Source: Isoetes taiwanensis (lineage: Eukaryota; Streptophyta; Lycopodiopsida; Isoetales; Isoetaceae). From it: a DNA stretch of 64,000 nucleotides. The notes under the pieces were generated by a model, which was given only the letters and a program-made list of their open reading frames with translations, was not told the DNA's origin and did not search any database. The DNA is taken from positions 6,738,028 through 6,802,027 of the forward strand of contig JAJEKV010000034.1 of NCBI GenBank assembly GCA_021234155.1, in the 5' to 3' direction. Positions 1 through 64,000 of the stretch are shown piece after piece (position 1 is the stretch's first letter; each line of letters begins with the position of its first letter). The position numbers were made by a program, and so were the translations under genes.

Positions 1-64
1 TCCTTCAAATCACTTCTTTTGAAGGTTTTGGCTCAGTAATTTTAGTCTTTTTATGTTCTCATTC

Positions 65-240
65 ACTTTAACTGTTACTAGCTTAGCATATACTACAAAA
101 ATGAGAAAAAAAAATTCCATTTTTCGAGGTTTGAGGATCCTATCAAGTTAGTACTTTAACTGTTACTAGCTTAGCATATACTACAAAAATGAGAAATTTT
201 TTTTCCATTTTTCGAGGTTTGAGGATCCTATCAAGTTAGT
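65..240. repeat. Two-copy tandem repeat (88-bp unit)
   Basis: Two adjacent units start at 65 and 153 with the same ACTTTAACTGTTACTAGC opening and the same GATCCTATCAAGTTAGTA ending. They are almost identical except that a run of A after GAGAA in the first unit is a run of T in the second. No coding potential is seen. Confidence 0.85.
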
Positions 241-890
241 ACTACTGGGAGCATGGTCAGTGCTTTGCTCTTGGTCTCCAAGAACATTGCTCCCCTACTC
301 ATATACGGTGCACTCACCGTATATAAACAGGAGTTCATCCCCCATACCAGCTCCATGCTAATATAGGGCCCTCCACGTATCACTGCAACCTTGAAGAGTT
401 CCAGTGGGAAGAATGAAGGGGTCCTTTACCCTGTCTCCCTCAGGGCCTACCTAGCTGCGGAAGTGTAATATACATGTCAGTAGTACATACATCAACATCA
501 TAAGACCATCACGAAGGATGGTTCACCACATATCTGCATAGACAAAGATCAGCACATCACATAGGGAGATCCTACCCAAGGCTCAGACTCAAGGGGATGA
601 CTAACGGCTTGGGTCTCCAGAGGTCATTGCAGACAGAATTCATGGCAAAAGGATTTGGCTGGCATAGGAACATGGCTTAGGGTTGTCCACTCCATCCGCC
701 CCTCCTGTGCACACTTTGCAGAGTAGGCTGAAAAGTGTTGGGACCTGACTGTAGCCCGCCGGATGCATAGCCAAAGGGCCTATTCCTGGGTTGCATCTCC
801 CAGTTCCGATGGGGCAGGTAGGGATCACTCCCTCCAGAGATCTACATGCTGACTCAAGGTGACTAGAGGGCCACTGCCCTTATTCGACTT
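241..890 (-). repeat. Diverged LTR fragment, family 1 copy A
   Basis: This stretch is the reverse complement of 34380-34964 over roughly 600 bases with scattered changes; both contain the paired CATATACGGTG / CACCGTATA motif and the GGAGTTCATCCCCCATACC block. On the minus strand the LTR would end near 285, followed by a leader-like segment (about 250-283) that is also seen next to a primer-binding site at 57630-57690. The LTR end and the PBS are deleted here. At about 890 it joins Copia sequence, with a short duplicated CCACTGCCCTTATTCGAC at the junction. There is no ORF. Confidence 0.6.
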
Positions 891-911
891 AACCCACTGC
901 CCTTATTCGAC

Positions 912-1901
912 ATTATAATATTCTTGTTTGTAATGATATGACACTCCTAACCACTGTCAAGCAGCAGCTAGCCTCAATGTTTGAAATGACTGATCTTGGA
1001 AATATCCGTTCTTGTCTTGGTTTCAACATTCAACATGATCGTTCAAAAGGATGGATGCATTTGAGTCAGACGAATGCTATACTAGAGGCTGTGGACAAGT
1101 TTGGTCTATCACAATGCAAAGTTGTAGCATCACCTATGGTTGTTAGTCCAAAGGATTTACATTTGTCTAAGCTGCATTGTCCTCAAACAGATCAAGAGCA
1201 GGATGCCATGAAAGATATTCCTTATACCAATTTGGTTGGAGCTCTTCAATACTTTGCACATGCTTCTCGTCCAGATATTTCATTTGCTGCAAATCTTTTG
1301 GGTCAATTTATGTCCAATCCTGGTAAAGAACATTGGGTTGCTGCTAAACGTGTTTTGAGATATTTGAAAGGAACAGCCAACTATGGACTTTTATATTGTA
1401 AGCAAGATGGTGAGCAAGGGATTATGTCTTTAACAGGTTATACAGATGCAGATTGGGCAAGTTCTGATCATCTAATGCGATCTAAAAGTGGGAATTGTTT
1501 TACCATTGGATCATCTTTAGTGTCATGGGCTTGCAAGAAACAAAATTGTATTGCCACTTCTACTACAGAATCTGAATATGTAGCTGCTTCATTTGCTTGT
1601 CGTGAGCTAGTTTGGTTACGACGACTCCTTACAGATTTTGGGTTTCCACAGTCTCAAAGGACAACTTTGTTTTGTGACAATCAGGGTGCTAATTCACTTG
1701 TGAAAGATCGTGTTGAATTCCAAATCTAAGCACATAGAGATACACAATCATTATGTTCGAGCAGAAGTAAAAAAGGGCACAGTTAAGACTGAATATTGTC
1801 CTTCACATTTAATGCGTGCTGATATGTTTACAAAGGCACTTAGTGAGAAGCCATTATCTGAACATAGACTTGCTTTGGGAGTTACACTAGCTCCGCTATG
1901 A
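912..1901 (+). pseudogene. Copia retrotransposon pol 3' half (end of RT, RNase H)
   Basis: The sequence encodes the end of the reverse transcriptase and the RNase H domain of a Ty1/Copia polyprotein. The RT part begins in the middle of the catalytic region, near ILVCNDMTLL, the position after YVDD in intact elements. It continues through NLVGALQYFAHASRPDISFA and KRVLRYLKGT. RNase H shows TGYTDADWASS, TSTTESEYVAAS and FCDNQGA, which hold the acidic active-site residues. A one-base frameshift near 1715 separates the main frame (938-1729) from the normal tail KSKHIEIHNHYVR to DMFTKAL (1710-1901). Gag, protease and integrase are missing because the family 1 LTR fragment abuts it at about 911. The element is dead but quite well preserved. 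Confidence 0.93.
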
Positions 1902-1907
1902 GTACTT

Positions 1908-1909
<2 letters not shown>

Positions 1910-1947
<38 letters not shown>

Positions 1948-2450
1948 AAGGTGTTTTTTATATTGCATTTATATGAAATACATGAGTACCTTTGCTTATA
2001 AAAGCAAAGAAAATCAGAAAATTCAGTAATATAGGAACTGCTATAATAGGTAGATCCTTATAGTCTTATAACAAAACTTAGATATCAGAAAAGGAGAATA
2101 AAACCGAGATAAGGTTTTCAAATATGAAAACTGTCGATAACCAAGATATTATCCCTGTAATGATTATTATGCAAGACTTCACTGTCGAATTACTAAGCCA
2201 CATCAAGCACATCCTGTAGAGTGAAGTCTGGGATGTCATTCTTGCCAAACATCCTCAGCATTGTGTCCAAGTCCTCTGGTGTATAATTGGTGAAGTCAAG
2301 TAGCAGCAGGACATGGGCTTGCCTCTTCTGCTGCCATTTATGAAACAGGTTCTCAAAGTACAGTTTGAGATTATTAAACCTCCATATGAGCACATAATCA
2401 TAGGAGGGAGCTCGTGTTTTTTCCTTTTGATTCCCACAAAAGGTTTTTTT
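1910..2450 (-). mobile_element. 5'-truncated L1-type LINE, 3' end only
   Basis: A run of 32 T (1910-1941) is a reversed poly(A) tail. It is followed on the minus strand by a 3' UTR and a 66-residue open frame (2193-2393). That frame matches the C-terminus of the larger LINE at 11310-11681: WRFNNLKLYFENLFHKW against WWWNDLKIYFAAKWEEH, and TPEDLDTMLRMF against TPLDLDELETVF. Both 3' UTRs end in a similar pyrimidine-rich motif before the A tail. It is inserted just after the Copia stop codon, between coding region and LTR. The right edge near 2450 is approximate. Confidence 0.75.
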
Positions 2451-2572
2451 TACTCAAGCTAGAGATCAATTCTGCAGGGGGGACATACATGATACATTGT
2501 GCATTTGATCTCACCTTCGAAGACACATGCTGCTTATTTTGATTTACAAAGAGACCAAGTTTGTACGGGGGA

Positions 2573-2790
2573 TGTTGGAACGTGTCATATTTACACGTGT
2601 TACAATCTTGGCTCTTTGGTTTATATTTGGCTCAAGGAGCTAAAGGGGGCTTTTGCCTTTTAGCCCTCATTGTATATAAGAGCATGCTCTCTTCATGAAT
2701 AATCATTCGCTTTGGGGTTAACTTGTGCTTTCTCTCTTTCTCTGTTGTTTTGCTGCGTCTCTTATTTCCTTGCTTGTCATATTCTCAACA
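2573..2790 (+). repeat. Copia 3' LTR (218 bp)
   Basis: The segment starts TGTTG and ends CAACA, the perfect short inverted repeat expected of a Copia LTR. It is preceded directly by a polypurine tract (GTACGGGGGA, 2563-2572). A TATA-like TGTATATAAGAG lies near 2672. Its position downstream of the Copia pol remnant, in the same orientation, makes it that element's 3' LTR. The 5' LTR is not in the window. Confidence 0.85.
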
Positions 2791-3082
2791 CTCAATACCC
2801 ACCATTTTTCTTTGTTGTCTTATCACCTCCATGCCCAGACCAGACGGTAGTTGATGAAAGTCACGAACTTGACCATCGGAAAGCTGGAAAGGAAACGACG
2901 AAGATAATAGCGCCATGGCCAACGGTGCAACTATGGTGAAAGGCCGACGAGAAGGCTGCCGAAAATGGCCATTTTTAAAAGGAGAAGGTAAGAGCTGCAA
3001 CGAATTTGTCATCGCCATGGCCATGGAAATGCTAGTTCCGAAACTAACTTTCGTTCTATTTTGTGGGACCAATCTCTTATTA
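2791..3082. other. Unassigned sequence right of the Copia LTR
   Basis: This is target-side DNA between the Copia LTR and the duplicated module. Short open frames exist on both strands but none resembles a known protein. No repeat or RNA gene is visible. Confidence 0.4.
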
Positions 3083-3237
3083 ATATGTAGCATAATAACA
3101 GGGGGTTTTCTTTGTGTTTTTGTACGCTTTTCACTAAGGTTTTCTTATGATTTCGTGATGTATTCAAATGGATGTACTAATGTGTACATCTAGAGTGCAC
3201 CATTTCTGAGCCATTGATTTTAGCCTTTTTTTTTTTC

Positions 3238-3408
3238 AATGGTCAACAACCAATGGCTCACAACAAAAGCCCTTTTTTTGTGCGTGTGGTGCATAATGGT
3301 CAACAACCAATGGCTCACAACAAAAGCCCTTTTTTTGTGCGTGTGGTGCATAATGGTCAACAACCAATGGCTCACAACAAAAGCCCTCTTTTTGTGTGTG
3401 TGGTGCAT
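3238..3408. repeat. 57-bp tandem repeat, three units
   Basis: Units begin at about 3238, 3295 and 3352 and share the core CAACAACCAATGGCTCACAA, then a T run and GTGGTGCATAATGG. Because 57 is a multiple of three, several frames on both strands stay open through the array. Those open frames are a by-product of the repeat and not evidence of genes. Confidence 0.95.
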
Positions 3409-4061
3409 AATGGCCACATGAAGGGCTTGAAGGGCGCATGTAGTGCAGTTTCCCCGCCTGCAACACATTTCTTATCATAACTTTTGATCCACATTTCTTA
3501 TCATAACTTTTGATCCAGAGCTCTGTTTCAGATGATTTTTATTGCGTTGGAAAGCTCTCTCCGAGATCTTTTTGATAATGTATAATATGGATATGTTTGG
3601 TTAAGTTATCTATGCTAAAACAGCATTTTTTTCGGCCGGGTTTGGTAGGCTTTCACATCCTACTAGTTGATTAATACAGGATTGCGCTATTGGATATTGT
3701 TTTATGGCTCATTCCGAATGAAGCTTGCAAAAAATTACCATGCAGTTTTAGATTTTGAGGCAGTTATTAAGCAAATTCCAAGGCTTCTAGATCCTTGTGC
3801 TAACAAGCAGAAAAGTTTTCCACTTTGGTTTCTCACCACAAGAATCCATGGACTTTCAGAATAATGGGATCAATCTGCTCTATCTTTATGGTAACTTTTA
3901 CTTACGTTCTATTTGTTTTATTGTGATGAAATTCAAAAGCTACAGGTGATAAAAGCCTCAAATGAATTCTAGTTTTTTTCTGGTTTAAATTCTAAAATTT
4001 TTGTCACACCGGTAGGGGGCGAAGGGGCCAAAAAAATTTTTTTGCAACACAAACCATTAAC

Positions 4062-4527
4062 ATCCAACATATAAAAATTAAATCCCCCAACGCATAACAA
4101 CCAACACATAACAACCATTGACACTAACAACCAACACATAAGTACCATTGACATTAATTAACACAACCATTGGGTCCAACACATTTAAATTCAAATCCCC
4201 CTTAAACCCCCTTTGGTTTGGGTGCATATTCACACGGGGGTGGCGTGGGGGCGGTGAGAGCCCTCATAATTGTATTTTGCACGTACGAAATCAACACCAT
4301 ATAGTATTCCGCTTGAAATCTTATAGTATTTTGCGAATCTTGTTATACAGTATAGCAAATTTTGTATTTGCATACCCCACAAACGAGGAACTTTACGTAC
4401 GGTGTAGATTAAGGAATAAGTGGTAAATATGCCTATCCAACAGCTCTCGTTGCCCGGAGTCACCCCCCGTGTGAATATGCACCCAAACCAAAGGGGGTTT
4501 AAGGGGGATTTTAATTTAAATGTGTTA
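4062..4527. mobile_element. Long-armed MITE, copy 1 (right arm truncated)
   Basis: A left arm (4062-4247) with ATCCAACATATAAAAATTAA and CCCCTTTGGTTTGGGTGCAT is matched in inverse by a right arm (about 4441-4527). The arms flank a unique core of about 190 bases with CGTACGAAATC and GAGGAACTTTACGTACGG. In copy 2 the right arm runs on to the full ATCCAACATATA terminus. Here it stops at AAATGTGTT and joins unrelated DNA. No transposase is encoded. No target duplication is visible, so the superfamily is undetermined. Confidence 0.75.
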
Positions 4528-6966
4528 GGCATCTGTAATAAGATTCATTGAATTGATGATGAATTCATTCATACAAATTCATTAATGACTTACTTTCCTT
4601 CATTTAAATGGACCATTATGTTCCCATATCAATGTCTTGATGAAACACTAATTTCACAGCTAGTCCTCAATTATGTTGTCTCATAACAAATAACACAAGC
4701 ACCTACTCAAATGTAGTTAGAATGTGTGCATACCAAATGAAATTGCCTTTGGCAGCGATGTGGCAGGTATGCCCAATGATCTTTTGAAGCTCGATTTTTC
4801 TGTAAACAAAAACCAGGGCCTTCAGAATTTGTATACTTGGACAATGGCCATGTAGAGCCAGACTGGCGAGAAAAGATCATGGAAGAAATTCGTCTCATTT
4901 CCCGTTGCTTTTTCATCCTCTTCTGGGTCTCACCAAGTCGAGAAATGTGATGGAAATGTTAGATGCATGTTGTTCAGAGCTGGATCGATCTTTAGTCTTC
5001 CTCCAGAACACTAAAGCACTAATTCCAGACTTTTTCTAATTCAGCCAGTCTTAACACCTTCTCTCAAATAATTCAGGGTGATTTTCTACTCAGAGCCCGA
5101 TGCTATTAATTTTTAGACTAATGGAGATCTTGCCTTGAGTTTTTAAGATGGAGTGCTCCTGGACTCGTAAATGAGAATCCCGCACTTGAATCTAATAAGC
5201 TTCTTGGCTGGGTTCGCTACTAGGCACAACATAGTCCAAACTTCGAGCTAATTGAGATGAGCCCTTATATAGGATATATGGTTAGATATTTAAATGGCTG
5301 GTCCCGTTATAAATTTATGGTTAGATAATTTTATATGGCTGGTCCCGTTATAATCTATAGCCTCAAGCCAAATAATGTTAATATTTTACATGCTTTCACA
5401 ATTTTTCTTCACGAACAATAAGACGGTAATTCTTCCAATGTCATCAGTTGCATCGTCGTCATTTTGAGATATTGGATCATCCAATAGCTGAATTTCTGCA
5501 TCGTTAACCTGTTGCAGTGATTGGTCTAGTGGCCCCATGCAATTCCTGCAAAGTATGTAGTGATGATCTTGGGTTTTTAAACAGGTTGATCTTAAAAAGC
5601 CAGGAGATTTACTTCCAAAAACATCCTGGGTCATTCAGCATCATACAACTACAAATTGGGGTTTCCGCCGCCATGCATCCGAAACCCCAGTGCTAAATAA
5701 ATATGACATCGAGAAATTAGTTTGAAGTTAAAAAGCTAAGCCACCTAGTTGACCTTTCTATGTCACATTTACTAATGCACGCCCATAAAATGAAGGTTAT
5801 GGTGAAGTTAATTTTGGAATGCGCAAGATGAGATATTTGACGTTCATAAACCATTTTGTTAAGCCCATTTTGTACCTCATCTAGCCCTACCAACAATGAT
5901 TTATTAGCATGATTTGGCTGTTATTACGAACGTTAGATGTTTACCCATACCTATCGACTTTCCGCTATTATAAACCCAGACAACGCAGACCACCAAACTC
6001 GAAACTTTCCTTCAATTAAGCTAAGCCATAAGCTCTGGCATGGTAGGTTCGGCAGACCCAATAATCTTCTGGCAAACCCAACAATGGGGAGCTTCAACAA
6101 TTCACAACTCCAGCCAATCTGGAGCCATAAGGCAACTTCCATTCCAAGTCACAACCGTTCTTTATTCGGTCCGCATGCACGCCTTGCTCTTTTTGTTTTT
6201 CTATTTTCAACGTACCTCTACAATTTCCATATGAATAAAAGGCAATAGTTAGTTTTTTTTGGACTTTTCGTTATTGTTAACAAATATGTAGTCGATTAGT
6301 ATCCAGTTTGAATGAATGCGTTATACATTCAAATGGTACCACAACTATTAATCTATGACTTTTTTTTAGCTCCTCATACAAAAGCTTAAATCTTAGAACT
6401 CTATTCCACATCACACTTGAACATCACAATATTATAATCTTACTTGGTCTGAAGTCTCCATTATTTGATTTTTCTAAGTTGCACTCATTTTTCTTTTCTT
6501 TTTTTGGGGTTGTAAATTGTAGGTGTCCATGTTATGGTTAGTTGGGGATAGTGTCCTCTAGGATTTCGTGTACATTCATAATTACATTTTTTTTAAATTT
6601 GCATTGCTTTATGGGTGATTCTGGAGGATGGGATCTTTACCCGAGATCCCATTAGGAAACTTAACAGTTTGTAATTGTACTACACATGAGTGCTAAGTTG
6701 CTATGTTTCTATATTTGCAGGAAATACGCTCAAATGATGGCAAACAATGCATGTATGTTGTAGATCTACAAAGAAATAAGATCAGCGGATGATGATCACG
6801 AAGAGATATATTATGTGAATTAAAGAAGAAGAGGGAAATCAAGTAAGTTTTTTACACCATAGATAGCGTGTATGCGTAGTGGCCAGTTTTATGTCTTATG
6901 TTGTGTTGAATAGTCTTAGAGAAATTTACGGAGAAATGCATACTATAGACAAAGGTACGCTAATTT
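4528..6966. other. No recognisable gene; weak coding-like traces
   Basis: Most of this stretch is AT-rich and lacks long open frames. On the + strand near 5140-5230 a frame reads FLRWSAPGLVNENPALESNK, which looks like decayed coding sequence, but I cannot name its source. A diverged tandem duplication containing ATGGCTGGTCCCGTTATAA lies at about 5280-5352. An open frame of 103 codons (5937-6248, +) has no recognisable domain. The 5' end of the Helitron remnant may lie in the right part. Confidence 0.4.
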
Positions 6967-6968
6967 AA

Positions 6969-7545
6969 CTGAGGAACGAAGAGAAGAGAGACGCGCGAGG
7001 CAGAGAGAACGCGCAAGGGAACGTCGAGAGCGTCCAAAAGCACAGTAATTACCAACATAACTCCCACCGAGGAACGAAGACATAGGGTGCAAAGATGGAG
7101 AGAACATGCAAGGCAATGTTCGGATTCAATAAACACTCCCACTAATATATTGTCAGGCTCGATAGTAGGAATTCCTTTGTCGCAGGCAACATCTACCACA
7201 AACGTGAATGAGATTGTTAGACCTCTAACAAGCGAAGAGAATATAGCGGATGATTTAGAACAAGGGCATTTGGCACATTGGCAAGCCTGTGCACGACGTA
7301 TGAGCTTGGCAATAAATCGAACTTATACTATGTGTACATGGAATAAGAGGTGCACATATTGCCAAATCCCACTATTGAATGTCGAGCAGGATGGATTTTG
7401 TTGCAACAATGGAAGATGGCAGCTCCCACCATTACCTCCTTTGCCCGTACCATTGAACAATTTATACAATACACCCGATTTTCAAACGGACGCTAGAAAG
7501 ATTAATAGACTGTTTTGCTTCAGTGCTTGGAGTCGATGTCTCTAA
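6969..7545 (+). pseudogene. Helitron RepHel N-terminal fragment (basic region and zinc finger)
   Basis: A basic stretch rich in EERREERRARQRERARERR is interrupted by stops near 7045 and followed by an open frame from 7087. It leads into CTWNKRCTYCQIPL and DGFCCNNGRWQLPPLPPLP, then PDFQTDARKINRLFCFSA. This order, a Cys-rich finger followed by LPPLP and a KINRLFCFSALG-like motif, is the N-terminal region of plant Helitron replication-helicase proteins. One missing base at about 7531 shifts the frame; the alternative frame continues LGVDVSKS as expected. The HUH Rep nuclease that should follow is absent, and the sequence jumps directly to the pre-helicase region. Confidence 0.8.
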
Positions 7546-9215
7546 GTCCCACGCAACTACGGTTTTTATTTGCAATGGTGTTACTTGATCAAGCACCAGC
7601 AGTTGAAATATGGGACAAATTTCGAGTACTTATGAGTCGTGACATGTTAGACCAATACTCAAACGATGAAGCGGTTGCATTTAATGAGTCCCTCCACCGA
7701 ATCAATAATATATTGACACAACATGGAACCAACATCATGGCCTTCGGCTTGCAACTACATGCTCGTCTTGCAAGAGATGTAATGCACGAGCTTGCCACTT
7801 TTCCTGACCATGCGAGATATTTAAACTCTGTAATGGAGATGTCAAGTGAAATGAATGCTAATCAGATGGAAATATATGATTATATGCGAAAAATGTTAGA
7901 ATTCTCACAAAGCAAGCAACCAACGTTCGTAAATGGCAAGGCTGGCACGGGAAAAACATTCGTCCTTAATTGCATATGCTTATTAATACGCGGGAATAAG
8001 AACATTGTGCTCCCATGTGGCACCACAGCACTCGCAGCCCTTCAATACCCAGGGGGCCGAACTGCGCACTCTCTCTTTCAAATCCCCGTTGTAGAAAACA
8101 ATGCAGGTTTACATTCGCTGCTAGAACGGGATTCAGGTGCAGCTCAACTCCTTAATGCAGCAAAGGCCATAATTTGGGATGAATTCCCAATGGCTAATAA
8201 AGCAGTTATAGAAAGCGCCCACAACCTACTGCAACAATTATGTGGAAATAATTTACCTTTCGGAGGAAAGCATTTTATAGCTTCTGGAGATTTTAGGCAG
8301 GTCGCACCTGTCGTGAAAGGAGGAGGGAAGATAGCAGCCATCAATGCATCCATTAAATCATCACCTCTGTGGCAAACATTCCATGTGTTGACATTAGAAC
8401 AACCAATACGAAATGCAAGTGATCCAGAACTCTTGCGTTATGTTGATAATATAGGGGAAAACTGGGAAGAAACAGCAGTCCCTTTGGACATATTTGACAC
8501 AACTACTGAAGTTGCAGAAGCAGAGAGCTTTCTCTACCCGTCTGACGTCCTGAGGAATCCAACTGAGTGCGAGAAACGAGCATTCCTATCTCCTATCAAC
8601 AAGCACGCCAATAATTTCAACGAGCGTACACTAGACAAGGTTCCAAATCACGATAAAATATACTACAGCCATGATCACATCAGCAAACAAGATGAACCTA
8701 TTCATGATCACCCCTATGCAACATCGGATTTTCTTAACAACTTCACCCACTCTGGCATTCCTGATCATGAGCTCAGACTCAAAGTAGGAGCAATATGCCA
8801 CATCATGAAACGACTTGACACAGAAAAGGGTCTCGTGAAAAATGCAAGAGTCATGATCACTTCAATGCACGACAAGTTTGTAATGGTAAAAGTATTGGTC
8901 GCGACTACACAATTGAACGATTGCATATACCCAATTTCGAGGACCGACTTCTTCTATCAACCAGAGAATAGACCATGGACTATCCATAGACGTCAATTGC
9001 CACTACGACTTGCATATGCGACCACCTTCAATAGCTGTCAGGGACTAACATTGGACCGTGTCGTCCTTGACCTGCGAACAAATGTATTTGCACACGGTCA
9101 ACTATATACGGCACTCACGCGCATACGAAGAAGACAAGACGTGCTCATTCTATTATCTCCAGATAATACAACAAAACGTACAACAAACGTCGTCTACAAA
9201 GAGCTGCTCTTATAG
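7539..9215 (+). pseudogene. Helitron PIF1-like helicase domain
   Basis: The frame is open from 7515 to 9215 (566 codons) and encodes the helicase half of a Helitron RepHel protein, a 5'-3' DNA helicase of the PIF1/RecD superfamily 1B. Numbered from the codon at 7515, Walker A GKAGTGKT lies at about 141-148, Walker B IIWDEFPM at 219-226, SGDFRQVAPVV at 257-267, GLVKNARVMI in the second half, ATTFNSCQGLTLDRVVLDL at about 502-520 and YTALTRIRR near 531. All core helicase motifs look intact. The pre-helicase part (RFLFAMVLLDQAPAVEIWDKF) is fused directly to the zinc-finger fragment, so an internal deletion has removed the Rep nuclease with its HUH and tyrosine motifs. The product could not start rolling-circle transposition by itself. 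It is classed as a pseudogene although the frame is long and clean. Host PIF1 is less likely given the Helitron-type N-terminus. Confidence 0.9.
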
Positions 9216-9587
9216 AAAGGTATGTTTACTCCCCTCGTTCCTCAAATCCTCATTTGTGCAAGCTATTATTTTATATATAATATATAAAGAGCCATCATCT
9301 TCTATATTCTACTGTTGTAGACGATCGTCCTCTTATATTCCTAAAAAGGCTCCTCTTATAAACGGTATGCTTACTGCACCATTTCTCTAATCCATTTGTG
9401 TTATTCTCTGTTGTTAGAATATATCATCTCGTTTAAAAATATATGCATGCATGCATGTACGTATGTCTGTATATTTTCTTATTTTTAGCTTGTGTAGTGG
9501 ATGGCCTGCTATTCAATTACCATGGGACTCCCCTCATATAAAAATTGTAAAACTAAAAAATAAAAATGAAAATGAAAAATGAGAAAG
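9216..9587. other. Helitron 3' flank, no gene
   Basis: A loose duplication is seen (CTCTTATAGAAAGGTATGTTTACT at 9209 against CTCTTATAAACGGTATGCTTACT near 9353). An alternating TGCATGCATGCATG tract lies near 9443. No convincing Helitron 3' hairpin with a CTRR end could be found by eye. Confidence 0.4.
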
Positions 9588-10035
9588 ATGTCCATCGCGA
9601 TGTAGGTATAGTGGTCAAGCCATTGGTTATGGGAGGCCCCCAGCCAGGCCCAAAACCCACTGACAACCATCGGGTGGAAACAAAGAAAAAAAATGAAGAA
9701 AGCATCCATCGCGATGACAATTTAGTGGTCAAGCCATTGGTTATGGGCGGCCCCCAGCCAGGCCCAAAACCCATTAATTGTCATTGGAGGATAAGGAAAA
9801 AAAAAAAAAAAGAGAAAAAAGAATGAAAACGTCCATTGCGATGTGGGTCTAGTGGTCAGGCCATTGGTTATGGGAGGCCCCCCGCCAGGCTCAAAACCCA
9901 CTGACAAGCATCGGGTGGAAAGAAAGAAAGAAAAATGAGGAAAGCATCCATCGCGATGATAAATTAATGGTCAAGCCATTGGTTATGGGCGACCCCCACC
10001 CAGGTCCAAAACACATTGATTATCATCGGATAAGG
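9588..10035 (+). repeat. Four-unit tandem array with two-unit higher-order period (~241 bp)
   Basis: Four related units begin near 9588, 9705, 9829 and 9946, each with TCCATYGCGATG, then GTGGTCARGCCATTGGTTATGG, then a GCCAGGCYCAAAACCCA-like block. Units 1 and 3 resemble each other (GGAGGCCCC, CATCGGGTGGAAA), as do units 2 and 4 (GGGCGRCCCC), giving an A-B-A-B higher-order arrangement. TAGTGGTCAGGCCATTGG and GGCTCAAAACC resemble tRNA-type internal A and B promoter boxes, so the unit may derive from a SINE or tRNA gene. Two or more unit ends carry A-rich tracts. Confidence 0.8.
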
Positions 10036-10059
10036 ATAATGATCTAATAGTGGGAATCC

Positions 10060-10160
10060 CATGGTTGTTGATTATAGCACCCATCTATCCTACAGGCAAA
10101 AAAACACAAGGGAAGAATGCAGGTTCAACTCCTGTATATTCTGAACATGTAATCCCCTAT
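10060..10160 (+). repeat. tRNA-derived SINE-like head
   Basis: GCAGGTTCAACTCCTGT near 10131 is a T-arm with a five-pair stem and a TTCAACT loop, matching the pol III B-box consensus. No matching acceptor stem is present, so it is not a functional tRNA gene. A SINE head is the best explanation. Confidence 0.4.
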
Positions 10161-10560
10161 ATTCTACTTTCAGGGTGATGAAGGTTGCCTTTACGAATAC
10201 TTAGTGTATTTTGCACGATTGGGAATAGAAAGGTGTTACTATGGAGGCATTGCACTAACAGGTTGGACATTAGTAGTGGACCCAATCTCACAAGTTTAGA
10301 ACTAAATAAATATTCGAAGTCCTAAATAAATAAGGACTTATTAGTCTTTATCAAAAGAGCTGATTATAAACGTAGGTATCAATTTATTTTTAACCATGCA
10401 ATTTATTTTTAACATTCAAAGTCTATATGCACAAGGCAAGGGGAAGATGTGAAAAGTTTAAGCCAAGAATAATTGCATAATTTTGATTACCATCCATGTT
10501 CAAGACATTTTTGCCACGAAATCTTGAGGACATGCATGTTCTTTCGCATCTCAAGGATGT
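10161..10560. other. No recognisable feature
   Basis: This interval is AT-rich, with no open frame that looks coding. It contains only ordinary short homopolymer runs and AATAAATA repeats near 10305-10330. Confidence 0.4.
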
Positions 10561-10574
10561 CCAGAATTGAGATC

Positions 10575-10665
10575 TATTCGACTTAGCACAAAACCTCTTT
10601 TGCAGCAGGTTGGAGAAGAGAAATGTTCGCGGCGGCCGCAAGGCCGGCGCTATAAATTTCTTGTA
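10575..10665 (+). repeat. GC-rich hairpin module, copy 1 (LTR fragment?)
   Basis: The segment AAGAGAAATGTTCGCGGCGG is followed by CCGCAAGGCCGGCGCTATAA and ATTTCTTGTA. It matches 26340-26420, where the GC-rich part is a perfect palindrome. Similarity extends upstream (ACAAAACCT, TTTGC, GTTGG). The ATAAAT motif and an AATAAAG 25 bases further on, like a promoter and poly(A) signal in an LTR, suggest an LTR fragment. Confidence 0.55.
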
Positions 10666-10751
10666 ATAGTAATAAAGTGTATGCATCAAGTTGGTTGCAG
10701 GACAAGAAGATCCCAAGGTGGGGACACCGCGATCTTTGCGAGACAAAGATC

Positions 10752-11059
10752 ATTTCAAGGTGGGGAGAATGTGGCGTTCCAAAGCCGTGATCACGGTCCC
10801 GGGCGTATCGTGATCGTCTCGTCACGCGTACACGCCATCCCGATTGACGTGTACGCCGATGTGTAGCCAAGCAAGTAGCACCCTAGGGGGCAACTTGCAA
10901 GTGTGTGCACATTTATTCATGTGCACATTTATTCATGTGTACACATTTATCCATGTGTACACTTTAGGCCACTTAACTAATAAAGGCAAGTGGGCCACAC
11001 CAATTATCCCACATGCTCAAGGGATAATGGGAAACCCTAGCCCTAACCCTTAGTCTATA
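10752..11059 (+). repeat. Ty3-like polypurine tract and partial 3' LTR
   Basis: TCATTTCAAGGTGGGGAGAA ending at 10769 is a typical polypurine tract, and upstream residues read like the FQGGEN end of Ty3/Gypsy coding regions. The LTR starts TGTGGCG at 10770. It includes three short repeats of GTGCACATTTATTCAT (10906-10965) and an AACCCTAGCCCTAACCC segment. It is interrupted at 11060 by the LINE poly(A) tail. The far side should resume near 33640, but I could not fix that junction. Confidence 0.6.
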
Positions 11060-11309
11060 TTTTTTTTTTTTTTTTTTTTTTTTTGTGAGGTTAAGGCAGA
11101 TTTTGATATTACATGCAAAAGAGATTACATGAATATTTACAGCAATTACAAAGGAAAAAACAAACCTTTGCAATGCTTACTTATCCCAAAAGGGACTGAG
11201 AAAAAGCAACACAGCTAGATAAACAAAATTAGCTGTACCAGCTGATCAAAAGAGAGTATCAGGTGCCAGTAATGACTCAAAACAGAACAGGAATCGAACC
11301 ACTGGTTCT

Positions 11310-14300
11310 CTATTCATAGCCCAAATCAAACTCCAATGGATCAGCCTGGACAATATGAAATACTGTCTCAAGCTCATCAAGATCCAGAGGGGTGTGGACC
11401 ATGAACTGCAGCATGATTTCCGAGGTGATATCAAAGTGTTCCTCCCATTTTGCAGCAAAGTAGATCTTCAGATCATTCCACCACCAGAGATCTTCATATT
11501 CCAGAATGACTCCCAAAGCTATTTGAGCCCAGATGTGCTGCTTCAAGTGAATCATCTTGGCTTTAATTTCCCCCCTTGTCCACTGCACAAAGGTCGGCTT
11601 CGGATCATATCTTCCTCGGGAAGGGGGGATAACCATATCATAATGTTCGGTCACAAAATCTGTCAATGTGAATATCAGCATCAGAGAGAGTTAATTTGAA
11701 AAAAGCATAAAAACCATGGTAGTTCCCAAGAGAATCCCAATTTCTGTCATATGCTGAGCCCTTGCTTCTTCTGTGAGCAATAGCAGTCTCGACCAGCAGG
11801 GACTGAAAACAAGCTTTGATCCAATTAAGGTTAAAAGCTTTTTGATCATGAAGGATTCTGTTTCGGTGCTTCCAAATGGACCAGAGGACCAGGGTTCTCA
11901 GAGTGCCACAAAAGGCACTTGGGAAGTTCAAGAAGACAAAGAATTCCTGGGAGGAGGAACCAGGAGTGGCCATACAAAGATTTCTTGCCCAGATCCAAAA
12001 AGGCAAAAGGCGAGGGCATTGAAAACATGCAAGTTAGATTTTGGGAGTTGACAGCCCAAAGGGCAAATGTTGGAATAAGCAGCCTTATACTTTGCTATTC
12101 TGTCATTGGTGGACAGACTCTGGTTCAGCAGTAACCATCTAAATAAGAGAATCTTTTTTGCACAGTAGGCCTGCCAACCATCAGTAATTACTTTAACTGC
12201 CTCTTGCTGAGTGCATCCCCATTTTGTAGTGACCTTGAGATCAGAGGGTTGAATGATCATTTTGTAGATTCTGGAGACACTATATTTTTTCTTTCCCTCA
12301 CAACTCCATGAAATTGGAGCTAATGAATCTTCCCAGTTATTCAGGGAACGGGAAATGACAGAAAAGATCTTTTTGTTCACCTGTGTGTCACTGATTTTAG
12401 TTACCATTTCCTGCCAGGTAAGCCAATTACCATTGCATCTGAGGTCAGCAATGGATTTAAAACCAGCATCACTCCATTCTTTGTATTTTCTTGGATGTTT
12501 GAGAGCCAAACACCCTGCTTCTGTAGGAAGTAGATTGTGATGCCAAAAGAAATGGAATTTGGAGCTTACCTTGTGAAGGTCATCTGCATGGAAACAATGA
12601 GAAGCTTCATTCCATGCTTCCAGAAGTCGCCTCATGATGGAAGATGTGTGGGAACCTGCTGTTAACTGATAAAAGGCTGAGTCTGGGAGCTGATGATGTA
12701 TAGAATTACTTCCCACAGGCTTAGTTTGTTGAATCCAATACCTGATGAAGGCCATAGCAGGGGAATCATAAGAAGAAGAAAGAGCACGCCAAATCAGTTT
12801 TGCAGCTAGGGCCTAAGCTTGTTTGAAGAGATCCTTGCAACCAAGACCCCCAGAATCTTTTGGAGTGATAAGATTCTGCCAGGCAACTTTATAATCACCT
12901 TGCCAAATGAATTTTCTAATAGCAGTCTGAATTTCTCCATAAGTTGCCTTGTCAGCCACAATTGCAGATGAGAAATAAATGTGTGTGCTGGCAATTACTG
13001 TATTGGCAATTTCCACCCTTCCTGCCAGTGAAAGAGAGGCAGGGTACATCATAAATTTCCTCTTGATCCTGTTTACAATGGGAGACCAAAGACCATGGAG
13101 ACTCATGTCTGGTGCAAGGGGAAGACCCAACAGTTTGGTAGCCATACCTTTTTCCAAAATTGCTATGTCTGCAATTTTGCTTTCAGTGGAGTCCAGAAGA
13201 ATAGTACATTTGGCTCTATTCAATAGCACACCTGAAGCTTTACCAAAGATCTCCATGGCAGAAAGGAAAGCAAAGATGCTTTTCCCATCATCCTCTAAAA
13301 AAATAAAGGTATCGTCAGCATACTGCATCAAAGATAAATGCATACCTTCATTTGGCATCTGGAGGCCTTTAATTTGTCCATTTTGCTGAAGTTTAAGTGT
13401 AACCTTGGTCACCATCTCAGCAACTATTAGGAAAAGGTAAGGGGCCAAAGGGCACCCTTGCCTTACTCCTCTTTTACAAGAGAAAAAAGAGGAGGGACAG
13501 CCATTGACCAGGACTGCAGATCTGGCTTCCTTATTAAAGGCAAGGACCAGATTAATTACTTTCTGAGAAAAACCCAGAAATTCCATAGCTTTGCTCAAGA
13601 AATCCCAATTAATAGTATCAAAAGCCCTTTTAAAATCAAGCTTCAAGAGCATGCAATTCTGTTTGGATAGATTACTCCAATGTAATCCTTCATAAGCCCC
13701 AATAAAATTGTCAAGGATGCTTCTTCCAGGGAGAAAAGCAGTTTGTAAGGGACTAATGAGAGCTTCCAAAGCAGGTTTGACCCTATTTGCTAATATTTTT
13801 GCCAGGATTTTATAAATGGTATTGGTCAAGGAAATTGGCCTCCAATCAGAGAAGGCCTTAGGCAGATCCACTTTAGGAACTAATGCAATAAGACCTGCAT
13901 TGACTGCAGGATGCAAACTATCAGCCTGCCAAGCCCCTTGCACAAAAGTTGTAATATCATCCTGCATCACATCCCAAAATTCCTTAAAGAATTCTGGGGG
14001 AAAGCCATCAGGACCTGGGCTTTTTCCAGAGGCCATCGAATTCAGAGTGAGGAGAATTTCCTGTTTCTGTGGAATAGCTAGAAGGGCCTCATTATTAACT
14101 GGAGGGGGGTCAGAGTCAAAGTTAATCATATTAAAAAATTGCTCAATATCTGACTGTGAGGTGGGCTGCTTATCAAACAGCTCCTGATACCTTTGAGTAA
14201 AGAAACTTTGAATTCCCTGTTGACCTTGAATAACACTACCCTGCTCATCCTGGACTGAGATAATGCCATTATTAATGATCAGGCTCTTAGCAGCCTCCAA

Positions 14301-15347
14301 TTCCTCCACGTGTTTGACCTTAATCTCCAATTGCTTCTCCACTTCCTGCAAGGTCTGGTTGTCTTTATCAAGAAACAAAGATTCCCTTACCTTTTTTATT
14401 TCAGCATAGATTTCATTTTTCTGCTTCCTCTTCTTTTCTGCCCAATCTTTGCCCCATTTTTTAATCCAATATTTTAAGGTTTTCAATTTCTGCACAAACC
14501 CAATCATGGACCTACTATTCCCAATCTTGGGAAGAGATAGATAATATTCCTTCAATTGAGTACAAAATTGTTGAACTTGCAAAAGTTGAACATTAAACTT
14601 GAAAGGGGTGCTTACTTTAGTAGCCCGAGGGGAAACTGCAAGTGATTCCAAAACTTGTGGAAAGTGGTCAGAGATGGAATTACTGCAATCTGACTTAATA
14701 AGGACCTGATCCCATAAGTCCAAGTCAGCTGATAAAGTGTAGAATCTGTCTAGTAAGCAAAATGTTCTTTCTGGACCCTTTCTTTTATTACTCCAGGAAT
14801 ATGTGGCTGATGAGGAGGGAGGATGATAAACAAAATTACCAACCAATTTATCCCATTCACATCTCTCATTCTTGGTCATATTGATTTTCTTTCCAAGCTT
14901 TTGGTCCCACAAGGGGGTGTTATTAAAGTCTCCTGCTAGCAGCCAGTTGTGAACCTGGTTTTATTGCTCAATCCACAAATATATTTCCTTCCATTGCATT
15001 TCCCTTTCATGGGGTTCTGTTGAAGCATAGACATTTATTATTCCAACCAAATGTCCCCTGATGTTAAGAAAACTAGCAAACCACCGACCCGAGGGGGATA
15101 CATATGATCCAGTAGAAGGAAAACCTTTCCAAATTGTGCAGATTCCCTCCTTAGTACCATTGGCTGCAGCCCAGGTCGAGCTACTGCCTGGACAAATCCA
15201 GTCTCCCAATTTTGATGATTCAAAAGAGGGAAGTCTATGTTCCTATAATAAAATAATGTCCGCCTTCATTTCCTGAATTGCAATGAGAGCCCTTTTCCTC
15301 TTCAAAGGACCCTTTATACCTCTTAAATTCCAACACACAATCTTCAT
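11310..15347 (-). pseudogene. LINE ORF2 (endonuclease, reverse transcriptase, zinc-binding domain)
   Basis: ORF2 is the LINE enzyme that nicks target DNA and copies the element's RNA at the nick. It starts MKIVCWNLRGIKG at 15347. The AP-like endonuclease shows WLLAGDFNNTPL and ends at SDHFP (about 14660). The reverse transcriptase (14912-12813) shows SPGPDGFPPEFF, LDFKRAFDTINW, VRQGCPLAPYLF and the catalytic YADDTFIF. After one stop the frame goes on from 12755 with the zf-RVT region (ILLFRWLLLNQSLSTNDRIA, SNICPLG). The tail contains WSIWKHRNRILHDQ in a shifted frame and ends at 11310. Inactivating changes are stops after IILL, after WIEQ and after FKQA, and frameshifts near 12000. The RT core itself is uninterrupted over 700 codons, so decay is moderate. 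Confidence 0.93.
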
Positions 15348-15504
15348 AAAGATTTATTTCTTGTATTAGAGGCAGGCCCATCTAAATTAAAGAGGACCAC
15401 TTTTTTATGCTTTTTCCTGGTTGTCTGTGGGGTAAAAAAATTCATCAACACCAGGTTGTGAGGGGGATGACATGATGAGGTCATTAGTAGGAAGAATTTC
15501 CTCA
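15344..15504 (-). pseudogene. LINE ORF1, 3' part
   Basis: On the minus strand the sequence reads EEILPTNDLIMSSPSQPGVD, then, after a probable one-base insertion in a seven-T run near 15435, FFTPQTTRKKHKKVVLFNLD up to a stop at 15344. The stop overlaps the ORF2 start as ATGA, the usual LINE arrangement for reinitiation. The reading frame is the one carried by the 5' part at 32939-33540 when the CACTA element and one TCA copy are removed. Confidence 0.75.
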
Positions 15505-16320
15505 CACTACAACATAATAGGGCATTTTTCGTCGGGTATAGCGTCAAATAAAGTGACGCTATGCGTATTCTCAAAGGCCTGTTAAATGTCACGATAATGA
15601 CGCTAAAAGTGCTATACTTTGATGTCGCATGGACGTCAACTTTTGCGTCAAGTATTCCGTCACGGCTATATAACGCAAAAATGACATAATGACTACATTT
15701 GTGGCAATTGCATAGCATGTTTGCGTCGATCTTATATCCAAGTTATTCAATATTTACGTCATATTTTGTATCATATTAGTTTCGACACAATGGCTGCATT
15801 TCTGGCAATTGCATGCCATGTTTGTGTCGAGCTTATGTCTAAGTAATTCAATGTTTGTGTCCTATTTTTTATCAGATTAGTCTTAACACAATGACTACGT
15901 TTGTAACAATAGCATGGCATATTTATGTCAAAACTTATATTCAAGTTTGTCGACAACTGCGTCATATTTATATCATATTAGTCTCGATTATGCAACTAAC
16001 TTGTTACATCATATTGGTGCACGTAGCTTGCATAGGTTGACATCCTTTGCGTCAGATTTACAACTCTTATTACACGTTGTATATCTTTTTGTTATGACAA
16101 ACTAGTGTCCTTTTTATAATAGTTGAGTAAAAAATTGTGTCAAAGTTTAAGTCTTTTTGTAACATATGCACATCAATTTTATAATGAGACCATTGTCAAA
16201 TTTGTGTCCATCATACCTTCACTTTATGTCCTTTTGTGGCAATTCCACCTTTATTTTTTGTCATTTTATCTTTTCATTAATAGATTTTTTTTTTTTTTTT
16301 TTTTTTTTTTTGGGGGGATT
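15505..16320. repeat. CACTA left subterminal region
   Basis: Many degenerate copies of TGTGTC/GCGTCA-type motifs are spread through this region, with recurring blocks such as GGCAATTGCATRSCATGTTT at about 15705 and 15795 and ATATCATATTAGT. CACTA subterminal repeats bind the transposase. A run of 27 T (16285-16311) followed by six G lies at the inner edge and may be the tail of another retroelement. Confidence 0.75.
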
Positions 16321-16586
16321 TATATTTGAGATGCTTTTTCTTGTGTTCATCCCAGATTGGTTTCATTTTAGTCTATAGTTGCATCATGCACAATGAACGA
16401 AGGAAGAAAAAATGAAAAGGAAGTAACTGCACCAGTGATAAGAAGATTAATCGTGATCAAATTACTTGACAAAATAAGGAAATTAAGGTCAAATGGAAGA
16501 TCGTTTTACATTTAGAGTACTTCTAACATTGATCAAAATAAATCCAATAGTTTTCAGTTTGAAACACTTTCTACCATGGATTATTT
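16321..16586. other. Spacer, no gene seen
   Basis: The interval is AT-rich with no coding signal. It lies directly downstream of the last exon of the gene fragment on the minus strand and may hold its 3' UTR. Confidence 0.3.
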
Positions 16587-17481
16587 TCATTCCAGATTAT
16601 CGTCGTTGGTAGGAGATGGCCCTTTATCATTGGGCTGATTGCGTTCTTCATCTTCGCCAACCTGTTTAAAAAAGAAAAGAACTTGGTCAATTCTCAAATT
16701 ATGCACCTATTTCAAACAAGTTATATGCCTCTATATTTTTAGATTTAATACAGATTCTAAGTAAGCTGCTTAAAATCACAATATCAGTAAGGCCATATTT
16801 ACTGATTAGATTATGGACTAGCCTTCCATTGCTTATGGAAAGGCCAGTATTACTGCATCCAGCAAGGAAGTATTTCAATCAAGTTATATGCCTCCTCTAT
16901 ATTTTTGAATTTAAGTCTTTAAGCCTTATAGATTAACATGAGCATGAGAGAAGGTTGAAGCTTGGCCACATCTGTTTTTGACTATATAACAAATGGCTGA
17001 ATTACTTTCTTGCTGTAAGTAGACCAGCATCATGTTCGGAATGAGATGGATGCCACTATTGAAGAATATAGTAAAAAGGTGAAATCACTGCTCCAAGGCT
17101 ATTCTAGTTAACAATTAAATGTAAATAGAGAGGCATCTTAAAATTTCCAATAAAATTGCTAACCTCGTCAAAATTAAGATAAGTAGGTTCTTGGTTCTTC
17201 AAGTTTACTCCATCCTCTTGCTTTATCTTCTTCTTAAACAGAATCCCAGGGCTAGGTTTTTTGACGTAGTCACTAGCTTTATGGTGCAACACAAAAAATA
17301 TCATAAGCATATAATTTTTCAAGCAATAAAATGTTGATTCACATGCAGATTATCATTTTCTTTATGCCTTGCATACTTCATAACCTTTTGCAATCATTTT
17401 CTTCTTCCATACTGTATATCCACCCTCGTCTTTTATTTTCCGTACAAGACCATCAATTGGAAACGTTCCCCAATCATTGAA
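16587..17481 (-). pseudogene. Three-exon gene fragment inside the CACTA element
   Basis: Three minus-strand exons can be linked with correct phase. Exon a (17481-17385) encodes FNDWGTFPIDGLVRKIKDEG through KKKMIAK and ends in the first base of a codon. Exon b (17276-17164) completes that codon and encodes SDYVKKPSPGILFKKKIKQE up to YLNFDE. Exon c (16661-16587) encodes VGEDEERNQPNDKGPSPTND then DNLE and a stop. Introns have GT and AG ends (GTTATG...AAAG; GTTAGC...AACAG). Matching phase over three exons is unlikely by chance. The acidic C-terminal tail and basic middle suggest a nuclear protein, but I do not recognise the family. Upstream exons were not found. It may be a host gene piece captured by the CACTA element or part of a CACTA-encoded accessory gene. 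Confidence 0.55.
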
Positions 17482-17556
17482 CTATAACATCAAAGAAAGT
17501 GATCAAAATACATATAAAAAAAGGGGATTTTCATATAACCTTTACATTTTACAAGC

Positions 17557-17684
17557 AATAGAATAAATCAAAGGATTTTGAGCTGGCCTCCAACAAATGT
17601 CTACAATCAAAGTTTCTCAGAATAGAATAAATCAAAGGATTTTGAGCTGGCCTCCAACAAATGTTGACAATCAAAGTTTCTCAG
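17557..17684. repeat. 64-bp tandem duplication
   Basis: AATAGAATAAATCAAAGGAT begins at 17557 and again at 17621, and both copies continue through GAGCTGGCCTCCAACAAATG and CAATCAAAGTTTCTCAG. The two differ at very few bases, so this is a recent local duplication. Confidence 0.9.
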
Positions 17685-18069
17685 ACATTATGGCATATGG
17701 ACTTACAGATGGATGGGGTTCACATATATATGGAAGCTTGTATGACAGTACTGCGCAGGACTGTGCAGTTGCTGAAAGTAGCATAGATCATCGAGACTAT
17801 AGATTTTGATAAGCGAGCCACAGAAAAATATAAATACCTTTGTCTTGCTGTGCCAAAGGCTTTTGCCTCCAAGAAAAAGTTAGAAAATTACAACTGCATT
17901 ATAGCGTGTCGACCATGGCTGGGACCAACATGACTATAGCCTAGAAGATACATGTCTTTGCTACGTGAAATTAGAATTGTTATCTACCTCTGGTCAGACG
18001 AATGCCAAACAAGATTAATAAAGTTTGTGAACCCTGCATTTGTGTATCTAGAACTTGTAAATTCAGTAC

Positions 18070-18660
18070 CGGTGCACATTGCCAACAGCTTTCAAGATTT
18101 TTGAGCAAATGCAGCAGAAAGGGTCTCAGCACAGATAAGTTTGCACATACAATGATTCTAAGTGTATGCTTGACTTTCATAGGGCAGGGAAAGAAACTTC
18201 ACGCTGAGGTGGTAGTCCATGAGTGGATATCTGACATGATCAACACAATTATTTGGTAGGATGCTTTAAAGGCACTTATCATGGACTGCCATTATTAGTT
18301 GTGCAATGATTATCATGTATGGTAAGTGTGGATGGCTTCATGATGCCCAAGTGGTCTTCGATCAATACCATGAGACTAAAGTCCAACAAAAAGGGGTTGC
18401 AGCCCGACGATATCTGCTTGTCTTTTGAGTTTAAATGTATTTGCTAGTCTTGCAGCCCTAGCAGAAACTAAAATAATTCATGTTCGGATCCTTGATGGTG
18501 GATATGACTAGAGGTCATTGTTGGCACCATCCTCGACACTGCATATAGAAGATATGGTAGCATAAATCATGCACGAATGATTTTTGACAACATGGATAAC
18601 CAGAATTTGCTCTCATGCTCTTTCGGGGATTGGGTTGTATTCTCAAAGATGTAACTGTGA
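18070..18660 (+). pseudogene. Pentatricopeptide repeat (PPR) protein relic
   Basis: Several PPR motifs can be read in different frames on the + strand. KFAHTMILSVCLTFIGQGKK followed by LHAEVVVHEWISDM is the L/S-type repeat opening (the GKKLHA...G pattern). MIIMYGKCGWLHDAQVVFDQ is the classic IDMYGKCG-xx-DAxxVFD repeat. TAYRRYGSINHARMIFDNMD is another. Frameshifts and stops separate them. PPR proteins bind organellar RNA for editing, splicing or stability, and land plants have hundreds of such genes. This piece lacks start, E and DYW domains and is a degenerate fragment. Its location inside a CACTA element suggests capture or insertion rather than a resident host locus. Confidence 0.8.
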
Positions 18661-20936
18661 GCCACATGCAACAGGCATGCCAAGAGATAGATAGTGCTAC
18701 TTAAGTTAGCATTCTTGCTGCAATGCGATCCATGATATGTATGCCAAGCACAACAATTTATAGGTGGCATATCACTTATTTACCTGGATGGGGCATTGCA
18801 CAGTCTCATCTCTATGAAGATTCTACCTTGTGTCTGGCTGGACAGCAAACACAAATGTGTCTCCTAAATCAGGAGCCAGCTTTATTAACATTTGAGAAAA
18901 GCTACTTTATGACAAGCGAATTCAACTAATGAAGATGATAGCTGCAGATACATTTACCTAGGTGAGAACTCACCGTCAACCCGACTTGTGAACTCACCTG
19001 CGGTACCCTTTGGGAAACCACTTAATGGTGGAAAAAGTAGAACCCCGGACTTAGTGCAAAGATTTTTCGTGTTCATCACGGTCAACCCGCACAAGCAAAG
19101 TCTCATTAGGTAAACGACTCAAAGATATATCCAAGCGAAATGACTCAAATATATACCTTCGCCTTTTGCTTTCTTTAAGTCGATTGCTAAGATTCTCATA
19201 TCGGTGCCAACATTTTACAATGCCGACACCTTAAAACCATGATTTTGATCTAAACGCATATGAAAGCAACAAATAAAATAATATTTCAAACTAGGACGCA
19301 AAATCCGGGATAACATCATCTTCTCTCGCTCTGCCGAGGATATAAAGGCAAATGATTCAAGAACGACACGAAAAGGTAGCGTGATCTGTTGTTTGTAGAG
19401 GAGCGGAGCAAAATAAATGGGCTCCCCATAACAAAAAGATGGCCGGTATCGAAAGTGGCTTTCATAGTTTGGTATTTGGAACCGGTTTTGATTGCTTACG
19501 TGTATGGGCTGGGAGCTTAATCTTCAAAGTCGGCAGGATATAAGTTATACAAAATAAAATACTGACTGCACAGATGTGAAACGAAATACAGGCCTTACCA
19601 ATCGCCTAGTTGTGAGCTGAAGAGCTCCGGCGCCATCGCATCGTCAGAAGAGAAGAGGGAAAGGGTAAGAATTTTAAAACGGAAAAAGAAAACTTGAAAA
19701 ACGATTGTTTAAATTTCCCTCCTTGAAGTAAATCAAATATACATTGGTATTCTTGTCTTAACATATATAAACCTCAAGGGGGCAAGATTCTTTTTCCGGA
19801 AGGAAAAAATAGAGATAGAAAAAAAAGGCCAAAGAAAATAGAAGTGAAATGAAAAAATGTTAGGACGTGTCGATGTGAAAATAGATGTGAAAAAAACACG
19901 TTTTTCTTGAAGACCTCTGATGCCGGATCCGATCCAGTCCTGTTTGCCGCTGCTCACGGATTCCACAGATCCGACCACGTTCTATCAATCTAGCAATCTT
20001 TGTTCCTGAAAAAGATGGGTAGAAGGTAAATCCTCTCTGTCATGATTTCTCTTCCAAAAAAAACTCTGTTTTTTATTGCAAGAATCCCTGTTTTTTTCCC
20101 AAATCAGAAGCGGAACATGGCCAGCATTGTCTTTGAACAGGCCGAAACTGGCCGACTGTATATTTGGGTATGGCAACGTGCTTGGTATTCTGGCAATGAT
20201 TTGTCTGCAGGTCATGTTCCGGTAAGCTTTCTATCTTTGTTCTTCAATATTTATAGTATGGGTGTTTGAAGCCTGCAAATGGGCGATGGATTCTGATGTA
20301 GGCAAGTTCACAATAGCTCGCCGGCATGCACAGATTGGAAATCGATTTGCTATTCACAATCCAAAACAGGTTGAAGATCGATTTTGGACAGGTCGATTAT
20401 GTACAGATCGGCCATGATCCGCTGGATTGAGCTACATGTTAAGAGTTGACTATGATTCAGGAGGTCTAGAAAACATGAAATATTCTGGATCTACTGGTTG
20501 TAGTTGAAAAAATCTTGTTGTTGATCTGTGCCTTAGCAAAAAACGAGTTTGCCCATCTCAAAAATCTGGCTTTCAATTAGGAAGAGAAAAAGATCCAAAA
20601 AGTCATCTGTATTCAAAGATTCGTCTGGACAGATCTTGCTGGTATGAGCTTTCAATACAGATTTGCCCTGTTACAAACTCTGGGATTCTTGGATGCTTCG
20701 GTTATCCAAAGCTAATATGATATGGAAGCTGTGTCAAATCATGCCTATGCCAGATCATGGCAAAATACAGAAGCCTAGAAGAAAATAAACCAGGTAAGTC
20801 CTTATGGTTTTACCGTTTCACATTTCAGAATTGATATATGATTTGTGCCTTGAAGATTTATCAGTTGAAGCCTGTTCTTGCTAAGCTTGTTAAAAAGCCA
20901 GGTTTGAACACAATGTGTCTTCATTTTTCTAGCCTT
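18661..20936. other. CACTA interior without recognised genes
   Basis: No long conserved frame is visible. Short gene-like pieces occur, for example a + strand frame at 20116-20214 (ASIVFEQAETGRLYIWVWQR) followed by a possible splice donor, but I do not recognise them. A stretch near 19700-19900 is strongly purine-rich on the + strand. No transposase motif was found. Confidence 0.35.
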
Positions 20937-21092
20937 GAATATGTAGCATAATAACAGGGGGTTTTCTTTGTGTTTTTGTACGCTTTTCACTAAGGTTTTC
21001 TTATGATTTCGTGATGTATTCAAATGGATGTACTAATGTGTACATCTAGAGTGCACCATTTCTGAGCCATTGATTTTAGCCTTTTTTTTTTC

Positions 21093-21263
21093 AATGGTCA
21101 ACAACCAATGGCTCACAACAAAAGCCCTTTTTTTGTGCGTGTGGTGCATAATGGTCAACAACCAATGGCTCACAACAAAAGCCCTTTTTTTGTGCGTGTG
21201 GTGCATAATGGTCAACAACCAATGGCTCACAACAAAAGCCCTCTTTTTGTGTGTGTGGTGCAT
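21093..21263. repeat. 57-bp tandem repeat, three units (copy 2)
   Basis: Units start at about 21093, 21150 and 21207 and match the array at 3238-3408 unit for unit, including the variant third unit with CTCTTTTTGTGTGTG. The array therefore existed before the module was duplicated. Confidence 0.95.
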
Positions 21264-21921
21264 AATGGCCACATGAAGGGCTTGAAGGGCGCATGTAGTG
21301 CAGTTTCCCCGCCTGCAACACATTTCTTATCATAACTTTTGATCCACATTTCTTATCATAACTTTTGATCCAGAGCTCTGTTTCAGATGATTTTTATTGC
21401 GTTGGAAAGCTCTCTCCGAGATCTTTTTGATAATGTATAATATGGATATGTTTGGTTAAGTTATCTATGCTAAAACAGCATTTTTTTCGGCCGGGTTTGG
21501 TAGGCTTTCACATCCTACTAGTTGATTAATACAGGATTGCGCTATTGGATATTGTTTTATGGCTCATTCCGAATGAAGCTTGCAAAAAATTACCATGCAG
21601 TTTTAGATTTTGAGGCAGTTATTAAGCAAATTCCAAGGCTTCTAGATCCTTGTGCTAACAAGCAGAAAAGTTTTCCACTTTGGTTTCTCACCACAAGAAT
21701 CCATGGACTTTCAGAATAATGGGATCAATCTGCTCTATCTTTATGGTAACTTTTACTTACGTTCTATTTGTTTTATTGTGATGAAATTCAAAAGCTACAG
21801 GTGATAAAAGCCTCAAATGAATTCTAGTTTTTTTCTGGTTTAAATTCTAAAATTTTTGTCACACCGGTAGGGGGGGGGGCGAAGGGGCCAAAAAAATTTT
21901 TTTGCAACACAAACCATTAAC

Positions 21922-22446
21922 ATCCAACATATAAAATTAAATCCCCAGCATAACAACCAACACATAACAACCATTGGGTCCAACACATTTAAATTCAAAT
22001 CCCCCTTAAACCCCCTTTGGTTTGGGTGCATATTCACACGGGGGGTGACGTAGGGCAGCGAGAGCCCTCATAATTGTATTTTGCACGTACGAAATCAACA
22101 CCATATAGTATTCCGCTTGAAATCTTATAGTATTTTGCGAATCTTGTTATACAGTATAGCAAATTTTGTATTTGCATACCCCACAAACGAGGAACTTTAC
22201 GTACGGTGTAGATTAAGGAATAAGGGGTAAATATGCCTATCCAATAGCTCTCGTTGCCCGGAGTCACCCCCCGTGTGAATATGCACCCAAACCAAAGGGG
22301 GTTTAAGGGGGATTTGAATTTAAATGTGTTGGACCCAATGGTTGTGTTAATTAATGTCAATGGTACTTATGTGTTGGTTGTTAGTGTCAATGGTTGTTAT
22401 GTGTTGGTTGTTATGCGTTGGGGGATTTAATTTTTATATGTTGGAT
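21922..22446. mobile_element. Long-armed MITE, copy 2 (complete right arm)
   Basis: The left arm starts ATCCAACATATAAAATTAA (21922) and the right arm ends TTAATTTTTATATGTTGGAT (22446), forming long inverted arms around a core of about 200 bases. The right arm holds the segment with GTGTTGGTTGTTATGCGTTGG that is missing from copy 1's right arm. The left arm has lost about 50 bases. No clear target duplication is visible, so the outermost base is uncertain. Confidence 0.75.
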
Positions 22447-22841
22447 CTATACTTTGATGGGGAAATAAGATTGCACATTAAAATAAAAGATTTTATGACA
22501 TACAAAATTGGAAAAGCTCTCTTATATTTCATAATTTTGTATGGGGGTGCTTTTTTTATTGACCTACCCAATTTCACGACGCTCCAGCATCGGCTCAGCA
22601 CCTATTTTCAGCTTTTTCTCGTGACGTGAAGGACGCCCTTCATCATTCTTGAAGGACGCCCTTCATCATTTTTGCAGGGTGTGCAGGCCTGCACGCGAAA
22701 AGTTTTCGCAGGCAGAATTGATTAGGTGCAGCTAGGGATTTTCGAATCGTGATCATTTTGATTTTGAAGCTTGATTGAAAGTGTAATTGGGTTGGGAAGT
22801 TCGGTTCATTCTGCTACTCTTAGGAATTCCAGCATCTAGCT

Positions 22842-23170
22842 ATGGCGCTGAAGTCCGGCGAGGTAAAAATCCCTCTATTTCTCATGCTTTTTTGTTTATC
22901 TACTGATATTGAACTAAAAACAACGCTTGATGTTATCGAGGCGCTTTTAAGAAGCGGTATGAATTTCACACAAAAGCAGAGGTTTGTGTAATGAAGGAAG
23001 AAGCCAAAGGATTTGAAGGCGAAGGATGTTTCGACCGTGATTTTCTTGAAGTCTGGCAGTGCCCACTTCGGAAAGGAAAGATAAATTTAAAATTTGTTAG
23101 GCCCCGGTTCGCCACTGTGCTGCATGACCTGCTGGAAAGGATTTATCAGAAAAGCAAGCCTACCAACAAT
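22842..23170 (+). pseudogene. Captured gene fragment inside the TIR transposon
   Basis: A seven-codon first exon (MALKSGE, 22842-22862) ends in a GTAAAA donor. An intron of about 85 bases with a TTTTAAG acceptor leads to an open exon reading KRYEFHTKAEVCVMKEEAKG, FEGEGCFDRDFLEVWQCPLR and on to LLERIYQKSKPTNNE. The frame ends at a GTTAGG donor-like site. The exon shape looks like the 5' end of a host gene. The spacing of aromatic and acidic residues faintly recalls an Agenet domain, which I cannot confirm. It faces the transposase gene and meets it near 23175. Confidence 0.4.
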
Positions 23171-23174
23171 GAGG

Positions 23175-25675
23175 TTAGGGTAACCTTTGCTCGAGCTTTT
23201 GCTTGGAGTAATACAAAGTGTCATGTTCCCTGTCATCTGAAATGTAGAAGTGAGTTTCTTTGATGATTCTTCTCTCATCTTCATCCAATTTAGGGTCATC
23301 ACTTTTGGTGGCATGTCTATATGATATATGCACTAAAAGCTCGTTCCTCCAATGCAGACTTTGAATTTCTTGCTGAATCTTGAAGCTGTAAGTTTCAGCA
23401 AAATCAATCACTGAAACTATTGCATCCTTTGGAAATGTTTCCAAACACTCCTTGAATTGCCTGGCCTGCCATCTAGCCTCATAGTTGTGTGGAATGAATT
23501 CTTTCAGCACTGTTCTGGCATTCTGGAAAATATCAGCAGCACTTGTGGTCTTGTAAACCCGGTTTAGTGACCGGTTTTTTTTCCCGACTTATAACCTCCT
23601 TTGCCATCGGGTTCTTCTTCTGATTCATATATCTACAACAAATCTGAGAAATAAAAAATAAAGCTACACCATAATGAAGCATAAAAAACAGCAACAATCT
23701 TAGTACCTTGTCATATGTCTTCCACTCCACCTGCACACCTTCACTTCTTTTGGACATATTGGCAGCTTGCTAGGTCCACAATTATTGCACTTGAGAGTTA
23801 GGCAGTCATGTGCATACCATTCTTCACTTTCATCTCTTGGACAAACAAGAGACCTCCAAAGCTCACTTGTTGAAGCATAGTGCTCTTCCTTGCCATGCAT
23901 GTTGGTCGGGACCACAAACTTCACGATGCATTTACAATTTGGACCATGAATTTTTTCATCATGTCTTACTTTGTTCATTGCAAGTCGAATAAAATCTGCT
24001 CTCATATGATACACACAACAAACATGTCTCTCTGTCCTTTTACTTTCGACATAAAGGGGTTTCAAGGCATGGCGAGAAAGAAACCTCAAACTTAGGATAC
24101 TCCCTTCCGAAGCTTATTTGGTAAAATGAAACCACGCAAAAGCAGACACAAAATTACAAAGCAATTAGAGCAATTCACAGTGAATTACGGCAATTCTGAC
24201 AATTGAACAACATCCGGCATGTGCAATCAAACTAACACGAGTATCCTCCATGAAGTGTAATGGATGCATGATCTTGAATCCTTTGACCACTCTAATCCTT
24301 ATAACATGTTTCTTGCATGGAGACACTTTCGTGTGTTATCTCTCCAAAAGTCAACTATTAGTTTCCTCTCATCATAAGAGAGTGTCAAATCTAGTATTCT
24401 TCTTGAACATGGACCATGGTCCACTACCATGCTCTTCTACTTGACCAATCTTCTATTTCTTTTGCAATGCAGACACAATCTTCCTATTGATTCATTTGCT
24501 TGGCAAAAGCGGACTTGTTAGTTTCACCATTATTTGTAAAAGTCATTGCAAACACTTCTTGCTCTCCACACATCGTATTTTTTGAATACTTATGAGCTGC
24601 AAAAAGACTCCCTCAAATTGTTAATGATTGTTTTCATTGTGTTTAATTCTTTGATGTTTGAGAGATCTAGTTCGGTATCCACTTTCTAGCACCCCTAGAA
24701 TTTCCACTCTTTCTTGGATGTAGCATTCTCACACAATTCGTTCACAAGCTTGCCTAATTCTTTTGACAACTTTCTTTTCTTCCACTTGCTGAATGAACCT
24801 TTCTTACCAACGGTAGCATCATTTGCAACTGCACCTAAGTTACCCGATTCGCAAAGCATCCACTTCTCTTTTTACGTCTTTGAATCCTCGATTTCGACTG
24901 TCTTTTTTTGAAAGCGGCTTCATAATTCTCTTGGTTTGCAAACCGCAATTCTAACTTCTGATCGAGCGAAATTTATCAATGCAAATACCTCTATTATAGC
25001 AAGTACAGTATTATGACGGTCGGATCCAACCTCTACTGACATTGCCAACATCCATAACTTCAGCATCCTCATTTGATATTCCACCATATTCTCCTGTAAT
25101 TTTAGCATGTCAGTTTAGTTTTTATAAACCAAGTAACAAATTTAAATTGCATACTTGACATGTTGAAATCATGTTCAAAGTCCATAAATTCAGCACCATT
25201 GAATGAATTACTTTCCCTTTGAAAGCGATTACATTACATCGGTCTTAATTTAGAACAAAAAAATTCAGCAATTTAATAGCAGAAGCATTTAACAAGGACT
25301 ACCTTGTCTTTCATCTTCATGATGAAATTCTTGATCTGAATATTCGACTTCATATGTAGTTTCTTCATTCCTTGTGAAATCCACTGTTTCAATGTGAGTA
25401 CCGGCCCGATTTGTGTAGGTGATTCTTCAAGGTAATTTTACGCAAATTGTGAGCGACACTCGGAAATCGCTTGGAATTGTTGTGAACTCTTGTATGCCCG
25501 CCAACATTCCCCGGGCATCAAATTGTGCACAATGCCTGGACACAGAAGCAAGGAATTCATCTCTCAACTCAAGAACCATAGTCATTAGCTTCAAGAAATT
25601 TGAAACAAAGACATAATTCGAAGGTGCAGCATTTGATTTGGGCGGGGAAATTCCAATTCGAATTGGAGATTGCAA
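23175..25675 (-). pseudogene. Transposase-like gene with VIDFAETYSF...HW motif, multi-exon
   Basis: The minus-strand gene probably starts at ATG 25675 (MQSPIRIGISPPKSNAAPSN, with FLKLMTMVLELRDEF). Later pieces are SPTQIGPVLTLKQWISQG (about 25400), an exon after a TTACAG acceptor near 25095, and a Cys-rich part (24089-23700) with RHVCCVYHMRADFIRLAMNK, CLTLKCNNCGPSKLPICPKE and RHMTRY. An intron (GTACTA...TTGTAG) leads to the core (about 23640-23175): LKEFIPHNYEARWQARQFKE, FPKDAIVSVIDFAETYSFKI, EIQSLHWR, VHISYRH and HFYISDDREHDTLYY. Proteins with this core occur in many plant and invertebrate genomes as uncharacterised repeat-borne proteins. The first Asp could be a DDE-type catalytic residue, which is inference. 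The usual C-terminal part is missing here, replaced by the + strand fragment. Confidence 0.55.
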
Positions 25676-25879
25676 AGTAAAATTTCGGGATCGATGACTT
25701 GGCCAAAAATAGCAGGAATGATGGATCTTGACTCCCGCTCAAGGCTGGCTATGGCGGGTGAAGTGCTTGACGAAACGTGAAGGGCGGTCGAAAAAATTTT
25801 ATGACGGGTATCAGCACCTTACCAGCACCAATGTCGCGACATGATTTTTTGAGTAGGTCAATAAAAAAAGCACCCATGG

Positions 25880-26330
25880 ATATGAATGGTTGTGCTTTGA
25901 TTGATGCACAAAGCTAGCTTATGCATTCATTATGTTTATGGTTACATACTTCCATTGCATGCTTTATGCAGCCATGGTGTTTTGAAACAATCTTGCACTT
26001 TGAAAATGTAACAAATTAATTGGTACATTATTGGGAAATACATTATTCATGATGATTCTAGGTTTCTTTTCTAAATACCAATCTATGTTGCAATTGAGAT
26101 CTTAAGAAAAGCAATGGACTTGGCCAAGCCCAAAAATATATATGTAAGGTTTTATGAATGTGCTGGCATTGTTCTGCGCATCTACAATTTCTTATTTTCA
26201 AGATGGATCTATATTCTGCAATTTAGTATGACCATTAAACAAGATACCCATATTCCTAGCAGAAAATCATATTATTCAATGTTTAACCAAGTTTTACTTG
26301 ATACAAAAACTCATAAAGTAGATTCTTTTT
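25880..26330. other. No recognisable gene
   Basis: This is AT-rich flank of the TIR transposon. A frame at 26114-26434 (+) is open but has no recognisable domain. A local direct repeat, TTTTACTTGATACAAAAAC, occurs at about 26291 and 26329. Confidence 0.35.
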
Positions 26331-26339
26331 TACTTGATA

Positions 26340-26420
26340 CAAAAACCTACTTTGCCGTGAGTTGGGCAAGAGAAATGTTCGCGGCGGCCAAGGCCGCCGC
26401 GATAAATTTCTTGTATAGAT
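26340..26420 (+). repeat. GC-rich perfect hairpin module, copy 2
   Basis: CGCGGCGGCC and GGCCGCCGCG are separated by AA, giving a perfect ten-pair stem. It is flanked by AAGAGAAATGTT on the left and ATAAATTTCTTGTA on the right, which are themselves partly complementary. The module matches 10575-10665, where the stem has mutated. A GC island of this kind is conspicuous in AT-rich surroundings. Confidence 0.7.
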
Positions 26421-27820
26421 TAGATTATGGCTAAACCACATACCACATACCTTATATTAAGGAATTTTTCATAACTCTAATGGGTTCACGACTCTAATGG
26501 GTTTTTTTAAGGAATTTTAAAAATTATGAGCCGTCCAATATAAAAATAAAATCTGAATTGTTCAATACATAAGGTCTTGCCACCGTACACATGGCAACGA
26601 CACTGCACCCTGCTCTTAGCACTACCATGTGACAAATCCGCTTCAAACTCTGGAGGGCGTTTTGAATCGGCTGGAGCATCTTGCAGCAACCTGCTATGGA
26701 AGCGCACCCAAAGCAAATCGCCCCAAGCCAAAACTTCCACTCCATAAGAATCCATCTAGGAGAGGGAAGCGATGGGCAAATTGGATTAGAGGAAACTACA
26801 AGGACCCCAACTCCAGCACTACACCCTGCGACAAATTCGGCACCCTGCAATAAATCCAGTTCAGTAAGGCAGCCGGTTTGATCTGGTTGGGGCACTCTAT
26901 GAAAGTGCATAAGCTGCCACTAGAATCGAACCTTGCAGCAATCCCCTATACTAGATGCTGAAACCTGTGACTTAGAGAAGGGTCTCCAAGGTCAAGAATT
27001 TATGCTCGAAGCATCTGATGTAGCCATAAGTAAGGCAGACATTCCCCGAAGCCATGCCTTGGAAACAAAAGATCCATGCAAGTATAGAAGCTGCTATAAG
27101 AATCAAAAGCTGCTTTTCTAGAGCTGCTTCTCAATGCTGCGTCTCAACCCTGGAGAGCAACAAAACCCGTTGATTTCAGCCTGGTAGAACCCCGTTAACA
27201 AGCAAAAGACAAGGTTCCTTCCGCCCTCCATCTTCAGCTAAGCGCCGATCACCGTATTCCATCGCAAATCAACCACAAATAGGCCATAAATAGAAATACA
27301 ACCATCTTCGACCATACGAATAGAACCATTGAACAAAAAAAAACCCAAATCTAATGGCTGCCATAATTTTCACCAAAACAAAATTAAACCCCAGCTTAAA
27401 AAATGATTGTAGAACTCTAATCACATACCACATACCTTATCACATACCTTATCACATACCACATACCTTATCACATACCTTTTTTTTAATTATTAACTCA
27501 ATCATTGGATACAAAACCATTAGATTTGCAAATTTAAACAATCAATACGTCTACATGCACAAATACATGTAGAGCGTAGAGCTTCAACGCACAGCTTCAG
27601 TCTCATGACAGATGAACCAGGCAATCATTCCACTAAAGATCCGCTGGACATCCGCTCCAATCTGGAATCGGAATTAAAGCGATAAACATGAACATAATAA
27701 GAAGCAATAAACATGAACAAGCATAAGAAGCAATCCGGAAGCAGAAGCAAGAATAAATTCAGATGCAACCAAATCTGGAAGGAAATTCCAAATAAGAAAG
27801 TGAAGCAAGAATCGAAATGG
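26421..27820. other. No recognised gene; microsatellite and SINE-like trace
   Basis: An irregular CACATACCTTAT array lies at about 27420-27480, with a short related piece at 26436. A B-box-like GGTTCGATTCTAG (minus strand) is present near 26928 and may mark a SINE. ATGGGTT duplications lie near 26480-26505. No frame looks coding. Confidence 0.4.
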
Positions 27821-27850
27821 CGCGGGGAGTTGAACCCCGACGAATCCACA
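27700..27850 (-). repeat. tRNA-derived SINE-like head (T-arm at 27822-27840)
   Basis: On the minus strand CGGGGTTCAACTCCCCG forms a complete T-arm with a five-pair stem and the B-box loop TTCAACT. The acceptor stem and anticodon arm are not recognisable, which excludes a working tRNA gene. It resembles the T-arm at 28634 on the same strand. Confidence 0.4.
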
Positions 27851-28619
27851 AACCACTATGCACAAACAAATTTGTCAATCTCCCAAAACTCACAAAGGAC
27901 AGAATCGCTGTCATCGCATGCAGGGAGCCCACCTGCATCCAAGCTGCCTTTGCCAGACACACCACGAGCCTCAGAAACATCTCAGAAACATCTCTACCTC
28001 ACTGGCCTCCCCACCTCAGACTGTATCTCCACCACCATCTCCTTCGGCCGCCATCGCTTCCTCCGGTTGAGTCTCAGATGATTCGCACAGCAGGTTTTTG
28101 TGGGCCAACTCAGATAAGCACAACAGAAATAGACAGAACCCTAATTTGGGGTCCTTAAAAGGTAACGCATGTGAGGGCATTATGTCATCTAAAAAAAAAC
28201 CTTCACCCAATAAAATAAAAAACCACCAACCCACCCCCCAACCACTGAAAACCCGGCCCACAAAAATCTTTTGCGAACCTTATGGCTAAAGCTTGTATTA
28301 TGGCTTCTCGGCCATTGGATAAGGGCACATGTGGCAGCATATTCCCCATCCATGAATCTAGAGCGTTCAAAGCGGGTATTTTGAAGGTCAAACTGGCCCC
28401 TGTTGACCCGACCTTTAAGGGGGCATTATTAAGGCACAGACCATTGCATAAAATAGTAATTGGATAAAACTATATTCTCGCTTTTGTACAATATAGTATG
28501 AAAGCAACAGAACGGATTACTGTATAATGTTTCTGCAATCAAAACAGTATTCTTGTAACAACTTATCTGAACCTTCACAATCTAGTTTAATTTCTGATCC
28601 TGATAGAACTCAGACTTGC

Positions 28620-28720
28620 AGCAAACCAGGGCTTGGGGAATCGAACCCCAACAAGAATCCTATGTCCTTGGCTCACCTGATCAACCAGCCTTTGAAGACA
28701 CAGATTATCTAGAAACTTTG
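28620..28720 (-). repeat. tRNA-derived SINE-like head (T-arm at 28634-28652)
   Basis: On the minus strand TTGGGGTTCGATTCCCCAA is a perfect T-arm with a canonical B box. Upstream GGTTGATCAGGTGAGCC could serve as an A box at tRNA-like spacing. No complementary acceptor strand is found. This is the best SINE-type promoter in the CACTA interior. Confidence 0.45.
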
Positions 28721-28769
28721 AAGGCAATATGTCCCTCCTTTCATCTGTATCACAGAAGGATTCAAACAC

Positions 28770-30915
28770 CTACAGGCCATCTTATGCTCTTCACTGCAAA
28801 GTCATGCCGGAAGAAGCAGGGTTTTGCGCCCAACAAGCCATGGCCACGACCCCTGTTTTTCGATGACAAATTGCATTCGAGCTTTCCTTTCCTTTCCTTT
28901 GCAAGTTGAACTATCAAAATAGACCAAAAACAAGCAACAAAAAAAAGAAAAACGACACGCCATAGCGGCCACAGTTCCTACAGAAGCGCTATACTTGCCA
29001 TAGTTTCTACAGAAAAAATGGAGCGCCTTAGTGCCTGCACAAGCATGGAGGCACCATAGCCACCATAGCCGCCTGCTGCATCGGCATCATTTGAGCCTAA
29101 ACGCCAGAGAAATAAAACCCCAGAATCGATTCTTCTATTTCGAATCCACAGTGCCACCGTCAGCATTTACGGTATTCTTATATGAATACCATCCAAAACC
29201 TTTGACAATCTTAGGTTATAAAGATACGGTTCGTGATCGGGCAAACATTATTGGATTAAATTAAATCCCCCCATGTTTCCTCGGCACCTTTTTTTTGCAA
29301 AGAAGAATGCTAAGACCTTAATGCTAGGATCCTATAGACACATGCACAAATGTTTTTCGACGTCTTTATTAGGTGGAACGAACAATGCATGTGAATGCAT
29401 AAAAGCTTGCACAAATCACTACATTTTGTATTTGACTTATGTCTTTTAATCAATATTGTGATACGTTTTTGACAAAATAATGGCAATGCCCATGATTATG
29501 GTTTCCTCGTTGTTATCAGGGATTCAAGCTTTGTTGTTGCGACGTTATTATTATCTACCTAAAGCCAATTTTTATCTTTAACTTCGGCTAAATTCTATAG
29601 ATCATTAGCAAGGAGGGATTTGGAAACCCCAACCATCTAACTTGGTGGCTTCTGAACCTTCATATCCGAAGATTGGCGGCTCCTTCAGTATCAATTTCTA
29701 TGAAAAGTGCATAAAATGCTTAGATGTCATGTGACATGCCACATCATCCAATGAAATGCCAAGTCACCATGGTGAAATATGCTTATTCTAAAAAATTGCG
29801 AAGTTGGCTAGGCAAATTCTTCATATTTCCACCCCTTCGTGTTTTGCCACACCATCACTCATCTTTGCCTTTTCAGCATGCTCATGCCATCGCAAAATGG
29901 GATGAACTTGGGATGAAAACAATAACCCTATCTTTAACTTAATGGACTGCACAAAAGGAAGAAACTCAGGAATCGACTGAAACTATTGTAGAGCCTACAT
30001 TGTTTATACAATCTGAGCAATCTATAACACAACCTTTCATCACTAGATGAGACTCCAATTAATGTAGCCCTTAATGTCATGTGACCTGAACTGATTTGTG
30101 TTGTTGCAACTATGTACAAAGGGCTGGAAAACAGGGACATGGACCAGGCAATTAGATTTTCTGCACAATAAATGAAAATGGCTTGGATGAATTTTCTGCA
30201 GGGTTGGATGGATCATCTACTCACGATCAGTAGAGGGCGTAGAGGGATACTTATCTCAAGGGGGTAGCAGATCTACTAATGCTGAAAGTCCATCTTCACA
30301 CCTCGTGCATGGCCAAGAAAGATAGCCTGATGGAGATTCAGATCCATCATTGGTATTTCAAGCAAGAATTTGGAAATATGTACCTGCATTTAAACAAAAG
30401 TCACGCAGGCAGATAGGCAGACAAGCAAACAGAGTGGAGCCTTGGCAACGATCTGGCAGAGTTGGGGGCCTTTACCTTGAGCTACACATGCCTTTCATTG
30501 GCCACGAGATTCTTCATATTAAACATAATTGTGAGGTGAGTTAAAAAGCTACCAAGCGGCCTTTCTTCTGTGACCCAATCTGCAGACCTTGGGATGCTAA
30601 CCTTCGGCAAGGAGCATATCGTCGAACCATCGAAGCTCAACGCAAATAAAGAGCATAGCCATAGATTAAATGTATCCATTGGTAGACGAAAAAACTTACT
30701 GAGGTAAAGCCTTACCCAGGTGTTTTGCTATACTATAACTGCTCTGTCTGGCTAAATCAAATTCCTTTAGAAGGAGGTTGCGGTCCACGACATAGTCGAA
30801 TGGAAATTCGTAAATCAAATTATGGGTTTTGTAAAACCAGGAAGGACACATGTTTTTTTTTTACATGGTGGATTGTCGTCTAAGAAAACCACATACATAC
30901 TAGTTTTCATGCTAA
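28770..30915. other. No recognisable gene
   Basis: About 2 kb of AT-rich DNA with short frames only. I saw no conserved motif, tandem array or terminal repeat. It probably consists of decayed insertions inside the CACTA element. Confidence 0.35.
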
Positions 30916-30919
30916 TGTT

Positions 30920-31351
30920 TTATATAAGTTCATTTTTGGGGGCCTTGTGCCACTTATGCAAGTTTTCTTGCATCAACCCTAGGGTATCCCTGAACTTGGC
31001 TTGTCCAGTTCTTATTTCGTTTAGTTCCCTATACGATCGGTTGACAAGAACTTCATCATTGTCAGGTAAGTTCCTACTTAGGGGACCCCGCTCAGTACTT
31101 GCTCCCGGAGCGTTCCTGGCATCACCAAAACCCGCATTAGCTGCACTTGCAGCATTTGCATGGACAGCACCTATAGGGTCAGCTGCTACTGGAGCAGCAT
31201 CAGAGGGTGCAATTTCGTCCAAATCGAACTCGGGCAGTTCATCTTCCAGATGAATGTCCTCGAGAGTAGGTATTATGCCGTCTTCTGGCGAATGCACTTC
31301 AGGCAAACTGTCAATTGGTCTAGCCGGCATATCAGGTGCAGATTCAGCCAT
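30920..31351 (-). CDS. Start of a gag-like ORF of an LTR retrotransposon (truncated)
   Basis: A minus-strand frame of 143 codons begins MAESAPDMPARPIDSLPEVH only one base after the primer-binding site, so it is the first gene of the element, where gag is expected. It is acidic and alanine-rich in its first two thirds (IHLEDELPEFDLDEIAPSDA). It then becomes more basic (NRSYRELNEIRTGQAKFRDT). No capsid or zinc knuckle is reached before the stop at 30920. The remainder of the element is missing to the left, so this is the surviving 5' end of gag. The position relative to PBS and LTR is the main evidence. Confidence 0.6.
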   Translation of the reverse strand: MAESAPDMPARPIDSLPEVHSPEDGIIPTLEDIHLEDELPEFDLDEIAPSDAAPVAADPIGAVHANAASAANAGFGDARNAPGASTERGPLSRNLPDNDEVLVNRSYRELNEIRTGQAKFRDTLGLMQENLHKWHKAPKNELI

Positions 31352-31352
31352 T

Positions 31353-31366
31353 AGGCTCTGATACCA
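31353..31366 (-). promoter_or_regulatory. Primer-binding site for initiator Met tRNA
   Basis: On the minus strand TGGTATCAGAGCC matches the usual plant retrotransposon PBS complementary to the 3' end of initiator methionine tRNA. It lies one base from the LTR end and just ahead of the gag-like start. It fixes orientation and the inner LTR border. Confidence 0.85.
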
Positions 31367-31367
31367 C

Positions 31368-32294
31368 TGTTACAGCACAAAAATTTTCCAAAGGAAAACC
31401 CTTGCCCGCGTTGCTACGCCGGTCAGAACCGCCCACACCTTGGATCCTAGACCCCCCTCATTGACCACGATAGCTTGCTACTATGCAAAACCACCCACAC
31501 AGACTGGATCCTTCAAGAGAATTCTCCCTGGATGAATGGTTACCGGCTGGCCAAGCTTAATCCGGCTCCTAGCAGTAACAATCTGCCTTGGAGCCACACC
31601 TACAGCCTTGGAATCCAAATCCGAGCTCAAGGCCCAGCTCTTGAATTAGCCAAATCTTATAGCAGAATCGGCTCTCCTATTCTTCTGATCCAAATTCGTG
31701 CCCTCAACCAATACTTCCTCCCAGCTTTATAATACAAGCTCTAGAGTTAACTATTAGTCCTAAATGCCCAAAACCGGCCAGATTAGGCTTTTATTTGATC
31801 CAAATCCGTTCTCTACAACTAACCCATCGATCTGGCAGCTGGATTCCTTCACGAATTCGTCTCCTCTTATCAATATCAGATTTCTATGATCCATCAAATC
31901 CTTTGCTGCCACGTGTCTCTTTAATGGTTTATTAAAACTATAGCTAAGATATTTATCTTTCATGTTAATAACATTGGCCCCTAGTGCTTATACAAGTTAC
32001 ATTAACATTAATATAATAATGTTAACCATGCAACCATATAGGTCTTCTGCCTCGGAAAACTCTGCTAGCTCCTTCCGCACTAATATTTAGTAATATTAGT
32101 GCCCCCTAGCAGACCATTACCCGCCGCTAGCCATTACTACCCCTTATTCCGCTTCCCGTCACCATAGACTGGTTACAGTCAATATGGCCCATTAAATCAC
32201 AACTGCCCGACAACCGTGACCAGCAGTACCCCCGTGCTCATGAACGTCCGTCAAGGGCCCGATTCCGGCTATGCCCTTGGGAGCACCTGTAACA
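31368..32294 (-). repeat. 5' LTR (927 bp) of an LTR retrotransposon
   Basis: The segment is bounded by TGTTACAG and CTGTAACA, an eight-base perfect inverted end pair with TG...CA termini. It is followed on the minus strand by the PBS and a gag-like ORF, so it is the 5' LTR. TATTATAAAG on the minus strand near 31730 could be its promoter. The other LTR is absent from the window. Confidence 0.8.
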
Positions 32295-32329
32295 AACATT
32301 GGTTATATTGTTTATATAGTACCATTAAA

Positions 32330-32938
32330 ACCATGATAGTCTAATTAAAAACTATAAAATGCTTATTTGCAAGGTTGTTTCCCTCATATTAGTTAGTGGC
32401 ACTTTTGTGTCAAACTTAGCCCTTTTTGTGTCAAGATATCTATGTATTTCTACTTAACAATGTCACTACATTGACACTTTTTTTACACAACCACAAGATA
32501 TAAGTGTCACAATCTATAACAAAAAGTTGACGTAAAATTGCCATTATATATGATACTACAAAATGATGCAAAAGTTATACAAAAGGTGACAAAAAAGTAT
32601 CACAAAATGTGCCACAAATGCGTAACAAAATCGACTCAAAACTGTAGAACTGACGATGCTATAGTGGAAACAAACCTATTGCTACATTGACTTAAATTAT
32701 GTCACAATCTTGTTGCAATAAACGATGTAATCATCATTATAAAAGCTAACAAAAAAATTCCAAAATTTTGACACACATGTGCCATAAGAATGACGTTGTT
32801 ATTGACACAATTGTATTGACACAAGTTCTGACGCAATCAATCTAATTTGTGTCACTTTCAAGCTTCTGACACAAATCTGACAAACCTTAGAAGGTAGTGA
32901 CGCAGGGGTTGACGCAAAAACCCTATCCTCTTGTAGTG
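32330..32938. repeat. CACTA right subterminal region and terminus
   Basis: Dense short motifs of the GTGTC/TGACAC and TGACGC type occur in both orientations from about 32395 to the terminus. They resemble the left subterminal region. The last bases are AACCCTATCCTCTTGTAGTG, the inverted CACTA end. Confidence 0.8.
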
Positions 32939-33540
32939 TCAATTGAATCTGTTACAACAGCATTCATGTCTTGATGATCATCCAAAATAGTACTTGAGGG
33001 TCGGGGGGATTCAGGCTGTTGCTTAAAAAGCTCACGCGAATCATCCTTTTCTCCTTGGTTTAAGGACACTGGCTGTTGCTTAAAAAGCTCACCAGTTCCT
33101 TCCAATTAAGGCTCATTTTGACTTGAACATAGATTCTGAACAGGAAAATCAGAAGTCTTGTGCGAGCATTCTCCCTTTTCCCGAGCAGGAGAGGGAGAAT
33201 TAGACGAATTAGGTGATCTCCTTCCCGAAGAAGGGTCCCTTATTGTGATTCCCTTATTCAAAACCTTAACACTCCCTTCATCAGATTTCCTAATCCAGGT
33301 CATTTTTCCTTTTTTCTGAGCTAATAATGTCTGCTCTGCCTTTTCCCTTTCTTCTCTGATTTTTTGCTTACGGGCTTTCCTTTTCACGCTTCCGTTTACA
33401 TTTTGCTTTTTATGTAACCCTAACTTTCCATTTTCGTCCACAGCCTTCTAGGACTCCGTTTTGCTTGCTCCAAGAGCCAATCTCGCCTCCCAAAGTCTGT
33501 CTGAGCAGTCTAGCTCATCAGCTTCCCCTTCTAGTTTCAT
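32939..33540 (-). pseudogene. LINE ORF1, 5' part
   Basis: From ATG at 33540 (MKLEGEADELDCSDRLWEAR) the frame runs through KTES, a TAG stop, KAVDENGKLGLHKKQNVNGS, a Lys/Arg-rich stretch (KRKARKQKIREEREKAEQTL), QNEP, a TAA stop, then two copies of a GELFKQQP / RELFKQQPESP motif, to VTDSI at the CACTA border. ORF1 proteins of L1 elements bind the element RNA as chaperones. No RRM-like domain or zinc knuckle is visible, so this is a short basic coiled-coil type, about 254 codons with the 3' part. Stops appear to be single-base changes. Confidence 0.7.
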
Positions 33541-33740
33541 CTTCTAGCAGTTCTGCAGCATGGTCGAGTTCAGAGCAGGAGGAGCAAGCTAGGGATCAGG
33601 TATTTTGCCAATTCAATAGTCTAATCCGCCTCCCAGACATAGAATAAGTAGGTTTAGCCTATTGAATTGCCCATAGCAGCCATCTAGATCTCTAGATACC
33701 ATGCCATAACTAAAGAACCTAACTCTGTGATTTAGATTAA
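33541..33740. other. LINE 5' UTR and unresolved junction
   Basis: The LINE 5' end must lie here, followed by resumption of the interrupted Ty3-like LTR. TTAGCCTATT near 33655 and ATAGTCTAA near 33620 are imperfect counterparts of the TTAGTCTATA flank at the A tail. No clean target duplication can be claimed. Confidence 0.35.
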
Positions 33741-33930
33741 ATCTCATTGCCCAACGGATGTGTGGTGAGTTGGTATAGGCCTAGTAATGCCAAAATAAAT
33801 GTGCACTTGGTCAGGGGTTCAAACCCTGGCCAGTGTATGTTTAGCTTTGGGAGTTGGTTACTAGGGTTATACGATGATGATCCCCGACGTGGTAGAACTT
33901 GTGCCTATACGTGTCCTCCACTTTGTCTGC
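33741..33930 (+). repeat. tRNA-derived SINE (Au-like)
   Basis: GCCCAACGGATGTGTGGTGA begins a unit with an A-box-like TGAGTTGGTATAGGCCTAG and a B box inside GGGGTTCAAACCCTGG, about 50 bases apart as in tRNA-derived SINEs. The following GTTGGTTACTAGGGTTA recalls the body of plant Au SINEs from memory of that family. No poly(A) or T tail and no duplication were identified, so the right border is approximate. Confidence 0.5.
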
Positions 33931-34964
33931 CATAAGGCAGCAGGATAAGCTCCACAATAATTGTGTGAGTATGAACCAGTAAAAAATTGGCTTCCATGTA
34001 CACTGGGGCTGGTATGCTGGTTGTTGCCTTAGTTCTTCTATGAGATGTATGTGGTGATGATCTCTGTGGACTCATTGTATTGGGAAGGGGGGTAGAGGCC
34101 TTAGAAGCCTAGTAGTTGATGCTCCTAGCTAGCCCTCTTTAATGCACTATTAAATTCGGCCTGTGTACAAGAGCCACACCTGCTTGTGGGTGAAGGGGCC
34201 AGACTGGCTTACAAGGAGGTTCACGTCCTGACTCATGATCACGTCCCTCTGGTAGTAAAGCCTATCGGGGATTATTGTGCACTAGACCTAATGCTCTGCC
34301 ACTGCGTGAGGGCTTTGCATGGGTTCGACACTCTTGGGGTGGTATACACCTTCCATGGAGTTCAAGTCGAGTACAGGCAGTGGCCCTCTAGTCACCTTGA
34401 GTCAGCATGTTAGCCTCTGATGGGAGTGATCCCTACATGCCCCATCGGAATTGGGGAGATGCAACCCAGGAGTAGCCCCTTAGGCTATGCATCCGGCGGG
34501 CTACAGTCAGGTCACTTTTCAACCTCTGCAAAGTGTGCATAGGAGGGGCGGATGGAGTGGACTACCCTAAGCCATGTTCTTATTCAGCCAAATTCATTTG
34601 CCATGAATTCTGTCTGCAATGACTTCTGGAGACCCAAGCCGTCAGTCATTCCCTTTGAGTCTGAGCCTTGGGTAGGATCTCCATATGTGATGTACTGATC
34701 GATGTCTATGCAGATATGTGGTGAGCCATCCTTCGTGATGGTCATGTGATGTTGATATTGTATACTGACATGTATGTTTACGCTTCCGCAGCTAGGTAGG
34801 TCCTGAAGGAAGACAGGGTAAAATGACCCCTTCATTCTTCCCACTGGAACTCATCCAGGTTGCAGTGACACGTGGAGGGCCTTGTATCAGCATGGAGCTG
34901 GTATGGGGGATGAACTCCTGTTTGTATACGGTGAGTACACCGTATATGAGTAGGGGACGTCACA
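33931..34964 (+). repeat. Family 1 LTR, copy B
   Basis: The right end reads GAGTAGGGGACGTCACA with the CA terminus expected of an LTR. The right 585 bases match copy A (241-890) in reverse complement. No PBS follows at 34965, so it is a solo or 3' LTR on the + strand. The left border is not resolved; the unmatched left half may be LTR sequence deleted from copy A. Confidence 0.6.
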
Positions 34965-35210
34965 CCTACAATTGGCCGATATAGAGCTTGGCCACAACCT
35001 TTAAAAGTATAAAATTACTCCATGGCTTAAATGGCCATCCCGACAAGTTTTTAGTGCACATAGTATTTTGAAATGGCCATGGCCTACGAGTCTGAAGATT
35101 TGGCAGATATCAAATTGGCCACTTATGGAGTGAATTTGATAAGTTGGTGTTTTGAACTGGCCAACACCACTTCGTTATGGTGAGAATGCATCCTACTCCC
35201 GCGTGGTCGA
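34965..35210. other. Spacer
   Basis: Between the LTR and the LINE fragment there are several irregular repeats of AATTGGCC / TGGCCA type, and no frame or known element. Confidence 0.3.
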
Positions 35211-36890
35211 CTATTTTTTGAAAAATGTAAATGTGTGGCCAACTGGCCCGCTGGGGCCACTAGAAAATACCCTGCTGCCAACCAGCCCGAGGGGGGACAA
35301 TGTCAACATCAGCCATCTTTTGATATAACGAATGCACAAGACGTTGTGCATTAACAATTTGGGGACCAGTCCAAATAGGCACATCAACTGATTGTGAAGG
35401 AGCGTCTGGCAGAATGTCAGCCAGCTTTTGCCATAGAGCTCTGTCCCATCGAGATAGCATAAACTTAGTCTGAAAAGCATCCCAAGTCAACAAGTGTCCT
35501 GCCTCATACCAAGCACCAACTGTGGGAATACTAGCAAGCCTCCAATGCCGCTGAGTCAATGGATGCGCAGTAGCACACAGAGGCATGTGATTATCCAGAG
35601 GAATCCACCAACACAAAAAATCTACCTGTGGACACACACCTGGATTAATCTTATATAGCACACGAACTGTCTCCCAAGGATCAAGCAGTCCCTTCAAGAG
35701 AGGAGAAGCATTCGGATATGGACGAAGCTGATAAAAGAGACACCAAGGAAGAACTGCCCTAAGTGCCAGTTTCCCAAAAGGAATACACTGCCCAAGTGCT
35801 TGCAGAACCAATCTCATTCCAGGCGAATGTACCATACCCGCCAAGTAGCGATAAATGAGCTTAGATATCATAATTTTACTCTGTAAATAAAAGTAAATCA
35901 TACCTAGACCTCCAACAAATTTTGGTTTACATGTGGATCAAGCGACCTTCACAACTACACCTGTCTCAGTACCTGTCCAAATGAAGTTATGGACAAATGC
36001 GACAACCTCTTGAAACTTTGTTTGTCAGCAAGCACAACAGATGCCATATACACATGAGTGTAGCTGAGAACCTGCTTAGCTATCCGCCCTTCCAGAGAAA
36101 GCTTAGCTGTATTCCACCATAAAAGATGCTTATGTAGGCCTTCCACTATAACATCCCATGCATCTGAAGTAGAGATATGTATACCTACAGGAATGCCCAA
36201 GAGTTTAGTGGTCTTCCCTTGAGGAAGCACTTTCCACAGATACTCGTAAATAAACATCCACACCCAAAGTCCATAAAGCAGAGCACTTTAACCACCCAAC
36301 AAGAACCCCTGATGCCAGGGAGAAAAGAGTCCATCAAAAGCTTAGCATTCTGAAGATTATCATCCTCAGCCACTAGAAAGAGAAATGTATCATCGGCATA
36401 CTGATTGCACACTTCTTGAGAACCATCCTCCATAGTCAATCCCTGAATTACGCCATCTTGAGTAGCCGAAAAAAATAGCTGGGACAATACCTCTGCCGCG
36501 CTAGTGAACAATAACGGGGTAAGGGGACATCCTTGTCGAACTCCTCTACCAACAAAAAACACAACCGACGGTTCTCCCTGAAAAAGCACAGTAGACCGAG
36601 CAGAAAGATGGAGCTTCCTAACATCTCTGGTAAACAACTCTCCAAATCCCAATGTCAGAAGGCATTTTTGTAGGAAATTCCAATCTATACTGTCATAGGC
36701 TCTAGCGAAATCCAAATTGAGATATATAATGTGCTGACCCTTTAGGCGCGCCCAATACATCCCCTCATAGGCTGCGGCCACATTATCAAGAATACATCGC
36801 TTAGGTAAAAATCCTGATTGTGTGAAGGAGATAGACTCTGCCAAGATATCCCTCACTTTCTCTGCCAAGGCCTTAGCAAAGATTTCAGGG
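35211..36890 (-). pseudogene. Second LINE fragment (reverse transcriptase to zinc-binding region)
   Basis: This minus-strand fragment belongs to a LINE clearly different from the one at 11060. The RT part (36868-36185) has QSGFLPKRCILDNVAAAYEG, LNLDFARAYDSIDW, GVRQGCPLTPLLF and the catalytic QYADDTFLFLV. A frameshift near 36290 is followed by the thumb (GKTTKLLGIPVGIHISTSDA, LSLEGRIAKQVLSYTHVYMA, 36263-35955). A later frame (35901-35260) has the pre-zinc-finger region with QSKIMISKLIYRYLAGM and HRWRLASIP-like text (HWRLASIP). The endonuclease, start and 3' tail are all missing. It is dead, but its active-site residues are preserved. Confidence 0.9.
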
Positions 36891-38530
36891 TCTATACATG
36901 GCTAAAAGATGAGATGATTGGCATAATCGAGCTCCCCATTCAATCTTGAGCGGGATATATCTTTTAAGTCTATCGAATTCTATTACTTTTTAAGCTAAAC
37001 AAGGGTGAGGACTCTCACTGTGCGCCAAGAGAATCTCACAAGTGGATCTCGTGCATCTAAGAGTCATCTGAGTTCTTTTGCTACCTTTAACAATTCTTAG
37101 TCTAATTTAGCATGCCATCTCATTACATAGACTTTAAGTACATATCCCTAACACCCGATTTATATTATATATGTCAAATTTTATTACATAACTCTATTGA
37201 TTTTTGTGGTTCTTAATGAACCTTGTTAGATTGATACCCTTGGCATCACCCTTAGTCGTCTTGCATGTAGAGCACATACGTTTGCGTTGTCGAACATCTG
37301 CATTAGCTCAGTCTCTGTCGCCTCCTGAATTGCGATGAGCATGTCTACTACAACCTACATGTTTGAGTTGTACTCATGAACAACTTCCCTAATGAGTCTG
37401 GTGAATGATTTGCGGGGGATAAGGAAGTTCAAGCTCCTCTGGAAATGCCATATCTGCCCTAGAATGTACAAAAGTCTGGCGGCATCTCATGGGCTTCTTT
37501 GGCTCGACTGGAGGGTCTGGTGGCAGTCTTAAATTCTCCATGTTCGTCATCGGCCTCCCTCCTTCTACATATTTGCCCTTGTGCTTCTGGTAATAGGCGA
37601 CGTAAGCATTGTACATGGCATTGTATTTTTGGTAGCTGGCCATATCTTCACTATACTTCTGGTCCTTCTTCAAGGAGTATCCCTCTGCTCGGGTCTTTTG
37701 CTTCTTTGATTGGTTCGACGTGGGTATTTCTAGATATGGGGGTGGTTGCTCCTTTGTTAGTACTTGCTCATCAGAATTGGAGGTTCCTTTCCCCATGAGG
37801 AGTTTTGTTACATATGCATCGCCATCCTCGTCACTGGAAATGTCGCTCGTAGGGTTGGGATATCTGACGTTGATGCCCATCAGTAATTTTGCTTGTGTTT
37901 CTTCCGCTTATCCTGATGCTGAAGCTTCTTGCTTTTCTTCTCCGCTCGCAGCTTGTCCTTGTGTTCCTTCTTGCGGGACTCTTCCTCTTTTGCTTGCTTC
38001 TGTCGGGTCCACTCCTCCTTCTGTTGGGCACACTCCTCCTTATGCTTTATGCGGCCTCTTTATCCCTTGATGTCTGCTTTTGTTTCTTCGTTAGCTTCAC
38101 TTGGGCTTCCGTAGTTTCCATCCGTGCTTCTTCTGTCTGGTCCTTTTGGTCCTATGTGTGGTCATTCTAGTCTTGACCTTGTTGGTCTTATTCTTCGATG
38201 CGCTCATCTTGCTGCTAGGCCCGCTCCGCATTCCTGGCTTCATATTCTTTCCTCCTTTGTCAAACAACTTGCTCTTGGGCACTGGGCAATAAAGCTGCCC
38301 TTTCCATTCTCGCACCTTGTTTCATCCTTACCATGCTTAACATGTGCTCGATCACCCAAGGAGCGCCTAGAAAGTAGCTACAAGATGAGCGGTTTCGACA
38401 TATGATGATACATTTATGGGTTACTTAGAGCGCGATACATCTTCTCCTAATGGGAGGACTCTCATCGTGTGCAAACTGGGGGTGTGAGAATCTCACAAGT
38501 GCCATTCGCACGCCGTGAGGGTTGTCTGCC
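36891..38530 (-). other. Unrecognised element-like region with basic minus-strand ORFs
   Basis: The stretch is bounded by two related segments with GAGGACTCTCAYYGTG and GAGAATCTCACAAGTG (about 37010-37060 and 38452-38505) in the same orientation. Inside, the minus strand encodes Lys/Arg/Gln-rich frames in pieces (38315-38097, 38031-37831) and a longer ORF at 37389-37880. The repeat-bounded layout suggests a retroelement or MITE-like unit with degenerate genes, but no retroelement domain is visible. Confidence 0.4.
37389..37880 (-). CDS. Hypothetical ORF, 163 codons
   Basis: The frame begins MGINVRYPNPTSDISSDEDG. It has an acidic start, a lysine-rich middle (KKQKTRAEGYSLKKDQKYSE), a tyrosine-rich segment (YQKYNAMYNAYVAYYQKHKG) and a proline-rich end (LPPDPPVEPKKP). 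I recognise no domain or family. It lies downstream, on the same strand, of Lys/Gln-rich frames that may once have been joined to it. It could be a gag-like or structural protein of the repeat-bounded unit around it; this is a guess from composition. It may also be a chance ORF in decayed DNA. Confidence 0.3.
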   Translation of the reverse strand: MGINVRYPNPTSDISSDEDGDAYVTKLLMGKGTSNSDEQVLTKEQPPPYLEIPTSNQSKKQKTRAEGYSLKKDQKYSEDMASYQKYNAMYNAYVAYYQKHKGKYVEGGRPMTNMENLRLPPDPPVEPKKPMRCRQTFVHSRADMAFPEELELPYPPQIIHQTH

Positions 38531-39432
38531 CAGATCGGGTTCTAATTGGCCAAAATAAGCATACAAGGCACCTTGAGAGTTGTTGACTCTATTTGGCCAC
38601 TATAATCTTTGAGGTTCCTCCTATGGGATCCAATATAAAAGAATAGGAGAATGTGTGGTATGGGACTCCAAAAATACTGGAGACGAGGGCAAAGGTATCA
38701 CATCGGAGGCTAGGGTAAAAGTATCATATGCTAGCAACTCCATCCAGAGTAAAAGAAAATACTATACTCTAGGGTGGGGTTGCCATGTTCCGCGCACTTA
38801 AGAGGCGTGAACCCGTTAAATTGTCAAAAATTGGTCCAATTGGTTCAATCCAGGTGTCATTTGATACTTAATCAGATATGCCAGCTGCCTGTCAAGAAAA
38901 TGCCCTTAAATAATCTATGGTTAAAAAGTTATGGGCCTCCAAAGCGGAGGGGGTGTAAGTGCCCCCATCGCCATACACCTTGCCCCTCACGCCATGGCCG
39001 TAGCCTACTTTGGCGCCCCCCCAAGGCCTCCTGTCTTTACCTAGGTAGCCATCTATCGTGCTGGCATGTCCCAGCCTTCGTTATTATGGAAACCTAGTAA
39101 CGCCACGTCCATAACCCTATTTCGCGACCCAAGGTTCTGCCTCACGTCCCTTCGCCTACTGACATCGCGGTGGTAGCTCACTCGACGGCCTCACGCCGTG
39201 CTCGCGGTCACGCAACCCGAAATGGCCATCATGGCCCAACGGTCCACTGAACGAGGATACAGGGACCATCATTCGCTACCATTTCTGGCCCCTTTTTGAG
39301 CTTTTGCCAAACAATTCTCTCCTCCAGGCGTTCGATCTACCCCCAACCCAGACTTCTCTGCAGGATTTGGGAGGCTTATAGATTCCAGCGCCTCGCACAA
39401 ATCGGCAGAGCCCTCATCATGCCAATTTTGGC
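38531..39432. other. Upstream region of the small candidate gene
   Basis: The interval has no convincing coding frame. From about 38930 to 39240 it is notably GC-rich (TTGGCGCCCCCCCAAGGCC, CCTCACGCCGTGCTCGCGGTCACG), unlike the AT-rich neighbourhood. It lies directly upstream of a good TATA box and could be promoter DNA. Confidence 0.4.
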
Positions 39433-39440
39433 TATAAAAA
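39433..39440 (+). promoter_or_regulatory. TATA box of the small candidate gene
   Basis: GCTATAAAAATTGG contains TATAAAAA about 30 bases ahead of a CATTTAACATCCC region where transcription could begin near 39465. It is well placed for the ORF at 39618. Confidence 0.5.
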
Positions 39441-39617
39441 TTGGTGCGCTTTCTCTCATTTAACATCCCAGCACCTCGTTCCGGCTAGCACCTTGTTCTG
39501 GCTTGCTCAACTCCCAGCATTCCTGCATCCGATCAACTCTTAGCTCAAGGGTAATATTTGCTCTTCGAAGAGACTGTGGTTGTTTATCTAATTCATCTCC
39601 TTTTGGTCTGCAGCACC

Positions 39618-39950
39618 ATGGAAGGGCAATGGAGGCGTGGCCAAGGCATTACAGGAGGTGGTTACCGCAAGCCGCCTACGATACCCTCTCCGTCGAAGAA
39701 GAGGGAGCACCGTTATTCTGATGCATCTGTGCAGACAGAGGAGCTTGGCTCCTTTACTTTGAAGAACTGCCTTGTTAATCGGGAGGAAGTCTCAGCTGCC
39801 GCCGGATCCAACCTAAATGTGGTGGTCACACCCGAGATCTGTGATCAGATCCAACATGCAAAGGGTGAGCATGACCTGGTGCACTGCAGCGTGACGGTAG
39901 CTGAAGGGGACAATGTAAAGTTTGAAAGTCCTGTCAATCCGGAGACCTGA
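39618..39950 (+). CDS. Small candidate host protein, 110 residues
   Basis: The ORF starts in a favourable context (CACCATGG) right after a CTTTTGGTCTGCAG acceptor, and a possible short 5' UTR intron runs from a GTAATA donor at 39551 to 39613. With the TATA box at 39433 this forms a coherent gene model. The protein is MEGQWRRGQGITGGGYRKPP, a basic serine-rich stretch (TIPSPSKKREHRYSD), then a mixed C-terminal half with VVVTPEICDQIQHAKGEHDL and ending SPVNPET. An alternative in-frame ATG lies at 39558 but would be removed by the intron. I do not recognise the family. The GC content and clean frame contrast with the surrounding repeats. It could be a real small gene or the 5' exon of a truncated one. 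Confidence 0.45.
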   Translation: MEGQWRRGQGITGGGYRKPPTIPSPSKKREHRYSDASVQTEELGSFTLKNCLVNREEVSAAAGSNLNVVVTPEICDQIQHAKGEHDLVHCSVTVAEGDNVKFESPVNPET

Positions 39951-40462
39951 GCTATGCTGGTGATGCCTGGCCAAATGGATGACCCTTTGAAATATGCCCT
40001 TCTATGTTTTTATCTGCCATATCTACTTCCTTTTGATTTATTTTTATTTATATTTTAAAAGAGTGCCATTTTGCAAGAGTGTTTTGTAAAGGCATTTCAT
40101 GGAAGCAACAATGTAATTGCCCGAGAGGCACTTTGGATGAAATATATTATTGCATTACAAAATCTGATAACACAAACAGTTTTCTCCTTATCTTTCTTTG
40201 GCCATTAAGTATATCTCCTATTCTTCTACTGTCTCGTCCAAGTCATAATCATCCTGCACTAATTGATAAGATTTAGTAATAAGGCACGCGGTTCTGTCCA
40301 TCCCAAATCACAAAACAACAGGTGACATACCTTATCTGCAACATTCGTGTTCAAAGAGATGGTTGGTGTAGCCTCTTGGACCTCCATGGACAGAGGTGTT
40401 ACCAAATGCTATATGGAATGAATTGCATATAAAAAGAGTTATACCTCTGCCATGTCTGCTCT
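39951..40462. other. 3' region of the small candidate gene
   Basis: This is AT-rich sequence with TTTATTTTTATTTATATTTT near 40035, possible 3' UTR material. The left end of the pogo-like element should lie here or just to the right, but no terminal repeat was found. Confidence 0.35.
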
Positions 40463-42194
40463 TCAAACCCTGAAGAAACCCTCGTCCATGCCACGTGTTG
40501 TTGCAAGGGCTTGGGCATCCGCACCTATTTCAGCCATCTCCCTAATGTGCCTGGCCTTGTCAATTGCAGGCACACCTTCATTTCCTGGCCCTGTGTTGGC
40601 TGCAGCATAGCTAATCCAACCTTGTGTCTCCATCCTCAAGGAGCGCGCAAGAGGGCTGAACTGTCTTTGACTGCTGGCAAGATCCCATCTCTTCAAGGGG
40701 CTCCTAATGTTGCTTACCTTGTTTGCTGTAGGTCTGACCAAAGGAATACACCCGTCTATGCTGATTGACTGGGGGTTGACCTCGTCTCCCTCACATAAGT
40801 GAGTGTCTTCGAGACTGCACTCCACATCTACAACCTCATTTGATGGTTGTCCAATAGGTGGTACTGGCACATCACGCCTTCTTTTGCAAACCTTGATCCT
40901 TCCCTTCCAGGAACCACCTTTGTTGGGTTAAATGGCCATATTCCAGTTGCCATGAAACCTGCCTTTACGTTGGAGCCTGTTAGACCAGCTGCAGGCTTGG
41001 GAAATGAGTTCAGCTATTTCTTCCCTCTTTGGTTCAGTCCCACCCTTCCTCACCATATAGTCTGCCCTTAGTCTTTTGAATGCAGCTTTGAATGGTGTAA
41101 AGCAAGATACATCTAGTGGTTGTAGCCTATGTGATGTGTGAGCAGGTAGTAGGGCAAAATGCATGCCCATCTATTTGGCAGCAAGGATGACATCCAGTTC
41201 CACATGGCTACCATGGCCATCTAGCAATATGAGATGGGGTCGATCAGGTGACAACCCTCTAAGGACTCTAGACTGAAGATGAGATAGCCATGACTTGAAC
41301 AATTCAGTGGTCATCCAAGCTGATTGATGCACTGCCTGAATTGTTCCCTCTTAACACCTTGCTATGTTGTCTTGCCTCATCCTTGTACCCTTGAAAATAT
41401 AAAGATTAGGCAGCCTGAACCTTTCTGCATCGACACACACTAGAATAGTTACCCATTCCCTTGTATTCATCACAAGCTCGCTAACCCTATTCTCCCCTTT
41501 CCTGGCAATTATCCTCAAACCCTTTACTTTCCCAGCTTGGATCCCTGTCTCGTCTGCATTCCAAATTCTTGAGGGGGGAAAGCTAAACTCATCATACACT
41601 TCTTTCAGCCCTGTGTAGAAGCCATCCAAGTTGGCTTGTTGCACCGGCACGCGAAACATCCAATGTTTCGGCACTCCTAAGGGAGATCTCAGGGTACCTT
41701 TGCTTGAAAAGCTTCCACCATTTGCTCCATGGCACGCCATTAAAGGGCGAATTACCCTCCCTTGCCATCTCGGCTGCACGCTCCTTTACAGCAGCCAGAG
41801 TCACACCCATTCCCTGCTCTGCCCTGCCCATTGCCCAATCAACCAATTCCTTTTCTTGGGCTGGTGTCAGGATATTGGGATGCCTTGCATTCTTCTTGGA
41901 AATCCGCCCATACAGCCAATCCCTGATGGACGACTCTGGTATGCCTGACCATCTAGATGTCTCTCTAATTGAAATTCCATTCTCACTTACCTCGTCAAGT
42001 GCGGTCGACATCTCTTCCTCCGTCCATTGCCCTCGCTTTGTTGGTCTCCTTAGCATTGCAGGTGCAGATCCGCTAGCTGTTGCCCCTTTCTTCTCGGCTT
42101 TGGGCGCACAAACCCGTTTGCTTGCCGCTGCCGTCGGTCTCCCACAGCTCAGAACTGTGGCATCGATCTGTGGTTGGGCCCTAGTCGACACCAT
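40463..42194 (-). pseudogene. pogo/Tigger-like DDE transposase (CENP-B type)
   Basis: The likely start is ATG 42194 (MVSTRAQPQIDATV). A psq-type helix-turn-helix follows (KRGQWTEEEMSTALDEVSEN through ETSRWSGIPESSIRDWL), then a CENP-B-type DNA-binding part (LTPAQEKELVDWAMGRAEQG, PWSKWWKLFKQRYPEISLR). After a frameshift near 41650 the DDE_1 catalytic domain appears with IWNADETGIQAGK (first Asp), WVTILVCVDAERF and LLDGHGSHVELDVI near 41210 (second Asp). LLPAHTSHRLQPLDVSCFTP at 41150 gives the third acidic position. A stop separates the last two. The C-terminal tail (40870-40463) is in another frame. Such transposases integrate at TA, but I could not find the terminal repeats. Confidence 0.85.
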
Positions 42195-42764
42195 CGCTTT
42201 AGTGTGCAGCAAAAACATGGGACATGCTTGATTCTTGGCCGGATTGAGGAATTGTTCATGAAATTGCTCGAGCCAGCTGGGTAATCTTGATAATCCATAT
42301 CGTTCGAGGCAATTATGGCTGGAAGTAGCCCGCCAATTCCACCCCCCAGCATTGAATAATGCCTCGGGATGGCCACGATGGAGGGTATTATGATGAGCGA
42401 AGGATGGGTACCCTGGTACGGGGCTTCGTGGGTTCAGGTATGACGAACGAGCGACACTTGCCACGCGTTGGGAGGGGGAGTGGGACAGCGAGGAAAGGGA
42501 TCCTTGGTACCACAGGGGTACTTCCGCGGAAGCGAGCAACCCCACCCTACCATATCCAGCATTGTTTAAGTTGATTTTAATAGATAGGGTAGTTCCAACC
42601 AAGTGGTCCATTTGCCTGTATTGGAATATGGAATATCTTCTTTCGATGGAGGCAGGGTTTCCATTTTCAGTGAATAAGGGCAAGGAATTCTGATATGGGA
42701 GAATACGCTGCTCTTATCCAACGCACCTATATTTGCATGTATTCCAAGTGCCCTGCTCTGGGAA
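42195..42764. other. Region upstream of the transposase
   Basis: The minus-strand frame stays open up to 42683 ahead of the likely transposase start, with no recognised domain; this may be element 5' sequence. Motifs for an element end were not identified. Confidence 0.35.
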
Positions 42765-43678
42765 GTGGGCCATAGGCACATATTGCCACCAATTTTAGGC
42801 CATGGCCAGCCATCTTTAGAAGGCCGCTATAGTTGGGGGCCCCCCAAAGTTGGCGGCCAAAAACGCAGCAGGTTTTTTAGCGGCATTTTCTCTTCTTACA
42901 TACACAGAGCTAAGCTTGGGAAGCGTTCAGGCTCCGACGCGGCTCCTCGTTCACGTCCTTCACGGTCTGAAATTTTATTCTTATTCCTTTTCTCTTGTTC
43001 TTGCAGAGTTTCACTTCGTTTGCTTTCAAAAATTTCTTCTCGAATTTTAGCCTGTTTTTTTCAGACCTTCAAATTTTTGTTTTTGCACTGTTGCCCTTTG
43101 AAGGAGGTCTTTCTTTTCATTTTTATGTGCGCAACTGTGGAAGAATCATTTTGATCTTGTCTTTGTCAAATTTGGTATCTTTGTTGCTTGATCTCTACGA
43201 AAGGAGCTCGTTCAGCTATTTTGCCTTTCTTCATGAAAGTGCCAACTTGGAAGGTTTGAGCATTTTTAGTCATTGCATGTCTCCATAAAATTGCATGTCT
43301 CCATCGAATCTTCTTTGTTTTTGTTATTGAAATTATGAAAGGAATTTGAAATTCTGCGGCAAAAATGTTGGAGCAAAAATGTGAATGAGCTTGGAGCTCT
43401 ATTTAATTATAGCATGCGAGGTTAAGACCTCTCATTATGCAGCGGGTTTTGCTACTCCGTTTAACATTTATCTTTTAGCGGCCGGTTTTGCGGCTCTGTT
43501 TTACCGTATTTCGTTCTGTTGGGCCTTTCATGTATTTTTTTTTTCCCTAATTGGCTTTGTTTTTTGTATTTACAGGCCGGGAAACCAAGGATCGGATGAA
43601 TTGAGTTTCTTATTTGTGGGCTCTTCCTCGTTGATCTTCTGGTTTTACCAATCAGTTGCTTACCAATCCGGCCAATTC
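42765..43678 (+). promoter_or_regulatory. Promoter and 5' UTR region of the VPE gene
   Basis: No coding frame is needed here. From about 42880 the + strand is T- and C-rich, as in plant leaders and leader introns. A good acceptor, TTTTGTATTTACAG, ends at 43576, about 100 bases ahead of the first ATG, suggesting a 5' UTR intron. No clear TATA box was found, so the start of transcription is not fixed. Confidence 0.4.
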
Positions 43679-46111
43679 ATGATGATGATGATGAATCTAG
43701 TCAATATTCTTTTATTAGCTGTACTCTTTGTTGGTGCGCAAGCAAGAAAACCGTTTTGGGAGGAAGAAGCCGGAATTGTTATGCCCGGCCAAGAATCGAG
43801 CGTTCCTACATCTGATGCCAAGATTGTTGGTACCCGCTGGGCCATTCTTATTGCTGGTTCTAATGGATATTGGAATTACAGACACCAGGTAACACTTAAC
43901 TTCACTCCTAAGGTTAAAAAAATGTCAAATGTGATTTTTTTCGGTTCTTTTGCAGGCAGATGTATGCCATGCTTATCAAGTGCTTAGAAGGGGTGGTTTG
44001 AAGGAAGAAAATATTATTGTGTTTATGTTCGATGATATTGCTAATAATCCAGAAAATCCTTTACCTGGCGTCATAATTAACAGTCCTGATCGTATGGACG
44101 TTTACAAAAATGTTCCCAAGGTGAATTAAGTCTGTAACGTGTTTTCTGTAGTTGTAATCTGGAGTTGCTAAGATGGATTCCTTTCTCACAGGACTATACT
44201 GGGAAGGATGTCACGGTGCAAAATTTCTTAGCTGCTCTTCTGGGTGACAAAACTGCTATTCATGGTGGTAGTGGTAAAGTTGTCAATAGTGGTCCTGAAG
44301 ACCATGTATTTGTCTACTATTCAGACCATGGAGGTCCTGGAGTGCTTGGTGAGTTGAATGATTAGGTTCTTTTATTTGAATTACATACATAGAGTTTATA
44401 TAAGGTGGTTCTTTTTAGGTTCTAATTGATCAAAATTCATCTTGATGAACAGGAATGCCTAATAATCCTAACCTTTTTGCTATCGACCTTATTCAAACTC
44501 TAAAGAAAAAACATGCTGCTGCTGGTTACAAGGAAATGGTAAGTTCAATGAATTTTCCTCATGATTTTTGTTCATCTGACTGCTATAAATTTTGCTGGTA
44601 TTTGACCTGCTATGGGCATTTATTCATAACGTCTGTTGAAGTTTTATTTCTTCTACATAAATATATTATTTGTGGCTGATAGGAGTGGTACTTTGGTGTA
44701 GGTTATGTATATTGAAGCTTGTGAAAGTGGCAGTATTTTTGAAGGATTGTTACCGAATGATCTTAACATATATGTAACAACAGCAGCTAATGCAGAGGAA
44801 AGTAGTTGGGGCACTTACTGCCCTGGCATGTTTCCTGCACCCCCTCCTGAGTTTCAGACATGTCTTGGGGACCTCTACAGTGTCGCTTGGATGGAAGATA
44901 GGTACTTTTCCCTGGTGCATAATGCTAGTAGAATAAAACTGATCACTAGAATGTTAATGAAAGTTGCTAGTAAAATAAAAGCTGACCACTTTATTATACT
45001 TGTTTTCAGTGAGGCTCATAACCTTTTGAAAGAGACACTTAGGGATCAGTATGCGATTGTAAGTTTGATTTTCTTGTATGGTTTTGCCATTATTGGTTTG
45101 CTTGAAGTTTGGTTAGAATGCAGTTTTACACTAAAGATGTGATTATATGTTTTTGAAATAAAGCTAGTGTTTGGTTTATCTGAATGTTAACTTCATTGGG
45201 CATTTGTGTATCAGGTGAAATCAAGAACATCAAACCACAATACCTATTTATCTGGATCTCATGTGATGCAGTATGGCAATACTTCCATGTCTCCAGAAAA
45301 GCTTTGCTTGTACTTTGGTTTTGATCCTGCCAATGTGGATGAAAATATTGAGAATGCTATTTCTAGTCTGCCTATGGGATTGAAACTCTTCCTTGAGGGC
45401 AAGGAAATGTCTGGTATTGAACAGCGGGATGCTGATCTGCTACATTTCTGGACGAAGGTCTGTTTTTCCTGGTGTTGTTTTAAACCCTCTAATAAAGCCA
45501 ATGGTTTGTCCCAGCCTTCTGATAACATTAATTGGTTTGTTCAGTATACTAGGTCAAGCCAGAATTCCTTACAGAAAATAGAATCAAGGAAGGAGTTGCT
45601 TGCTGTAATTGCGCACCGAGTTCATGTTGATAGAAGTGTGAAACTTATTGGAGAGATACTGTTTGGGGCTGATCAGGGCTCTATAGTGCTCGGTTCTGTA
45701 AGATCACAAGGGGAAGTTCTAGTGGACGATTGGGACTGCATGAAGGGAATGGTAAGTGACTTAGGTTAGGCAGATATTATAGGCAGGCAGTTATAAAATG
45801 TATAACTAGTTTCATAAATTCATATTTATTTTAGAATGTAGGTTCTAATGGTTTGAAGGAACTTATGAGTTGAGAACGGACATGTATATCCTGGTGATCT
45901 AAACTACAATTTGCCATAGGTTCGGACATTTGAAGCAAGTTGTGGACCCTTGAAGCAGTATGGGATGAAGCACATGAGAGCTTTTGCCAATATTTGTAAT
46001 GCAGGGATAGATGATACAAGCAAGGTGAGGAGGGCAGCAGAGGAGGCATGCGGTAATGGTGTGTCTCATGGTTTTGTAGCGACTCCTGTGATGGAGCATT
46101 TCAGTGCCTAA
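43679..46111 (+). CDS. VPE: Vacuolar processing enzyme (legumain, peptidase C13), nine exons
   Basis: This asparaginyl endopeptidase cleaves after Asn, matures vacuolar and storage proteins and contributes to programmed cell death. Exons are 43679-43888, 43956-44120, 44192-44348, 44453-44538, 44702-44901, 45010-45058, 45215-45457, 45545-45751 and 45920-46111. All introns are GT-AG and phases agree, giving 502 residues, the usual size. A signal peptide follows five consecutive Met ([17 protein letters not shown]), so the exact start is ambiguous. Then come [19 protein letters not shown], the catalytic His about 171 in [12 protein letters not shown], the catalytic Cys about 213 in [13 protein letters not shown], and SSWGTYCPG, which shapes the S1 pocket. 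The C-terminal prodomain, removed on activation, has [20 protein letters not shown]. No disruption was seen, so the gene should be functional. It is the only clearly intact host gene here. Confidence 0.95.
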
Positions 46112-46947
46112 ACAATGGGAATATATGTATGTATGAGGGTAGGGCTCTTGCGTATTGAATGGAAGTTTGTACAGTACTTGTGAATAGAATCTTGGGTGTC
46201 ATGTAGAATATGGTTATTAGGTGTTTTTGTTTTTGGAATCTCTTAAGAGTTACTTTTTCTTGCAAATGGTTTGGCTCTTTGTGATGTGCTGTTTTATGGT
46301 TGACAAACAAACAGGCGGTCCCAATAGCTGGAGCTTGTGTGCCTGCCTTTTTGGAGCGAGCTTTACTTTGGAACTTGCATTGCTTTTTGAACACCCGGTC
46401 CCATTAAACTTCCTGTTCCAAATAGCTGGGCACTTGCTTATCTTGCCTTTTGGAGGGCTTTTCACGGTGTTTTTAATTTCCTCTTGCCATCTCAAACAAT
46501 CTAAGTTTGTAGTGCCCTTGATATGCATAAAAATTGCCTCGATCGAAATTTTGAATTGCCCTGATAGGAAATATGCATAAAAATCTATTGGAAAATTTAC
46601 GTGTTAGCTCAACTACTAGGAATTAAATAAAATTAACAATTTTTTTTTGCGCACTAGAATTTGCTCAACGTCAATTGGGATACTTGCGTGGCTAATCGCT
46701 TGTTTTATGCTTTGAACCATGGAATTTTAATGGAAAAATAATGGCCCTACCACAAAAACAGAAAATGAGCAAGGATCATTGCTCGAACCCAAGCCACTGG
46801 TTCAACATGTAGATAAAGCAACCATCACGTTCAAATTGATTGCAAAAGACAGACAGTAGAAATATAATTGCATGATTGTAGAAATATAATTGCTTAACTA
46901 TAGAGATTTGACTCTGAAGAATAATGTTGGTGCGGTAGGGTTTACAC
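46112..46947. other. VPE 3' UTR and flank
   Basis: The 3' UTR probably ends within 100-200 bases, but no unique poly(A) signal stands out. At 46281-46420 a segment with GTGCTGTTTTATGGTTGACAAAC is related to 48205-48390. A minus-strand B-box-like GGCTTGGGTTCGAGCAATG near 46780 may mark a SINE. Confidence 0.45.
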
Positions 46948-48051
46948 CAGGCTTGGAAATTGAAGGCTGCAGGCCCTGCAAGACCCTTTTTACCATGCAA
47001 AATAAAGTCTAAAAAAAAATAGACCTTCAAAAACAAGTCCACATTTTATGTAGCCTTGCAAAATGAAAGTCAAAAAAAAATTTGCCATGCAACAAAAAGT
47101 CTACTTTTAGCATAGCCATGCACTTAATACCCCTATTTTAAATTTTATTATTAAAATATATATTTATGCAATTCCCATACATAATATATAAAAATAAAGG
47201 ACAGAAATAAAAAAAATTAGAGAATAAAAGAATTTTATATTTTTGGCATTGGCTTGGCAAAATTGGCATTACGTTATGGAATCAAATCAGGAATCATTAT
47301 TATATTATGGCTTAAATCATGGAATGGTAGGCAATTAATTAATATTGCCAACGAAAATTTTCCCTCTTCTAAAATTCTGAGACTGAATTGAATGAATTCG
47401 ATTCTTGAATTGAAGTACGAAATTGAGATTGAGCCCTTTTCTTTCTCTGATCTGCTGGCCGATTATGATGAGATGATGAGATGATGTAGCCGATTACCTG
47501 CAGCCTTCAATTTCCAAGCCTGGATGAGATGATGCTGGCCGATTATGATGCTGGCCGATTATGATCCTGGCCCTGCAAGATCCTCGTCTTGACTTGAAGA
47601 TGCTAGATGAGCTCATGTTTTTATCATTGACGGGACCAGAAGAAGGGAAGCTTGATGTTGATGGCGCTTTTAATCTTTGGCGTGAGAAGAAGAATCGAAG
47701 AATGCTTGATTTAAATGAGCATTAATGTTGTACTTATTTCTGAAAATTGACTATAAGCATATCACTTTTATATATTTAACTTAACTCTTATGTTTTAAAT
47801 TCTTATGAATTAAATGAATTGCTGGAATTTAACGATGTTAATACAATGTTTATGCATTAAATATTATTGCGAGTACTTTTTAATGTTTAAGTATTTTAAG
47901 GAGGAAAAAAAATTAAGTCCGCGCATTTGTTACTTTTACACTAACAATGCACATGAAAGCCTAATTTATATTATGCCTTGCAATTTGAAAGTCCACTTTT
48001 TAGAGTGACCTTCAAAAAAAAGTCAGGGCAGCCCTTCAATTTCCAACCCTG
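46948..48051. mobile_element. hAT-type nonautonomous transposon with 8-bp duplication
   Basis: The left end is CAGGCTTGGAAATTGAAGG and the right end, read inward, is CAGGGTTGGAAATTGAAGG. Both are flanked by GTTTACAC (46940-46947 and 48052-48059), an exact 8-bp duplication as in hAT elements. The 1104-bp interior is AT-rich with repeated CCTTGCAAAATGAAAGTC / CCATGCAA-type motifs and GGCCGATTATGATG repeats, and codes for no transposase. An extra inverted terminus at 47497-47522 matches the left end exactly over 26 bases, so a second, inner element of about 575 bp may be nested or fused here. Confidence 0.88.
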
Positions 48052-48199
48052 GTTTACACTAGTTACATTACTTTTTTTTTTTTGAGAAAAGATAATGTAA
48101 CCACAAATTGTGTTTGTTTGTAAAGCTTTATCATCATATCTGTTTATAACATATTTAGGTAGTTATAATTTCGTTGGCAATGATAACATATTTGAGGGC

Positions 48200-48386
48200 A
48201 TTGACATGCTGTTTTATGGTTGACAAACGAAGGGCAATGATGTGTTGTTTTATGGTTGATAAACGAATAGCCGTGGGGAGCTTGCGTGTCTACCCTTTTG
48301 AGTGCTTTATGCATTTATTTTGGACAATGATGTTGCATGGCTATTAAAGACTTGGTTCCACTTAAACATGCGGTTCCACTTGTTCT
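48200..48386 (+). repeat. Diverged repeat related to the VPE 3' flank
   Basis: GCTGTTTTATGGTTGACAAACG occurs at 48210 and again, altered, at 48245, and both match 46287-46310. The similarity continues through GGAGCTTG and GGTTCCACTTAAAC. The hAT element lies between the two copies. It is a low-copy dispersed repeat of unknown type. Confidence 0.55.
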
Positions 48387-48967
48387 GCCTCCGGAATGGA
48401 AAAGGGCTCAACAATTCCGCTCAAGTAGTTAGCTACAGGTGATCAGCAGGTAATTCGCCCTAGTTGCCATGTTGGGGCGACCTGGAATTGGATTGCGATT
48501 CCAGACCCGTTCTCGGCTCTCGTCGGTCGTGGGGCCCCTGGAATCTGCTCTCCAGTTTCCATCTCAAGCAACACAATGAAGGCTTAAAATCTAAAAAGGC
48601 AACGACTGTGATTTTCTTTTTACCTTTATTCTAGGAGTTGGGGAATGGAAAACTCCTCTAAACCCTGAGAAATGGAGCTCTAGGCGCTGAGAATTTATTT
48701 TGATTGCCTTCCAGACTTCTTCAATTTTCAATATTTAAATTGTATTTCTTCTTCTTTTCAAGTTTGAATATGATGTATGGGGGGATGGAAACAGGGGAGA
48801 TGATTCCAGGGGGTCCCGCGACCGGCAGCCGGGAGCGGGTCCTGGAATCAGCGACCCTGTTTCGTCCCCCCGCAACATGGCAACTGGGGAGGATGCAAAA
48901 TTTGATCCGTTTACCTATTCTTGACCTGTTGAGCGGAATCAAGCCCGCCGCTTTCCATTCCGGAGGC
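48387..48967. mobile_element. Foldback element with long inverted arms
   Basis: GCCTCCGGAATGGAAA at 48387 is matched in inverse by TTTCCATTCCGGAGGC ending at 48967. Further in, GCTCAACAATTCCGCTCAA matches the inverse of TTGAGCGGAATCAAGC, and 48457-48563 (TTGCCATGTTGGGGCGA to CCAGTTTCCATCTC) matches the inverse of 48783-48893. The arms are about 180 bases and GC-rich, around a T-rich loop. No target duplication is evident and nothing is encoded. Confidence 0.75.
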
Positions 48968-50285
48968 TGAATGGGCTCCCCAGTTGCCATGTTGTCCATC
49001 AAGGACATTGGCTCCAAAACTAAGTGTCACGATCTCAACTAACTTAGTGTACATTCCGTGGGCATTTTATGTTTCACCTTGAATGAATATAATTTGTGAA
49101 CGTTATTTTTTTTAGTACACATTTTAGAAAAAAGTTGTGACGATGAATGTAACTTTTCTAATTTTGGATATTTTGGGAATGTTTTTTCCACTGCGTATAT
49201 TTATTGCTACCATAAATTTACTTGGTTGCCTGAATTTATTGTGCCAGCTGATAGATAGATATATATAGATGAATAGTATTTTTATATCATGCCACATTGG
49301 TAGCATCCATGAGGACATATGACGGACTCTAGAGGCTTGAACACAAGATCTCTTAATTGCTGGCCGCTGGAGTTTTTCCTGATGCATTGAATTTTTTCAT
49401 TGCCAAAAGTCCTGCCATTTAGTCCTTAATTCCATAGTTTATTTTTTTTGTCGCCTTTCGCAAGCGCCTTCGACTTCTTTTTCGTCCGCTTCATAAAAGG
49501 TTTTGAGCGCCATGTCCGAGAAGGAGGCACTTAAAATCAAGTTAGAATCGATGATATTTTACTTTAGCTTACTTTCAACAGTTTTTTGGTTTCTGGATAG
49601 ACTAGGAGGTCGACAGGATTGCCACGCGATCTTACAGAGTTGTTTTTAAGTGTTTTAGATACTTTCCATGTCAAGACAATCATAGTCGCGATCATCTCTA
49701 GATAGAATGATTCCTATAGTAGTAGCATCTTTGCTACTCAAATACTTGGTTTTTTATGTTGGAAAATTTGAAGAACGACTAGAATTTGCCAAGAAATATG
49801 CTAGAAGATGAACTTATGTATTGAATGGAATTTTACTGACAAAGATACATATAATTTCAGTGTAGCGAAATTATTGCTAACATGGTGTTATAAAGAGCCT
49901 CCCATTGAAAAGCTGCAATAGCTTTGATATCAGCATAAAGCTTATGGCTCTCCACCACAAGATCCTACTGGAACAACCACAACATTTACCTAGAATGTTT
50001 ATTTGCCATTACTTGCTAAGGATTTTGTTGAGATGGCCATGACTAGTCTGAAAGTGAATGATGAGAAGCAATTTATCTTTATCTATGAAGATACCTAGTT
50101 GAACCTTACAGATATGTTTAGGTGGGATGGCAAAAAATTGGTTGATGATCATGGCATATCGACAAATCAAGCCCAGCTTTGTTGATATAAGGGATTCGGG
50201 TGCATTTAACTCATTTCTTCTTTTCCTTGTCTTTTTTTTTCCCCTCTTTCTTGCTCTCTTTTTTTTCTCTCTTTTCGTTAGCAGG
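48968..50285. other. No recognisable gene
   Basis: AT-rich DNA with short frames. A second TTGCCATGTTG copy just outside the foldback arm (48982) is the only repeat seen. Near 49870-50200 the + strand has a weak retroelement-like look, but no motif could be verified. Confidence 0.35.
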
Positions 50286-50331
50286 CTTGCCTAACCACCT
50301 TCGATGCTCGTCTCCCTAAACTAGCTTAATC

Positions 50332-50913
50332 ATGGCAATGGGGCCACAGCGCCTCAAGGCCTGCTGGAGGGAAAAGAGAGCTCAATGGTTGGCTAGATGG
50401 AATGTGCAGGAGCACAGGTGCATACATGTGCAAACAGAGGCAGATCGCCATAGCTTGAGGCAATATCTTGACGCTTGCTTCCTCAGCAAGCTTTGGGATG
50501 CCAATGCCCTTGAACATGTCAAGACAACACACTACCAGCGCCACATAAATCCCACATTGGAACGAGGCCCGCAATGCTACCTGCATACCCACTTGCCCAT
50601 GAAAAGGCGCAGACTCATTGCCGCCATTCGCACAGGGGCACATCATCTTCGAATTGAGACGGGTAGATGGATTGGTGAGCCACGCCAGGACAGGCTCTGT
50701 CAATGCTGCCAAATGGGAGTCATTGAGGATGAATCTCATACCCTTCAAAGTTGCCCAGCATATGATCAAATTCGGACGCGCTATGCTGAGTTGGTCAGGC
50801 CTGGCCAGCCGTTACATGTGACATTGAGCACAGCATCCGTACGGGTGCTAGGATCATACCTTCAGGAGGTTATGGACATGCGAGATCAGCTATGTCCTCG
50901 GGCACACACTTGA
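50332..50913 (+). pseudogene. C-terminal end of a non-LTR retrotransposon ORF2
   Basis: The 193-codon frame has the RNA-binding, zinc-finger tail found after the reverse transcriptase in many LINEs of the Jockey/L2/Tx1 type: HHLRIETGRWIGEPRQDRLC, then QCCQMGVIEDESHTLQSCPA, with the pattern Cys-x-x-Cys...His...Cys. The basic start (CWREKRAQWLARW) is the region between RT and finger. The RT itself is missing, as expected for a 5'-truncated copy. The frame is undamaged, so insertion was fairly recent. It is a different lineage from the L1-type LINEs elsewhere in the window. Confidence 0.8.
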
Positions 50914-51112
50914 CATGTATATATACATTGATGTATACTTGTACAGTTTGACAACATTCTTATTACTGCCACGGTTTTTCCCTCGAAAACCCTTCGGGGC
51001 GGGGGTTTTTTAACCCGGACAGTAATAAGTTTGCTGCGCTCCTTATGGGTCCCATAGGCCGATTGCCCTCAGTGGACGATAAAAAATCATTCTCATTCTC
51101 ATTCTTACAACA
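50914..51112 (+). mobile_element. 3' UTR and microsatellite tail of the LINE
   Basis: After the stop the UTR carries a possible stem (AACCCTTCGGGGCGGGGGTT) and ACAGTAATAA repeats. It ends in GATAAAAAATCATTCTCATTCTCATTCTT. A short tandem tail instead of poly(A) is typical of L2/CR1/RTE-like LINEs and agrees with the finger type. Confidence 0.65.
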
Positions 51113-51960
51113 AGTCCTATATTTTTAGCCTATCCACATGTATGCCACATCATCCCAAAACTTTCTTTGGCCATTGGATCTTTATTTTTTGATGCAACGG
51201 TTAGAGAAATTAGAAAAACACATTTGAAAATTCTCCTCACTCCAGCGACCACTCTGGACATATGCTTCTGCGAATATAGTGTCTCTAACGATGTATAATT
51301 CATGTAAGCTTTTTACAAGTACTTATCTGTTGCAAGAAAATACTCACGACATTTGCATATGATTTTCCTCTTCATATGTAATGGGCATCAATTTCAGAGA
51401 TAACTCTATGTGATTATGATAGGGAAAAACAAATGTAAATGCACCTGCACACAAACAACACACCAATCAATAATAGTAAACATAGAAACACAAGGGGTCA
51501 AAATAATCCGCCCTTGTATGGCTTTGATGATACGCCACATGGACACACAAAAATAGTATTTGAAAATGTGTATGCACTTAATATAACCTGGGAAGAAGGA
51601 CGTGGTTTTGAAATATCAGAGGCAAGTGAATTTTTGAAGATAATGTTAATATTGGTGGACAATGCTAATTTATAATCGGCAATAGGGGAGGCTTGAGTTG
51701 GATCTCCATGGTGCAAAAGTTGCAAGAGGATCTCTAGCAATGGCAAAGGTAGTATTTGTCTCAATAATTATTAAATAAGTAAATTAACTAGAATAAGTAT
51801 AATTTTAATTACTCTCTTGTTAATTGCAACTAGGTGTTCCCCTTGAATGCGGCTATCCAAGTGCACAGAGCTAGAAGAGTAAGTTATGAATTTGAACTTG
51901 CTCATATATGGGCGGCACCTAAATGGGTTAGATGAAGTCCATGTGGAAACCGCAAGACTT
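51113..51960. other. No recognised gene
   Basis: A + strand frame at 51439-51675 (LYGFDDTPHGHTKIVFENVY) is open but unrecognised. The rest is AT-rich. A segment ATGAAGTCCATGTGG...CAAGACTTGAG begins near 51932 and recurs at 52168. Confidence 0.35.
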
Positions 51961-51964
51961 GAGC

Positions 51965-52158
51965 TAAAAAGGTCACAATTATAATGGTTTTTGACGTAAA
52001 GGACGTGGGGTAAGTAAATAAGGCGTAGCATGCAAATGAAGCAATAAAGCAGTATCATGCAAATGAAGCAACTAATATATTGTGCGTATTGTGTACATGG
52101 ATTTGTGTCATCTAATATGGCAATGTTAATGTCATCCTTTCATCCAATGTGTCAATTT
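51965..52158 (+). repeat. ~190-bp direct repeat, copy 1
   Basis: Beginning AAAAAGGTCACAATTATAA and ending TGTCAATTTTGT, this block matches 55158-55335 in the same orientation with moderate divergence (shared CAAATGAAGCAACTAATATA and ATGGATTTGTGTCAT). It lacks TG...CA ends, so it is not a standard LTR. Confidence 0.75.
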
Positions 52159-52712
52159 TGTTTTAAATGAAGTCCATGTGGAGACCATTGCAAGACTTGA
52201 GTTAACAAGGTGCAAAGCACTGTGGATTGCCCCCAAAATGCTATTATGAATAAAGCTTTATAAATGTATCTTCATTATTTAAATTATTTAATTATTTTGA
52301 AAGTAGTATAGGAACATGGATGAATCATTTTGTTGCATATGTCTTTGTTTTTGCAAGGCGAAGAGGTAAGTGGCCAATATCACGAAGATGTTGTTTTTCT
52401 GTTCTGATCCCGTGTTGACAATTCATGTGTATTTTTTTTTATTTTGTTAAGGGTGATGCGTAACTTTTTTTTTTTATGTTTAGATGTAGATTTTGAACAT
52501 TATTTATTAGCATGTGTTTGTGTTGAATGGTTAAGTCCTTTGAGGTGTAGGGTTCGAGTTAGTGTTGAATAACATGAGTAACATATAGGATTTGAATTTT
52601 TAAAATCACGTAAAAGTAAATCATTTATATAAAAGTGTCTAGTTTTGCTTTAAAAGCAAAGATTTCTACAATTATTAAAAGTATTTAAAGCTCATAGACG
52701 AGTGTTGATTGT
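52159..52712. other. Spacer
   Basis: The left part repeats ATGAAGTCCATGTGGAGACC from 51932. The remainder is AT-rich with T runs near 52431-52480 and no coding signal. Confidence 0.35.
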
Positions 52713-53114
52713 CTAGTTGTTTTCGTTACTTTCGATGATTACGTTTGCACAATTGATTTTGAATATCCCCTGTTGGATTTTGTTGAGATACTCGTTCACG
52801 AATTTTAGTGGCGACGTCATCATTTCATTATACAATTCTCCATCGTCCATTCCATATGCTTTGTCAAGGAGTTCATTTAGGAAGAGTGCTTTGTATGCTT
52901 TGCACTGTATCATTTGTAGATGGAACCGGCAAGTGTTGGTAATCGGCTTTGGATTTGCAGTTTCACATCGCGCAGTGATGTTCTTCTTCATACGTTCAAT
53001 TTGTGCAATGTGTACAAACGTATCGTATGCTATCGAAATTGTTAGTTTGTGCTTCAAATTTGCCTTTGATCTGCAGAGGCCATATGTCGGTATTACATCC
53101 GAAATTACTTGCAT
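52713..53114 (-). CDS. Hypothetical ORF, 133 codons
   Basis: The minus-strand frame begins MQVISDVIPTYGLCRSKANL and contains HIAQIERMKKNITARCETAN, CRFHLQMIQCKAYKALFLNE, LLDKAYGMDDGELYNEMMTS and LNKIQQGIFKINCANVIIES. The composition is protein-like, with mixed charged and aromatic residues, and the frame is long for such AT-rich DNA. I recognise no family. The overlapping frame upstream (53196-52996, VYPSHVENSKDVTVSKQLYQ) could belong to the same gene through a frameshift. The ORF lies between the two 190-bp direct repeats, so it may belong to a mobile unit. It could still be chance. Confidence 0.35.
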   Translation of the reverse strand: MQVISDVIPTYGLCRSKANLKHKLTISIAYDTFVHIAQIERMKKNITARCETANPKPITNTCRFHLQMIQCKAYKALFLNELLDKAYGMDDGELYNEMMTSPLKFVNEYLNKIQQGIFKINCANVIIESNENN

Positions 53115-53199
53115 ATATTTGTGATTGGTACAATTGTTTGCTTACCGTTACGTCCTTGCTGTTTTCGACATGACTTGGATACACAATGTCTTTCATGCG

Positions 53200-54128
53200 T
53201 CGAATTGTTAATGTGTTCGTTAGAAGGGCATATGTGAGATTTAAAGCAGGTTGCTTTTCGTTTGAATTTGTTGCTTCATTTAAAAGAATGGGATTGGAAT
53301 GTAGAACTTAAAATTAGTCCAATGTGTTAGTACATCTTGGTGCCAGCAAATCAAGCAAGATCGTTGTGTATATGCATTGTGAGCATTAATTGTACTTCTA
53401 TAACATAATTCTAGCGTGACAATTCTTGGAACAGGTATGTACAATATAGCTGAAGCAGAAACTCCATTAGAGATTCCATCTCAACGTTATACAATGTATA
53501 GTAGAATAAGGTGCTAATTGTAGACTCTAGACATTTGGATAATGACAAAAATCGAAATACGACAACTCAAATGTTGATGTAGCGTGCTCAAACCACCCCT
53601 AACCACCCCTGAAAGGTCGATGCAGGGTTCACTCCACAACATTATTTATTTAAGCTCCCTTAGGTATGGTTTCAAGGTTTTAATATTAAAATTCCACTTC
53701 CATAGCTAACTAATTTATTGAGACAAGTAATGCAGAGTCTCATAATTACGTGCTTACAGCTTTAAAATCTATAGGGTCTTACGACCGCAAATGTCCGTAA
53801 CCCTTGTCCACTGATCCCCAGACTAGGCCTCATCTCCGGGAACAAGCCTGTATAATCATCCTAGATACCGTTGATTTATTAGCTTCAAATTACGTAAATG
53901 TCTTAGTTAATACAACTAGTCATAGAAATTCTTACAACTTGTTATTACTCTGCCCAGACGTCATGCTCGAATTTCCTCTGCTGGCTAATTCTTTCTTAAG
54001 CCCAGGTGCCACCCAATTCCTTCTATGATTACCTATAATTTTCTTTTAACATGCCAACAATGAATTCAAAGCAACAAATTGACAAATCCAAACATAAACA
54101 ACAAATAAAGACCACAACCCAAAAAAAG
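53200..54128. other. No recognisable gene
   Basis: AT-rich with short frames only. A small AACCACCCCT duplication occurs at about 53593-53612. Confidence 0.35.
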
Positions 54129-54401
54129 TTACAGAAAAGAAAACAGCAACACAGCAAGCAACGAAGATAGACATGTTTCGGCCTCTTGGGGCTCTGATTT
54201 TGGCATGGATTCACCATCTACCACTGACCCACCACCAAATCGACATGATCCAAGCCCTTTCCGCTGATTTTGAGGCATTTTGGGGCAGTTGGATCGCTTG
54301 AGGAGCTCTTCAAACACTGCCGAATAGCCATGCCAGTCCTTAATTCCTTCAAAATAGGCCGTTAAACTCAATTTCGTCCCTCTCCTAAGTAGTTTCAGCA
54401 T
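54129..54401 (-). CDS. Hypothetical small ORF, 90 codons, with an upstream TATA-like box
   Basis: The minus-strand ORF begins MLKLLRRGTKLSLTAYFEGI and continues DWHGYSAVFEELLKRSNCPK, ending in a hydrophobic LLAVLLFSFL tail. About 420 bases upstream on the same strand is TATAAAAAG (54830-54822). Close behind it an open stretch reads EELQKEFELQRSRRRLSGGR, then a CTTTTCAG acceptor-like site. Together these could be a small spliced gene, but no homologous family comes to mind and several exons would be unproven. Chance or a decayed gene are equally possible. Confidence 0.25.
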   Translation of the reverse strand: MLKLLRRGTKLSLTAYFEGIKDWHGYSAVFEELLKRSNCPKMPQNQRKGLGSCRFGGGSVVDGESMPKSEPQEAETCLSSLLAVLLFSFL

Positions 54402-55157
54402 GTTCTAACCATGCCCAATCCACGCCATGAGACATGTGCTCAGTTTTTTTTTTTCTTCCTGATCAATCCCATCTTGGTTTTTGTCGGATCCAATTCACAT
54501 CCTCAGAACAAATCCAATCCTTCTTCCTGATGATCTTTCAAAAGCCCATCTTACAAATCCAATTACCCAGATACAAAGCCTCTCAATCACAACTCTTAAC
54601 AAAAGCATGTACAATCATGGCAGCCTATGCAAACCTCAATTGAATCCTAAAAATTAGAATTCAAACCCCACCTGAAAAGGAAGAACGATTTGATGCCGTT
54701 TATTCCAGCTCCTGCCTCCAGATAGCCTCCTCCGGCTCCTCTGCAACTCAAATTCCTTCTGGAGCTCCTCTCTTGCAACAATTCCTCACGTACCACCAAA
54801 AGCCCTCTTCTATAATTTTTTCTTTTTATAGTTTGGCTTATGTGGATTTACTTATGTGGATATATGAACCCAAAGATAAATTCTAAAAAAAGGAATCTCT
54901 AGCCCAAAGGTTAAAAAAACCAATAGTTTTTCACAAAAAAAATGAGTTTCCGATCGCCGGAAAAATAATTTGGCGTCCAAAACACGGAAAACCTTAGCGT
55001 ATATTCATACGCAAAAAAACCAAAAAGTTTTTCACCGCCGGAAATACAATAAGTAATGACGGCCGTCAGATTATCAGATATACCCCTGATATGCCAGAAT
55101 ATGCCAAAACCAACCCTCCCCCTAACGAATTGCCCCCTTAACAGGGGCAATCCAAAA
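54402..55157. other. Region upstream of the minus-strand ORF
   Basis: It contains the possible promoter and leader of the ORF at 54129-54401. Beyond 54840 nothing recognisable is seen. Confidence 0.3.
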
Positions 55158-55335
55158 AGGTCATGATTATAACATAAAGGACTTGGGGTAAATAAATAAG
55201 GTGTATCATGAAAATGAAGCAACATTATGCAAATGAAGCAACTAATATATTGGGTATATTGTATACATGGATTTGTGTCATTTAATACAGGCAATGTTAA
55301 TGTCATACTTTCATCTAATATGTCAATTTTGTAAT
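55158..55335 (+). repeat. ~190-bp direct repeat, copy 2
   Basis: This copy matches 51965-52158 from AAAAAGGTCATGATTATAAC to TGTCAATTTTGT. The copies lie 3.2 kb apart and enclose the hypothetical minus-strand ORFs. Confidence 0.75.
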
Positions 55336-55420
55336 AAGAGTACTCGTGTTAGAATACTGTTGTCTAGAACTCTAGATTGATGCTAACTAGAACTCGAACT
55401 AGACTACAAGTTTGGCATCA

Positions 55421-55466
55421 TTCCTCGGCTCGGCCTCGGCCTTCGGCCACCTCGCCTCGATTTGGA
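55421..55466. repeat. GC-rich palindromic satellite unit (isolated, left of a LINE)
   Basis: TTCCTCGGCTCGGCCTCGGC then CTTCGGCCACCTCGCCTCG is the same motif found four more times at 56242-56870. It is separated from them by the LINE fragment, which must have inserted within or beside the array. Confidence 0.8.
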
Positions 55467-55489
55467 CGTGCATGTGTGTTTTCCACCAG

Positions 55490-56229
55490 TGTGTTCACGA
55501 GCATAGTTTGTGAACTCTATGTATAGGCTGCTTGTCAATGGTGATATCCTTCCGCCATCCACTAAGTGGTCCCTTCAGCTCTTACCTCCTAGTTGGAGAC
55601 GTATGTGGACTTGGGCTTGGGATAAACTACTCCATCCTAAGGTGGCTGTGCTTTGGTGGCAGATTCTTCATAGATGCCCTTGGGTGAATGTGCTTGTCCA
55701 CAGATTTGATCCTCAAGTGTCAGCACTCTGTCCACTGTGCAAGCAAAGGGATGAGAGCATTGAGCATTGTTTCTTTTTATGTGATCATCTCCAGCCTGTT
55801 TGGTCTTGGCTACTTTCCCTTTTTCATGTCTTGGTCTTGGCCCGGACAAGTTAGCAAGACTGCTTCTGGCTATTTATCCGGATACTTGGAATAAGTGCCG
55901 AGTCAAACATTTCATTTGGCATCAGGATGGTTGTTGTGGTCTATCTGGAAGCGCAGAAGGTTATCTTTCAGGATTTGGATATTCCTCCTGCAGTAGTCCT
56001 CCAGGACGCACAAATTAAAATTGCTAAGGCCTACCATTGTTCTTCGCTTGCTTCTGCCAAGCGACAGTTGATATTTGAGTTTTATTTGAGTGTGTTGTCT
56101 TATGCATAGGCTGGTGGTGGTTCTATTCAGTGGATCATGATTATCCTCTGAAATTTTATTCCCGCCTCTGCATTTGTATCTGGCTTTTGGCTTGGTGTTT
56201 CAATAAAGTTTGTCGTTCTTCAAAAAAAA
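55490..56229 (+). pseudogene. 5'-truncated L1-type LINE (zf-RVT domain, 3' UTR, A tail)
   Basis: The frame 55510-55854 encodes the zf-RVT zinc-binding domain at the end of plant L1 ORF2: WAWDKLLHPKVAVLWWQILH, RFDPQVSALCPLCKQRDESI and EHCFFLCDHLQPVWSW. A frameshift near 55830 is followed by a continuation (VVYLEAQKVIFQDLDIPPAV, KAYHCSSLASAKRQLIFEFY). A stop, a short UTR with TTTCAATAAAG and an eight-A tail (56222-56229) follow. Endonuclease and RT are missing through 5' truncation. It is another LINE subfamily than the one at 11060, since the tail sequences differ. Confidence 0.85.
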
Positions 56230-56241
56230 TCTTTGATATTA

Positions 56242-57220
56242 TTCCTCGGCTCGGTCTGGCCTTCAGCCGAGGCCTCGCCTCGGTTCTGGACACTTATTAC
56301 CAATATCTACTACCAATTGCAAAGTATTACCCATTGGGAGCTTACTCACACCTACTACCAATTCTAAAGCATCACCCATTGGGAGCTTACTGACACCTAC
56401 TATCATTTTTATAGTCTTATCCATTAGAAGCTGACCCACACCTACAGTACTCAACATTCAGTTGTCAATCTATGAAAAGCTTACTGCCACTTACTGCCAA
56501 TTCCAAAGTATCACCCATGAAGAGCTGACTCACCCACTATCAACATCTATCAATTCCAAAGTATCATCCATTAGGAGCTTACTCACACTTATTGCCAATT
56601 CCAAAGTTGCACCCATTAGAAGATGACTTATATTTTCTTTTGCACCATTCCTCAGCTCGGCCTCGGCCTTCGTCCAGGGCCTCGCCTCAGTCTAGACATC
56701 TTTAGTATCATTCCTCGGCTCGGCCTCGACCTTCGGCCGAGGCCTCGCCTCGGTCTGGATAAAAGGAGACCTACCCATGTACTCCTATAATTCCAAAGTA
56801 TCACTCATTAAGAGCTTACTCAACCTCGGCTCCGTCTCAGCCTTGGGTCGAGGCCTAGCCTCGGTCGTACACACCTACTATCAACACCTACTACCAATTG
56901 CAAAGTATTACCCATTGGGAGCTTACTCACACTCACTACCAATTCCAAAGTATCACCCATTGGGAGCTGACTCACACCTACTGTACTCAACGTTCACCTA
57001 CTATCAATTCCCAAGTCTCATCCATTGGAAGCTGACTCACACCTACTGTACTTAACGTTCATCTATCAATTGATGAAGAGCTTACTTCCACTTACTGCCA
57101 ATTCCAAAATATCACCCATGAAGAGTTGACTCACATCTACTACCAATTTGAAAGTATCACACATGAGGAGCTGACTCATACCTACTACAATTTCAAAGTA
57201 TCACTCATGTAGAGCTTATA
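56242..57220. repeat. Satellite-like region: GC-rich palindromes plus ~45-bp spacer repeats
   Basis: Four GC-rich units (56242-56291, 56648-56700, 56710-56760, 56823-56870) have the form CCTCGGCTCGGCCTCGGCCT followed by TCGGCCGAGGCCTCGCCTCGG, with a CGGCCTTCGGCCG palindrome. Between and after them are many diverged copies of ACTACCAATTCCAAAGTATC with ACCCATTGGGAGCTTACTCA. Two quite different repeat types thus interleave. No coding function is apparent. Confidence 0.85.
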
Positions 57221-57227
57221 CACACCG

Positions 57228-57692
57228 GTGACGTCCCCTACTTCATCTACGATGCTCCCGTTGTATCAGAAGGCGAAGTTCATCCCTCTGGCAGCCAAGC
57301 TGACAGAGGCCGTCCACTTGACACCAATCCCTTTGCAAGGAATCTAGGCTGCCCTGAGCTATCAGATTACTCTAATTATGCATCTTTCTGATAAAACACT
57401 CATACAATGCGCGAGAGGCCTGTTCAAAAATTTTGAAAAGGGTCCTGGTGCACTCTGTGAGGGGTTTCCCTAATGGCCAGAATTTTCAGGGTTTCTAATT
57501 TTTCCTTTCCTAATTAACATTATCTTTGCTTATTGGTCTAGGGATTGGAAGAAAAAAGACTGAAGGTCTACTGTTAGTCCTAGGTCTAGGTCCCCAAGAC
57601 TGAAGGTCTACTGTTAGTTCTATCAGGGAATTGGTCAGTGCTCGATCTTGGTCTACCAAGAACATAGCTCTGATACCACTGTGACATCTATT
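57228..57692 (-). repeat. Family 1 retroelement piece: LTR edge, leader and PBS (copies C/D)
   Basis: TGACGTCCCCTACTTCATCT at 57230 resembles the LTR edge of copy B (TGTGACGTCCCCTACTCAT). Near 57630-57692 the minus strand reads TGGTATCAGAGCT (PBS), then ATGTTCTTGGTAGACCAAGA, which matches the leader next to copy A. From that ATG an open frame of about 50 codons runs to 57510. A duplicated AAGACTGAAGGTCTACTGTTAG occurs at 57559 and 57596. Confidence 0.6.
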
Positions 57693-57910
57693 ACTTTGTC
57701 TACAGCCGACATGCAACAATTCGTGGAGGAAGTGAGAGAATATCTTCTAGCAGCGACAGTGTTGTCGCGTACTTAGTGTACAGTACTTGTACAACACGTC
57801 TTCTAAGGTACTATACCTTTTATGTACTTTAGAGTTTTTTTTGTACGTTATGTACGTTTGCCATGTGCTGTTCTGTTTTATGTACAGTACGTTACATACG
57901 GGAAAAATAT
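57693..57910 (-). repeat. LTR remnant next to the PBS
   Basis: Immediately right of the PBS, TGTGACATCTATTACTTTGT is the expected LTR edge in the family 1 orientation. The LTR runs for about 200 bases, with several GTACAGTAC / GTACGTTA motifs, before the direct repeat at 57911. Confidence 0.5.
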
Positions 57911-58055
57911 AATGCCACGGTTCTATTGCGAGAACCGACATTCCTTGGATGGGGATGCCTCATCTCGCATCTTCTATTTATTCTGCCTCTTCTCCCATTT
58001 TCATTCATCGGCGTTCTCTTGAGCTAGTTTCTCCATCTTCTCTGCCCTACCAGTT
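57911..58055 (+). repeat. ~145-bp direct repeat, copy 1 (left border)
   Basis: AATGCCACGGTTCTATTGCG to TGCCCTACCAGTT matches 62885-63038 with few differences. In this copy the hairpin at its start is shorter (GGTTCT ... GAACC). Confidence 0.9.
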
Positions 58056-61000
58056 CCTAGGGTTCTTTGTGGATGGCTGCCTGTCCCAACCAGTTTCCAT
58101 GCTCCACCTCTAGCCACAAAAGATTCAGTATTTTCTACAAGCAGCCCCACTCGCTCCATCTCTGGCCACAAGCAAATTCAGATGTTTCTACAAGCAGCAT
58201 GACCTGCTTCAAAGCACACCACGCTCCACAAGCTCGGATTTCCACAAGCTGCCCGATTTGCATCAAGCACCCCATGCTCCCAGAACGCATTTCTTACAAG
58301 GTGTGAATCTCGTTATTTACAGTATTTCTGTTATTGGTTTTGTTTTGCAGACTTCGTGCATCAGTGGTAGTTGTTCTGCTCCAGTGTACAGGAACAGAGT
58401 TTTGCTACGACTTGTCGGTAAGGTTTTTCCTTCTTTGCTTTTTCGTTTTTATTTGAAAGCGTGATATCTTTGAGTTCGTGATCACACATCCCTTTTGCGG
58501 TGACGGTTTCATGGTTTTTCAGTCCTTTCTATTCCTTCCTTTTCCCTGTAAGCATCTTCTGCTCTCTCTGATCTCCTCTTTTCTGGCCCTCTGCAACATT
58601 TTCAATATCATGCTCTGGGTTGGTTTTCCGAAATTGCTTCGCTCCTTTCTCAGGTCGCATCTTTGTTTATGTCTGGTTTGTGGATCAAGGGGACTCAATT
58701 TTCCTATACATATAACGAATTGGCAGTAGAGATCTATTCCGACCTTCTCTTGCCAGATTTTGAGCGGTTAAATCTGTTATTGCGTTGCCTTTTCTTATTC
58801 GTTTCTACCATGGATTCTCGTTGTGATCGCCTCTGCTTTTTCAATGGCGGATTTGATGTGGTTGTGGGGCGTACTCAGCCGCATCAGACCTACATCTGCT
58901 TCGCTAATCTGCAATCTTCCCCTACAATCACTCTCTCGAGTCTTTCCTTCTCTGCAATCGGCGACCGCTTCCGCCTCTGTCGCAAACACTTGGAAGCTGG
59001 ATACTAGGCTTGTTCCCCTTTTTGCTGGGGATACCGGGGTCTGCTTTCCCTTTTGTTTTTCTAGGGCCCTTGCACCTCTTTTTGCTTATATAGTTCCCAT
59101 TCAATTTTCCATTTTACTTTGGGCCCGACCCTTTGCTCTGTGCTCGCCCCATAAGCTCTGTGAGTTTTCTAGTGTGCCTTTCTCTTGTTGGTTGATGTTG
59201 TGGATATGACTAACCTTGGATTGGTGAGTATGGTTTTGTTTTCTCTCTGAATCTAGCTTTGCAGTATGGGTTAGGGGTTTAACGCTCCACCATCCTGGTT
59301 GTTTGGTTCCTGACAAGTTAGCGAGAAGTTTGACATCGTTTAGTTTTAGGGGTTCAAGGTTAAAGTGAGGATATTTCGGTGTCCCAACTGTTTTCTATAA
59401 TTTCCTTAATTTTATATTCCAGTATCCCTGATGTCTTTGGTCAGTTTGTTGGAGGTTTCTAGTTTTTTATTGCTCGTATTTTAGGGCACATGCTTTTCTC
59501 AACGGGGGGTCCAGGTATGCTTTCTCAGGAATTTCGCTCGTTCTATTTTCAACATATGTGTATACATGGTTCTTATAGTTGTTTTCTATATGCTGGTTTC
59601 GTTTAGCGTTCACCATTGTTCTTGTTGGTGTTTCGAGGACACGATCACACATGCATATTATCCTTATTTGTGCTACTATTTGTTGTCTATTAGTGTTGTG
59701 GCCCTTAGGTTGCAATTCACAACACTCACATTATGCGGTACTGAGGTCTAATATAATTGATCTTGATTTTTCTTTCAGCTAATGCCCTATATTGGCCACG
59801 GCCTAGGAGTTCTTTATGGGTTATTTATGCCTTTTGTATAAAGGTTTGTGGTTATGTTGGAGCCCAACATCAAAATTGCCTTTCTTTTATGGTCAATAGG
59901 ACTTCACTTATTCTTTCTATTATCTTTAAAGTGAGTTCCTGTTGAGATATTTTTAACTCGACGATCTGCACATGGGGGTTGTGAGTTTAGCGTCCATACA
60001 GTTGCTTCTTCTATCTGGTGCTGTTTATACGTGATCTGCTCATGTTTTCACATGCATTGGTTAAGGCAAATTCAGCCGAGCTATTCTAACCTTCTACAAT
60101 TTATGTCCGGGTAAATCTTGTCTTTCTATGTCCTTGCCATTCTCACGTGGACGGTATCGGTTTAGCATTATTTCTTCTTAATTGATCCTCCACATGTTCT
60201 AGTCTTCATTTCTAGTCATAGATGCTTATTCAGTTGTTTTCGTTCCAATTACATGTTTCTTATGATGTATCGGCATTCATTTGGCATGTAGTATTTTCAT
60301 GGTTGGATGTCTAGTTGATCACTTTGATATTTCGTCAAATTCTATCTTTGCATTCTCTTGAGGTTGTATTTTTTAGTTTGACAAGTGCTTATCGTCTGGT
60401 GTGAATATGACGTTTGACTGGAGTTCTATTCGTCTTATTCTATGTTTCAGGATTCACTATTTGTGCTCTGCATTTACACCGTTCTTGGGTTTCATGGAGC
60501 TTCATGATGGATGGTCCATTCTCTTCATTTTCTCAATGCTTGTATTTTCATTTGGGATTTCGTATGCTTGCACGATTTTTGTTTGCCTCGTAACTTCCAC
60601 TTCTTTCCTTTATCTCTATTATTATTTCTTATTTTCTTATTCTTGATATGCCATAACTTGATGGCAGTTCGTGTTGCCCACTTAACCCATTTATTATCTT
60701 TGGTCATGGTGTCCATTTTTTATTGCTCTCTGATTGTTGTGTTGTGGTAGGTTCTTAGTTTTGTCACTGAAAGGGCGTCACATATGGCTGGTTATGATCC
60801 ATTCTTAGTGATTACGTGTGTTCCTTGAATTTTGCTGGGTTAATGGTACTTTTGACTATGCTATTGATCTCATTGAAATGATTTGTCCCGATTTTTCATT
60901 TTCTTCTTTTCTTGTTCTTTGCGCTTTTTGCTTTAGTCTTGCTATTTTCTCTTGCATCGTACCTTTGCCCGCTATTATTCCATTTGTTCCCCTCTTGCTT

Positions 61001-62873
61001 ACTTCTTTCTCCTAGTCTGAGGGCACCGTGTTTCCGGGCCATATCAGCTCCTTTGTTGTCATTGCTTCGTCTATGCTGGTCCAGTTCAAGTATTTCCTTT
61101 GGTCTCTTCATTTCATTGGTTACCATTACCTCATCTTCTCTTCTAGCCACTTGCTTATGTGCTCCCTTGCTCCATGTTGTTCCACCTTAGGCGCCCCTCA
61201 GTTGTATCCATGTGCCCTCTATTTGGTTCATTTGTATCGGTCTAGCTGCTCCGTTGGTCTGCTATTTTTGTGTTTGTTCCTTCTGTCTTGGTTAACCCAT
61301 TCTTTTCATGTTCCTTCTTTGTTAATTCTTTGCACATCATTGTTCTTTCCTCTGCTTCGCTTCTATTAGGGCAATTTTTGTCCCATAATAGTTAGTTTGC
61401 TTGTTTTCTATTTTGCATTTCTGTGATGTAGTTCCTTCTTGATACAATTGGCAGATCTTTATAATAACATTGGCTTGGTCTTGTCCTATATGCAATTGTT
61501 TTCCTCGTTGTTTCCCATATCTACTATGGTGATTGAATTCGTTTCTTTTTGGTTGGGACGTTGATCAAGGTGCTAGAGATGGGCATTTGTACTTCATTAT
61601 GATATGATGTTACCTATGTTCATGGTAGGTATATTGGTTTAGCGATATGGTTGTTTGATATCCTCATGCACTTTTCTGATCTAGTCTATACTTCCTCTAT
61701 CATTTTCTCTATCCCGTTGCTTCATGTGTTCCAGTGGCGCCTATCTGTGTTTCTCTTTCGGCATGATACCGATGCGCGGTTGTTTGGCCATTTTCTCGAT
61801 CAACTTATGCCATGTTCATTTTTCCATTTCATTCCATTGGCTCTTGTCTCCCCTTTCTCCTTCTATCACAGTTACCTCAGTTGTCCCTTCAGTATCAATT
61901 CATCATTTTTTAGTTTTGACGTTGATAGACCCAGTTCTCCACTTCACTTCTTTGCTCTGACTATTCTGTTATTTCTAACTTACTCCTTTGTGGGTTTGTT
62001 GCACTCTAGTTGCTATATGCTTCTTATTAGCTCAATAGTGCCATTTAATATCATTTCTATTTTTGACCGTGTTTACATTCTTTCCTTCATAAAGTTCCTT
62101 TGGCTTGTTGTTCTGTTTAACTTTGTTGATCTTATTACTCCTTTTTGCATGGTTCCTTCTTTGGTTTCTTTGTCTTCTTGTTCTCTTCTATTTGATAGGA
62201 AGGCTAATTCGGTTTTATAATATCTTTGTTAGTGTAGTATTTAGTCATTTGAGATCTTTACATGCTGATATTACCATGTTTGTGGCTTGGTCTGCTGTTG
62301 TCCGTAAGTTCCTTTCCCCATCTCTTACTATATTGTTCCATTGTGTCCTTTGTTGATGTCCCTTTCTATCTCTCATTGCATTGTTCTATTGTGTCCTTTG
62401 TTGATGTCCCTTTCTACCTCTCATTGCATTGTTCCATTGTGTCCTTTTTACTCATCCCATTATCTGGATTCTGGCATTACTTGCTCATTCTACTTCATTG
62501 CTCCTTCGTCTCTATCTTCTCTTTATTCCCATTTTCTCTATTTTTCTTCGTTTCTTCTTCTCCTTCCATTTACTCCGGTTGCCTTGGTTGCTCCTTGCTC
62601 TCGACGAGCCATTTCCATCAATACTCTAGTACTTCTTACTCGCTCCTTCTGTCCATTTGTCTCGTTGCTCCATTATCTTGTTGCCTCTTTGCCCCTTTGA
62701 TCTCTGTTATGTCATCTGTTCCACAATTTACCACTCTGATCTTGTTTTCTAGCCATCCTATTTTCCATTTCTTCACTTCATTTGTTTCGTCTTTTTTCCT
62801 CTTGTCAGCCTAGTTTGCATTATTCTCTTAAGGTAGATTCCTCTTCTATCGGCCACTTGGTTGTGTCATAGGA
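58056..62873 (+). other. Pyrimidine-biased 4.8-kb region, no supported gene
   Basis: The + strand is strongly enriched in T and C over the whole stretch, with many CTTTGTTCT / TTCCTTTCT-like runs. Many open frames rich in Leu, Phe, Ser and Cys follow from that bias and are not considered genes. A frame with MDSRCDRLCFFNGGFDVVVG (58810-59007) is the least biased but unrecognised. Bounded by direct repeats, the region may be the noncoding interior of a large nonautonomous element. Confidence 0.5.
62329..62448 (+). repeat. 48-bp tandem repeat, about 2.5 units
   Basis: TTGTGTCCTTTGTTGATGTCC begins at 62341 and 62389, and a partial unit starts at 62437. The period of 48 is clear, and the intervening TCTCTCATTGCATTGTTC is conserved. 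Confidence 0.9.
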
Positions 62874-62935
62874 CCCATCCTAGGAATGCCACGGTTCTAT
62901 TGCGATAACAATAGAACCGACATTCCTTGGATGGG
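62874..62935. other. Long hairpin at the start of direct repeat copy 2
   Basis: The left arm (62874-62902) with CCCATCC, AGGAATG and CGGTTCTATTG pairs with the right arm (62909-62935) with CAATAGAACCG, CATTCCT and GGATGGG. Only a few mismatches or bulges and a six-base loop, CGATAA, interrupt a stem of about 27 pairs. Confidence 0.85.
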
Positions 62936-63038
62936 GACGCCTCATCTCACATCTTCTATTTATTCTGCCTCTTCTCCTATTTTCATTCATCGGCATTCTC
63001 TTGAGCTAGTTTCTCCTTCTTCTCTGCCCTACCAGTTT
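62885..63038 (+). repeat. ~145-bp direct repeat, copy 2 (right border)
   Basis: It matches 57911-58055 but has extra bases completing the inner palindrome (TAACAATAGAACC). The pair encloses the pyrimidine-biased region. Confidence 0.9.
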
Positions 63039-63239
63039 CCCTCACCCTACCTCCCTTGATTCTCTGGCAAGAGGTCAGGTCCGTTTTTTCAGTCTACATT
63101 ATCCCGTTCTATTGTTGATGTTGCTCCAGTTCTTGTTGGTCAGTTCGCCATCTTTACTTCTCGGGTCACCCTGCAGCCTCTGACATCATCCATATATTCT
63201 TTTCGATGTTCTTTGCGAGTACGTATGTGCTGATAGTTT
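63039..63239. other. Spacer
   Basis: This stretch is still pyrimidine-rich on the + strand. No gene or repeat was recognised. Confidence 0.3.
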
Positions 63240-63480
63240 TATTTTCCTCGGTGTGGCACAGTAGCCTCCAAGGCATACTTATTAGTTCATTCTTTCACAA
63301 CATGGCACTCTAGCCTCCGGGACATGCTTCTTTGTTCACTCTCTCGGCGTGGCGATGTAGCCTCCGAGGCAGCACTAATTGGATATTAGTTCCCGCGATG
63401 ATCATTCCGCGGAAAATTTTCCCGATTGGTCGGCTGTTGTTTCTTGTTCGGTGTGGCTTTGGAGCCTTCGAGCTTTATTA
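63240..63480 (+). repeat. Diverged ~50-bp tandem repeat, four units
   Basis: Units contain GTGTGGCACAGTAGCCTCCA, ATGGCACTCTAGCCTCCGGG, GTGGCGATGTAGCCTCCGAG and GTGTGGCTTTGGAGCCTTCG. The first three are about 50 bases apart, the fourth further away. CCTCCRAGGC is weakly palindromic. Confidence 0.65.
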
Positions 63481-63596
63481 GATATTTGATACTCTAATGC
63501 GCAAGGCGCCTAACTCCATGACGGGTCATTTCTTTTTTGTCAACCTTGACTTTGCAGGTTATTTATGGAGGTCTCTTGGTTGTCGGGGTGCGCGGG

Positions 63597-64000
63597 TGTG
63601 ACGCTTCCTGCTAAACATACGGCGCCCGGCCGTACACTCGGCAGGAAATCCCCCGTCCGGCTCAACAACCGCACAGGCCCTTCGTCTACCCCGCACTCTA
63701 AGGTGACCCTAGTGCGGGGAGGGGAAGGTGTCTTGCGCGCCCTTCCCCTATGGGCTCCTATAACAGCGGAAGCGATAAACACGTCAGAACTAGCATCAAC
63801 AATACAAATACTACCTCGAAGGGTAGTCCATCACATATCCACAAGTGCAAAGATGGTAATCATAAACCGTAAAACATGAGAGCTCCTACCCAGGCTCAGA
63901 CTCGTAAGGAGGATGACTGACCGGCTAGGCCTCAAGATAGAGCAGACCGAGTCATGGCAATGGCGAGGGCTGGCATAAGACAATGGCTAGGGTTGACCAC
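63597..64000 (-). repeat. Family 1 LTR, copy E (runs off the window)
   Basis: TGTGACGCTTCCTGCTAAAC starts a stretch with CATACGGCG...CGTACACTCGGCAGG, the diverged equivalent of the CATATACGGTG...CCGTATA block of copies A and B. Further on, CCTACCCAGGCTCAGACTCG matches copy A near 571. It continues beyond the window. Confidence 0.65.

What the first reader, a model, noticed from the sequence alone, without database searches (positions are those of the whole stretch)
22545..25875. Intact-ended TIR transposon with ATGG duplication, DFAE-motif transposase and a captured exon
Perfect 23-bp inverted ends, an exact 4-bp duplication and a minus-strand gene with a VIDFAETYSF...EIQSLHW core mark a defined transposon. 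The duplication length and GGGTGC termini do not fit the common plant superfamilies. The 3' part of its gene appears replaced by a + strand gene fragment with a MALKSGE first exon, a Pack-type capture. This is the best candidate for an undescribed transposon group.
Basis: partly seen in the sequence, partly recalled or inferred. Interest (0 to 1): 0.75.

Follow-up and report, generated by a model that had tools for sequence, protein, structure and literature searches.

The report
Quillwort cut-and-paste transposon, internally deleted copy
This is a crippled copy of a many-copy, two-gene jumping gene in what looks like a quillwort genome; it inserts by duplicating 4 bases, and it most resembles the known Sola group of DNA transposons rather than a new kind.

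Summary
Window 22545-25875 is a TIR transposon flanked by ATGG. The genome holds 96 ends within 2 mismatches (reversed-pattern control 0). Of 38 paired ends tested, 35 have an exact 4-bp duplication (control 23 of 1260 mismatched pairs). Three close paralogous empty sites carry the target once.

Two parts of the interpretation fail. (1) The "captured exon" is no capture. Full-length copies are about 7.0 kb and carry two genes whose 3' ends face each other. MALKSGE is exon 1 of the element's own second gene, a coiled-coil, RING-H2-like protein also found in divergent subfamilies. The window copy is an internal deletion that removed the 3' parts of both genes. (2) "Undescribed group" is not established. 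A 4-bp TSD, three conserved Asp in a predicted RNase H-like fold, about 7 kb size and variable termini match the published description of Sola, reported in moss and ferns. Homology to Sola transposases could not be tested.

By assembly size the host is probably Isoetes taiwanensis. Best reading: a Sola-like cut-and-paste family with a RING-H2 partner gene; the window copy is non-autonomous.

The parts
22541..22544 (.). left copy of the 4-bp target site duplication, ATGG
   Evidence: paralogous empty sites hold this 4-mer position once
22545..22571 (+). left terminal inverted repeat, GGGTGCTTTTTTTATTGACCTACCCAA
22545..22688 (.). left end block (144 bp), kept in the 264-bp MITE-like copy L023
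   Evidence: L023 1-144 vs window 1-144, 97.9%; mean pairwise identity of the first 144 bp among 7 full copies 0.970
22842..22862 (+). exon 1 (MALKSGE) of the element's own second gene (coiled coil + RING-H2-like protein); not a captured exon
   Evidence: present at the same place in full-length copies; donor GT follows directly
22931..23213 (+). further coding part of the second gene (N-terminal domain, open frame 22931-23263); coiled coil and RING are lost in this copy. Exact exon ends not modelled
23213..23214 (.). internal deletion junction: full-length position 668/4298 (about 3.6 kb missing, 2-bp overlap at the junction)
   Evidence: window 1-670 = L006 1-668; window 669-3331 = L006 4298-6983
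23214..23588 (-). transposase exon fragment with the first catalytic-candidate Asp (VIDFAETYSF); the second (WSDG) and third (HDGAG) Asp are deleted
23700..24113 (-). transposase Cys-rich exon region, with frame damage in this copy
   Evidence: compared with L006/L028/L029 frames
24695..25114 (-). transposase N-terminal exon remnants (two open stretches 24695-24871 and 24920-25114)
25427..25738 (-). transposase first-exon region (MVLELRDEFLASVSRHCAQFDARGMLAG...), frame diverges from L006 after MLAG
25753..25875 (.). right end block (123 bp), kept in L023
   Evidence: 99.2% to L023
25849..25875 (-). right terminal inverted repeat (one mismatch to the left one: ...CTACTCAA)
25876..25879 (.). right copy of the target site duplication, ATGG

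Best explanation
The window holds a non-autonomous, internally deleted copy of a two-gene cut-and-paste DNA transposon family. Full-length copies (about 7.0 kb) carry a multi-exon transposase with a predicted RNase H-like core and three conserved Asp (D-x93-D-x40-D in L028). They also carry a second gene, its 3' end facing that of the transposase, for a coiled-coil protein ending in a RING-H2-like zinc finger. Likely mechanism: the transposase, perhaps with the second protein, binds the 27-bp GGGTG... ends, excises the element, and joins its 3' ends to target strands staggered by 4 bp; host repair yields the 4-bp duplication. Incomplete repair of excision gaps leaves deletion derivatives, such as the window copy, the 4.1-kb L024 and the 264-bp L023, which full copies can move in trans. 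Shown: ends, TSDs, empty sites, copy family, deletion structure, two-gene layout. Inferred: catalysis, the role of the RING protein, gap repair, trans-mobilisation. Classification: Sola-like; I put membership in Sola at about 0.65.
For: TSD 35 of 38 pairs against 23 of 1260 mismatched pairs. Empty sites L115-L117 align straight through the insertion point with one copy of the 4-mer, itself carrying one substitution. 96 ends against control 0. Six other near-full-length copies align 87-91% to L006 over about 7 kb. Window = L006 1-668 + 4298-6983. Deletion derivatives L024 and L023 have other breakpoints, each with a 4-bp TSD. RNase H topology in the second AF2 model (beta1 71-78 with D77, beta4 165-170 followed by D171, helix 213-226 preceded by D212; pLDDT 56.9, pTM 0.50). 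Listed fold matches are mostly integrases, Argonautes, RuvC/resolvases and RNases H; HIV-1 integrase Z 8.0, rmsd 2.7 over 93 residues, PFV integrase Z 8.0, rmsd 3.6 over 97. D77 in 40 of 42 rows, D171 in 37 of 37, D212 in 19 of 20. Second gene: Pfam zf-RING_2 E 7e-4 in L029, under the curated cut-off. 32 of 119 second-gene places have one of 233 entered transposase places within 9 kb, 30 of 32 facing; shifting by 0.2, 0.5 and 1 Mb gives 0, 2 and 0. Sola description.
Against: 3 of 38 pairs lack an exact TSD (L005, one end of which reads AAT for GGG; L067/L068 and L083/L084 with one mismatch). The model is of low to middling confidence, no PDB match is below E 0.001, and the tool warns that Z 7-8 is common for models without a clear match. 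No Pfam transposase or integrase model matches. No Sola transposase sequence was available for comparison. 87 of 119 second-gene places have no listed transposase within 9 kb; both lists are capped, so this is not evidence of solo genes, but it does not exclude them. No transposition, expression or excision was tested.
Confidence: 0.83

Rival explanations
1. A new, undescribed superfamily of eukaryotic cut-and-paste transposons with 4-bp TSDs, GGGT termini and a RING-H2 partner protein, not homologous to Sola at superfamily level.
For: No Pfam transposase family in 27 members scanned nor in other pieces; no credible PDB sequence relative; no relative found in viral or prokaryote collections, though those scans use few short patterns.
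Against: TSD length, size, variable termini and DDD candidates all match the published Sola description, and Sola is reported in seed-free plants. The absence from Pfam says little, since I know of no Sola model there (recalled).
Confidence: 0.17
2. Pack-type element: a transposon that captured the first exon of a host gene.
For: A + strand exon with a clean splice donor lies opposite the minus-strand gene.
Against: The exon is at the same position in full-length copies. The gene occurs in divergent subfamilies (31% identical between L005 and L029; 46% between L028's place and L029) and faces the transposase in 30 of 32 located cases.
Confidence: 0.02
3. Member of a common plant superfamily (Mutator, hAT, CACTA, PIF/Harbinger, Tc1/Mariner) with an atypical TSD.
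For: Short TIRs and an accessory gene facing the transposase also occur in some of these (for example MuDR; recalled).
Against: A 4-bp TSD in 35 of 38 pairs and none over 5-11 bp in 36; no Pfam transposase match of any of these families; termini are not CACTA.
Confidence: 0.04
4. A domesticated or host gene cluster with chance inverted repeats.
For: Long partly open frames in several copies.
Against: 96 ends, 38 pairs, TSDs and empty sites.
Confidence: 0.005

Closest known systems
Sola superfamily (Sola1/2/3) of DNA transposons
   Same: 4-bp TSD, DDD-type transposase candidates, TIR length and element size within the published range, very variable termini between subfamilies, AT-rich targets; reported in moss and ferns (PMC10741241 section 20 read whole; PMC9033089 table 1 passage; PMC6786969 and PMC6890710 passages).
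   Different: A second gene for a coiled-coil, RING-H2-like protein, seen in the window family and in L025, L026, L028, L029, L030 and L032 (not recognised in L027 and L031, where only a strict pattern was tried). I did not see such a gene in the passages read on Sola, but the original Sola paper is not held. Sequence homology untested.
MuDR / Mutator (two genes with facing 3' ends)
   Same: Autonomous copies carry a transposase gene and an accessory gene with facing 3' ends (recalled for MuDR); many internally deleted derivatives (recalled).
   Different: TSD of 7-12 bp (PMC10741241 passage) against 4 bp here; no Pfam MULE match; short 27-bp TIR.
Ginger transposons
   Same: TIR DNA transposons found in plants (PMC10741241 passage).
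   Different: Carry a Gypsy-like integrase; no integrase Pfam match in any piece scanned.

Membership tests
Sola superfamily | 4-bp target site duplication | tested here: met
   35 of 38 pairs exact; empty sites
Sola superfamily | DDD transposase with RNase H-like fold | tested here: inconclusive
   Conserved D77, D171, D212 at the expected places of a predicted RNase H topology; model pLDDT 57; catalysis untested; E225 is also conserved (19 of 20)
Sola superfamily | size mostly 2-9 kb | tested here: met
   full-length copies 6.9-7.1 kb, one with an insertion 8.2 kb
Sola superfamily | TIRs of 11 to 1124 bp with very variable termini | tested here: met
   27 bp here; relatives L032 (GGGTGTTTTTTTATTGGTGG..., TSD TTTA) and L028 (GGGTAAACGCAGG..., TSD TTGA, read by eye) differ
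Sola superfamily | sequence homology of the transposase to Sola1, Sola2 or Sola3 | not testable with these tools
   no Repbase; Bao et al. 2009 not held; nothing relevant matched in Pfam
Mutator (MULE) | 7-12 bp TSD | tested here: not met
   0 of 36 pairs match over 5-11 bp
hAT | 8-bp TSD (recalled), hAT transposase | tested here: not met
   no Pfam match
PIF/Harbinger | 3-bp TSD (canonical families; PMC12730594 passage) | tested here: not met
   match over exactly 3 bp in 2 of 36, both runs of T; 4 bp in 33 of 36
CACTA | CACTA/CACTG termini, 3-bp TSD (recalled) | tested here: not met
   termini GGGTGC...GCACCC
Tc1/Mariner | TA TSD | tested here: not met
piggyBac / Kolobok | fixed TTAA target (recalled) | tested here: not met
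   TTAA is none of the 33 exact TSDs listed nor of the 2
Ginger | Gypsy-like integrase | tested here: inconclusive
   no integrase family matched in Pfam, but the predicted fold is RNase H-like as in integrases
Pack-TE (captured host exon) | host gene fragment inserted between the ends, absent from full-length copies | tested here: not met
   exon present at the same position in full-length copies

The most novel reading that the evidence does not exclude
An unrecognised superfamily, or a deep separate lineage of Sola, of two-gene transposons in lycophytes. In it a RING-H2 coiled-coil protein, likely a ubiquitin-ligase-type partner, is an obligate second gene with its 3' end facing that of a DDD transposase; it has diversified into many subfamilies within one genome.
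Probability: 0.25. Interest if true: 0.6.

Novelty: new variant of a known kind. Interest (0 to 1): 0.4.

Why it matters
DNA transposons of seed-free plants are poorly classified (my view). A family with clean ends, a fixed 4-bp duplication, empty sites, deletion derivatives and a conserved RING-type partner gives a defined system in a lycophyte. The partner protein raises a testable question: whether a plant transposon carries its own ubiquitin-pathway factor to control its transposase or host silencing. It also shows that apparent exon capture in a short copy can be the scar of an internal deletion.

Tried and rejected
Pfam scans of the window fragments, of long frames in full copies and of the 27 rows of A1 gave no transposase family; the few weak matches (for example IFT80 beta-propeller, 2 of 27 members, best E 7e-5) look like chance. 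PDB sequence searches gave nothing credible. The first AF2 model (27 rows, pLDDT 47) was replaced by one from 45 rows (pLDDT 57), still modest. In the PDB fold list not every row is RNase H-like (ribosomal proteins, de novo designs, an Mre11-Rad50-Nbs1 chain also appear), and earlier rows included sugar kinases. No relatives in viral contigs or genome contigs; the scans use few short peptide patterns, so this is weak evidence of absence. Rfam gave nothing at 20000-28000. The strict RING pattern was found in one open frame in 6 of 17 loci (L005, L011, L024, L025, L028, L029); L026 and L030 have C-x4-C at the last pair (read), others have broken frames or no match. L028's RING scores only E 0.18 in Pfam. 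For L025, L026, L027 and L030 only one end was recognised in the 10 kb fetched, and for L029 and L031 no convincing end, so their TSDs are untested. Of the 96 ends, 74 were used in the 38 pairs (one partner each of two pairs came); the other 22 were not paired and not tested. L077/L078 and L083/L084 share flanks, so the 38 pairs are at most 37 independent sites. The right end block of full copies (6860-6983) is no more alike (0.94) than the body (0.91-0.96), so I do not claim selection on whole end blocks. Literature: the listings showed no report of this family; only open-licence papers are held and supplements were not read. I recall animal proteins with DF[SA]EN[YW]...HGKG..DG motifs; this is memory only and was used in no call.

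Full report
Observation. The element at 22545-25875 is real. Its ends are a perfect 23-bp inverted repeat (27 bp with one mismatch), flanked by ATGG on both sides. Chance is excluded: the 23-mer occurs twice in the window and never in 100 shuffles. In the whole genome the 27-mer at up to 2 mismatches gives 47 forward and 49 reverse matches against 0 and 0 for the reversed pattern.

Target duplication. I fetched the flanks of 37 further pairs of ends lying on one contig; with the window that makes 38. 35 of 38 have an exact 4-bp duplication (33 of 36, 2 of 2), and none of the 36 matches over 5 to 11 bp. Matching left flanks with the wrong right flanks gives 23 of 1260. The three failures are L005 (one end reads AAT instead of GGG), L067/L068 and L083/L084 (one mismatch each). 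The last pair shares its flanks with L077/L078, so at most 37 sites are independent. The duplicated 4-mers are AT-rich and varied (T at position 2 in 21 of 33), with no fixed target.

Empty sites. The DNA to the right of the window element is repeated elsewhere. Three close paralogues (L115, L116, L117) align across the insertion point without a break to the window flanks joined over the element. They have a single copy of the 4-mer there, with one substitution relative to ATGG. L118 also has it once but is more diverged, and L119 has small gaps at the point. This is what insertion with a 4-bp duplication predicts.

What a full-length copy is. Seven near-full-length copies (L005-L010, L012) are 6.9-7.1 kb, and an eighth (L011, 8.2 kb) carries an insertion; the six others of the seven are 87-91% identical to L006 over the whole length. 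Window 1-670 corresponds to L006 1-668, and window 669-3331 to L006 4298-6983. The window copy therefore lacks about 3.6 kb from its middle, with a 2-bp overlap at the junction. L024 (4135 bp) and L023 (264 bp, only the two end blocks) are other deletion derivatives with other breakpoints and their own 4-bp duplications. Among the seven copies the outer 27 bp are alike (identity 1.0), apart from the outermost base of one end of L010 and the three outermost bases of L005, which that calculation did not include. Internal 300-bp windows are 91-96% identical.

The two genes. On the minus strand lies a multi-exon transposase. Its core exon in relatives reads, in L028, VIDFAENY...WSDGCAAQFK...HGKGEHDGAGAVIKR. 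The window keeps only the first of these motifs. On the plus strand lies a second gene, and MALKSGE is its first exon. In full copies the second gene continues into a coiled coil and a zinc finger, C-x2-C...C-x-H-x2-H-x2-C...C-x2-3-C, for example in L005 and L029. Pfam reports zf-RING_2 at E 7e-4, below its curated cut-off, for L029. The second proteins of L005 (window family) and L029 are 31% identical over 300 aligned columns. Of 119 places encoding a relative of this protein, 32 have one of 233 entered transposase places within 9 kb, 30 of 32 with the 3' ends facing each other; shifting the positions by 0.2, 0.5 and 1 Mb gives 0, 2 and 0. Both lists are capped, so 32 is a lower bound. The 'captured exon' is thus a native part of the element, and the apparent replacement of the 3' part of the transposase gene is the deletion.

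Catalytic core. The second AF2 model (45 rows, pLDDT 56.9, pTM 0.50) has the RNase H order of strands and helices. D77 lies at the end of the first strand, D171 just after the fourth and D212 just before the following helix. Conservation: D77 40 of 42, D171 37 of 37, D212 19 of 20; E225 is also conserved, 19 of 20. Listed fold matches are mostly integrases, Argonautes, resolvases, RuvC and RNases H. VIA-align gives 10 of 1000 chains at Z 8 or more, among them HIV-1 integrase (Z 8.0, rmsd 2.7, 93 residues) and PFV integrase (Z 8.0, rmsd 3.6, 97 residues); the top row is an Argonaute at Z 9.2, rmsd 6.0, 127 residues. No PDB match falls below E 0.001, and such Z values can reflect a common arrangement only (tool note). 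I take the RNase H-like fold as probable and the triad as a proposal.

Relatives. The transposase is a large family here: 5779 and 9952 first-look candidates for two queries (rough numbers), of which 150 and 116 were scored. Two divergent subfamilies with recognisable ends also start with GGGT and have 4-bp duplications: L032 (TTTA) and L028 (TTGA, read by eye).

Host. The assembly (1,658,258,908 bases, 1110 contigs) agrees with the published Isoetes taiwanensis assembly (1658.30 Mb, 204 scaffolds plus 909 contigs; PMC8566536, passages read). A land-plant-type rbcL is present (my reading of the sequence). The identification is inferred from these numbers. That paper's main text does not mention Sola (0 occurrences), nor does the I. 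sinensis paper PMC10541799 (0 occurrences). Their supplements were not read.

Classification. The published description of Sola is a DDD transposase, 4-bp duplications, mostly 2-9 kb, very variable termini and TIRs of 11-1124 bp, found in Physcomitrella and seemingly not common in flowering plants (PMC10741241 section 20, read whole). SOLA elements are also reported in Azolla (PMC6786969 passage) and Ceratopteris (PMC6890710 passage). Sola2 elements in amoebae have AT-rich 4-bp duplications and short TIRs (PMC3627910 passage). What could be tested here agrees. The decisive feature, homology to Sola transposases, could not be tested, so I do not file it as a proven member. It works like a Sola element and probably is one (about 0.65).

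Mechanism. Most likely cut-and-paste: transposase recognition of the 27-bp ends, excision, strand transfer at a 4-bp stagger, and repair. Deletion derivatives arise by incomplete repair of the gap left by excision and are moved in trans. The RING-H2 protein may help bind the ends, or regulate the transposase or host factors through ubiquitin; that is a guess from the domain alone.

Noticed in passing
window about 21501-22446: Left neighbour: another repeated element with long inverted arms near its end (99-bp arms at 21967-22065 and 22247-22345, 96%). Related DNA lies inside L011 (6151-6842) and in L025; homology of the empty-site loci begins just to its right at 22442, which marks its end.
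   Followed up: partly
L077/L078 and L083/L084 (contigs C1049 and C1067): Two copies of about 5.04 kb on different contigs share the same flanking bases, so they are probably a segmental duplication or an unmerged haplotype, not two insertions.
   Followed up: no
window 22627-22672: A 23-bp tandem duplication (TGAAGGACGCCCTTCATCAT..) inside the left end block of the element.
   Followed up: no
L033 (contig C1052) and L034 (contig C840): Two different rbcL open frames: one beside frames that look like accD and atpB (recognised from memory; plastome-like), the other at 5.4 Mb on a long contig, perhaps an organellar insertion.
   Followed up: no
L061/L062 (contig C916, ends 43.8 kb apart): Matching ends 43.8 kb apart share a 4-bp duplication GGGT; probably one copy split by nested insertions, but it could also be a large composite.
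   Followed up: no
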